DNA from: a virus
Strand: one strand, 5' to 3'
Length of the DNA stretch: 34,404 nt
IMG/VR virus record: IMGVR_UViG_3300047121_000648
Span: 1 to 34,404 of that record
The notes below the pieces were generated by a model. That model made no database searches, was not told the DNA's origin, and was given only the letters and a program-made list of their open reading frames with translations. The number at the start of each line of letters is the position of its first letter. Position 1 is the first letter of the stretch. A program made the position numbers and the translations under genes. This document shows, one piece after another, positions 1 through 34,404 of the stretch.

Positions 1-1064
1 TCCACAACACCGGGCACAGCCAAAGCAGCCGCACGATATGCAAGCGCAATGACGTCTGTCCCTTGCCCCTGGGTGGACAGAACCTTCTTAGCCGCTTCCG
101 CTTTGATGAGGTCTGCACCGTTGCTTGGGAACAGCGACGGGTTGACCGTCACGGTATATGCAAAGTGCAGCGGTTTTTGAGCAGGGCGCGAGAACTTTAC
201 AAGTCGATTGACCCCCTTAGAATCGGGAGTCACCCCCGAGACGCTTCCGTGCGTGTTCGTGCCCGAGCCCTTGTTCTTCCAGATTGCAGCCCGGATAGCT
301 GCGTCGGAAGCTGCGGGGCTAGGGCCATCGTAAACGAGCACCTCGATATGTTTTGAGGGCACCCCGTCTGAGTCGGTAAAGTCCGTGTTGTTCTCGAACA
401 CGTAAACCTGCTCCACATTTTCTACCTGCAGCACGTCCGCTCGAATGGCATCGGGAGTGCTACCTCCCCCGGCCGCGAGCTCTTCCAGCCTGCGCAGCCG
501 CAGGTCTTCGTCTCCGTCTTCTGCGAGACCGATAGCAGCGTCGTTAGCATTCGTGATGCTGTTCCAGCCGGACAACGGCGCAAAGATAGTGTCCAGCGTG
601 CCAGCATTGGCCACCACGGGGCCGAGATCTACCGCCTCGAACCAAAGCGAATAGTTGCCCGTAGAACCTACGGGACCTATCGAAGCCTCATTGCGGAACA
701 CGATGCCCGGGTAGCCTTCCACATTGGCCAACATGGCGCCCACTGCAGCCGTGAAACCCGAGTTGACGTTGACCGTACACTGTACACGGGAGCGCGTTGC
801 GGCTTGTCTCGTGGTGCCCGTGATGGCCGAAACCGTCTCGAGTGCGAACCCTTCGCAAGCAGCCGGATTGAACGCGTTGTATGCGACAGTGATCAGCTCG
901 TAGGCGTTGGCAAGCTTGGCTGCGAAGATGCCTACGATCTGCCCCATTGGCTGGTTTGCCGAAAGGTCCAACGAAGGATCCACGTTTGCCAAAAGATCGG
1001 CTTCGATCTCCGCTCGAATCTCTTCCAGCGTGGGAGTGACAAGGCCCGCGGGTGTAACGCTCAT
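1..1064 (-). CDS. Baseplate J-like protein (partial, runs off left edge)
   Basis: The reading frame is open from an ATG at 1064 to the window edge, about 354 codons. It starts MSVTPAGLVTPTLEE and has the N-terminal pattern of baseplate J / gp6-type wedge proteins: 'IRAEIEADLL', then 'NQPMGQIVGIFAAKLAN', then a 'GFALETVSAITGTTR' segment. Wedge proteins of this family form the ring that triggers sheath contraction. The ATG overlaps the TGA of the gp25-like gene (ATGA), and that neighbour is the usual partner of J in P2/Mu-like baseplates. The C-terminus is missing from the window. Family assignment rests on pattern and gene order. Confidence 0.88.
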   Translation of the reverse strand, partial: MSVTPAGLVTPTLEEIRAEIEADLLANVDPSLDLSANQPMGQIVGIFAAKLANAYELITVAYNAFNPAACEGFALETVSAITGTTRQAATRSRVQCTVNVNSGFTAAVGAMLANVEGYPGIVFRNEASIGPVGSTGNYSLWFEAVDLGPVVANAGTLDTIFAPLSGWNSITNANDAAIGLAEDGDEDLRLRRLEELAAGGGSTPDAIRADVLQVENVEQVYVFENNTDFTDSDGVPSKHIEVLVYDGPSPAASDAAIRAAIWKNKGSGTNTHGSVSGVTPDSKGVNRLVKFSRPAQKPLHFAYTVTVNPSLFPSNGADLIKAEAAKKVLSTQGQGTDVIALAYRAAALAVPGVV

Positions 1065-1441
1065 TCTTCTACCTCAATGACAAATCTGTCCCCGATGCCC
1101 CCAGCGATTGCGCGCCCGTCATCACAAATAGCCCGGAACGAAACCAAGAGGGTGCGATCGGGGCGCACGGAAAGATCCAAAGACTCCAGAGAAGCCACGA
1201 ACGCGGTACCCAAGATCACTTTCTCGAAGATGCGCCGGACCACGGCCAGATCTGGAGCCTTGCGCAATACGAACTTCAGATAGGGGATGCCCTCTTCAGT
1301 ATCGAGAAACCAAGACCCCTTCCAGCGAAGGAGCTTGTTTCGAATCGTGATGGCTGCAACCTTTGCCGGGTCTTTCTCCAAGACAAGTCGACCGTTTACG
1401 ATCTGCAGATCGCCTTCGGACGTTTGCGCAAACGTGGACAC
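1061..1441 (-). CDS. gp25 / Mu gp46-like baseplate wedge protein
   Basis: 126 aa from a GTG. Size and pattern fit the gpW/gp25 and Mu gp46-like wedge family: an N-terminal 'GDLQIVNGRLVLEKDP' strand region, then 'IRNKLLRWKGSWFLDTEEGIPY', which matches the typical 'L..w.GEwfldp..G.p' segment, and a C-terminal beta-rich part. It lies between the spike gene and baseplate J, as in other contractile phages. The start has no Shine-Dalgarno sequence; TAGCCT stands 5 nt upstream at 1447-1452. Confidence 0.8.
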   Translation of the reverse strand: MSTFAQTSEGDLQIVNGRLVLEKDPAKVAAITIRNKLLRWKGSWFLDTEEGIPYLKFVLRKAPDLAVVRRIFEKVILGTAFVASLESLDLSVRPDRTLLVSFRAICDDGRAIAGGIGDRFVIEVEE

Positions 1442-1446
1442 GCCGA

Positions 1447-1452
1447 AGGCTA
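1447..1452 (-). promoter_or_regulatory. TAGCCT -10-like box, 5 nt before GTG 1441
   Basis: TAGCCT followed by five bases and the GTG start. It lies in the short gap after the TGA of the spike gene, so here it is not part of a stop codon. It is one of the recurring TAG-N-CT start-proximal boxes of this genome; the promoter role is inferred. Confidence 0.45.
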
Positions 1453-1454
1453 GG

Positions 1455-2213
1455 TCAAATGCCTTTGACCAACGTGGCCCCCACTGTGGGGGGAGTGCTC
1501 GCAGATGTCACGGCCCCGCTAGCAGCAATCAGCGCCGTAGCCGAAGTGGCTGCAGCTGGCGCAGCTGCGCCCGCAAGTAGCAGATTCAGGGCATCGCAGT
1601 ACCCTTGGAGCGCCGTAAGGGAGCCGACGATCGAAGAAAGCGCCGAAGTCTGCAGGGCGATATGCGCTAGCAGCGGGGTAGACAGGGTGAGAGGGATCGT
1701 AGCCGTCTCTCCTCCTAGCTGGATCCCCTGGGCTTCCCCGATTCGAATCTGCTGGGCTGCGCCGTCCTTACCGAGCACTGCCCCGGCCGTCCTAGCTGCC
1801 AAGTCTGCAGCGCTCAATGGCTCGGGTAGGGGGTAGACACCCGGTACCGCAAAGCAATGCCCTAGCCCGTGTAGCGTGCCGTCAAGGGGCTCCGCAACCT
1901 GCCCCGTAGCTTGCCACTCTCCGATAGGAGCTTGGGAGAACACGAGCAACACGCGGTCCCCCTTGGCTAGCGGCAAAGAGAGCACGAAGCCCCCGCCACG
2001 CGGGAACGCGACAGGCACTTTCGGAATGGTCGGAAGTTCCTGATACTCCGCTGAACCGTCGCCTTTTTGGATCCGGCGCTTGATGCTCGGCTTGCAATCG
2101 GCTGTTTGCGTTGCAGGGTCGTAGCCCTCTACCGTGGCCGGCAAAGCCGTATAGACCCCCTGCAGGGCGCGCCGCGTGGCTTCTTCGAGCACTTCAGATA
2201 CGGAAGGGTTCAC
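1455..2213 (-). CDS. Gp138-type baseplate spike protein
   Basis: 252 aa. The N-terminal ~100 residues resemble the Gp138 N-terminal (OB-fold) domain of phage spikes: 'LPATVEGYDPATQTADCKPSIKR' style opening, 'LPTIPKVPVAFPRGGGF', and 'LPLAKGDRVLLVFSQ' with 'PIGEW'. The rest is Ala/Thr/Leu-rich and probably forms the needle or trimer stalk. Spike proteins sit under the hub and are the first to touch the cell envelope. Start is GTG (GTG AAC CCT), directly after the TAG stop of the hub gene. The box TAGGCT-N6-GTG includes that stop codon. Confidence 0.82.
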   Translation of the reverse strand: MNPSVSEVLEEATRRALQGVYTALPATVEGYDPATQTADCKPSIKRRIQKGDGSAEYQELPTIPKVPVAFPRGGGFVLSLPLAKGDRVLLVFSQAPIGEWQATGQVAEPLDGTLHGLGHCFAVPGVYPLPEPLSAADLAARTAGAVLGKDGAAQQIRIGEAQGIQLGGETATIPLTLSTPLLAHIALQTSALSSIVGSLTALQGYCDALNLLLAGAAAPAAATSATALIAASGAVTSASTPPTVGATLVKGI

Positions 2214-2219
2214 CCTCGC

Positions 2220-2225
2220 AGCCTA
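2220..2225 (-). promoter_or_regulatory. TAGGCT -10-like box, 6 nt before GTG 2213
   Basis: TAGGCT, then GCGAGG, then the GTG of the spike gene. The TAG is also the stop codon of the hub gene. Promoter role inferred from recurrence at many starts. Confidence 0.4.
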
Positions 2226-3065
2226 GAAGCGCGTGCACTTGATCTCTGCGTCCCATTCATCCCCATGAGTGTCCCCCACGTATTCGATCTCCGTGATCTT
2301 GTAGCCACCCTTGACGGCCACAGAGTCGAACACGACAAGATCGCCCGGACGCAGCCCAGGGATCAAAGAACACTTCGCATCTACCTCGCCCTTTGCGTTG
2401 ACCGCCGGGGAACCCTTCAAGCCCGTTGCAGGTGAGAGCAGAACAGCAAAGTTAGATCTCGGCTTGATCACGTCAACGAATTGGATCACGCCGTCTTGGA
2501 TTGACCACTCAATACCGGCAGAACGGCAAAGGTCTGTCAAAACCATCGCTGCATTGCCGGAAAGCACGCCCCCCGTCGGGTGAAACGTGGCAATGCCGCG
2601 TGCGGATAGCAGGGCTGCGAGCTCTGCAGCGTTGCCGGCGCCCACGCCTTTCTTCCCGAGCTCTTGCACGATGGCTTGGAACACTTGCAACGCAGGTGTT
2701 GCCGGCCCGACGGGTTGATTGATCCACGTGCCTTGCTGGGCCTTCTCTCCGTCGCCTGAAGACACCGTGGTGATAATGTCCGGGCCGTCCACTCGAGACA
2801 CTGCAGACCTTACCTGCCCCAAGTACAGCTGATGCACCCCAGTGGCTGCGTAGCCAGCGTTCAGCGAGACATCTAGCGCTTTGGCGGAGAGCTTCGCCCG
2901 GGACTCTTCCGAAAGGTTCCAGATCTTCAACTCGCAAGTGTTCGGCTCACGTTTCAGGGTCTTCTTGACGTGGAACGCCGTACGAAGTTCGGAGACATCT
3001 AGCCCCCCTTTTTCCTTCGTGCCGATCCGCACCTCCCACTTGCGATCAAAGAGCGCCGGCCCCAT
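2223..3065 (-). CDS. Baseplate hub protein (gpD/gp44-like)
   Basis: 280 aa. It begins 'WEVRIGTKEKGGLDVSELR', followed by 'FHVKKTLKREPNTCELKIWNL', typical of phage hub proteins of the gp27/gpD/XkdQ superfamily, which open with a beta-barrel. The later 'GLRPGDLVVFDSVAVKGGYKITE' is the usual C-terminal hub motif. The hub caps the tube and holds the spike. Order plug-hub-spike is as expected. Start ATG overlaps the TGA of the plug gene by one base (TGATG). Confidence 0.8.
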   Translation of the reverse strand: MGPALFDRKWEVRIGTKEKGGLDVSELRTAFHVKKTLKREPNTCELKIWNLSEESRAKLSAKALDVSLNAGYAATGVHQLYLGQVRSAVSRVDGPDIITTVSSGDGEKAQQGTWINQPVGPATPALQVFQAIVQELGKKGVGAGNAAELAALLSARGIATFHPTGGVLSGNAAMVLTDLCRSAGIEWSIQDGVIQFVDVIKPRSNFAVLLSPATGLKGSPAVNAKGEVDAKCSLIPGLRPGDLVVFDSVAVKGGYKITEIEYVGDTHGDEWDAEIKCTRF

Positions 3066-3415
3066 CAGACCTCCGAAGACTCGAAGTACACGAGCTCTAC
3101 CCGCTTACCTGCCCCAAGCTCGCTTAGCTGTGGGATAGCTGCGCTCGAGCCTTGCGGGAAGGCACGAAGCTCTCCGGGCGGAAGACGGTCGGCGCGAACA
3201 AAGCGAGAAAGCAGATCGATGTTGGGAACGATCTTGATGCCAGTCGCTAGCGGAGTGCGTGACTGGTCTGCTTCGAGCTTGTAAAAGCTCAAGTACCAAG
3301 CGTCTTCCCGTTTGCTGTACCGGAATTCAAGCTGATACTCCCGGCCTTCTAGCGTGGTGCTTTGCCGGTAGTAGGGCGTTTCAGTGTCGAAGCTTGTGGG
3401 AACGATCGCAGGCAT
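3065..3415 (-). CDS. Baseplate plug-like protein (Pam3 gp18 / DUF6983-like)
   Basis: 116 aa. Pattern: 'QSTTLEGREYQLEFRYSKREDAWYLSF', a conserved 'Gi.l.pn.dLL.rf' ('GIKIVPNIDLLSRF') and a C-terminal 'GAGKRVELVYFES'. This matches the small beta-sandwich plug protein of Pam3-like baseplates (DUF6983), which sits between the Dit-like adaptor and the hub. Short overlaps with both neighbours (TAATG, TGATG) imply translational coupling. The function comes from family and position. Confidence 0.7.
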   Translation of the reverse strand: MPAIVPTSFDTETPYYRQSTTLEGREYQLEFRYSKREDAWYLSFYKLEADQSRTPLATGIKIVPNIDLLSRFVRADRLPPGELRAFPQGSSAAIPQLSELGAGKRVELVYFESSEV

Positions 3416-4125
3416 TACGGAAGACCTTTACGCAGGGATTGCAACACGGATCGCTTCGTAGGATCTGTTACGGGAGCCGGGTCTTGTTTGCCCCGCTCTT
3501 TCATCTTGAACGCTTGGACGATCGAAGGCTTCGGCGCTGCCACGATGGCCACGTTAGCCCGGCGAACTTCTTTAAAGTCGAGAGTAAAGCTCGCGCCCCC
3601 GCCGGAGTCTTTGTCTACCTTCGGGCCTCCGATCTTCTCTAGTGCGAAGCCCTCATAGATTCGGGCACTCGTGTACACGTCCACAAGCTCCGAATTGTCC
3701 CGGATCTTCTCCAGTAGCTTCAGGCAATCTTCTGCAGCTCGAAACTCGTTAGCGAAGTTGAGAGCCTGAACCTTGAGGGGCGCAGCTGCGCCTAGAAGCG
3801 TGTTGGATATGGCGTTGCCAATGGCGCCGAACACTGCGCCGGGCGTAGGCGAGAACGCAGGGGATGCCCTTGGCACGTCCAAAAACTTCGACGTGATGCC
3901 ACCCCCTCGAGTGTTGTTCCCTTCCAGATCTTCGGGTACCAAAGGCGTGTCACTTACGTAGACTTCCAGCGTTACGCGCACGAGCTCTTTGCGCATGTGG
4001 TCTGCAACGTTTGCCGTTTTTTCGACGGGGTAGTCCGTGACTGTCGTACGAAACTCGGGGGTTTCGGACATGACTAGGTCAAAGCGCACGATAGACCCCC
4101 CGGGCCTTTGGATGAACGCGCTCAT
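3415..4125 (-). CDS. Dit-like tail/baseplate adaptor protein
   Basis: 236 aa. N-terminus 'IVRFDLVMSETPEFRTTVTDYPVEKTANVADH' corresponds to the Dit-like N-terminal domain found in many contractile phages ('f...v.E.h......T.hPVE.ga.isDH'). An inserted Gly/Pro/Ala-rich stretch (about residues 70-115) is followed by an all-beta C-terminal part with 'SFTLDFKEVRRANV'. Dit-type proteins join the tail tube to the baseplate. The ATG overlaps the TGA of the tape measure gene (ATGA). Confidence 0.72.
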   Translation of the reverse strand: MSAFIQRPGGSIVRFDLVMSETPEFRTTVTDYPVEKTANVADHMRKELVRVTLEVYVSDTPLVPEDLEGNNTRGGGITSKFLDVPRASPAFSPTPGAVFGAIGNAISNTLLGAAAPLKVQALNFANEFRAAEDCLKLLEKIRDNSELVDVYTSARIYEGFALEKIGGPKVDKDSGGGASFTLDFKEVRRANVAIVAAPKPSIVQAFKMKERGKQDPAPVTDPTKRSVLQSLRKGLP

Positions 4126-5687
4126 TCGTCACCCCCAGTAAGCGACAGTGCACCGAAAGCCTGTTGCAGCGCCGTTTGATTCAGCGCCCCACCAAGCGCG
4201 CCAGCAGTTGCCCGGCCGGTCTCGGCGGGATCACCTGTACCCTGCACATTGATCTCTACCCTGTTGGACTGGCTCACACTTGCAGCTGCAGGGGAAGGGA
4301 CGAACGCGGCGGGGGAAGTCCCGTAACCCCTCTCCGGGCGGAAGTCCCCGGCCGCGTAGGGGTTCGTTTGCGCGGTAGCAGTCACGTTAGCGCCAGCTGC
4401 GGAGAGCTTCGCACCGAAGTCCGACAGCTCATCAATGCCAGCTTGTTTGCCGAAGGATGAGAGCGTTTGCCCAGCGAACGCCACGAGCTTGCCAAGGAAG
4501 CCGAACGCAGCCGTTACGCCGTCCACAAACATCCGGAAAAACATGACGCTAGAACTGATCTGGTTCTTCCAGAAAGCCGCTAGCACGGGCAATGCGGCGC
4601 CGAACGCTCGCACGAGCACACTGCCCACAAGATCGAAGATCGGCCCAAGTGACTTGGCCGTCTCGAGCACTTCCGTAAATTGTGCTTTGAGGTAGTCCAC
4701 GGCTGCAGCTGCGGAGCCAACACCAAAAAGCGCGTCAACGAAGTCCCCGATAATCGAGTCTCCGCCAGTGAAGAGCGTGTAGAGGTCTTCTACTACCAGC
4801 GCCACGGCTGCAAGCACTGCGATGATCGCAAGAGCTTCAGGCCCCAGCATCAAGAGGGACTTCGCTAGCCGTGCTACGCCGAAACCTGCAAGGGCCCCCA
4901 TAGCAATCTTCACAATGTTGGTATGCGTTGCCACGCGCTGAAGAGTGACGATCGCGCCTTGGAAGCGCATCACAAGGTGTGTGAGCGTTGGAAGAATGTC
5001 CCCTGCGATTCTCGACTTGAGCCCCGAGAACGCAAATCGCATCTTGTCGATTTCGTCCCCGGCCTTGTCGGCTTGCTCGATAAAGTCTTTCGACAGGCCC
5101 CCACCCAAGCGCTTGAATTCGGCGTCAAGCTCCTTCAAGCCCTTTGCGCCCCCCTTCAACAGGGGAAGGAGCTGCGCACCGGACTTGCCAAAGATCGCCA
5201 TGGCTTTCGCCGTGCGCTCTTGATCCGATCCCATCTTTTCGAAGGCATCGGCGATCTCGGGGATAAGGTCCCCGAGTTCTCTAACGTTCCCTCCCGAATC
5301 CTTGATCGATACATCAAGATCGGCGAAGGTCTTTACGAGCTCCTTATTGCCGTCAAGCGCTCCGCCAATGTTCTTGTTCAAGAAGCCGAGGGCCGTAGCA
5401 GCGCCTTCGGCTGCAACGCCAGAAAGCCCGGCCGCGAATTGAAAGGCTTGCAGCTCGTCCGTACCAACGCCAAGACGATCGGCCGTATCGTTGATTTGCG
5501 AGCCGAGATCGATCTGCTCTGAAACGAAGCCCTTTACGGCGTTCGCAATCAGGCCCCCCGCAAAAAGTTCTACAGCGCCTTTCAGCTTCGAGCCTACGGA
5601 CGTGATCTTCTCATCAAGGGCTTTTAGCTGGGCCTCTCCGCCCACCTTGATATCAAAGACCGCAAGAAGCTCCCTTAGCGCGTTCAC
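4122..5687 (-). CDS. Tail tape measure protein
   Basis: 521 aa. Long, largely helical, Ala/Gly/Leu-rich. The N-terminal half has the tape-measure hallmarks 'DTADRLGVGTDELQAF', 'MAIFGKSGAQLLPLLKGG' and 'LKELDAEFKRLGG'. A strongly hydrophobic segment lies near residues 265-305. The protein sets tail length; at about 1.5 angstrom per residue, 521 residues predict a short tail of roughly 75-80 nm. Start is GTG at 5687, chosen because it overlaps the TGA of the frameshifted chaperone extension (GTGA), which is the expected arrangement. Confidence 0.92.
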   Translation of the reverse strand: MNALRELLAVFDIKVGGEAQLKALDEKITSVGSKLKGAVELFAGGLIANAVKGFVSEQIDLGSQINDTADRLGVGTDELQAFQFAAGLSGVAAEGAATALGFLNKNIGGALDGNKELVKTFADLDVSIKDSGGNVRELGDLIPEIADAFEKMGSDQERTAKAMAIFGKSGAQLLPLLKGGAKGLKELDAEFKRLGGGLSKDFIEQADKAGDEIDKMRFAFSGLKSRIAGDILPTLTHLVMRFQGAIVTLQRVATHTNIVKIAMGALAGFGVARLAKSLLMLGPEALAIIAVLAAVALVVEDLYTLFTGGDSIIGDFVDALFGVGSAAAAVDYLKAQFTEVLETAKSLGPIFDLVGSVLVRAFGAALPVLAAFWKNQISSSVMFFRMFVDGVTAAFGFLGKLVAFAGQTLSSFGKQAGIDELSDFGAKLSAAGANVTATAQTNPYAAGDFRPERGYGTSPAAFVPSPAAASVSQSNRVEINVQGTGDPAETGRATAGALGGALNQTALQQAFGALSLTGGDE

Positions 5688-6261
5688 TTCTTGTTAGCCC
5701 TCTCCAGTGCCTTTTCTTCCGCCTCTTCCAAGGCCGTCAACGTCTGATGCGCTACGATGAAATCCTCGTAGCTCCAAGCCGTTTCGAGCTCTTGCATGGT
5801 CACGGTGAGCTTAGGGCTCAAGAGCAAACGGAACACGGGCCAATGCTCTTCCGTCAATGCGGAGAAGCGCGCCGTTACTCCGTTGCGCTTGGACTTGTAA
5901 CGGACGCGATCGTTCCAAGCCCCGGAAAAAAACCCGCAAAGTTTACCTCAAGACAGAACACAAGCCACTGCAGCATTTCCGGGTACTTTGCAACGAAGTG
6001 CGCATCAAAGATACTATCCAGCTGCGGGGCCTTGCTCCCGTAATCTCCTCCGGTAACTGCAGTGTGTTTTGCGAAGGTGTCGCAGAGAAACTCGAAATCC
6101 TCTTCCAAGCTCTCGAGCGCTTTGGCCACGTCCAAGCCTTTGACGGCTGCAGGGCCAAGTGTCTTGGCAAGTCGCGCGAACACCTTCCTGCCGGTCAACG
6201 CACCCAGCTGCGTAACGCGATAGGTGTGGACCCCGATAACCTTGTCTTTCGTCTCTCGCAT
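5684..6261 (-). CDS. Tail assembly chaperone, long form made by -1 frameshift
   Basis: The zero-frame product runs 6261-5875. At 5926-5932 the minus-strand RNA reads U UUU UUU in phase with the zero frame, a perfect slippery heptamer. Slipping -1 after residue 112 gives an 80-residue extension starting SGAWNDRVRYKSKRNG and ending EKALERANKK, with TGA at 5686-5684. The 192-aa fusion contains 'FSALTEEHWPVFRLLL' and a charged C-terminal helix. It ends in a GTGA overlap with the tape measure start. This copies the lambda gpG/gpGT logic: both forms coat the tape measure during tail assembly. No frameshift measurement is possible here, but frame, heptamer and overlap agree. Confidence 0.85.
5875..6261 (-). 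CDS. Tail assembly chaperone, short (unshifted) form
   Basis: 128 aa. N-terminus 'MRETKDKVIGVHTYRVTQLGALTGRKVF' has the pattern of contractile-phage tail chaperones, followed by 'LVKGLDVAKALESLEEDFEFLCDTFAKHT'-like helices. Without frameshifting it ends 16 residues after the slippery run. It is translated upstream of the tape measure and is expected to be made in excess over the long form. The ATG has no Shine-Dalgarno sequence; TAGTCT stands 6 nt upstream within a 29-bp repeated element. Confidence 0.87.
   Translation of the reverse strand: MRETKDKVIGVHTYRVTQLGALTGRKVFARLAKTLGPAAVKGLDVAKALESLEEDFEFLCDTFAKHTAVTGGDYGSKAPQLDSIFDAHFVAKYPEMLQWLVFCLEVNFAGFFPGLGTIASVTSPSATE
5926..5932 (-). other. 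Slippery heptamer UUUUUUU for -1 frameshift
   Basis: Seven A's on the plus strand read as GGU UUU UUU CCG on the mRNA. A tandem slip leaves both tRNAs paired with UUU and continues with UCC in the -1 frame, which stays open for 80 codons. Confidence 0.82.
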
Positions 6262-6266
6262 GGCCA

Positions 6267-6295
6267 GAGACTAGGCGCGAAGTGTCAAAGCAAAG
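6267..6295 (-). promoter_or_regulatory. 29-bp repeated start-proximal element, copy 1 (tail chaperone)
   Basis: 25 of 29 bases match the copy at 22453-22481. On the coding strand the shared core is TTTGACACTTCGC-NN-CTAGTCTC, ending 5 nt before the ATG. It contains TAGTCT at 6268-6273, 6 nt from the start, and a TTGACA 9 nt further up, too close to be a normal -35. A terminator-like hairpin lies just upstream (6294-6331). Likely a promoter with an attached activator or operator site. Confidence 0.55.
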
Positions 6296-6331
6296 AGGGC
6301 CCCGGTTTACCGCGACCCTCTTAGGCGTTGA
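6294..6331 (-). terminator. Hairpin after the tail tube gene
   Basis: Inverted repeat AAGAGGG / CCCTCTT around an inner CGGT..ACCG hairpin, followed on the minus strand by TTTGCTTT. It could end tube/sheath transcripts. The T tract is weak. Confidence 0.4.
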
Positions 6332-6344
6332 CTGCTTTCGGCGA

Positions 6345-6773
6345 CTAGCCGGCTTCTACAGCTACCAGATCGGCGATCCCAATCTGCCACTCTCGGACGA
6401 TATCTTCGGCGCCGAACTTCCCGTCTGCTGGCTTCTTTACCCAGCATTTCGACGCGGTGTAGAGCGTTGCACCCTGCATGTCCTTAGCCACGAACGGACC
6501 CACGCCGGCACCGTTGGGGGCTTTCTCGTCCAACGCTGCGAGGGCAGATAGCGCGGCATTGGAAGGGCTCTTTTGCATGAGCCGGATCGTAGCCGTGGAT
6601 TCACCGTTAAAGGTCTTGGAGCGCGTCACATCGCCACGAGCGCCCCGCTTCGTGGTGAATTTCTCGGGCACCTCGATAGTGAGGAATTCGCCTTCCGCAA
6701 AGCCTGCTTCGATCGGGATACCGACGACGGCGAGAGCGATCTGATCTGCGTCATGCACGTAAAAGTCTGCCAT
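6345..6773 (-). CDS. Tail tube protein (PhiTE tube / DUF3277-like)
   Basis: 142 aa. Pattern 'ADQIALAVVGIPIEAGFAEGEFLTI', 'TTKRGARGDVTRSKTFNGESTATI' and C-terminal 'KPADGKFGAEDIVREWQIGIADL' fit the contractile-phage tube family formerly called DUF3277. It forms the inner tube that is driven into the cell. It lies directly downstream of the sheath gene, the standard order, with an AGGGG ribosome binding site overlapping the sheath stop codon (TAAGGGG). Confidence 0.87.
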   Translation of the reverse strand: MADFYVHDADQIALAVVGIPIEAGFAEGEFLTIEVPEKFTTKRGARGDVTRSKTFNGESTATIRLMQKSPSNAALSALAALDEKAPNGAGVGPFVAKDMQGATLYTASKCWVKKPADGKFGAEDIVREWQIGIADLVAVEAG

Positions 6774-6785
6774 GTTCGTTACCCC

Positions 6786-8096
6786 TTAGGCCGAGACGGT
6801 CCCTGTGATGTCTGATGCGTGGACCGCGCCAGCAAGACGCCCACTAAGCGAGATATCCGGGAGCAAGCGCGTAGCGCGTACCGTCGGATCAATCTCGGAA
6901 ACCTTGGGCGCAGAGCTCACGGGCGCCGGGTCTGCGGCAAGGATCGTGGCGCGAACAGCGTCTTTCAAAGCGCCGTCGATAACCGAGAGCACGGACGTAA
7001 CGCCCGCGTCCGTGTACGGCGTTTTGCGTTCGTTGACGAACTTGGAGAATACACGGAACTTGATCTCCGCCCGGAGCCAGTCCAGCCCGTGCGTGACATC
7101 GATAAACTCTCCGGAAGCCGTCACACCCTCTTGCGTGATATTCACGCCTTCGACAGGCACGTAGGTGTTGCAGTTCTTGGCTTTCGCGTTGGCTTGCTTG
7201 CCTGCAGAGAGATTGTCTGCGGGGATGCCTGCAAGGGTCTTGAACTTCCACGTGCTCGAGCCCGGGGGCCACGGGAAGCCCTCGCCAAACCAAGCTGCAG
7301 CCGAGTGAGACAGGAGCTGCCCAGAGAACAGCACACCCGAGCGCGCGTAAGCGGAAGCCTTGAGCACCGAAGCCACGTCAGTGGTCACGGTGTTGTCAAG
7401 AACACCTCCGTCCAGGGTGTTCAGGATCGCAAGCTTCCCGTTAGCCTCCGCCCAAGCTGCGATCGCTTGGCACTCCGCCTTGCTCGGGGCAATCGCGGTA
7501 AGACCGTACCAGTCCGGATCTTCTGCAAAGATGGCTGCGAGGTCCGTAGCGAGACCGGGGTCTGTAGTCGTGTTCGTGAAAACGAAGTTGTCCGAAAGCC
7601 CGGAGACATCTTCGTAGGTGCCGGCTACGCCGTTGGTAAACGTAATCGTGTCGGAAGATGCGGAAAACTCAGAGTTAGCCCCGTCCACTGCTTCAAGCAA
7701 TAGCTCGATAGCTGCGGCTACCGTGGTGGTAGTTGCCGAAGCCCCAACGGTGTACGTGATCGGGGTGCCCGCAAAGGTAATCTTGTATACTGCACCCTCT
7801 ACAGCCGAAAGACACTTGAGGGTGAAAGCCTGCGTAGGAGCAAGCGCCCGGCGGCCGATCTTGATCTTCTTCGGCCGGGGGTTCTGAGAAAAGATCGCCT
7901 GCGCCGCCTTGTAGGCGGGGTGCGTGACGGCGAAACCCGCGTCCGTCATTTCCTTGGTGGACGCGTACGCTTGCGTCCGAGACGTAAACCCCGCGGGCAC
8001 GCCATTGGCCAGAATCAGCGGAACACCGAAGCCCGGCTTCGTGGGCGTGGTGGTTTCTGCCGTAATCGACAGATTGACAATGTCTTCCAGGGGCAT
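6786..8096 (-). CDS. Contractile tail sheath protein (DUF3383-like)
   Basis: 436 aa. N-terminus 'MPLEDIVNLSITAETTTPTKPGFGVPLIL' is typical of DUF3383 sheath proteins. Further family features are 'FAVTHPAYKAAQAIFSQNPRP', 'KKIKIGRR', 'ADPDWYG'-like 'EDPDWYGLTAIAPS', and the C-terminal 'DGALKDAVRATILAADPAPVS'. It proves a myovirus-type tail. First gene of the minus-strand tail operon. No Shine-Dalgarno sequence; TAATCT stands 6 nt upstream of the ATG, and operator A overlaps the presumed -35 zone. Confidence 0.9.
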   Translation of the reverse strand: MPLEDIVNLSITAETTTPTKPGFGVPLILANGVPAGFTSRTQAYASTKEMTDAGFAVTHPAYKAAQAIFSQNPRPKKIKIGRRALAPTQAFTLKCLSAVEGAVYKITFAGTPITYTVGASATTTTVAAAIELLLEAVDGANSEFSASSDTITFTNGVAGTYEDVSGLSDNFVFTNTTTDPGLATDLAAIFAEDPDWYGLTAIAPSKAECQAIAAWAEANGKLAILNTLDGGVLDNTVTTDVASVLKASAYARSGVLFSGQLLSHSAAAWFGEGFPWPPGSSTWKFKTLAGIPADNLSAGKQANAKAKNCNTYVPVEGVNITQEGVTASGEFIDVTHGLDWLRAEIKFRVFSKFVNERKTPYTDAGVTSVLSVIDGALKDAVRATILAADPAPVSSAPKVSEIDPTVRATRLLPDISLSGRLAGAVHASDITGTVSA

Positions 8097-8102
8097 GCCC
8101 TG

Positions 8103-8108
8103 AGATTA
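8103..8108 (-). promoter_or_regulatory. TAATCT -10-like box for the sheath operon
   Basis: TAATCT, then CAGGGC, then the ATG at 8096. The 6-nt spacing would put transcription start at or next to the start codon. The expected -35 position (about 8126-8131) falls inside operator A. Confidence 0.5.
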
Positions 8109-8120
8109 GGAAGGCCTTGC

Positions 8121-8143
8121 TTTAGTTGCAGATTGATAGTATC
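8121..8143. promoter_or_regulatory. Operator A, between sheath and integrase operons
   Basis: TTTAGTTGCA-GAT-TGATAGTATC, an imperfect member of the 23-bp palindrome family. It overlaps the predicted -10 of the plus-strand integrase operon and the -35 zone of the sheath promoter. Confidence 0.5.
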
Positions 8144-8145
8144 TT
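8140..8145 (+). promoter_or_regulatory. TATCTT -10-like box for the integrase operon
   Basis: TATCTT, then TGTGCC, then the ATG at 8152. It fits TANNNT-N6-ATG and overlaps the right arm of operator A. Confidence 0.4.
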
Positions 8146-8151
8146 TGTGCC

Positions 8152-8328
8152 ATGAATGCGGACACACGTAGGGCGATCCACGCTGCGCTAGATCACGTGC
8201 TTGATGCGATAGCCGAGGGAGAGAAGCAGCGCCCCAAGAGGCGCCGCGTGCGGCCCGTCCCCCCTGCCCCAGACCCTGAAACGGAGCAACACGTGAGAGC
8301 CGTGCTAGAGCGCGCCGGGTTCCAGTGA
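8152..8328 (+). CDS. 58-aa protein coupled to integrase (excisionase-like position)
   Basis: MNADTRRAIHAALDHVLDAI, then a basic patch 'KQRPKRRRVR', a proline stretch and a C-terminal helix 'ETEQHVRAVLERAGFQ'. No recognised domain. Its TGA overlaps the integrase GTG (GTGA), so the two are translationally coupled. Position and charge would suit a recombination directionality factor or integrase partner, but nothing in the sequence proves this. Confidence 0.68.
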   Translation: MNADTRRAIHAALDHVLDAIAEGEKQRPKRRRVRPVPPAPDPETEQHVRAVLERAGFQ

Positions 8329-9719
8329 GTGTCACCCGCCAAAACAGCCGAGGGAAAGTGCGCTACTGGGTGCGCAGTGCGCCCGATGCCCAGGGCAAGC
8401 GGCACTCCCTAGGGACGTACGACACGCCCGAAGAAGCCGAAAAGATCGATCGGGGCGCGGCGCATTTGCTCGCCACAGGAACCGTAAAGCAGGTGGGGCG
8501 CACCTCCCTAGGGGACTTCGGCTTGCGCGTTCTCGACCTTCGAGAACTTGACGGGGTTCGAGGTGTTGCAGGGGAGCGCCGAAGGTTCCGACGACACGTA
8601 GCGCCCACGGCATTCGCTCGAATGGCTATCGAGCGCATTCGGCCCGTGGACGTGAGCACTTTTCTTCGGGCCGTCTCCGCTTCGCAGGCTGCAGACCGTA
8701 GGGAGGCGCGCACGATATCCAGGCAAACGACGCAGCGCGTGCTTTCCCTCGTGTCTACGATCTTCGCCGAAGCCGTATCGCAGGGCTTGATTGATGCCAA
8801 CCCCTGCATAGGGCTTCGAGTCCGAACGAAGGGAGTAGCAGAGACTACGCGCGAAAAGTGGACGTGCCTTACGCCGGAAGAGCAAAGCATGCTCCGGCAA
8901 ACGTCTGCGATCCCACTTCACTACCGGCTGATGATCCGATTTGCGATCGGCACCGGGCTGCGCCAGGGGGAGCAATGGTCACTCGAGTTGCAAGACTTGA
9001 TTGTGCGGGGGGAAAACCCCCACGTGCACGTGCGCTTGGGCGCCAAAGGGTTGCCCCCAAAAAGCGGCAAAGCTCGCAGAGTGCCGCTGTTCGGGGACGC
9101 GTTGGAGGCTGCGAGGGAGTGGCTAGCGCTGCTACCCCGCTGGGCGCCGTCTAACCCCGAACGGCTCGTGTTCCCCACGGCTTCGGGTGCACGTCGCCAA
9201 GTGGGCAAGCTCGTCCGACACGACACGTTCAGGGCGCTGCTACGGGCCGCAGGCATCCTTCGGCCGGTTCGCTGGCATGACCTGCGGCACACGTGCGCTA
9301 GCTCGCTAATCGCGGGATGGTGGGGGCACCGTTGGACCCTGGACGAAGTGCGTGCACTGCTAGGACACTCCTCTGTCACAGTGACGGAACGCTACGCGCA
9401 CCTAGGAGAGACCGCGCTACGGGCCGCTGCGAGGGCTACGAGCGCAGGTTACCCAGTGGTTACCGTGCCTCCGGAAGCGCTCCCAGTTTTCGCCGGATTC
9501 CCTAACGATATCAAAGCTGCAGGGGCTGGGGGGCTCGAACCCACGACCTGCGGATTTGGAAGGCCCGGAGAAAGCCTAAGATATCAAGCACCTGGAGCGG
9601 AAACAGGGGACGGTAACCCCTCCGTAACCTCCGAAAGAATCCGAGGGATTAGGGACTCGGGAGACATCGAAGCAGCTTTAGCGCTTGCCCTGTCGCTGCT
9701 ATCCAGCCTACGAAAATAA
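8325..9719 (+). CDS. int: Tyrosine-family site-specific integrase with attP in its 3' end
   Basis: 464 aa. An N-terminal arm-binding-like region (residues 1-50, 'VRYWVRSAPDAQGKRHSLGTY') and a core-binding helical part (about 60-165) precede the catalytic domain. Visible active-site residues are R213 (TGLRQGE), K249 (SGKARRVP), H318 and R321 (HDLRH), H348 (LGHSS) and Y357 (ERYAHLG). Residues 399-412 are encoded by a segment complementary to a tRNA-Trp 3' half, so attP appears to lie inside the gene; recombination there would replace the last ~50-60 residues. Known precedent: myxophage Mx8 has attP inside its integrase gene. The GTG start overlaps the preceding TGA. Confidence 0.95.
   Translation: MSVTRQNSRGKVRYWVRSAPDAQGKRHSLGTYDTPEEAEKIDRGAAHLLATGTVKQVGRTSLGDFGLRVLDLRELDGVRGVAGERRRFRRHVAPTAFARMAIERIRPVDVSTFLRAVSASQAADRREARTISRQTTQRVLSLVSTIFAEAVSQGLIDANPCIGLRVRTKGVAETTREKWTCLTPEEQSMLRQTSAIPLHYRLMIRFAIGTGLRQGEQWSLELQDLIVRGENPHVHVRLGAKGLPPKSGKARRVPLFGDALEAAREWLALLPRWAPSNPERLVFPTASGARRQVGKLVRHDTFRALLRAAGILRPVRWHDLRHTCASSLIAGWWGHRWTLDEVRALLGHSSVTVTERYAHLGETALRAAARATSAGYPVVTVPPEALPVFAGFPNDIKAAGAGGLEPTTCGFGRPGESLRYQAPGAETGDGNPSVTSERIRGIRDSGDIEAALALALSLLSSLRK
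9520..9561 (-). other. Putative attP core: tRNA-Trp 3' half inside int
   Basis: The minus strand fits tRNA numbering base by base: anticodon loop TTCCAAA (anticodon CCA), TCCGC stem strand, AGGTC variable, GTGGG, TTCGAGC T-loop, CCCCC, AGCCCCT acceptor strand and G73 at 9520. CCA anticodon plus G73 identify tRNA-Trp. There is one T50/C64 mismatch and no 5' half, so it is not a gene. After G73 the sequence reads CAG rather than CCA. Confidence 0.75.
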
Positions 9720-9734
9720 TTCGAGCCAAAAACA

Positions 9735-9753
9735 AGCCCTGTCAGAGGGCTTA
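9735..9753. other. Hairpin downstream of int
   Basis: AAGCCCT-GTCAG-AGGGCTT. On the plus strand no T tract follows; on the minus strand GTTTTTGG follows, but no minus-strand gene lies upstream of it. It may protect the int mRNA 3' end or end antisense transcripts. Confidence 0.35.
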
Positions 9754-9766
9754 GAAAGAAAGGGTT

Positions 9767-9793
9767 TGCGCTGGGTACCCACCATGCTAGGCT
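9767..9793 (+). promoter_or_regulatory. Weak promoter candidate before the 9843 gene
   Basis: TTGCGC and TAGGCT separated by 15 bases, upstream of a gene that, unlike many here, has a Shine-Dalgarno sequence (AAGGGAA). Poor fit to consensus. Confidence 0.25.
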
Positions 9794-9842
9794 GTTTTCT
9801 GAGGGCGGGATGCGCTGCCCCAGAAAGCAAAGGGAACCGACA

Positions 9843-10343
9843 ATGATTGATTACATGGTGCGAGATGCTCAAGGTGTGGCCGAGACGTTCCAGGCTAAGG
9901 ACGACGCTGCAGCAAAGACCTTTGCTGCGGCTTGGATCTCCGAAGGAGAATACGGGGAGATCGAAGAGTCTTTTCGGGTGCACGCTACGCTGTACGTCTC
10001 CGCCACTGAAGACCTCTCGGACCTTCGAATCGGGGAGCACCATTGGGCCGTGGTGGGGGAGGTGTCTTGGACGTTTCACCCCCGAGAGCCGGTTTGCCCC
10101 TCTGGCGGGCACGATTACCGTGCGCCCTACGAGATCGTGGGAGGCCTCAAGGAGAACCCCGGGGTTTGGGGTGGCGATAACGGGGGTCTTTTCGTTCTCG
10201 AAGTGTGTATGCATTGCGGCTGCAGCAAAAGCGAACGCACGCGTGCAAGTGACGGCCAAGGGGGTCACATGACTTCTGTGACATATAGCAAGGGAGAATA
10301 TGCGGACGAAGTCCAAAGGCTGCGTAGCGAGGTGTCTCAATGA
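9843..10343 (+). CDS. 166-aa protein with zinc-ribbon-like cysteines
   Basis: Start ATG at 9843 is preferred over an in-frame ATG at 9810 because AAGGGAA stands 8 nt upstream. The N-terminal half is acidic (WISEGEYGEIEESF). The C-terminal part has 'CPSGGHDY', then about 38 residues on 'VCMHCGCSKSERT', which suggests one metal site. No family recognised. It heads a small operon with ATGA overlaps to the next two genes, between integrase and a terminator, a place where phages often keep host-takeover or regulatory genes. Confidence 0.72.
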   Translation: MIDYMVRDAQGVAETFQAKDDAAAKTFAAAWISEGEYGEIEESFRVHATLYVSATEDLSDLRIGEHHWAVVGEVSWTFHPREPVCPSGGHDYRAPYEIVGGLKENPGVWGGDNGGLFVLEVCMHCGCSKSERTRASDGQGGHMTSVTYSKGEYADEVQRLRSEVSQ

Positions 10344-10591
10344 CCCTGCGTTCTAGCATTGCCGGCACGTACACTCTTGAGGGGCTTCGAAGCCTTTCAC
10401 GTCCGATTGCTTGGTCTGCGCACGTGGACCCTGCGATTCGCAAAGAGCAAGAAGAGGCGCTTGCGGAGCTTGTGGAAGAAGCTGATCAGGCACTCAATGA
10501 CAGCTGCGAAGCTGTCGAGATCGAAGCAGGGCAGATCGTCGGTATCGTCTACCTTAGCCCAGAAGACATGCCAAAGAAGAGCCCCGCATGA
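10340..10591 (+). CDS. 83-aa acidic hypothetical protein
   Basis: Mostly helical and acidic; core 'DPAIRKEQEEALAELVEEADQALND', ending 'IVGIVYLSPEDMPKKSPA'. No family recognised. ATGA overlap on both sides. Confidence 0.65.
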   Translation: MTLRSSIAGTYTLEGLRSLSRPIAWSAHVDPAIRKEQEEALAELVEEADQALNDSCEAVEIEAGQIVGIVYLSPEDMPKKSPA

Positions 10592-10767
10592 AAAAGGTCG
10601 CTCCCTCGGGCTACATCCGGGAAGACCAACGGCGCACTGTGCAGATCAAGCTACGACTTGCCCCGGATGTAGCCGAACGCCTAAGGGCCGCTGCTTCGGT
10701 TGCTGGGCTTTCGATCTCCGCTTGGGTTGCTACAGATCCCCGAATCTGCCCCCTATTGCAAAGGTGA
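10588..10767 (+). CDS. Ribbon-helix-helix-like small DNA-binding protein
   Basis: 59 aa. 'RRTVQIKLRLAPDVAERLRA' followed by 'AASVAGLSISAWVATD' has the beta-strand, helix, turn, helix pattern of Arc/MetJ-type ribbon-helix-helix proteins (alternating V-I-L strand, then 'D.aerLraaA...glSis.wv'). Such dimers bind palindromic operators, and this phage has a family of 23-bp palindromes, so it is a candidate regulator; that link is inference. The start is set by an ATGA overlap. Confidence 0.65.
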   Translation: MKKVAPSGYIREDQRRTVQIKLRLAPDVAERLRAAASVAGLSISAWVATDPRICPLLQR

Positions 10768-10771
10768 GGGG

Positions 10772-10846
10772 TTGAAGGAAGTCTGGAAGACGGACGAATA
10801 CACGGGGCTTCGATACGAGGAAACCGAAAAGTGCTTGCACGAATGA
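10772..10846 (+). CDS. Possible 24-aa peptide
   Basis: TTG-initiated frame (MKEVWKTDEYTGLRYEETEK...) ending just before the terminator. AGGGG touches the start codon with no spacing, so translation is doubtful. Listed because it fills the gap after 10767. Confidence 0.22.
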   Translation: MKEVWKTDEYTGLRYEETEKCLHE

Positions 10847-10850
10847 TCGG

Positions 10851-10879
10851 GAAGGGGCTTCGGCCCCTTCTTCGTTTTG
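10851..10879 (+). terminator. Rho-independent terminator of the integrase-side operon
   Basis: GAAGGGGC-TTCG-GCCCCTTC followed by TTCGTTTTG. Eight-base-pair stem with a stable UUCG tetraloop. It separates the plus-strand operon from the convergent lysin gene. Confidence 0.87.
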
Positions 10880-10880
10880 T

Positions 10881-11570
10881 CTACCCGCGCCCGAACCAAG
10901 TGCGCAGCTCTTCTGGCGTGCCTCGGAACAGGTTCCTGTCACAATCCACCCCCACACCCGGCACGCGATACCCTTTGTTGCCGCTGTATTGCCACATGTC
11001 CCACTGCGTCCAAGGCTTGGGGGGCTTGGCCCATTCGACGTTCTTCGCCGTGGGCGCAACGGGCCGCTCGAGAGAGAAGTACTGCGCTAGCCAAAGCCGA
11101 GCACGGGCCAACCGCGAGCTCTGCGAAAGGGCCGGCTGTATCTTCGCAGCGAAGCTGGGGTACGTGTAAAATACAGCGTCTGCAGCTCCGTACGTATCGA
11201 GACGGTCTAAGAACTTCTCTGCAAAGTCGACAACGCGGCTCGGCTCCCACGCAAAAAAGGAAGGGTCTTCCAAGTCGAGCACGGGCCGGGGGAGCCACAC
11301 CGAACCCACGGCCTTTAGCAGGTTGTCCGCTTGCGCGACAGGATCGCCCGGGCGCGCGTAGCCGTACACCCCTACGAGTAGACCCGCAGCTTGACACCCT
11401 GCAATGTGCTCTTCAGCCTTCGGATCGATATACCGAGGGCCTTCGGAGCCCTTGACGATACAGAACCTAAAGCCCGCTTCCCGCACGCGCTCGTATTCCG
11501 CCGGGTGTTGGAGCATCGAGACATCAATGCCGTCAACGAACCCTGGGATATTGAGCGCGCCCAGGTTCAA
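10881..11570 (-). CDS. GH25 muramidase endolysin
   Basis: 229 aa. 'GFVDGIDVS' (Asp16) at the N-terminus, 'VLDLED' (Asp99, Glu101) and C-terminal 'MWQYSG', 'VDCDRNLF' are the GH25 lysozyme signature; the enzyme cuts the MurNAc-GlcNAc bond of peptidoglycan. No signal peptide, so release would need a holin, and two small membrane proteins lie just upstream. No separate cell-wall-binding domain; the final ~20 residues are a short tail. The TTG start at 11570 is chosen because it overlaps the TGA of the preceding gene (TTGA); a later start before 'GFVDGIDVS' is possible. Confidence 0.93.
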   Translation of the reverse strand: MNLGALNIPGFVDGIDVSMLQHPAEYERVREAGFRFCIVKGSEGPRYIDPKAEEHIAGCQAAGLLVGVYGYARPGDPVAQADNLLKAVGSVWLPRPVLDLEDPSFFAWEPSRVVDFAEKFLDRLDTYGAADAVFYTYPSFAAKIQPALSQSSRLARARLWLAQYFSLERPVAPTAKNVEWAKPPKPWTQWDMWQYSGNKGYRVPGVGVDCDRNLFRGTPEELRTWFGRG

Positions 11571-11740
11571 GGCGCGAGCTCCGCTTTTGCGCGTTCGTCA
11601 TACGCAGCAGTGATCCCTTTCTTGATCGCTGCCTTGATCGCGTTCTTGTCCGCGCCCTTGGATTCGATCGCTTCATAGATCACTTCGATCAAGTCGAAGT
11701 GCTCCAAAAGGAACGCGAGAACCTTAGCCGCTGCGCTCAT
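11567..11740 (-). CDS. 57-aa hypothetical protein in the lysis cassette
   Basis: MSAAAKVLAFLLEHFDLIEV..., two amphipathic helices with a basic C-terminal half ('KNAIKAAIKKGITAAYDERAK'). Too hydrophilic for a holin. ATGA overlap with the gene before and TTGA overlap with the lysin after. May regulate lysis or be structural; unknown. Confidence 0.7.
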   Translation of the reverse strand: MSAAAKVLAFLLEHFDLIEVIYEAIESKGADKNAIKAAIKKGITAAYDERAKAELAP

Positions 11741-12144
11741 TCGATCCCCGCGTCTGCTTTGCAGGCTTCGTAATGCTTGCGACCCCCGTCCGCTTTACCT
11801 TCCGCAAAGCAGCGCTCCAGAGTCGACGTGTGCGATCCGATCTCCGCATAATCAGCCGGCCCAAGACCGCTCGAGCACGAGATCAGCGAAGCAGCCGGAC
11901 CGATCAAAAGGACCCCCAGCACCACAGCTGCAGCGCCCCCCGCAATGACCTTCAACGCAGGGTGGCCCCCTGCAGCGGGGGGCCCGTTCGGAGGATCGCG
12001 ACCCATCAAGAAGGCCAAGATCGTAGACACGACAGAAGCCGCGCCCGCAGCATCAGGACCAAGAAACTTGTAACATGCAACAGTCGCAGCAAGGGCAGCT
12101 ACGAGCACCAAGGCTTGCTGCCAAGTGATATTGCGGAAGCTCAC
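11737..12144 (-). CDS. Two-TM protein, holin candidate
   Basis: 135 aa from GTG 12144, which overlaps the TGA of the preceding small gene (GTGA). A longer frame continues upstream but overlaps that gene and has poor codon content. Predicted membrane segments are about residues 9-26 (ALVLVAALAATVACYKF) and 78-103 (VIAGGAAAVVLGVLLIGPAA). A soluble tail with 'LERCFAEGKADGGRKHYEACK' follows. Immediately upstream of the lysin gene, so a holin or lysis accessory role is likely. Confidence 0.68.
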   Translation of the reverse strand: MSFRNITWQQALVLVAALAATVACYKFLGPDAAGAASVVSTILAFLMGRDPPNGPPAAGGHPALKVIAGGAAAVVLGVLLIGPAASLISCSSGLGPADYAEIGSHTSTLERCFAEGKADGGRKHYEACKADAGIE

Positions 12145-12320
12145 TTCGACACCCGCTTTCGGCGGGCGGGCGTGCTGTGCTGCAGGTACGCAAGGTACAG
12201 CTCTGTCAAGTCCTTTTGCATGTACGTGACCTTTTCTTCCAGGCTGGAAATCTTGCCCGAGAGGAACCAAGCCGCGCCTACCACGGTGCCCATAGCGGAA
12301 AGAAACGCGAGAATATCCAC
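12141..12320 (-). CDS. 59-aa one-TM protein, lysis cassette
   Basis: GTG start at 12320. 'MDILAFLSAMGTVVGAAWFL' forms one membrane segment; 'SGKISSLEEKVTYMQKDLTEL' forms a short coiled coil; the end is basic (ARRKRVSK). It resembles small holin or antiholin subunits with one TM plus coiled coil. First gene of the lysis operon; no Shine-Dalgarno sequence, with TAGTCT 6 nt upstream. Confidence 0.72.
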   Translation of the reverse strand: MDILAFLSAMGTVVGAAWFLSGKISSLEEKVTYMQKDLTELYLAYLQHSTPARRKRVSK

Positions 12321-12326
12321 GGCCCA

Positions 12327-12332
12327 AGACTA
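12327..12332 (-). promoter_or_regulatory. TAGTCT -10-like box for the lysis operon
   Basis: TAGTCT, then TGGGCC, then the GTG at 12320. Operator B (12343-12365) covers the expected -35 position. Confidence 0.55.
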
Positions 12333-12342
12333 GTGCTTGCAC

Positions 12343-12365
12343 ATTAGTATCAATCTGATACTAAT
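12343..12365. promoter_or_regulatory. Operator B, perfect 10-3-10 palindrome
   Basis: ATTAGTATCA-ATC-TGATACTAAT, a perfect inverted repeat between the divergent lysis operon and the 12371 gene. Best member of the operator family. Its right arm holds TACTAA, 6 nt before the ATG at 12371, so it may also contain that gene's -10. Confidence 0.68.
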
Positions 12366-12370
12366 TAGGG

Positions 12371-12700
12371 ATGCGAAGCACTTGTCCGCGTTGCACTGGT
12401 ACCGGCCGCACTCGATACCTGCATGTCGAGGGTGGGATCTGTTTTGCTTGCTCGGGCACGGGCTACCGCAATGCCCGGAGTAGCGCCAAGCCCCCTACCC
12501 CGTCAAAGCCCCTGCCCCGCTATGCTCTGCAGGCCTTTGACGAAGACGATCAAGCGTGGGGGTGCGTAGTCATGTCCGGTTCGGACATGTTGGGCATGTT
12601 CGACCGCGCGCAAGAACTGGACACGAACTATGAACTGCGCCGTCTGTGGCGAGTGTGGGACCGAAGCCAAGAGAGGGTTGCAGCGTCTTGGAGCACGTAA
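12371..12700 (+). CDS. Zinc-finger protein with two DnaJ-type CxxCxGxG motifs
   Basis: 109 aa. 'CPRCTGTG' (residues 5-12) and 'CFACSGTG' (about 24-31) would form one zinc site as in DnaJ cysteine-rich domains, but no J domain is present. The C-terminal ~60 residues ('WGCVVMSGSDMLGMFDRAQEL') look like a separate small fold. Function unknown. First gene after operator B; no Shine-Dalgarno sequence. Confidence 0.75.
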   Translation: MRSTCPRCTGTGRTRYLHVEGGICFACSGTGYRNARSSAKPPTPSKPLPRYALQAFDEDDQAWGCVVMSGSDMLGMFDRAQELDTNYELRRLWRVWDRSQERVAASWST

Positions 12701-12858
12701 GACTCTTGCCCGACGCACGCGGGAAACTCTTGATTCCCTGCGTCCTAACCCCCTCCGGCACTTGGGTGCCCGAGGGGGTTTCGGCGCTTGATTCTTTTGC
12801 CCGCGCTAAGCAGCGCGTTGAAGATCTCGCGCCCTCTGAACGTGGACGGCGCGCATGA
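12688..12858 (+). CDS. 56-aa hypothetical protein
   Basis: The TTG at 12688 (MLEHVRLLPDARGKLLIP) is preferred because GAGAGGG stands 9-10 nt upstream and it overlaps the preceding gene by 13 nt; a longer version from 12646 would overlap by 55. Ends in an ATGA overlap with the next gene. No family recognised. Confidence 0.5.
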   Translation: MEHVRLLPDARGKLLIPCVLTPSGTWVPEGVSALDSFARAKQRVEDLAPSERGRRA

Positions 12859-13064
12859 CGCTGGACGAAAAGATCTCCAAGCTCCTCCTAAGAATCGGAA
12901 ACACAGAGATATCGGAAGAGAGCGAAGCACTAGCCATGGCCCGTGCTTATCGGCTACTGATGCGACAGCGTCCGGCCCTTCTTGCCGTGGTGGCTGCAGC
13001 AAGATCGGGAGACTTCGACCAAGTGGCCCGTGCGCTTTCCGAGCTTGACAGAGTCAACGGCTAG
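12855..13064 (+). CDS. 69-aa helical hypothetical protein
   Basis: All-helical: 'MTLDEKISKLLLRIGNTE', 'ALAMARAYRLLMRQRPALLAVVAAARSG', 'DFDQVARALSELDRV'. No family recognised. Its TAG stop shares the palindrome CTAG with the stop of the convergent lipoprotein gene, so the two stops overlap. Confidence 0.65.
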   Translation: MTLDEKISKLLLRIGNTEISEESEALAMARAYRLLMRQRPALLAVVAAARSGDFDQVARALSELDRVNG

Positions 13065-13555
13065 TCGGCTAGCAGCCGATCGATGCCCTGCGCATCGGAG
13101 CCCGAGAACATCAACGTAGCGCGCCCTTCCCGCGCGTCTTCGGCCCGGCACTCTGGTACGCCGTGTTCCTCTTCCGTCTCGGCTACCCGAGCTCTTAGGA
13201 CTTCCAACGTAAGACCGTGGGGCGGAGTGGCGTTGCACGTCACGTCTAGCCCCTTAGCCGTGCAATGCGCCCGGGTCCAACGGTACAGCTCCGCCGTCTC
13301 TGCCAAGCGCGCCCGGTACGCCCGAAGAACGTCTTGCGCGCGCTCCTTGCGATCTGCGTAGGTTTCGGCGCAGCTCGCTACGTGGACAGGCTCTTGCACC
13401 TTCGGCGCCTTCCTTGGCACTTGCGAGGGCGCAGCGGGGCCGTACAGGGCTTTTGCTCTCGCCACTTCCGCCGATGCGTCTAGGGGCGCCGGGCGCGCAC
13501 AAGCGCCAAGAGTTGCTAGTACAATGGCCAAAGAAACGTACTTGCTAATCCACAT
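13061..13555 (-). CDS. Phage lipoprotein, spanin-type candidate
   Basis: 164 aa. Signal peptide 'MWISKYVSLAIVLATLGAC' with lipobox LGAC (Cys19), so the mature protein should be lipid-anchored. The mature part is Pro-rich (about 30-55), then helical ('DRKERAQDVLRAYRARLAETAELYRW', 'LTLEVLRARVAETEEEH'), with five cysteines. An exported lipoprotein with a long helix in the lysis neighbourhood recalls o- or u-spanins, but there is no C-terminal TM and the gene is separate from the lysin operon. Other surface roles are possible. Confidence 0.75.
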   Translation of the reverse strand: MWISKYVSLAIVLATLGACARPAPLDASAEVARAKALYGPAAPSQVPRKAPKVQEPVHVASCAETYADRKERAQDVLRAYRARLAETAELYRWTRAHCTAKGLDVTCNATPPHGLTLEVLRARVAETEEEHGVPECRAEDAREGRATLMFSGSDAQGIDRLLAD

Positions 13556-13556
13556 T

Positions 13557-13568
13557 TGCTACTAGCCT
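13557..13568 (+). promoter_or_regulatory. TAGCCT box with operator half-site before GTG 13575
   Basis: TGCTACTAGC (13557-13566) matches one arm of the operator family; the other arm is not recognisable. It overlaps TAGCCT (13563-13568), which stands 6 nt before the GTG of the plus-strand gene. The minus-strand lipoprotein ATG (13555) lies directly beside it. Confidence 0.42.
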
Positions 13569-13574
13569 ATCACT

Positions 13575-13730
13575 GTGGCTCAAGTTGTCCCGTCGCTGGG
13601 GATCATTGTCGAACGGCTCCCCTCTGGGAGGTACACCGCCCTCGCACCTTGGATGCTCGAGCCCCTCGAAGGCGCATCTTGGTTTGATGTCTATCACGCG
13701 TGCATGCGCGTAAAAGCGCTAGCCCGTTAG
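13575..13730 (+). CDS. 51-aa hypothetical protein
   Basis: GTG start; MAQVVPSLGIIVERLPSGRY..., ending 'WFDVYHACMRVKALAR'. Reads like a small folded protein rather than random sequence. No Shine-Dalgarno sequence, but TAGCCT-N6-GTG precedes it. No family recognised. Confidence 0.5.
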   Translation: MAQVVPSLGIIVERLPSGRYTALAPWMLEPLEGASWFDVYHACMRVKALAR

Positions 13731-13757
13731 GGTTTGCTAGGGATGCCCGAACCCTAG
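13727..13757. terminator. Hairpin between convergent genes
   Basis: TTAGGGTT ... AACCCTAG inverted repeat with a 14-16 nt loop between the ends of the 13575 gene and the metzincin gene. No clear T tract, so termination is uncertain. Confidence 0.35.
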
Positions 13758-14269
13758 GGACACACCCCGGCATCTCGACAGACGCGCAAGTCTCCGTCCC
13801 CGAAGCGTTCGGCGTCGGCTGTGTATTCTGCACTCATGATCTGACTAGAGCTTCCGGTGTGCTTCACACCAAGCACGTGCCCTAGCTCGTGCATAGCAAT
13901 CTGGCGGAAACGCCCGGGCACCGTGTCTGCAATCCTCTCCGCATTGAGCGTTACGCGAGCTCCTAGCACGAGCTGTCTTGTGTGCCCGAGAGAGTACACA
14001 ACGCGCATGTTCTCATCAGCCTTTACGGCTTCGGCTTCGTTGCCCTCGCGTACAATCTCTACTTGCCCGTCCGGAGACTCGAAAAAGAAAGCGTGCCCGC
14101 TAGAGAACCTTGCCCATTCGTCGAATGCCTGCAGGATTTCCCGGCGCTCTTCTGCAGTGAATCGGGGATCGATCTTCACTGAATAGGGACGCGTAGCGCA
14201 GCCCGTTACAGTGCGCGCGGGCACGCACGCTGCCACTAGCAGAGAGAGCACAAGAATCCAGGGCTTCAC
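13754..14269 (-). CDS. Metzincin-type zinc metalloprotease lipoprotein
   Basis: 171 aa. Signal peptide 'MKPWILVLSLLVAAC' with a lipobox ending at Cys15. The catalytic motif HELGHVLGVKH (residues 127-137) matches metzincin HExxHxxGxxH, and 'SSQIMSAEY' supplies the Met-turn (Met145). Matrixin-like layout in a short domain of about 150 residues with no propeptide. The product should be exported and lipid-anchored. In a phage it could aid lysis, entry, or act as a lysogenic conversion factor; the substrate is unknown. Start is GTG after TAGCCT-N6. Confidence 0.85.
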   Translation of the reverse strand: MKPWILVLSLLVAACVPARTVTGCATRPYSVKIDPRFTAEERREILQAFDEWARFSSGHAFFFESPDGQVEIVREGNEAEAVKADENMRVVYSLGHTRQLVLGARVTLNAERIADTVPGRFRQIAMHELGHVLGVKHTGSSSQIMSAEYTADAERFGDGDLRVCRDAGVCP

Positions 14270-14275
14270 CCCAAA

Positions 14276-14281
14276 AGGCTA
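14276..14281 (-). promoter_or_regulatory. TAGCCT -10-like box before the metzincin gene
   Basis: TAGCCT, then TTTGGG, then GTG 14269; the TAG is also the fibre stop codon. The context is nearly the same as at 17841: both read CTAGCCTT-NN-GGGGTGAAGCCC. Confidence 0.4.
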
Positions 14282-16117
14282 GGCCGCTTCGTCCGAAGCT
14301 GCGGCGACGGTAACCCTAGCCGACCTTGACGCTTTGCCCGTCCAACGCGCACCGGTCATGCCCACAGCCGAAACCCTTGCAGAACGTGAAGCCTTGCCCA
14401 CTAGCCGAGCCACCACGATCGGAGCTGCAGCTCCGCCAGTAGCGCTAAGAGTGCAGGCCCCCAGGGTCGCTGCGAGGGTGCCGACGACGGGAGCGACACC
14501 CGCAGCGCTAAGAGTGCACGCGCCTAGGGTCGCCGCTAGCGTGCCCCTTGAAGGAGCGACACCCGCAGCGCTCGAAGTGCACGCGCCGAGAGTTGCCGCA
14601 AGCGTGCCGACGACGGGCGCCACACCCGAAGCGCTCGAAGTGCAAGCACCCAACGTGCGGGACAATGTGCCAGCAATTGGCGCAACACCCGCAGCACTGG
14701 AAGTACACGCGCCCAGCGTGCGGGACAATGTGCCAGCAACTGGCGCAACACCCGCAGCACTAGCGACGCAAGCGCCCAACGTGGCGGAGAGAGCGCCGGA
14801 AACGGGGGCAAGAGCCGAACCGGTAGCGCTAAGAGTGCACGCGCCTAGGGTCGCTGCGAGGGTGCCGACGACGGGCGCGACACCCGCAGCACTCGAAGTA
14901 CACGCGCCGAGAGTTGCCGCTAGCGTACCCCTCGAAGGAGCAACACCCGCAGCGCTCGAAGTACACGCCCCTAGAGTTACCGCTAGCGTGCCCCTTGAGG
15001 GCGCAACACCTGCAGCACTCGAGACGCAGGCACCCAGCGTAACGGAGAGCGATCCGATCGCAGGGGTGCCCCCTCCTGTCGCGCTAAGAGTGCAAGCACC
15101 CAGCGTTGCCGCAAGCGTGCCGACTACGGGCGCTACACCCGCAGCACTCGAAGTACACGCGCCGAGAGTTGTAGCTAGCGTGCCCCTTGAAGGAGCCGCA
15201 CCCGCAGCGCTCGAAGTACACGCGCCGAGAGTTGCCGCTAGCGTACCCCTCGAAGGAGCAACACCCGCAGCGCTCGAAGTACACGCCCCTAGAGTTACCG
15301 CTAGCGTGCCGACAACGGGCGCAGCCCCTAGTGCATACCGGGCAATTGCGTACGTTTCTAGTGCATCGAATTGCGCATCAGTAAGAGGCTTTTGGGCTAG
15401 CCCGATCTCTAGAATCTGGGCGTTTAGGAACGCCGTAAAGTTGTAGTTTACACCTACCCGGAGACAACGTTCAGGGGCGCTGAACATGTCGGGCATTGCC
15501 ACGCTAGACCAAGGGCCCCCATCAACACGAATCGAAAGCAGCCCCGTAACAGGGTTCCAGCGGGCTTGTACGATATGCCAATCAGTCGTACCTACCGAGA
15601 CGTAGGGAGTAACGTCCGGCGCACCGGTACCGTATTGGTGCGCTCTAACACCGCTGGCACTTGCAGTGATGCCCACCACGCTTGCGCCATCTTGAGCGAT
15701 GAGTGCGGGCTCATCATAAAAATTGGTGTCTGCAGCTAGCGCACCGAACTTGGCAACAAAGTGCGCGCTCCAACCCTTTTCAGGGGAGAACAGATCTTCA
15801 AGGTGCGCACCAAGTCCAAAGGACGTGCCGGTCGTTAGAGAATCATCCGTGCCGTCAAAGGACGCAGGTGCGTAGCCGTTGACCGTCGCACCTACGGAGG
15901 GTGCAATGCCGCTCGATAGCGGGAAGACCTGCCCCCCTCCTTCGGCAGACCAAGGGCTGCCCGAGTAGCTCGAGCGCCACCACACCATGGGCAGATCCAA
16001 CGGGAACACCCCGCCGAAAACTGAGGCCTGAGAAAAGGCCTTTGTAGCGCCCTGCGTAAGCCCGGCCCGCGTAAGATTCGCGAGTGAAAGCAACCCGCCT
16101 ACGGAACGCCTAGGCAT
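14279..16117 (-). CDS. Repeat-rich tail fibre/adhesin with lectin-like domain
   Basis: 612 aa. Residues about 80-262 look like a concanavalin/LamG-type beta sandwich ('SFDGTDDSLTTG', 'WSAHFVAKFG', 'WHIVQARWNPVTGLLSIRVDGGPW', 'RVGVNYNFTAFLNAQILEIGL', then the usual closing 'LTDAQFDALETY'). Residues about 270-562 are 14 repeats of ~21 aa built on GTLAATLGACTSSAAGVAP, each with one cysteine. The end has two 'GKASRSARV' units. Likely a host-binding or virion surface protein. The repeats would allow length change by recombination. An AGGGG site overlaps the stop codon of the gene before. Confidence 0.75.
   Translation of the reverse strand: MPRRSVGGLLSLANLTRAGLTQGATKAFSQASVFGGVFPLDLPMVWWRSSYSGSPWSAEGGGQVFPLSSGIAPSVGATVNGYAPASFDGTDDSLTTGTSFGLGAHLEDLFSPEKGWSAHFVAKFGALAADTNFYDEPALIAQDGASVVGITASASGVRAHQYGTGAPDVTPYVSVGTTDWHIVQARWNPVTGLLSIRVDGGPWSSVAMPDMFSAPERCLRVGVNYNFTAFLNAQILEIGLAQKPLTDAQFDALETYAIARYALGAAPVVGTLAVTLGACTSSAAGVAPSRGTLAATLGACTSSAAGAAPSRGTLATTLGACTSSAAGVAPVVGTLAATLGACTLSATGGGTPAIGSLSVTLGACVSSAAGVAPSRGTLAVTLGACTSSAAGVAPSRGTLAATLGACTSSAAGVAPVVGTLAATLGACTLSATGSALAPVSGALSATLGACVASAAGVAPVAGTLSRTLGACTSSAAGVAPIAGTLSRTLGACTSSASGVAPVVGTLAATLGACTSSAAGVAPSRGTLAATLGACTLSAAGVAPVVGTLAATLGACTLSATGGAAAPIVVARLVGKASRSARVSAVGMTGARWTGKASRSARVTVAAASDEAA
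14431..15310. repeat. 14 tandem ~63-bp repeats within the fibre gene
   Basis: In-frame repeat array encoding the GTLxxTLGACxxSAxG unit. Units differ by a few bases; some blocks (for example those near 14840-15000 and 15120-15300) are almost identical, which suggests recent duplication. Coding repeats, not CRISPR. Confidence 0.88.
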
Positions 16118-16120
16118 AGG

Positions 16121-16930
16121 TTACCCCTGCGAAAACGCAACGTTGCCGGAAACAGTCACTGCAGTAGTAGCAGTGGGCAGCCAAAGAAGGCTAAGGGTCG
16201 TGTTGTCGTACAGACGGACGAACTTGGTAGCGATCGCGTCTAGCTGCGCTCCAACGTTCGCAACGGGCAGAGACAAGCGCGCAAGCTCTCGGTATGCGAC
16301 CAAGTGCACAACGCCCGTCACGAGAGACGTGCCAAGGGTGAGCGATGCCACGGCGCGCACGCCCGTGTCCCCGGCCGCAAGCTGGAACGGCACGAACGTG
16401 CCCGCTGCAGCCGTCGCAGGGAAAGAAGCCATCGTAGCCGTACGTCCCGCTGTTCCGGCCGCGTTCGTATAGGACGCGGTCATATTCGTGATGGCGCCCG
16501 TGTTCGTTGTAGCTGTGGAAACTTCGATGCCTAGGTATACGCCTGCCCCGTCAGTGCTCCCGTTACGGTCGCGTGCGGGGAACGCAGCTGACGTTACGGT
16601 CTGCGCCGTCGTCGTTGTAACGGTGAAGCCGGAGTTGTCCCAAAGCCGATCTACAAGGATCAGTTGTCCCGCAGCGTTAGATCCTGCTTCTAGGGCTGCG
16701 AGGTAAGAAAGGTTTGCCCCGGCAGGTGCGGGCACCGTAATAAGACCTGCGCGCGAAGTGATTGCAGCGCCGGCAAGACCCGAGCTAGGCGCAGCCATGG
16801 CGCCCGGCAAACCGGAAGCGTACGCAAGCGAATGAAGCACGCCCGCAGCTTCCATTGTCCCACCCACTTTTAGGAAGGAAAAAGGCTGCAACATACCCGC
16901 AAGCGCGCCGTCCAAAGACGTGATCGTCAA
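16121..16930 (-). CDS. Phage structural protein (beta-rich, Ala/Thr-rich)
   Basis: 269 aa. 'MTITSLDGALAGMLQPFSFLK' opening, then low-complexity Ala/Thr/Gly segments, and 'YRELARLSLPVANVGAQLDAI'. The 'lDGalAGm..p..f.K' opening recurs in virion proteins of other phages that lie next to capsid or fibre genes. Exact role unknown. The TTG start at 16930 overlaps the TGA of the 54-aa gene (TTGA). Confidence 0.68.
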   Translation of the reverse strand: MTITSLDGALAGMLQPFSFLKVGGTMEAAGVLHSLAYASGLPGAMAAPSSGLAGAAITSRAGLITVPAPAGANLSYLAALEAGSNAAGQLILVDRLWDNSGFTVTTTTAQTVTSAAFPARDRNGSTDGAGVYLGIEVSTATTNTGAITNMTASYTNAAGTAGRTATMASFPATAAAGTFVPFQLAAGDTGVRAVASLTLGTSLVTGVVHLVAYRELARLSLPVANVGAQLDAIATKFVRLYDNTTLSLLWLPTATTAVTVSGNVAFSQG

Positions 16931-17091
16931 GTCGGACCCCCGAGCTTGTCAATCAGCTCCCGCAAAGGGGCCATGTCACGGCTACGGATTTCGTCTTCCA
17001 CGGCTCGCAGCTCCGCTTCGGCCAAAGCGATCTCCCTCGCTTTGACCTCTCGGAAGTTCTTCAGCTCTTCATATGTGAGCTCTGCAAACAT
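16927..17091 (-). CDS. 54-aa coiled-coil protein
   Basis: MFAELTYEELKNFREVKARE, continuing as one charged amphipathic helix to 'APLRELIDKLGGPT'. Frame set by ATG 17091 and a TTGA overlap with the next gene. Could be a small chaperone or scaffold for the structural protein downstream. Confidence 0.68.
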   Translation of the reverse strand: MFAELTYEELKNFREVKAREIALAEAELRAVEDEIRSRDMAPLRELIDKLGGPT

Positions 17092-17097
17092 CTTCGC

Positions 17098-17499
17098 TTA
17101 GGCGTTTCCGTCCGTAAGGGTGAACGAAGTAATCGAAACGCTTTGGCCAGATGCCAACACGTTGTTATCCAGCGTCAGATCTCCGCCCCCGCCGGAGATC
17201 GTGACCGTACCCTGCAGGTGACACGTAGCGCCTTGCTTGATCCGGAAGTGCGCAACGGTGCCCGCAGCATCTGCGCTCGTGTCCTGCCACGTGCCCGAGA
17301 GGGCCTTAGCGCCCGCGCTAGCTGCAGACATCCAGTCCGAAGGAAGGGTCATGGTCGCGCACACGGTGCCGCTATCCGCAGTGGCACAGGTAGCCGGGGC
17401 TGCGCCAGTCCTCAGCTCAAGCGTGGGCGTTGTTCCCACTGTGGTTTCGATCGCGTCCAATCGTGCGTTACGAACACCTACGGAAAATTGGATAGCCAT
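17098..17499 (-). CDS. Conserved-type phage structural protein
   Basis: 133 aa. 'MAIQFSVGVRNARLDAIE', 'TPTLELRTGAAPATC', 'LPSDWMSAASAGAKALSGTWQD', 'GTVAHFRIKQGATCHLQGTV', and a Gly-rich 'ISGGGGDLTLDN' close. This pattern is widespread in tailed phages next to fibre genes, normally without assigned function. All-beta, probably a virion surface protein. GAGGG ribosome binding site. Confidence 0.75.
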   Translation of the reverse strand: MAIQFSVGVRNARLDAIETTVGTTPTLELRTGAAPATCATADSGTVCATMTLPSDWMSAASAGAKALSGTWQDTSADAAGTVAHFRIKQGATCHLQGTVTISGGGGDLTLDNNVLASGQSVSITSFTLTDGNA

Positions 17500-17508
17500 T
17501 CAAAACCC

Positions 17509-17841
17509 TCAGGGGGAAAGCTCGGCTGCGCCGAGAACGTCGATAGCGAAAACTTCCGTGCGAAGGAGATCGCCCGGTGTTGGGGTCTCGAAGGAGACCC
17601 AAACAAACCACTTGCCCTCTTGGTCTAGGTCGCTTGTGGCGAGCACCTTACGGACCGTGATTGAATTCGCGTCTTGGGCGGAGATCGCAGCGGCCCACGA
17701 AACGGATTCCCCGGCTAAGGGCTTTTCCGCGTGCAATGTGGCGCTACTGGGATCTTCCGGATCGAAGTCCGTACTAGCCGGGATCGTGACTTCGATCGCA
17801 TAGGGAGGTCCCATGCCTACGCGCAACTTCGGGGGCTTCAC
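17509..17841 (-). CDS. 110-aa beta-sandwich-like hypothetical protein
   Basis: 'MKPPKLRVGMGPPYAIEVTIPASTD' then alternating strands and 'GKWFVWVSFETPTPGDLLRTEVFAIDVLG', an Ig-like/BppU-like beta pattern. Probably a small virion protein. Start is GTG after TAGCCT-N6; the context CTAGCCTT-NN-GGGGTGAAGCCC is shared with the metzincin start. Confidence 0.65.
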   Translation of the reverse strand: MKPPKLRVGMGPPYAIEVTIPASTDFDPEDPSSATLHAEKPLAGESVSWAAAISAQDANSITVRKVLATSDLDQEGKWFVWVSFETPTPGDLLRTEVFAIDVLGAAELSP

Positions 17842-17847
17842 CCCGCA

Positions 17848-17853
17848 AGGCTA
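17848..17853 (-). promoter_or_regulatory. TAGCCT -10-like box before GTG 17841
   Basis: TAGCCT, then TGCGGG, then GTG. The TAG is also the stop of the 63-aa gene. Confidence 0.4.
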
Positions 17854-18042
17854 GTAGTAGCCCGTCGAACGGTAGTTAGGAGTGACACCCAAGCCGGCTA
17901 GCGCTGCAAGCACCTCGCCGAAGGTGGAAGCGCTAAAGTCGCGATGGGTGCCCCAGCGTTCTGCATGCGCAAACCTCGCGAGCCTTCGGACCCCCGAAGG
18001 ATCGATAGCCCACGCCCTTTTTAGGGTGTTCTTCGAGATCAC
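17851..18042 (-). CDS. 63-aa hypothetical protein
   Basis: 'MISKNTLKRAWAIDPSGVRRLARFAHAERWGTHRDF', basic and helical; no family recognised. GTG start after TAGGCT-N5. Lies in the neck gene run. Confidence 0.6.
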   Translation of the reverse strand: MISKNTLKRAWAIDPSGVRRLARFAHAERWGTHRDFSASTFGEVLAALAGLGVTPNYRSTGYY

Positions 18043-18047
18043 TGCGG

Positions 18048-18053
18048 AGCCTA
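18048..18053 (-). promoter_or_regulatory. TAGGCT -10-like box before GTG 18042
   Basis: TAGGCT, then CCGCA (5 nt), then GTG. Overlaps the TAG stop of the neck protein gene. Confidence 0.38.
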
Positions 18054-18578
18054 ATTCCCTAGGTCTTCCGTGGGATCTTCGATGCTTGCAATATACCCGG
18101 GCTCGCCTTCATCCGGCCCAAGCACGTCAACGATCGCGTAAGCGAATCGCAAATCCAGGATCGCCGAACTTGTGGCCCGGTTATCGATCGTGCTGTCCAA
18201 CGTGGTGATAGACGGGGAATCAACCAGCGCTAGCCCTGCTTCTTCTCTGAGCTCTGCCCTCACACTCGGGCGCATCAAGCGCAGCCGAAGGAGATCTAGT
18301 TCGTCATAGGCCTCCTCAGCGCCGAACAGCTCGAGACGGAAAGAGACGGTCGCGATCCTTCGGCCTACCAGGGTTTCCATAGAAGCCGTGAAATCCCGGT
18401 TCACGTCCACGGTGCCCCTTTGCTGTGTCGCTACGACACTAAGCGTCAACATGCCCACGTGCTCCCCCGGCACGGGCAAAATGAAAGGCTCGGGCTCTCC
18501 GTCCCAAATCACGTTATCATCGTGCACGCTCGTAAGCCGTCGGACGATCGTGCGTAGTGCGTCTTTGGGGAATCCCAC
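18051..18578 (-). CDS. Neck / tail terminator protein (gp12-like, LIC_12616-like)
   Basis: 175 aa. 'VIWDGEPEPFILP' early, central 'RDFTASMETLVGRRIATVSFRLELFG' and 'LDLLRLRLMRPSVRAELREEAGLAL', and C-terminal 'SSAILDLRFAYAIV' fit the neck-terminator family that joins the tail tube to the neck. The order head adaptor - gp10-like - terminator is as expected. GTG start after TAGCCT-N6. Confidence 0.72.
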   Translation of the reverse strand: MGFPKDALRTIVRRLTSVHDDNVIWDGEPEPFILPVPGEHVGMLTLSVVATQQRGTVDVNRDFTASMETLVGRRIATVSFRLELFGAEEAYDELDLLRLRLMRPSVRAELREEAGLALVDSPSITTLDSTIDNRATSSAILDLRFAYAIVDVLGPDEGEPGYIASIEDPTEDLGN

Positions 18579-18584
18579 GAACGC

Positions 18585-18590
18585 AGGCTA
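18585..18590 (-). promoter_or_regulatory. TAGCCT -10-like box before GTG 18578
   Basis: TAGCCT, then GCGTTC, then GTG. Contains the TAG stop of the gene upstream. Confidence 0.38.
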
Positions 18591-19454
18591 GCCCTTGGTG
18601 CCTCCCACGATCTCGCTCCCCCATGTGGCGCGGTAAGCGATCGAAGATCGAAGCTGACCCGTGTCTATGAGGGGCTTACTCGAGCCCTTTCGACGGATTG
18701 TAGAGGGCGCATTGGGCGGGGGGATGCCTGCAGCCATGCGACGTTGGATCTCTCCCACGAACTTCACCCCGAGCAAGTTGAGCACCTGCCCCGGGGTGCG
18801 CTTCCCCGTGACACACGTCTGCATGAGGGACAGGGCTAGCTTGGAATTCTTCGGCCCGTTTTCGTCGAAGTACGCACGCAAGAAAGACCGTTGCGGCACG
18901 TTGCCCGCCCCGAATTCGTTCCACGTCGCAACATCCAAAACAGTCAAGTTCCTACTGGAAGGCTCCTTCGCCGTTCGGCTCGAAGCAGCCGCTTGCTTCT
19001 TTTGCTTTTTGCCTCGGGGATCTGGCTGCTTTGCAGAGATGCTTCTGACGATCTTGGCCTTCTTCTCTTGCCGGCTAAGAGATCGCTTCGCCTTCTTCAG
19101 CGTTTGGCGGAACCTCTTGGATGCGTTAGCTACCCCCCGCTTTAGCCGTTGAAACTTCGAACCTGCAGCGGCTTTTGCCTGCTTCGCAGCGAGGATCTTT
19201 ACCCCTGCTTGTATCTCTGCCCAAGCTGCGGGATTCTGCGAGACAACCCCGAGAGCTGTAGCAGCGGCCCCCTTCGAGATCGTGCCCTCGGCTACGGCTT
19301 TCTCGAGCCCCTGCTTTGCATCCAAGACCCGAGAGTCATGCTTGACGGCCCCGGCGGACGCAAAGACGCCTACTTCAACGTAAGCGCGTCGTCCCTCGCC
19401 ATAGAGGCGCTTCACTAGCTCATCATACTTGGCGCGCTTGTCTACGAAGGGCAC
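18588..19454 (-). CDS. HK97 gp10-like neck/tail completion protein with basic insert
   Basis: 288 aa. 'RAYVEVGVFASAGA' early, then 'TVLDVATWNEFGAGNVPQRSFLRAYFDEN' and the closing 'PSTIRRKGSSKPLIDTGQLRSSI', the typical motifs of virion morphogenesis/gp10-type proteins ('a..nEfG....p.RpFlr', 'liDTGqLr.sI'). A Lys/Arg-rich segment (about residues 100-160, 'KKAKRSLSRQEKKAKI', 'KKQKKQ') is inserted between the halves and could contact DNA. Joins head and tail during assembly. Confidence 0.72.
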   Translation of the reverse strand: MPFVDKRAKYDELVKRLYGEGRRAYVEVGVFASAGAVKHDSRVLDAKQGLEKAVAEGTISKGAAATALGVVSQNPAAWAEIQAGVKILAAKQAKAAAGSKFQRLKRGVANASKRFRQTLKKAKRSLSRQEKKAKIVRSISAKQPDPRGKKQKKQAAASSRTAKEPSSRNLTVLDVATWNEFGAGNVPQRSFLRAYFDENGPKNSKLALSLMQTCVTGKRTPGQVLNLLGVKFVGEIQRRMAAGIPPPNAPSTIRRKGSSKPLIDTGQLRSSIAYRATWGSEIVGGTKG

Positions 19455-19457
19455 GGG

Positions 19458-19607
19458 CTACTCCCCTGCACAAGCTTCTTGCCAGCGATCTTCGAGCTCT
19501 TGCCAAAGCATCAAAAGGACCGCCTTGTAATCCTCAAGGGGGAGGCCTTCGGTGCTTTCCGAGAGCTGTTCGGAAACCTCTTCTACGGCGAGCTCTGCAG
19601 GGTGCAC
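19458..19607 (-). CDS. 49-aa acidic hypothetical protein
   Basis: The GTG at 19607 is 1 nt after the TAA of the preceding gene with GGGGG upstream; a 64-aa form from 19652 would overlap that gene by 44 nt. Helical and acidic: 'ELAVEEVSEQLSESTEGLPLEDYKA'. No family recognised. Confidence 0.55.
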   Translation of the reverse strand: MHPAELAVEEVSEQLSESTEGLPLEDYKAVLLMLWQELEDRWQEACAGE

Positions 19608-19608
19608 C

Positions 19609-19827
19609 TTAGCCCCCGCACGCTTGGCACTTGCGAGAGCGCAGCCGATCAAGCACGAACGAACTTACAGCCGTTTTAGCAACGCCAATCCAAGCCTCTT
19701 TAGTCGCCAAGGTGCACTGATCCCACGGCACGTGGTTCAGACGCCAACCCTCGAAACGCTGCAGGGTGCGCTCGAAGTGCGCGTCATACGCCGCCTTCGC
19801 AACGGAGTCCCAATCCGTAGGCATCAT
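19609..19827 (-). CDS. 72-aa hypothetical protein (neck region)
   Basis: 'MMPTDWDSVAKAAYDAHFER', 'WDQCTLATKEAWIGVAKTAVSSFVLDRLR', ending CQACGG. No family recognised; the 'w..L....k.aW..vA..av' helix recurs in phage head-tail regions. ATGA overlap with the DUF4054-like gene. Confidence 0.65.
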   Translation of the reverse strand: MMPTDWDSVAKAAYDAHFERTLQRFEGWRLNHVPWDQCTLATKEAWIGVAKTAVSSFVLDRLRSRKCQACGG

Positions 19828-20099
19828 GTAACCCTGTATCCTTGCGCGACCTTGCGCACGAGATCCGAATAGTGGGTGAAGTAAGTAGAGCCACCGGAAG
19901 CGTTCGACAGTTTCGCGCTGTTGCCGTAGGGGCTAAGGGCAAGCTTGTGCGCTGCGAGGTAGGCGATCCCCTGATCCAAGAGAGTGCCCCAAACCTCCGG
20001 GCTGCACTCGAGCGACGCCGCGGAAATGTGCGCGCTGAGCATGGGATCCGGCACGGACTTGAATTCCGGGAATTGGATCTTGAATTCCGTAAGCGTCAC
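19824..20099 (-). CDS. Head-tail adaptor (DUF4054-like)
   Basis: 91 aa. 'EFKIQFPEFKSVPDPMLSAHISAASLECSPEVWGTLLDQGIAYLAAHKLALSPYG' and the closing 'GSTYFTHYSDLVRKVAQGYRV' match DUF4054, the adaptor that docks on the portal. GTG start after TAGACT-N6. Confidence 0.87.
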   Translation of the reverse strand: MTLTEFKIQFPEFKSVPDPMLSAHISAASLECSPEVWGTLLDQGIAYLAAHKLALSPYGNSAKLSNASGGSTYFTHYSDLVRKVAQGYRVT

Positions 20100-20105
20100 G
20101 GAAGA

Positions 20106-20111
20106 AGTCTA
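20106..20111 (-). promoter_or_regulatory. TAGACT -10-like box before GTG 20099
   Basis: TAGACT, then TCTTCC, then GTG. Contains the TAG stop of the gene upstream. Confidence 0.38.
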
Positions 20112-20318
20112 GGGGACTTCGACTTCGAGGCACTCGGGCAATCTCTGCAGCCACCCTTCTACGCCTCCTGTCTCGTCCTGCACTCCCTTGCCGAACATGC
20201 TGCAAAACCACTGCGTTCCCATGAGATTCGCACGCAAGTGTTTGCAGAACACTCCCTTTCGAAGGGCGCAGGACTTCTCTCCGGCTTCGATCCAAAGCTC
20301 TAGCTTCAGCTTCCGCAC
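20109..20318 (-). CDS. 69-aa hypothetical protein
   Basis: The GTG at 20318 has GAGGG 8 nt upstream; longer frames overlap the preceding gene heavily. 'VRKLKLELWIEAGEKSCALRKG', 'HLRANLMGTQWFCSMFG', ending 'LQRLPECLEVEVP'. Four cysteines. No family recognised. Confidence 0.6.
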   Translation of the reverse strand: MRKLKLELWIEAGEKSCALRKGVFCKHLRANLMGTQWFCSMFGKGVQDETGGVEGWLQRLPECLEVEVP

Positions 20319-20488
20319 TTTTGCAACCCTCTTTCGGCCCAACAAATGAAAGCCCACGAAACGGTTTCCGCCAGCTGTGTCGCTTGCTCTGCAGTGTCTC
20401 CGTAAAGGTGCGGACGAACACCGCTCAAGGGCTCGCCCAAGGGCTCCCCGATCTCTTCCCCTACAGGCTCTCCTAGGTCCACACTCAT
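20306..20488 (-). CDS. 60-aa hypothetical protein with EPxGE repeats
   Basis: ATG at 20488 overlaps the TGA of the preceding gene (ATGA). 'MSVDLGEPVGEEIGEPLGEP' is a short acidic repeat (GEPvGEeiGEPlGEPL), followed by a helix ending 'WAERGLQKCGS'. Unknown function. Confidence 0.6.
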   Translation of the reverse strand: MSVDLGEPVGEEIGEPLGEPLSGVRPHLYGDTAEQATQLAETVSWAFICWAERGLQKCGS

Positions 20489-20784
20489 CGGTCGCTTTTC
20501 TTGCTGCATGTCTTTCCTCTTCCCCTGCGCACGAGCCATTGGGGATCATCTGGAGCGAACCAAAACTCTAGGTGCTCTGGGATCACGATCTCTTTACTGA
20601 GAGGCGCGTACCTCGGGCACAGCTTCCACGCGCACGGGTAAGGGTCTTTGCATACTGCACACTTCTTTCGACGTGCGCAGGCCCTTCGGTGCTTTCTCCA
20701 CCCGTTCGCGCGCACCCCTTCCCCGCACGTACGGCACAGGTACATCGGGTCTTGATAACGACCTTTGTGCCTACCTGGGCCCAA
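20485..20784 (-). CDS. Cys-rich zinc-finger protein, 99 aa
   Basis: 'YLCRTCGEGVRANGWRKHRR' followed by 'CARRKKCAVCKDPYPCAWKLC' gives CxxC...C..CxxC..C..C, enough for two metal sites, with strong basic charge. The C-terminal part (IPEHLEFWFAPDDPQWLV) is a separate segment. The start may be TTG 20784 or ATG 20745 (just before the first CxxC). Possible DNA/RNA binder; no family recognised. Confidence 0.62.
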   Translation of the reverse strand: MGPGRHKGRYQDPMYLCRTCGEGVRANGWRKHRRACARRKKCAVCKDPYPCAWKLCPRYAPLSKEIVIPEHLEFWFAPDDPQWLVRRGRGKTCSKKSDR

Positions 20785-20790
20785 GGGCTG

Positions 20791-20877
20791 CTACTCGGGC
20801 GCGAAGAAAAGCGCGAACAGCACAACGCCGAAGGCGAGGCACTCGCCCAACACTAGCGACACTTCCAAGCCGCTCAA
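20791..20877 (-). CDS. 28-aa membrane peptide
   Basis: TTG start overlapping the TGA of the previous small ORF (TTGA). MSGLEVSLVLGECLAFGVVL and a Phe-rich end form one TM segment. Unknown. Confidence 0.42.
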   Translation of the reverse strand: MSGLEVSLVLGECLAFGVVLFALFFAPE

Positions 20878-20951
20878 TGTCTCGCCCCACGATCGGAGAG
20901 GAGAGCTACGAGCAACCCGGCTGTGATGCAATCCAAGAGGGCTATACTCAT
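20874..20951 (-). CDS. 25-aa membrane peptide
   Basis: ATG overlapping the methyltransferase TGA (ATGA). MSIALLDCITAGLLVALLSD, then RGARH: one short TM with a basic tail. Chained to the next 28-aa ORF. Confidence 0.42.
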   Translation of the reverse strand: MSIALLDCITAGLLVALLSDRGARH

Positions 20952-21583
20952 TTCTCCCCCTTGGTCGCATCATGCACAAGGCGCAGCTTGGGTGGGGGCT
21001 TGCGCTTCCACTCTTTCAGCGCCCAACGCCCGCCCCTTCGAGGGCCCCAAACGAACCAGGCATATTCCGTCGAATCCGTACCTCCGCCATTGAAGGATGG
21101 GCGCGGCACGAGACCGAACACGTCCGAAGGGTGCGCCGTGTGGAAGGCGATGCGCCCACGCGAACCCTTGAATCCCTCGGGCAGAAGCATTGCTACGGTG
21201 CCCTTGCGCTTAGCCACGCACGCCAGGGCACGTTCGACGAACGCAAGCGCGTTCTTGTAGGGAGGGTTCGCAATCACCAGATCGCAATCACTTACGGGGA
21301 GGGCGAGAAAGTCTCCCTCTGTGACGTTTGCCGTAGGGATGCCCCGAGCTCTTGCTTGCTCTACCAGAGACCCTTGGATGTCTACTCCGTAGGTTTCTGC
21401 TTTAGGTGCGCGATCATAGACACGTTGTAGGATAATCCCGTTGCCGCAACCAGGGTCTAGAACCACCCCGGAGTAGTCCGAGCCGATCTGAAGCTCGTCC
21501 AAGATCGCATCGATAACGGCCCCGGGAGTCTCGTAGAAATCGTGGGGTTGCCTCGAAAGCCCTCCACGGTTTGTAGAGCTCAA
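20948..21583 (-). CDS. DNA adenine (N6) methyltransferase
   Basis: 211 aa from TTG 21583, which overlaps the TGA of the coiled-coil gene (TTGA). 'FYETPGAVIDAILDEL', motif I 'VLDPGCGNGIIL' (SAM binding), 'YGVDIQGSLVEQARARG', and catalytic motif IV NPPY in 'DLVIANPPYKNALAFVERAL'. NPPY marks N6-adenine methylation. No restriction partner nearby, so a solitary phage enzyme, probably for protection from host restriction or regulation. Target site unknown. Confidence 0.85.
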   Translation of the reverse strand: MSSTNRGGLSRQPHDFYETPGAVIDAILDELQIGSDYSGVVLDPGCGNGIILQRVYDRAPKAETYGVDIQGSLVEQARARGIPTANVTEGDFLALPVSDCDLVIANPPYKNALAFVERALACVAKRKGTVAMLLPEGFKGSRGRIAFHTAHPSDVFGLVPRPSFNGGGTDSTEYAWFVWGPRRGGRWALKEWKRKPPPKLRLVHDATKGEK

Positions 21584-22275
21584 AGCAACTCCCCCAATCC
21601 TTGGATCGTGACCTTGAGGTTCAAGGAGCAATCCGATCCGAAGTACCCCCCCGCATCTCGAATTGCTTGGGTAGCAGCCTGATAAGCGGTTTCGTACATC
21701 TGTTCGATCGCGAAATGCTGGCGCTGCATGCTCAAAGAAAACTTCTTCGTAAGCGACTCCACTTGCTCGCTCAAAGCCTTCCGGGAAGCCTCGAAGGCAA
21801 GGGCTTGGGTATCCGCTTCGTCTTTCAAACGCCGATATGCCTTGCGCATGGGTTCGTATTCCGCATGCGCCTTCTTTTCATAGCTCAAGGCTTCATCCCG
21901 CTGAAGACGCGCTTGGTCCCTCTCCGTGCGAGCTTGGTCCCTCTCCGCACGGGCTGCGTCCACAAGCCTCGCATTTTCGGTGCACTGTTTTTTCCAGCTT
22001 TCTTGGGAAGACCAAGCTTCCGCTAAAGCCGCGCGCGCTAGGTCTCTCTCCGTAAAAGCTGCGTCGCGTTCTTTACACGAAGCCTTTAGCGCGTTCTTCT
22101 CCACTACCCATTGAACCTTTTCTTGCAGAAGGCCCAAGTACTTTGCATGTGCTTCGTTTAGCTCTACTTCGAGAGAGCGGGACCTAGCCGCAAGCTGCAA
22201 AGATTCTTCCCGGGCTTCGTCTCGCTCCGCTTTCAAACCCCTGATGAAAGTCCGATCCGCTTCGTCCAAAGTCAT
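21580..22275 (-). CDS. Long coiled-coil protein
   Basis: 231 aa, nearly all heptad-type helix: 'LKAERDEAREESLQLAARSRSLEVEL', 'RAERDQARTERDQARLQRDEALSYEKK', with an 11-residue-like RDQARTE repeat. A short globular end 'GGYFGSDCSLNLKVTIQGLG' follows. Possibly a structural or scaffolding protein; unknown. ATGA overlap with the zinc-finger gene upstream. Confidence 0.7.
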   Translation of the reverse strand: MTLDEADRTFIRGLKAERDEAREESLQLAARSRSLEVELNEAHAKYLGLLQEKVQWVVEKNALKASCKERDAAFTERDLARAALAEAWSSQESWKKQCTENARLVDAARAERDQARTERDQARLQRDEALSYEKKAHAEYEPMRKAYRRLKDEADTQALAFEASRKALSEQVESLTKKFSLSMQRQHFAIEQMYETAYQAATQAIRDAGGYFGSDCSLNLKVTIQGLGELL

Positions 22276-22448
22276 CGAAAGAACTTCCTTGCAGCCGAAA
22301 AAAGAACGTCATCCGGTGCGCCCCGGCGCAGCGCATCGGATGAGAGCACTCGAGTGCTCTTGAGGAATTCGCGCCAACAATTGAGGCACGCAACCACAGG
22401 GCCGTAAGCCCTGCAGCGATCCGCATCTCCGCAGCGCTCACAAGTCAC
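22272..22448 (-). CDS. 58-aa zinc-ribbon-like protein
   Basis: GTG start: MTCERCGDADRCRAYG, then 'VACLNCWREFLKSTRVL', giving CxxC and CxxC (residues 3/6 and 20/23). The tail is helical ('DVLFSAARKFFR'). ATGA overlap with the coiled-coil gene. First gene after the capsid terminator; the start lies 4 nt after the second copy of the 29-bp element. Confidence 0.7.
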   Translation of the reverse strand: MTCERCGDADRCRAYGPVVACLNCWREFLKSTRVLSSDALRRGAPDDVLFSAARKFFR

Positions 22449-22452
22449 GCAC

Positions 22453-22481
22453 GAGACTAGTAGCGAAGTGTCAAAACCAAG
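22453..22481 (-). promoter_or_regulatory. 29-bp repeated start-proximal element, copy 2
   Basis: Matches 6267-6295 at 25 of 29 positions. Coding strand: TTTTGACACTTCGC-TA-CTAGTCTC, then GTGC and GTG 22448 (sharing bases). TAGTCT is at 22454-22459, 5 nt before the start. A strong terminator sits immediately upstream. Confidence 0.55.
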
Positions 22482-22488
22482 GAAAAAA

Positions 22489-22510
22489 GAAAGCCCCGTT
22501 AGGGGCTTTC
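22489..22510 (-). terminator. Terminator after the major capsid gene
   Basis: GAAAGCCCC-TAAC-GGGGCTTTC followed on the minus strand by TTTTTT. Nine-base-pair stem. Ends the protease-cement-capsid operon; the next promoter element follows at once. Confidence 0.88.
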
Positions 22511-22517
22511 TTTACGT

Positions 22518-23492
22518 TCAGGCCTCGGTGCCGTCCATGTAGGCTACACCCTTCGGCTGATGCAGCTTCCAACCGCCCCAACGTGCATGACAGGGGACAA
22601 GGAAGCGCAAGCCGTCTTGCTGGGGCGCGAATTGCTCGAAGTCCTGCGGAAGCACGGCTTCCAAGACCTCCGGGCGATTGTCCAAGAGCATCAAACGGCC
22701 CTTGCTCGAAGCGCCCGCAGTGTCGAGACGCGGCGCGTGGATGATCCGGGAAAGGCCCTTGACGCCACCCAGGATAAACTCTTCCAACGTGGTGCGAGGC
22801 GAACCTCCCGAGCCGGGCAGATACGTGTAACGCAGCTTCTTGTACGCCTTCGTCGGAGCAAGAAGCACCGAGCCCTCGCACTCGCCCTTGGTCTGCTCGA
22901 AGATCGCTTCGGCCATCTTCGTAACGTCTGCAAGCATTTCGGTACCGTCAGTCGTCGCGTTCTCCCAATCGCCCACCACGGGGGTAACCGCGATGATGTT
23001 CGACAGGGCTTTCAGGCCCGTGAAACCGTAGGTCGCATCGCCATTGAAGGCAACGTCATCAAGCTTCCGCTCAATGACATCGCGAGCAATCATCGCCTTG
23101 CGGGCCGAGAGGTCCAAGCCGGTCTGCGCAGCGCGGCGCATGTCCTGAATCGTATAGGCGTACGAATCGCCGATCGATTTCACAACACCGGAGAATTCCT
23201 TGCCCTGGATTTCGATGCTCGGGAAGTCCTTAGCGGCGTAGCCGTCAACGAACTTAGCCTCACCGAAGCTTTCGATCTCGCGGAAGGTGTGCGCCTCATC
23301 GGCGTTGCTCACTTCCCGATTGATCGGTGCGAACTGCCGCCAAACCGACGCGGTCTTTTTGACCTCGTAGACCTGGGTAAAGACGTGCTCGAGCTGTCGC
23401 GCAAACATCGCGGTTTCGTTCGCGTCCGCGCGCCCCTCAAGGCGGATCATCGCAGCCGTGATAACGCCCAACATATCGAAACGTTTATGCAT
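22518..23492 (-). CDS. Major capsid protein (DUF2184-like, HK97 fold)
   Basis: 324 aa. 'FARQLEHVFTQVYEVKKTASVWRQFAPINREVSNADEAHTF', 'DYSYAYTIQDMRRAAQTGLDLSARKAMIARDVIERKLDDVAFNG'-type E-loop/spine pattern, 'EGSVLLAPTKAYKKL' and the closing 'GLRFLVPCHARWGGWKLHQPKGVAYMDG' all fit the DUF2184 capsid family. Expected position: after protease and cement genes, ahead of neck genes. About 75 nt separate it from the cement gene; no clear Shine-Dalgarno sequence. Confidence 0.88.
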   Translation of the reverse strand: MHKRFDMLGVITAAMIRLEGRADANETAMFARQLEHVFTQVYEVKKTASVWRQFAPINREVSNADEAHTFREIESFGEAKFVDGYAAKDFPSIEIQGKEFSGVVKSIGDSYAYTIQDMRRAAQTGLDLSARKAMIARDVIERKLDDVAFNGDATYGFTGLKALSNIIAVTPVVGDWENATTDGTEMLADVTKMAEAIFEQTKGECEGSVLLAPTKAYKKLRYTYLPGSGGSPRTTLEEFILGGVKGLSRIIHAPRLDTAGASSKGRLMLLDNRPEVLEAVLPQDFEQFAPQQDGLRFLVPCHARWGGWKLHQPKGVAYMDGTEA

Positions 23493-23566
23493 GTCTTTGT
23501 ACCTACGGACTACAGAACCCCAGGCATCCCTGGTAAAAACAGACGGTTTAGGTTGGAAGGGACCGC

Positions 23567-24040
23567 TTACGCGGGGAAGTTCAGTTCCACCAAGCCCAGG
23601 CCCGAGGGGCCGGCCTTGACGAACATGAGGCCCTCTCGGGCGGAGATCTCAGAGCCCGCAGTGGTGCTCGTGTTGGTCGTAGTGAGCTTCCCGCGATCGG
23701 TCGCGGTAGTGCTCGAGTGGTTCACGTTCGCGGCCACAAGCTCGCCCGGGGCCGAACCCGTGATCTGCGCATAGACACGACCCTTGCGCATGATCGTAAC
23801 CATTGCTCCAGCGGGGTAGCCCCCGGGCAGGTCCGTATCACGGTAGACAGCAATGCCGACGGGCTTCGTCAAAGACGTGCCCTGCGGAACACGGACCTTA
23901 CCGTCCGTGTGCAGCTCCACAAGCCGGCCCGCTTCGATCACCTCGGAGCTAGCGTACGAAACGAAAGAGGCCTCGCTCCAATCCGCAACCTGCCCCGCAA
24001 GGGCCGAAACGTGGTCACTCGTATAAGTAGTCTGCGGCAT
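23567..24040 (-). CDS. Capsid cement/decoration protein (gp24-like, DUF2190-like)
   Basis: 157 aa. 'VIEAGRLVELHTDGKVRVPQG', 'PVGIAVYRDTDLPGGYPAGAMVTIMRKGRVYAQI' and the closing 'GLGLVELNFPA' are the typical pattern of phage cement proteins, which lock the capsid shell after expansion. Directly before the capsid gene. Shine-Dalgarno GGGGGAG. Confidence 0.82.
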   Translation of the reverse strand: MPQTTYTSDHVSALAGQVADWSEASFVSYASSEVIEAGRLVELHTDGKVRVPQGTSLTKPVGIAVYRDTDLPGGYPAGAMVTIMRKGRVYAQITGSAPGELVAANVNHSSTTATDRGKLTTTNTSTTAGSEISAREGLMFVKAGPSGLGLVELNFPA

Positions 24041-24041
24041 G

Positions 24042-24515
24042 TCAGCTCTCCCCCAGGTACTGGGTATCGTGGCGCTTGATCATGGCAAGGCGCGCCGTCT
24101 CAATGGGATCCACTTCTTGTCCGTCGCCACGGGTAGCGCCCACTTGGAGCGCAGCGCGTGCGGCATCGGCCTTGGCCGGGTCCGGCAACAGATCGAACCG
24201 AGCACGGACGTAGTCCACACTCTTGCCCTCTCCACTAAAGGAGGCGTCCGACTTCTTGATCGCTTCGATCATGATCTCGGAATCAGACCGGCCCTTGCAA
24301 CTGACACCGTGCTGCATGGCGCGGAGCTCGAGAGAGACACGATCTGCGATCTCTTTCTCTTTAGTTGCAATTTGATTCTTTTGATCGGCGCTAAGCCCGT
24401 CCGCGCGAGCTTGGGCCTGGGCGGCATCGGCCCGCGCAGCATCGCGCTCCGCACGAAGTGTGTCCGAATCTTTTCGGAGCACGTCAATCATCTTCAAGGC
24501 TTCTTCAAGCGTCAT
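24042..24515 (-). CDS. Nested in-frame scaffold protein (internal start)
   Basis: An internal ATG at 24515 (protease residue 202) has AAGGGAAA 6 nt upstream and opens the coiled-coil 'MTLEEALKMIDVLRKDSDTL'. This would yield a 157-aa scaffold alone, as Nu3 is made inside lambda gene C. Domain boundary, start codon and Shine-Dalgarno coincide. Confidence 0.65.
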   Translation of the reverse strand: MTLEEALKMIDVLRKDSDTLRAERDAARADAAQAQARADGLSADQKNQIATKEKEIADRVSLELRAMQHGVSCKGRSDSEIMIEAIKKSDASFSGEGKSVDYVRARFDLLPDPAKADAARAALQVGATRGDGQEVDPIETARLAMIKRHDTQYLGES

Positions 24516-25118
24516 GTTGTTTCCCTTGGGCGTGTCGCCTACAGGGGGAGCATAGGCACCGTTCGGAACATGGTCTGCGAGGCCATCGAACTTGAGCGCC
24601 ACGTCATTGCCGGCCCTTCCCCAATTGCGGGGCCCAAGGCCAACATGGTTGTAACGGATATCCCGTTGCACCAAGTCGTAAGCAACGCCTTCGTATACGC
24701 CCGGGGTGTGATCTTCCCGAACCGTGTATCCGCAGGACAGCTCTACTAAGGAGTCACTCTCGACACCCTGAACAGCATCGGCCCTCTGAATGATCACGGT
24801 GCCCGCCACGAACGGCGCAGCACTTTTCGGATCTCGCACGTGCCCTACTGAAAGCTTCTCCCAATTGGAGGAGTCAACACCCGGAGGGTGCCCGATAGTT
24901 ACGGGAGCATCCGCAAGGCTCGCCAAAGAGTCTTCGTGGAAGACCTCTTCCGCCGGGCGGAGTTCGCGACGCACACCCCCCGAGGGGGTCCGATACTCCA
25001 GAACGCCCGTGCGTGTCAGATTCGCCCCAAGACGCAAACCGCCTTGGGGGGTCCGGTGCCTGGAGTCGATGCGCGAAAAATCGGTACGTGTAGCCACACC
25101 GGAAGGGTAGTGGATCAC
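24042..25118 (-). CDS. Prohead protease with C-terminal scaffold domain (DUF2213-like)
   Basis: 358 aa. The N-terminal ~200 residues have DUF2213 features: 'RTGVLEYRTPSGGVRRELRPAEEVFHEDSLASLADAPVTIGHP' (candidate catalytic His), 'GTVIIQRADAV', 'VELSCGYTV' (candidate Ser) and 'IRYNHVGLGPRNWGRAG'. Residues 202-358 are coiled-coil and acidic, a scaffold. The start is GTG at 25118, inside the first GTGATCCA repeat, with TAGGGC 6 nt upstream. First gene of the head operon. No portal or terminase gene precedes it. Confidence 0.85.
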   Translation of the reverse strand: MIHYPSGVATRTDFSRIDSRHRTPQGGLRLGANLTRTGVLEYRTPSGGVRRELRPAEEVFHEDSLASLADAPVTIGHPPGVDSSNWEKLSVGHVRDPKSAAPFVAGTVIIQRADAVQGVESDSLVELSCGYTVREDHTPGVYEGVAYDLVQRDIRYNHVGLGPRNWGRAGNDVALKFDGLADHVPNGAYAPPVGDTPKGNNMTLEEALKMIDVLRKDSDTLRAERDAARADAAQAQARADGLSADQKNQIATKEKEIADRVSLELRAMQHGVSCKGRSDSEIMIEAIKKSDASFSGEGKSVDYVRARFDLLPDPAKADAARAALQVGATRGDGQEVDPIETARLAMIKRHDTQYLGES

Positions 25119-25418
25119 TATCCGGCCCTATGTGATCCACATGTGATCCAGCGTGTTTTCCAGCTTGGATCACTTGGATCACTTGGATCACTTAGTAGTA
25201 AGAAGTTACCTGCGAACTGCATGGGTGCCGGCGCAGTGCGCAGGGGTGTCGCCGGGGGGTGCGCTCTGAAAAGGGTTTGTTGGACGATTTCATGTGATCA
25301 TGGGTGCCAAGTGATCCAAAAGCTGCCAAGTCTTTGGAATCAGTGTGTTTCCCTTGGATCACATATGTGGATCGCATGGGTGTCGGAAGTGATCCAATGG
25401 GTGCCGGGAAGTGATCCA
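25111..25418. repeat. Iteron-like cluster of GTGATCCA repeats (candidate origin)
   Basis: Ten perfect copies of GTGATCCA or its complement: 25111, 25132, 25143, 25166, 25175, 25184, 25311, 25355, 25389, 25411 (start positions). The middle three form a 9-bp tandem (TTGGATCAC x3, 25165-25191). Three copies are preceded by ATGGGTGCC/ATGGGTGTC in the same orientation. This fills the only >300-bp gap of the window, beside the primase-helicase gene, so a replication origin bound by a phage initiator is likely. Two near-copies lie at about 25293 and 25367. Confidence 0.7.
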
Positions 25419-25434
25419 AGACAGACAAAACGAG

Positions 25435-25460
25435 AAAGGGGCCCCTAAGGACCCCTTTTT
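25435..25460 (-). terminator. Terminator after the primase gene
   Basis: On the minus strand AAAGGGGTCC-TTAG-GGGCCCCTTT (one T-G pair), followed by CTCGTTTTG. On the plus strand it is followed by TTTTT, so it may work both ways. Confidence 0.78.
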
Positions 25461-25462
25461 GC

Positions 25463-27604
25463 TCACTTGAAGTTTCGCACTTCCAAGCTTGGCTGCTCTT
25501 TCTGTAGCGCCTCTGGCACTAGCCAGATCCGGGACCGGTGCCCGAGGTGCGTCCGTCGGACCTCCCTTTTGAGTCCGAGAGCTCGAAGGCACAACCCTAC
25601 CCGGCGCTGTTCGGACACGCCTTGCCTCTCGGTAGGCACACCCAAGAACTGAAGCGCCTTCGACACCAAGACCTCTTGCTTACCTGCAGCGTATTCCGCA
25701 AGGCGTTCGGTCCACGTGTCCGAAGCTTCTAGGGCTACCTCGAAGCGCGCGGTTTGCTCTTCTGCTAGCAGCCGTTCTTCTGGCGAGAGGTGTAGGGGCT
25801 CACCTGCCAGGAAAAGGTCACGAGCTGCGCCCAAGATGAGGTCCCGTCTTTCTAGGAACCATTCGATCGGGATCTCCTTTAGGACTTCGATACACCAGTA
25901 CCTTCGGTTACCCGTAGGGTCGCGCAAGATCTCTTCTTCATTGGTCGTGCCGATGAAGGCGCAACGCCGGGGGTGATCTTCGGCGTGCCGTTCATACTTC
26001 TGAGTGTATCGGTCAACGGAACGGGACGTGAACGCCTTTTGCGTTTCGATGTCGCTGCGCTTGGTGGCCACTAGTTCGGCCACTTCCACAATCAGCTTTC
26101 CGTGTAGCTGGCGGATCACGTTGTCGGACTCGAGCGCCGGCAACCCGTCGCAGAACCAAGATGCGTTCGGCACGATAGAGCGCGCAAAGGTACTTTTTCG
26201 GACCCCCTGCGCACCCGTCAGAATCAGCATTTCTTGGAACGTGATTCCAGGGACGAGAGCTCGGGCCGCAACGCCCATGAACCAGTGCTTTAGGTAGACC
26301 TCTTGGATCTCCGAACGGGAGCCAAAGAGATCGTAAGCGAGGTTGTTGAAGATCTCCGGGCCCCCCGAGGGCAGGCTGTAGATCCACTCCTTGAGCGGAT
26401 CGAACTTGTTCGCATAGCAGACGGCTTCAAGCGCATCGTATACAAGGTCTTTGCCTACCGAGATGCCCTCGTGCTCGAGCAATGCGCGCACGCTGGTAGC
26501 ATCGCTTTGTGCTAGCGCGCCGCTCTCGGCTCGCATGGCGATGGGAGGATCTACGGCCAAGGGGTGCCCTGCGAATTCATCGTATTGGAGCACGCCCTCC
26601 CATTCTCCAGAAGAGAGGTACGTGATCACGTCCGTGATACGCCCTTTGCTGATCATCGGGGAGGGCGCTAGGGAAGTAACCTCGTAGGTGTATTGGTGCC
26701 CCGGGGTCTTCGTGCGCCGAGCCTTCTTTGGCGCATCGGAAGGAGGGGGCGCCGTTACCTTCTTCGAGGCCTGCAACATGCGTTCGAGCGTCGAAGGGCG
26801 CAGCCATTGCCCCGGGGACTTCTCTCCAGAGTCCCGGGCTTCGATGAGCTTTCGCCGCAAGAGGTCTTCGGGCCAAGGGGGAAGGCAACGCGCGTTGTAG
26901 TCTTGGATCTCTTCCCAAGCCGTTTCAATGGGGAGCTCGAACGTGCGCATCAACTTGAGCGCCACGTGCCAAAGCTGTTGATCTCCGCCCTGCCCTTCGA
27001 CGCATGGGCTAGCGCTTTGGAGGAAAGCCCGAGCTTCTTCAAGTGCCTCTTGGCCCCTTGGTGTGTCGAGGGCTACCGGCTGCAGCTCGCCTTTCGCTTC
27101 CGGCTTTTTCTCTTTGCCTTGGAGTCCGGGCCACGCAAGAAGGCTTGCGGGGGCTTCGGCGATCTCTTCCGGCGCACTCTCGTCCAAGCGATAGCGCTTA
27201 CCGTTTCGGTGCATGCTTCCGGGCAGCACCACGAAACCCCCATCCCCTCGGATGTCGACATCCGGCAACAGGAGCTTGACGGAGTTTCGCACCGGGAAGC
27301 CGGGCCACTGGTAGTAGAAGTGCGCGCCACCACGGGGGGTGCGAACCGTTCGGGTAGGCGCAGGGAACTGCGCTTGGAAGGATTGAACGGCTTCGGGCGT
27401 GTCGCAATCAACGACGAAGCAGCCGCTTCGCTCGCCCGTCGCTAGACCGTAGCCGCAACCCTTCGGGCCTTTGATGTCTGTGCCTTTCGGGAGCGCTTCG
27501 GCGTTCCACGCTACCGAGGGGTGTTTGCCCGCGCGCTGGCACGCTGCGCCCTCTGAACATGTGCACTGGCCATCAACCAAGGGGAAGAGGGGGAAACGAG
27601 ACAC
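25463..27604 (-). CDS. Prim-Pol / VapE-type primase-helicase
   Basis: 713 aa. N-terminal bifunctional primase-polymerase domain: 'GLATGERSGCFVVDCDTPEAV' (metal-binding DxD at 66/68), 'RTPRGGAHFYYQWPG' and 'VDIRGDGGFVVLPGS'. The C-terminal half is VapE-like SF3/AAA+: Walker A GAQGVRKST (464-472), 'WFCDGLP', 'LIVEVAEL' (Walker B), 'ETQKAFTSRSVDRYTQKYER' and 'RRCAFIGTTNEEEILRDPTGNRRYW'. It probably opens and primes the phage origin, consistent with the adjacent repeat cluster. GTG start 6 nt after TAGCTT; operators lie upstream. Confidence 0.93.
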   Translation of the reverse strand: MSRFPLFPLVDGQCTCSEGAACQRAGKHPSVAWNAEALPKGTDIKGPKGCGYGLATGERSGCFVVDCDTPEAVQSFQAQFPAPTRTVRTPRGGAHFYYQWPGFPVRNSVKLLLPDVDIRGDGGFVVLPGSMHRNGKRYRLDESAPEEIAEAPASLLAWPGLQGKEKKPEAKGELQPVALDTPRGQEALEEARAFLQSASPCVEGQGGDQQLWHVALKLMRTFELPIETAWEEIQDYNARCLPPWPEDLLRRKLIEARDSGEKSPGQWLRPSTLERMLQASKKVTAPPPSDAPKKARRTKTPGHQYTYEVTSLAPSPMISKGRITDVITYLSSGEWEGVLQYDEFAGHPLAVDPPIAMRAESGALAQSDATSVRALLEHEGISVGKDLVYDALEAVCYANKFDPLKEWIYSLPSGGPEIFNNLAYDLFGSRSEIQEVYLKHWFMGVAARALVPGITFQEMLILTGAQGVRKSTFARSIVPNASWFCDGLPALESDNVIRQLHGKLIVEVAELVATKRSDIETQKAFTSRSVDRYTQKYERHAEDHPRRCAFIGTTNEEEILRDPTGNRRYWCIEVLKEIPIEWFLERRDLILGAARDLFLAGEPLHLSPEERLLAEEQTARFEVALEASDTWTERLAEYAAGKQEVLVSKALQFLGVPTERQGVSEQRRVGLCLRALGLKREVRRTHLGHRSRIWLVPEALQKEQPSLEVRNFK

Positions 27605-27610
27605 GGGTCG

Positions 27611-27616
27611 AAGCTA
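27611..27616 (-). promoter_or_regulatory. TAGCTT -10-like box for the primase gene
   Basis: TAGCTT, then CGACCC, then the GTG at 27604. Operator C1 (27638-27660) covers the expected -35 position. Confidence 0.45.
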
Positions 27617-27637
27617 GGCCGGCTTTGCGGAAATCGA

Positions 27638-27660
27638 CAAAGTTTCTTTTTGATACTTTT
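27638..27660. promoter_or_regulatory. Operator C1, primase side
   Basis: CAAAGTTTCT-TTT-TGATACTTTT; the arms pair at 7 of 10 positions and the right arm matches operator B at 8 of 10. Confidence 0.42.
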
Positions 27661-27668
27661 TCGTTTGC

Positions 27669-27691
27669 GCGGGTTGCAGTTTGCCACTAAT
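27669..27691. promoter_or_regulatory. Operator C2, nuclease side
   Basis: GCGGGTTGCA-GTT-TGCCACTAAT; the right arm matches the consensus TGNNACTAAT fully, the left arm keeps GTTGCA. Lies upstream of the plus-strand replication operon, 9 nt from C1. Confidence 0.48.
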
Positions 27692-27739
27692 ACATGCGTC
27701 GTCCGGGGCGGGGAGCTTCGGCGGGATTGGAGCGGAGCC

Positions 27740-29080
27740 TTGTTTTTCCCTTATTCCTACGCAGTTCCGGCGCCATCGGACCATGTGGTATCGGCTTCCC
27801 AGATTGACACTTACTTGCAGTGTGCACGCAAGTGGGGTTGGGTGTACTTGGAGGGGTTCCGGGAGCCCCCGAACGCTGCAGCTGCGCTTGGGTCTCGTGT
27901 GCATGCGCAGCTTGAGAGGTTCCTAAAGGGCGGGAACCTCACCTTTTCGCTAGGAGACGGCTCCCCCGATGAGAGCGGGGAAATAGCGCAAACCGCCGTC
28001 CCGTATCTCCCTGCGAGCTATCAAGATGTGATCGTAGAAGGCACCTTCCTCGTGCGGTCGAAGCACTCGGGTGTTTGGTACACGGGGGCGAAGGATGTCG
28101 AGATCGCTCCGTACCCCGGCGCCGGTTTGATCCACGATCATAAAACGACGGGGAACCCTCGATACGCGCATACGAAGGAAAGCTTGCCCTGGAACGTGCA
28201 AGCCCTCCTTTACTCCCAAGACTTTATGGATCGCTTCGGCGTGGATTCTGCCCCGCTTCGTTGGTTGTACATTACAACCAAAGGAGCTCGCAGGGCCTTC
28301 CCTGTCGACGTGGTGCTGTCTCGCTCTCATGTCGAGAGCTGCATGCACGTTGTCGATTCAGTGGCTCTAGAGATCGTCGAATTGAAGCGGAGAGCGCCTC
28401 CTGTGCTCGAGCTTCAGCCGAACGCAAACGCTTGTGAGGCTTATGGGGGTTGTCCGCATAGGCACCGATGCAACTTGTCACCTGTTGAAAGGCTAAGGTC
28501 CGTCATGTCGAATTCCGTTCTTGCATCTATCAAAGCGCGCAAAGAAGCCCTCGAAGCCAAAGCAGCCCAGGCCCCTGTAGCTGCGGCTGAAGAGGAGATT
28601 GCATTGGACCCGGTTCCGATCAATCCGCCGGAGAGCGCCTTGCCCCCGGCGCCCGTAGACGGAGACCCCTACGCAGGTGCCCCGGTAGCCGCTGCGCCTC
28701 AAAATTCACCCGATGAGGTAAAACCCAAAAAGGGGCGCCCGAAGAAGGTTCAAGAGGAGACGCAGGGTGCGTTGGTTGCGGGCGTGGGCGCATTCGCGTT
28801 GTACGTAGATTGCGCGCCGATTCGAGGGCGTAGCGTTGTCCCTCTGGCGGAGCTCGTTAGCAAGGCTTCCGAGATCATCAAAGAGTCCCCCGAGTGCGAG
28901 GGGGCGGAAGACTATCGGTTTATCCCGTTCGGGAAAGGGCCGGGCGTGTTGTCTCTTGCCGTCTCTCGGCTTGCGGAGAGCTGTGACGCGGTTTCGCTTT
29001 CTACGCGCACCCCCGAGGGTGCGGTTTGTCTCGCAGCGCTGGAAGCGAAAGCCGCGTATGTGGTTCGGGGGTGGGCATGA
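27740..29080 (+). CDS. PD-(D/E)XK nuclease with Cas4-like Fe-S cysteines
   Basis: 446 aa from TTG 27740, chosen because GGAGCGGAG stands upstream and the open frame further upstream covers the operators. 'SASQIDTYLQCARKWGWVYL' is the RecB/Cas4 opening with the first Cys; 'AAALGSRVHAQLERFL' follows; the active site lies around 'GAKDVEI' and 'GLIHDHKTT' (D-x-K). 'CEAYGGCPHRHRC' supplies three more cysteines for a 4Fe-4S cluster. After a Pro/Ala/Lys linker (about residues 275-345, 'KPKKGRPKKVQ') comes an extra C-terminal domain of ~95 residues of unknown fold. Likely role: end processing in phage recombination or replication. Confidence 0.86.
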   Translation: MFFPYSYAVPAPSDHVVSASQIDTYLQCARKWGWVYLEGFREPPNAAAALGSRVHAQLERFLKGGNLTFSLGDGSPDESGEIAQTAVPYLPASYQDVIVEGTFLVRSKHSGVWYTGAKDVEIAPYPGAGLIHDHKTTGNPRYAHTKESLPWNVQALLYSQDFMDRFGVDSAPLRWLYITTKGARRAFPVDVVLSRSHVESCMHVVDSVALEIVELKRRAPPVLELQPNANACEAYGGCPHRHRCNLSPVERLRSVMSNSVLASIKARKEALEAKAAQAPVAAAEEEIALDPVPINPPESALPPAPVDGDPYAGAPVAAAPQNSPDEVKPKKGRPKKVQEETQGALVAGVGAFALYVDCAPIRGRSVVPLAELVSKASEIIKESPECEGAEDYRFIPFGKGPGVLSLAVSRLAESCDAVSLSTRTPEGAVCLAALEAKAAYVVRGWA

Positions 29081-29988
29081 ACACTTTGCAGAAAGTGAGT
29101 GTTCTCGCACTGAGAGGTACATTACTTGTGCCTGAACGCGTTGCGAAGTTGCCGGAGATCGTTCTTAGCGGTGGCAAGCATGAGACTTTCGAAGAAGGTC
29201 ATTGCGCTTTGGAGGTTATCTCGTGGCTTACGGGTAGCCCGGAGTCCGAGATCACCGATCATCCAGAGTGTGTGTGCCCCGTTCTCGCAGAAGTCGTCCG
29301 AAGCTGGAACGATTCTTTGCCAAGTGACGAGCGTACGGAGGTGCTTCGCCCGGTCTTGCTGTCCTTGGTCGGCACGCGAGGTAAGGGGGATGAGATCCTT
29401 TTGCGTCGCATGTTCCGCATTTTGGATTGGCACATACGAGAGCGGGCCCCCCTCTTTCTCCGTCTTGCCGGGCTCGCAGAGCATGCGAACAGCTTGGAAA
29501 GCCTTGAGCCTATCACTTCGCTAAAAGCTTTGGACCTTTCGGCTACTTCTTGCTGCGCAGCTAGGAGCGCAGCCGAGAGCGCAGCCGAGAGCGCAGCTAG
29601 GAGCGCAGCCGAGAGCGCAGCCGAGAGCGCAGCCGAGAGCGCAGCCGAGAGCGCAGCCGAGAGCGCAGCCGAGAGCGCAGCCGAGAGCGCAGCCGAGAGC
29701 ACAGCTAGGAGCGCAGCTAGGGGCGCAGCTAGGGGCGCAGCTAGGGGCGCAGCTAGGGGCGCAGCTTGGAGCGTAGCCGCGAGCGCAGCTAGGGGCGCAG
29801 CTAGGGGCGCAGCTAGGGGCGCAGCTTGGAGCGTAGCCGAGCGCGCAGCTAGGGGCGCAGCCGAGAGCGCAGCTAGGGGCGCAGCCTATAGCGCAGCCGA
29901 GAGCGCACTTTCAAGCACGGTTCGGGCTGCACAGGAAAGTCTCGTAAAGTGCCTCCTTGAGTGCTGCGCCATGACGGAGGGGGCATGA
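29077..29988 (+). CDS. Phage protein with ~30 Ala-rich tetrapeptide repeats
   Basis: 303 aa; the ATG overlaps the nuclease TGA (ATGA). The N-terminal ~155 residues form a domain seen in other phages: 'CALEVISWLTGSPESEITDHPECVCPVLAEVVRSWNDSLPSDERTEVLRPVL', 'LVGTRGKGDE', 'ERAPLFLRLAGLAEHANSLESL'. Then comes an array of SAAE/SAAR/GAAR/GAAW units. It would form a long Ala-rich helix with alternating charge. Function unknown in all relatives I can recall. Confidence 0.8.
   Translation: MNTLQKVSVLALRGTLLVPERVAKLPEIVLSGGKHETFEEGHCALEVISWLTGSPESEITDHPECVCPVLAEVVRSWNDSLPSDERTEVLRPVLLSLVGTRGKGDEILLRRMFRILDWHIRERAPLFLRLAGLAEHANSLESLEPITSLKALDLSATSCCAARSAAESAAESAARSAAESAAESAAESAAESAAESAAESAAESAAESTARSAARGAARGAARGAARGAAWSVAASAARGAARGAARGAAWSVAERAARGAAESAARGAAYSAAESALSSTVRAAQESLVKCLLECCAMTEGA
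29551..29912 (+). repeat. 12-bp coding repeat array (SAAE/SAAR/GAAR)
   Basis: About 30 units of AGCGCAGCCGAG or close variants, in frame. Two block types alternate: an 'ESAA' block (29575-29700) and an 'RGAA' block with repeated 'AWSVA' (29710-29880), the latter duplicated as a larger unit. Confidence 0.9.
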
Positions 29989-30170
29989 ATCCGGAAGCGC
30001 GAAAACCGGGTCCGGAGACCTTCGGTCTCTCTTATCGAGAGATAGCGGAGCGGCTCGATATCTCCCCATCGCAGGTGTACGAGATCGAACAGCGGGCACT
30101 GCGGAAAATGCGGAAACTTGTGGATCCTTCTTGGAGGGCTGAAGCATGCGCTACACGTGTTGGGTTCTGA
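29985..30170 (+). CDS. Sigma-70 region 4-like HTH mini-protein
   Basis: 61 aa. 'FGLSYREIAERLDISPSQVYEIEQRALRKMRKL' follows sigma-70 region 4.2 ('t.eEIg..LgiS..rV.qie..AlrKLR'), the part that reads the -35 element. Region 2 is absent, so it cannot act as a full sigma factor; it may redirect or appropriate host RNA polymerase, or bind DNA alone. ATGA overlap with the preceding gene. Confidence 0.8.
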   Translation: MNPEARKPGPETFGLSYREIAERLDISPSQVYEIEQRALRKMRKLVDPSWRAEACATRVGF

Positions 30171-30436
30171 AGGTGGGGCCGCACTACATCGGTGAAAGGG
30201 GAGAGCTCGTGCACAAGTCGGAGGCTTGTGTGTTCGACTTCGCGCCCGCCCCCGGGCCGGGTGTTCGGACCGTGCGCCGAACGGTATCGGACGCAGTAAT
30301 CGAGCGGCTTGCGGAAAGCCTGTACTTTGCAGCCTATTCGGGCACTCGAAGGTGGCACCGAGAGTGCCGTGATTGGCTTCTGGATATCTATCGGCGTTTG
30401 GCATGGCGTGCATATCTTGGAGGCATGCGGGACTAG
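30146..30436 (+). CDS. 96-aa hypothetical protein
   Basis: 'MRYTCWVLKVGPHYIGERGELVHKSEACVFDF', then 'VSDAVIERLAESLYFAAYSGTRRWHRECRDWLL'. Overlaps the sigma-like gene by 25 nt. No family recognised. Confidence 0.6.
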   Translation: MRYTCWVLKVGPHYIGERGELVHKSEACVFDFAPAPGPGVRTVRRTVSDAVIERLAESLYFAAYSGTRRWHRECRDWLLDIYRRLAWRAYLGGMRD

Positions 30437-30488
30437 CGCGCTAGCGGGGCTTCTGCTGGGCTTCTGCGCCGGGCTGCACTTCTTCTGA
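30417..30488 (+). CDS. Possible 23-aa membrane peptide
   Basis: TTG start: MEACGTSALAGLLLGFCAGL, ending HFF. A pure TM segment spanning the gap between two genes; its TGA is 1 nt before the next GTG. No ribosome binding site seen. Confidence 0.3.
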   Translation: MEACGTSALAGLLLGFCAGLHFF

Positions 30489-30489
30489 G

Positions 30490-30732
30490 GTGCGGCCTAG
30501 GTGCGCTGTGGGCACCAAAGAACTGCTTCAGAAAACGACTTCCGAGCTGATTGCAACGCGCAAGAAGCTTTTGGAAATGCAACGCACTCTTAGGCACGAG
30601 CAACAGTCTCTGACAAAAGCTCTGGAAAGAGAGCGGCTGCTTAGGTTGTCCCTTGAGCACGAATTGAGGGAGGCGCAGGCACAGAGAGACCGGCTACGGC
30701 ATTGCCTATTCGGAAGCGGGGGGAAGTCATGA
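30490..30732 (+). CDS. 80-aa coiled-coil protein
   Basis: 'GTKELLQKTTSELIATRKKLLEMQ' through 'LRLSLEHELREAQAQRDRLRHCL' is one continuous amphipathic helix. The start could also be GTG 30508. ATGA overlap with the next gene. Unknown function. Confidence 0.6.
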   Translation: MRPRCAVGTKELLQKTTSELIATRKKLLEMQRTLRHEQQSLTKALERERLLRLSLEHELREAQAQRDRLRHCLFGSGGKS

Positions 30733-31163
30733 ACACGGAAGATTGCATGCGTTGGATGCTGGACCATCGCGGCGTTGATACGCCATGCAAGAGGTGCCTA
30801 GGGTTTGGCAGCATAGCTTACGGGTCCACAGCAACTTGGCGCGGCGGCATAGGTGGGTGCTCTGTCACACGTGACGTGTGCGATCACTGCTGGGGTAGCG
30901 GGGACGAGCACGAGCACTGGCCAGACCTACGCAAGCTCCGCAACGAAGAGCGCGCGCGTGTCCACGCCGAAGCCGCGAACCTGTTGTCGCAACGCAGCGG
31001 CGTAGGGCTCTCATCGCTGCGCCCTGCAATCAAGAGCATTGCTCTAGAGCTTCACCGCCTTAGTAGGTCAAGGAGGCTTCGCCCTGACGGGTTTGGAGAC
31101 GTGGCCCGTTCCCTGGCTTCAGCGCTGGAAGACATGGTCAAGGCTACCGAGGTGCGGCCATGA
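30729..31163 (+). CDS. Zinc-finger phage protein with CxxCxGxG pair
   Basis: 144 aa. 'MNTEDCMRWMLDHRGVDTPCKRCLGFGSIAYGSTATWRGGIGG' and 'VCDHCWGSGDEHEHW': two DnaJ-like CxxCxGxG knuckles around 'YgsTATWRGGiGG', a pattern shared by small proteins in many tailed phages, none with known function. The C-terminal half is helical and basic. ATGA overlaps on both sides. Confidence 0.75.
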   Translation: MNTEDCMRWMLDHRGVDTPCKRCLGFGSIAYGSTATWRGGIGGCSVTRDVCDHCWGSGDEHEHWPDLRKLRNEERARVHAEAANLLSQRSGVGLSSLRPAIKSIALELHRLSRSRRLRPDGFGDVARSLASALEDMVKATEVRP

Positions 31164-31447
31164 CGCGCTGCAAGTATTGCCGGGTGGAGGCCGGAAGGGT
31201 CGCTTACATCGTGGACCAGGATTCGGGGGAAGTACGGTGCTTTAGCGTGCACGAATGCCGCGACCGCATGCGCGACCACGAGCGCCGCGTTGTGCGGGTG
31301 TTTTGGCGAGTGCGTTGGCCGGGCTTGACGGACGAGTACGACATCAGGCCAAGCGCTGCCCTGTTGCGTCGACGCGAACGCAAGGCGGACATGCCGCCGC
31401 ATTACAAGGTCAGTCGCGTCACGGTGCGAAGAAAGGCCAAGCCATGA
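31160..31447 (+). CDS. 95-aa Cys/His-containing basic protein
   Basis: 'MTRCKYCRVEAG' and 'CFSVHECRDR' suggest one zinc site; the tail is strongly basic (LLRRRERKAD, VTVRRKAKP). Possible nucleic-acid binder; no family recognised. ATGA overlaps on both sides. Confidence 0.65.
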   Translation: MTRCKYCRVEAGRVAYIVDQDSGEVRCFSVHECRDRMRDHERRVVRVFWRVRWPGLTDEYDIRPSAALLRRRERKADMPPHYKVSRVTVRRKAKP

Positions 31448-31794
31448 TCGGAATTACGGGCCGCAGGTTCGAAGGTCTCAAGGTGGGGGATACCGTAATC
31501 GTTTACGGAAACGTAGGGCGGTTTCCAGTCGAAGCCGTCGTTACCAAGATCGGTCGCAAGTGGTTCTCCACACGTTTTTGCGGAGATTTTTCTTTGGAGA
31601 ACGGAGCGAATCGGAGCGGCTATTCCGGCAGTGCGCAGACTGTTGACGCGCACAAGGCGTGGGTCAGAGCCGGGCATGTTCGAGGTTGGTTGCTCCGACA
31701 CGGCTACGAACTTGGCTACTTCGTGAAGGCGGACAAGGTGACGGAGGTTTACGAAGGTCTGCGTAGCATCGGGAAGATCGGAGAGCTGCCATGA
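31444..31794 (+). CDS. 116-aa hypothetical protein with SH3/KOW-like start
   Basis: 'FEGLKVGDTVIVYGNVGRFPVEAVVTKIGRKWFSTRF' looks like a small beta barrel of KOW/SH3 type; the rest is mixed. The start is set by an ATGA overlap; a longer frame upstream is only a shadow of the neighbouring gene. Confidence 0.65.
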   Translation: MIGITGRRFEGLKVGDTVIVYGNVGRFPVEAVVTKIGRKWFSTRFCGDFSLENGANRSGYSGSAQTVDAHKAWVRAGHVRGWLLRHGYELGYFVKADKVTEVYEGLRSIGKIGELP

Positions 31795-31823
31795 TCGGCT
31801 CCCTCTTTTGGGTGCGCGCATGA
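31791..31823 (+). CDS. 10-codon mini-ORF chained between two genes
   Basis: Reads MIGSLFWVRA. Its ATG overlaps the preceding TGA and its TGA overlaps the helicase ATG, ATGA at both ends. Probably keeps ribosomes moving into the helicase gene. Confidence 0.35.
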   Translation: MIGSLFWVRA

Positions 31824-33493
31824 TCTTCAATCGAGGTGCGATTGCCCGGACCCAAGAATTCCGGCGCATCGAAGGACTGCCCCGCCGAACGCAAGCGGAA
31901 GACGTTACCGAACGTCTAACGCGCGAGCACGCAAAGGAAGGGGGCACGATGCGCTTGCGTCCCATTCAAGCGCAAGCGCTACACGAGTTGCAACAGGTAG
32001 GCGGGCTCTTTGCCCCCATCCGAGTTGGCGGGGGCAAGACGCTGCTTTCATTGCTCGCGCCGAAAGTAGTCAACGCGATGCGCCCGCTTTTGCTCCTCCC
32101 GGCTTCCCTCATAGAAAAGACGGAGCGAGAACGCAAAGAGCTCGCGAAACACTGGAACCTCCCCGCGAACCTTCGGATCTACTCCTACGAGATGCTTGGA
32201 CGGGAGCAAAGCGCTACGTTCCTCGACTTCACACGCCCGGACTTTCTGATCTTGGACGAGGGGCACCGAGCAAAGAACAAGCGTGCGGGCGTTACCCGGC
32301 GCTTGATTCGGTACCTGCGAGCCAACCCCGAGACGAAGGTGCTCGTAATGTCCGGCACCGTGCTCAAGCGGTCCGTAAAGGACTTCGCCCACCTACTCGA
32401 GTGGACGCACGGCAAGGGTGCGCCAATCCCCCTAGTAGATTCAGAACTAGAAGAGTGGTCCCTTTGCCTGGACGAGAAAATCAACCCGCTGCAGCGCGTT
32501 CACCCCGGGGCGCTACTCACCCTCGCAGGCCCGGGAGATCAAGGCACAAGCGCCTTACAGACGGCGCGCAAAGCGTTTCATCGGCGCCTAGTGGAGACCC
32601 CCGGAATCGTCTCGAGCGCAGGCGACCAAGTGGCGTGCTCGCTCTACATCCGGGGGCACGTTGTCCCGGGCAACGCCGAAACAGACCAACACTTCGCCAC
32701 GCTGCGTAATCTCTGGGAAACCCCCGATGGGTGGGCGCTTACCCAAGCTGTCGACGTTTGGAGGCACGCCAGAGAGCTCGCCTTGGGCTTCCACTATGTG
32801 TGGGACCCCCGGCCCCCGCAGCCGTGGCTAAACGCAAGGCGAGCATGGGCCAAGTTCGTACGTGACACGCTCTCTCACTCCCGAAGCCTGGATACAGAGC
32901 TGCAGGTAGCGAACGCGTGCCGGGCGGGGAAGCTCCGCCGGGATGAATGGGACTGGTGGGACGGCATTCGGGCCACGTTCCAGATCAATCCCAAAGCGAT
33001 CTGGCATGACCGTGCGGCACTGGAGTTTTGCGCCGCATGGCTCGAGCGCGAAAAGGGTATCGCTTGGTGCGATCACACCTTCTTTGCACGCGAGCTGTCC
33101 AAGCTTACGGGCATCCCCTACTACGGCCCCCAAGGGCAGAACGCCGAAGGCGAGCCAATCGAGAAAGCAGCCGGAAGGCCGGTCATTGCCAGCGTTGCAG
33201 CGAATGCAACGGGCCGCAACCTGCAGGCTTGGTCGAAGAACCTCGTTACGTCTTGTTCCCCCAGTGCAGATACCTGGGAACAGATGCTCGGACGTACGCA
33301 CCGGGACGGCCAAGAAGAAGACCAAGTGGAAGTGGACATCATCTTCTCTTGCTTGGAGCACGAGGAATCTTGGGACCGTGCAAACGCCGATGCGCGCATG
33401 GCCCAAGACATGCTCGGGCAGCCGCAAAAGCTATTGCTTGCAGATCGCATCATTCCCAGGATGCCAACATCCGGCGCACGTTGGCAGAAGTAG
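31820..33493 (+). CDS. SF2 (SNF2-like) DNA helicase/translocase
   Basis: 557 aa. Walker A 'VGGGKT' (about 69-74) after Q-motif-like 'LRPIQAQALHEL', motif II 'LILDEGHRAKN' (DEGH), motif III 'VLVMSGTVLKR', and motif VI 'QMLGRTHRDGQ' near residue 490. The core matches phage SNF2-family helicases. There is a ~44-residue N-terminal extension before the usual start; an ATG at 31949 ('MRLRPIQ') is an alternative. Follows nuclease and small genes in the replication operon. Confidence 0.87.
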   Translation: MIFNRGAIARTQEFRRIEGLPRRTQAEDVTERLTREHAKEGGTMRLRPIQAQALHELQQVGGLFAPIRVGGGKTLLSLLAPKVVNAMRPLLLLPASLIEKTERERKELAKHWNLPANLRIYSYEMLGREQSATFLDFTRPDFLILDEGHRAKNKRAGVTRRLIRYLRANPETKVLVMSGTVLKRSVKDFAHLLEWTHGKGAPIPLVDSELEEWSLCLDEKINPLQRVHPGALLTLAGPGDQGTSALQTARKAFHRRLVETPGIVSSAGDQVACSLYIRGHVVPGNAETDQHFATLRNLWETPDGWALTQAVDVWRHARELALGFHYVWDPRPPQPWLNARRAWAKFVRDTLSHSRSLDTELQVANACRAGKLRRDEWDWWDGIRATFQINPKAIWHDRAALEFCAAWLEREKGIAWCDHTFFARELSKLTGIPYYGPQGQNAEGEPIEKAAGRPVIASVAANATGRNLQAWSKNLVTSCSPSADTWEQMLGRTHRDGQEEDQVEVDIIFSCLEHEESWDRANADARMAQDMLGQPQKLLLADRIIPRMPTSGARWQK

Positions 33494-33510
33494 AAGAAAG
33501 TTCCGAACAC

Positions 33511-33533
33511 ATTAGTTGCAATGCGCTAGTAAT
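33511..33533. promoter_or_regulatory. Operator D, upstream of the SSB-like gene
   Basis: ATTAGTTGCA-ATG-CGCTAGTAAT; the arms pair at 7 of 10 positions. Lies in the 80-bp gap after the helicase gene, implying a separate promoter for the downstream genes. Confidence 0.52.
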
Positions 33534-33537
33534 CCCT

Positions 33538-33554
33538 GCGCACACGGGAGTGTG
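33538..33554 (+). other. Small hairpin in the leader of the 33575 gene
   Basis: GCACAC-GGGA-GTGTGC between operator D and the ribosome binding site. No T tract follows; likely an mRNA leader hairpin. Confidence 0.35.
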
Positions 33555-33574
33555 CTCGAAAGGAACGGAGCATT

Positions 33575-34057
33575 ATGGGTTTTGCTTTTGGTGGGCTGAA
33601 GAACGCAAAGACGAGCGAAGCGGGTGTGTATCTGGGTGAGGGAGAATTCAAGTTGAAGGTACTCCGGTGCCTGGTAGGCGGGCGCAAGGAACCACTCTTC
33701 TTCGCAGAGTGTGAAGTGGTCGAGAACAAAGATCAGCGCAAGAACGATAAGGGAGAGGTAATCGATCCTGTCGGCTCCAAGCGCACGTGGTGTCAAAAGC
33801 TCACGGACAAGGAAGTGGGCTTCGGCGCGCTAAAGGGCTTCCTTTACGCGTGCTCGGGCCTCTCCGCTTCGGACCCCCGGCACGCGCAACAGATCAAGGA
33901 ATTCGACGAACAGATCGAAGCCGTTGCGGAGGCTGCAGTGGGACCCGATCAAGCCCTTGCTGGGCTGTACGTCCGGGACTTCGTGATCTTGAAGGAGTCC
34001 AAGGGCAAGCCCGGGCAATTTTATCACCGACACACCTTTTCCCCGGCGGAGGGCTGA
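33575..34057 (+). CDS. Single-stranded DNA-binding-like phage protein
   Basis: 160 aa. 'MGFAFGGLKNAKTSEAGVYLGEGEFKLKVLRCLVGGRKEPLFFAECEVVE', 'DPVGSKRTWCQKLTDKEVGFGALKGFLYAC', and C-terminal 'GLYVRDFVILKESKGKPGQFY' follow the pattern of DUF669/OB-fold phage proteins thought to bind ssDNA. Position in the replication operon fits. Shine-Dalgarno AAGGAACGGAG. Family assignment is moderate. Confidence 0.62.
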   Translation: MGFAFGGLKNAKTSEAGVYLGEGEFKLKVLRCLVGGRKEPLFFAECEVVENKDQRKNDKGEVIDPVGSKRTWCQKLTDKEVGFGALKGFLYACSGLSASDPRHAQQIKEFDEQIEAVAEAAVGPDQALAGLYVRDFVILKESKGKPGQFYHRHTFSPAEG

Positions 34058-34058
34058 T

Positions 34059-34256
34059 ATGCGAACGAAGAATGTTTATGCCGTGTTCGAGAACAGCGGC
34101 ACCGAAGAACTGTTGGAAGTGCGCACGAGTAAAGCGGCTGCGCTGAAAGAGGCTAAGGAGCTGATGCCCTTGTATGAAGGGGGCGTTTCCGTCTTCCGGG
34201 CACCTCTTGAGAAGATTGCAACCTACAAGAAGAAGGAAACTTCTTCGGAGGACTGA
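34059..34256 (+). CDS. 65-aa hypothetical protein
   Basis: 'MRTKNVYAVFENSGTEELLEVRTSKAAALKEAKELM' has a beta-beta-alpha look; basic C-terminus. One base after the preceding stop. No family recognised. Confidence 0.65.
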   Translation: MRTKNVYAVFENSGTEELLEVRTSKAAALKEAKELMPLYEGGVSVFRAPLEKIATYKKKETSSED

Positions 34257-34257
34257 A

Positions 34258-34404
34258 GTGCTCACCCAAACGCCGGGTTTACAGGGCGTGACCGCAGGGA
34301 GAGTCCTGCTTATCCGCGTTTGGCAAACCTGTAGCGAGGTCGACCGCTATGGGGAAAGGGTTCGATTCCCTTGCGCGGGCCCGGCGAAACCTTGCCTGCC
34401 ATGG
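34258..34404 (+). CDS. Possible partial gene running off the right edge
   Basis: GTG at 34258, one base after the preceding stop, opens a frame to the window end (MLTQTPGLQGVTAGRVLLIR...). Composition is not decisive. The same stretch contains a T-arm-like hairpin (see findings). Confidence 0.35.
   Translation, partial: MLTQTPGLQGVTAGRVLLIRVWQTCSEVDRYGERVRFPCAGPAKPCLPW

Follow-up and report, generated by a model that had tools for sequence, protein, structure and literature searches.

In Listeria prophages, genes for the metzincin Mtz and the lipoprotein Tim lie downstream of those for holin and lysin (PMC8235301). The catalytically active Mtz-Tim pair enhances phage-mediated lysis, for which protease activity is required, and raises virion release about 5-fold, as shown for Listeria; the pair sensitises cells to holin and lysin, and Tim, a lipoprotein resembling TIMP, is needed (PMC8235301). 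This is the one phage-linked metzincin pair that we found tested in the literature. Matrixins are already known in phages and in public databases, and are barely studied; annotated examples are a matrixin of Maribacter phage Colly_1, a Zn-dependent protease of Lactobacillus phage 3-521 and an M10 peptidase of uncultured Caudovirales. To our knowledge, accounts of how phages lyse Gram-negative cells involve holins, endolysins and spanins, and none of these three is a protease of the envelope.

Here we describe a predicted lipoprotein of the matrixin type (P0001, 171 aa: VKPWILVLSLLVAACVPARTVTGC...IAMHELGHVLGVKHTGSSSQIMSAEY...DLRVCRDAGVCP) encoded in the IMG/VR fragment IMGVR_UViG_3300047121_000648, whose whole analysed stretch of 34,404 nucleotides we call the window. 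The open reading frame that a sequence-only reading had placed at 13754-14269 exists and is here assigned to the minus strand, running from a GTG start at 14269 to 13754; several stops in the corresponding frame rule out the plus-strand reading. By inspection, the protein begins with a short charged start (K) and a hydrophobic stretch, followed by a lipobox V-A-A-C15 that matches the pattern [LVI][ASTVI][GAS]C. The zinc motif HELGHVLGVKH is followed by Thr, as in matrixins, and the Met-turn methionine, M145, lies eight residues past the third histidine (H137), with Y149 beyond it. Among 24 aligned sequences H127, E128, G130, H131 and G134 are invariant, and H137 and M145 are each conserved in at least 90%; E128 is the catalytic glutamate, as previously stated.

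The Pfam Matrixin profile PF00413 matches P0001 over positions 21-141 of 159 (33.2 bits, E 5.6e-8, against a gathering cut-off of 24 bits) and was recovered at 31.9 bits in a search of the whole record. An AlphaFold model computed from an alignment of 24 phage-contig sequences has a pLDDT of 90.8 and a pTM of 0.81. In the PDB it is closest to the catalytic domains of MMPs (MMP-11, E 1.8e-8) and to karilysin (TM 0.63 and 0.66), with an overall TM of about 0.6. The sequence-only reading had proposed the zinc motif and Met-turn behind a lipobox signal; the translation, the profile score and the predicted fold all bear this out, and structure prediction returned a metzincin/MMP fold rather than one lacking the active site. 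Sequence, profile and model thus support P0001 as a predicted matrixin-type metzincin with a lipoprotein signal, probably a zinc endopeptidase whose activity is predicted from its intact site and fold. P0001 falls far under the NCBIfam cut-offs for fragilysin, archaemetzincin, snapalysin and the myxosortase-dependent metalloprotease family, no PHROG family matches it, and a reading as a defence gene found no PADLOC match.

Compared with PF00413 / MEROPS M10A enzymes such as MMP-11 and karilysin, P0001 shares HExxHxxGxxH followed by Thr, the spacing of the Met-turn and the MMP catalytic fold. Unlike solved MMPs, to which it is about 14-22% identical, it totals 171 aa, is predicted to be lipid-anchored and has neither a propeptide nor a hemopexin or other domain. 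With about 11 residues from C15 to the first strand of the domain, a propeptide with a cysteine switch is absent from P0001; this feature belongs to vertebrate MMPs and is not general in bacteria. The Colly_1, 3-521 and uncultured Caudovirales proteins have the same predicted fold as P0001 and differ from it in sequence (12-17% identity).

Besides the sheath and integrase (Table 1), the core genes in the window include those for a capsid protein, a head maturation protease and a VapE-like primase-helicase. Over long aligned blocks, the window is 99.75-99.98% identical to a second contig (G001, 48,060 bases), which carries an identical, intact metzincin gene. Contig G001 is joined differently from the window, breaks in the fibre repeats and adds about 13.5 kb, in which DNA polymerase-like, terminase-like and portal-like genes were recognised by eye. 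From the sheath, the integrase and the comparison with G001, we infer that the phage is temperate, has a contractile tail and measures about 48 kb. Prophages with related sheaths occur in 5 of the 318 genomes of the class to which G016 (Myxococcaceae) belongs, and on this ground Myxococcota is a fair guess at the host and no more; the fetched pieces of these five prophages contained no matrixin. Outside the window, the same phage encodes a 131-aa protein (L005, 12318-12713) with a second zincin-like motif, HEILH; it has a relative in G019 and resembles a small metallopeptidase-like phage protein of the cytoplasm.

Table 1. Position and annotation of the matrixin gene, its neighbours and the start boxes in the window
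Feature	Coordinates	Strand	Evidence or remark
Tail sheath, contractile tail	6786..8096	-	phrog_205 E 3.6e-95
Tyrosine integrase	8325..9719	+	Pfam/PHROG match; marks temperate phage
GH25 muramidase endolysin	10881..11570	-	phrog_291 E 2.2e-31; PF01183 E 3.3e-27
ORF with holin-like membrane stretches and internal lipobox in C-terminal part (P0003)	11737..12342	-	
Membrane-plus-coil ORF, weak Rz-like spanin match	12141..12320	-	phrog_739, E 0.0066
Second predicted lipoprotein, 164 aa, LGAC lipobox	13061..13555	-	Next gene downstream of metzincin
51-codon ORF preceded by CTAGNCT box	13575..13730	+	Opposite gap between the two lipoprotein genes
Matrixin-type metalloprotease gene, predicted lipoprotein	13754..14269	-	Zinc site H127-E128-H131-H137, Met-turn M145, lipid-bearing Cys C15
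Start box CTAGCCTTTTGGGGTG at metzincin start	14267..14282	-	Its TAG is the fibre-gene stop codon
Fibre-like gene, 612 aa	14279..16117	-	Fibre by position, composition and repeats
Start box CTAGNCT-N6-RTG, eight copies	2211-2226, 6259-6274, 12318-12333, 13562-13577, 14267-14282, 17839-17854, 18576-18591, 20097-20112		

The gene had been placed at the edge of the structural block, with fibre genes on one side and lysis genes on the other, and its neighbours agree: the fibre-like gene precedes it, and the second lipoprotein gene, the spanin-like ORF, the holin-like ORF and the GH25 endolysin follow downstream. Metzincin, structural and lysis genes share the minus strand, with a few small plus-strand ORFs between the downstream genes. 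The stop of the fibre-like gene and the metzincin start are 9 bases apart, and the start-proximal box that had been noted here, which reads CTAGCCT, is real. The window has 8 copies of the pattern CTAGNCT-N6-RTG where 0.35 would be expected, and 0 of 100 shuffles reach this number; seven of these copies stand exactly at called minus-strand gene starts, 14269 included, and the eighth precedes the 51-codon plus-strand ORF. The TAG of the box often doubles as the stop of the upstream gene, variants also occur in the relatives L008 and L010, and the box may be an unusual translation-start or regulatory signal. A scan of the minus strand gave no sigma-70-like promoter near the metzincin start, and late co-expression with the fibre gene would therefore be the simplest reading.

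The fibre-like gene contains about 14 tandem 63-base repeats (14450-15323; 21 aa each, with a regular LGAC motif), and it is in this gene that G001 and, among the contigs of relatives, at least L202 are interrupted. The segment at 16121-16930 encodes a structural-type protein found at 20 loci at 42% identity or more; its closest relatives are in phages without the sheath of the present phage, so it has apparently been exchanged as a module. The holin-like ORF has no PHROG match and probably starts internally, and L008, an 82% relative, has a 140-aa version of it. For the 164-aa lipoprotein, no relatives were found beyond the same phage; its single-sequence model is mostly helical and of low confidence, and does not support a TIMP-like fold.

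We propose, by analogy with the Listeria prophage metzincin, that P0001 could be a late, lipid-anchored envelope protease that aids lysis or release, the best reading available to us and one that we hold tentatively, as still short of probable. Coupling to the fibre gene would bring late expression together with the lysis cassette, and the exported protease would be lipid-anchored in the host envelope, perhaps in the outer membrane or at the surface. There it may cut at least one envelope or extracellular-matrix protein, and thereby help holin, endolysin and spanin to open the cell more fully and set virions free. The complete catalytic signature with its Met-turn, the above-threshold Matrixin match and the high-confidence MMP fold are consistent with this, as are the start at a phage-specific box 9 bases past the fibre gene, the endolysin and spanin-like ORF downstream, the Listeria precedent and a composition resembling that of other genes of the same phage.

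Like Mtz, P0001 is a phage-linked metzincin, predicted to be exported, with a lipoprotein gene adjoining and holin and lysin genes nearby; the two proteins are likened by their shared motif only. Mtz, however, carries a Sec/SPI signal and acts on its partner Tim, in Gram-positive cells; in the present phage it is the protease that is predicted to be a lipoprotein. It counts against an accessory role in lysis that the effect in Listeria depends on Tim, whereas the neighbouring lipoprotein is not TIMP-like, as far as its poor model tells. The phage also apparently already has an endolysin and a spanin-like ORF, which leaves no obvious gap among its lysis steps.

Digestion of envelope proteins at lysis was one of three functions put forward from the letters alone, and it fits best, given the tight coupling to a presumably late fibre gene, the lack of a promoter found for the gene itself and the Listeria precedent. 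A change of the lysogen surface, another of the three, is the least supported, since nothing points to expression outside the late operon. A prophage-expressed protease could alter the host surface, or feeding on protein, biofilm or predation, to the benefit of the lysogen, and the integrase would allow for it, as would a closest homologue that is a host-type chromosomal lipoprotein protease from the myxobacterial class. As the minus strand shows no promoter-like site close to the start and the gene is packed immediately behind the fibre gene in a presumed late block, we regard such lysogenic conversion as unlikely.

The adjacency to the fibre-like gene itself invites two further explanations. 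The protease could sit in the tail, or act on the fibre during assembly or entry; but tails assemble in the cytoplasm, out of which a lipobox signal peptide would carry the protease, and we consider this very improbable. Alternatively, an anchored protease could cut the surface receptor of the fibre, such that no second phage enters and released virions are not trapped on debris. The protease would then do enzymatically what the T5 lipoprotein Llp, a published receptor-blocking protein (PMC9586334), does by blocking its receptor FhuA. Llp is not a protease and no homology is claimed; both are phage-encoded lipoproteins, and the parallel in role is proposed only. A block to superinfection, the third function suggested beforehand, is possible, and neighbouring fibre or tail genes in four other unrelated or distant phages agree with receptor clearance. 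The fibre assignment, however, comes from position and composition rather than a profile (no Pfam, PHROG or NCBIfam match), and relatives have the matrixin at a distance from the fibre (G019) or on the opposite strand (G026), leaving receptor clearance somewhat doubtful.

How often do phage matrixins keep such company? The sequence-only reading called the gene unusual in a tailed phage; it is indeed uncommon, but not unique, since small matrixins recur in phage contigs and public phages have a few that are annotated. A scan of viral contigs for HExGHxxxGxxxH returned at least 120 stretches, a set that includes long proteins and probably non-phage viruses; among the matches listed, ORFs of about 140-260 aa number in the dozens, and in many of these a signal peptide or lipobox can be recognised by eye. 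Roughly 20 contexts were inspected. Leaving the window aside, the matrixin lies next to fibre or tail genes in four of them, as supported by profiles in G007 and G009 and as judged by inspection in G026 and G024. In G011 its neighbours are endolysin and holin genes, again with profile support, and inspection by eye adds one or two further cases, G021 among them. These neighbourhoods fit both a role in lysis and, for the tail genes, receptor clearance. The remaining contexts place the matrixin beside terminase, replication or unassigned genes, and terminase, portal or replication genes are the neighbours in G002, G004, G008, G010 and G019, which speaks against a lysis role. A link to lysis or fibre genes is therefore not general, and the counts, made without a background comparison, are suggestive of a tendency rather than a rule.

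No close relative of P0001 was found in viral contigs except in the same phage, none in genome_contigs and none by tblastn against 50,697 phage records, and plasmids gave only weak partial matches (33-36%) in Arthrobacter. None of the 20 syntenic loci reached through 16121-16930 matches the phage-matrixin profile, and PF00413 was absent from all 20 records tested, a set in which 14 were complete contigs containing syntenic loci. These records say little about the lineage of the window phage, as the two closest (L202 and L203) break off inside the fibre-like gene or shortly past it, and six of those tested lack a sheath match. L008 ends about 1 kb short of the metzincin site.

Distant relatives carry matrixins of their own, and, with the intact copy in G001, this answers the concern that the gene might be absent or broken in all relatives. 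Judged from their core genes, G026 and G019 fall within one wide lineage with the present phage (sheath identity 43% and 36%, respectively). In G026 a 153-aa lipoprotein matrixin lies end to end with a 463-aa fibre-like gene; in G019 two different matrixins lie between portal-like and terminase-like genes (L164, 5847-6359 and 7179-7733). G002, with some replication genes in common with the present phage, has a 164-aa lipoprotein matrixin. The lipoprotein signal layout of P0001 recurs in G026 (VSGC) and G002 (LAAC). Two adjacent matrixins are also seen in G020 (L157).

The closest homologue found for P0001 is L183, a chromosomal lipoprotein in a genome of the myxobacterial class of G016. The two share the lipobox (LAAC-VP in L183), the catalytic motif and a C-terminal CxxxGxC, with 32-37% identity over nearly the whole length; unlike P0001, L183 sits among ordinary chromosomal genes with no recognisable prophage. 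A tree of phage and host matrixins does not resolve, with host-type genes intermixed, and repeated capture from hosts fits best. The metzincin looks like a captured, repeatedly acquired accessory gene. Such a gene could also be a recent passenger with no selected role in the phage, as its patchy presence, the differing sites in window phage and distant relatives, and the mixed tree would allow. The intact catalytic site and fold, the phage-like composition, the phage start box and the recurrence of matrixins in three lineages with core genes common to the present phage make this improbable. We thus rank an accessory role in lysis or release first, followed by receptor clearance, then a change of the lysogen surface, and last no selected role and virion processing; the sequence does not tell the first two apart.

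In a broader context, Gram-negative phages may repeatedly have recruited host lipoprotein matrixins as a distinct, membrane-anchored accessory module for lysis or receptor clearing that cuts envelope proteins late, a generalisation we offer as possible but rather unlikely. If true, the recruited matrixins would be a proteolytic step outside the standard holin-endolysin-spanin scheme. With at least 120 candidate stretches in viral contigs, the question of function is broadly testable. With a lipid-anchored matrixin near its lysis genes, this presumably Gram-negative phage takes the Listeria case further, and such a protease, recurring at different sites in distantly related phages, would bring proteolysis into virion release or receptor handling.
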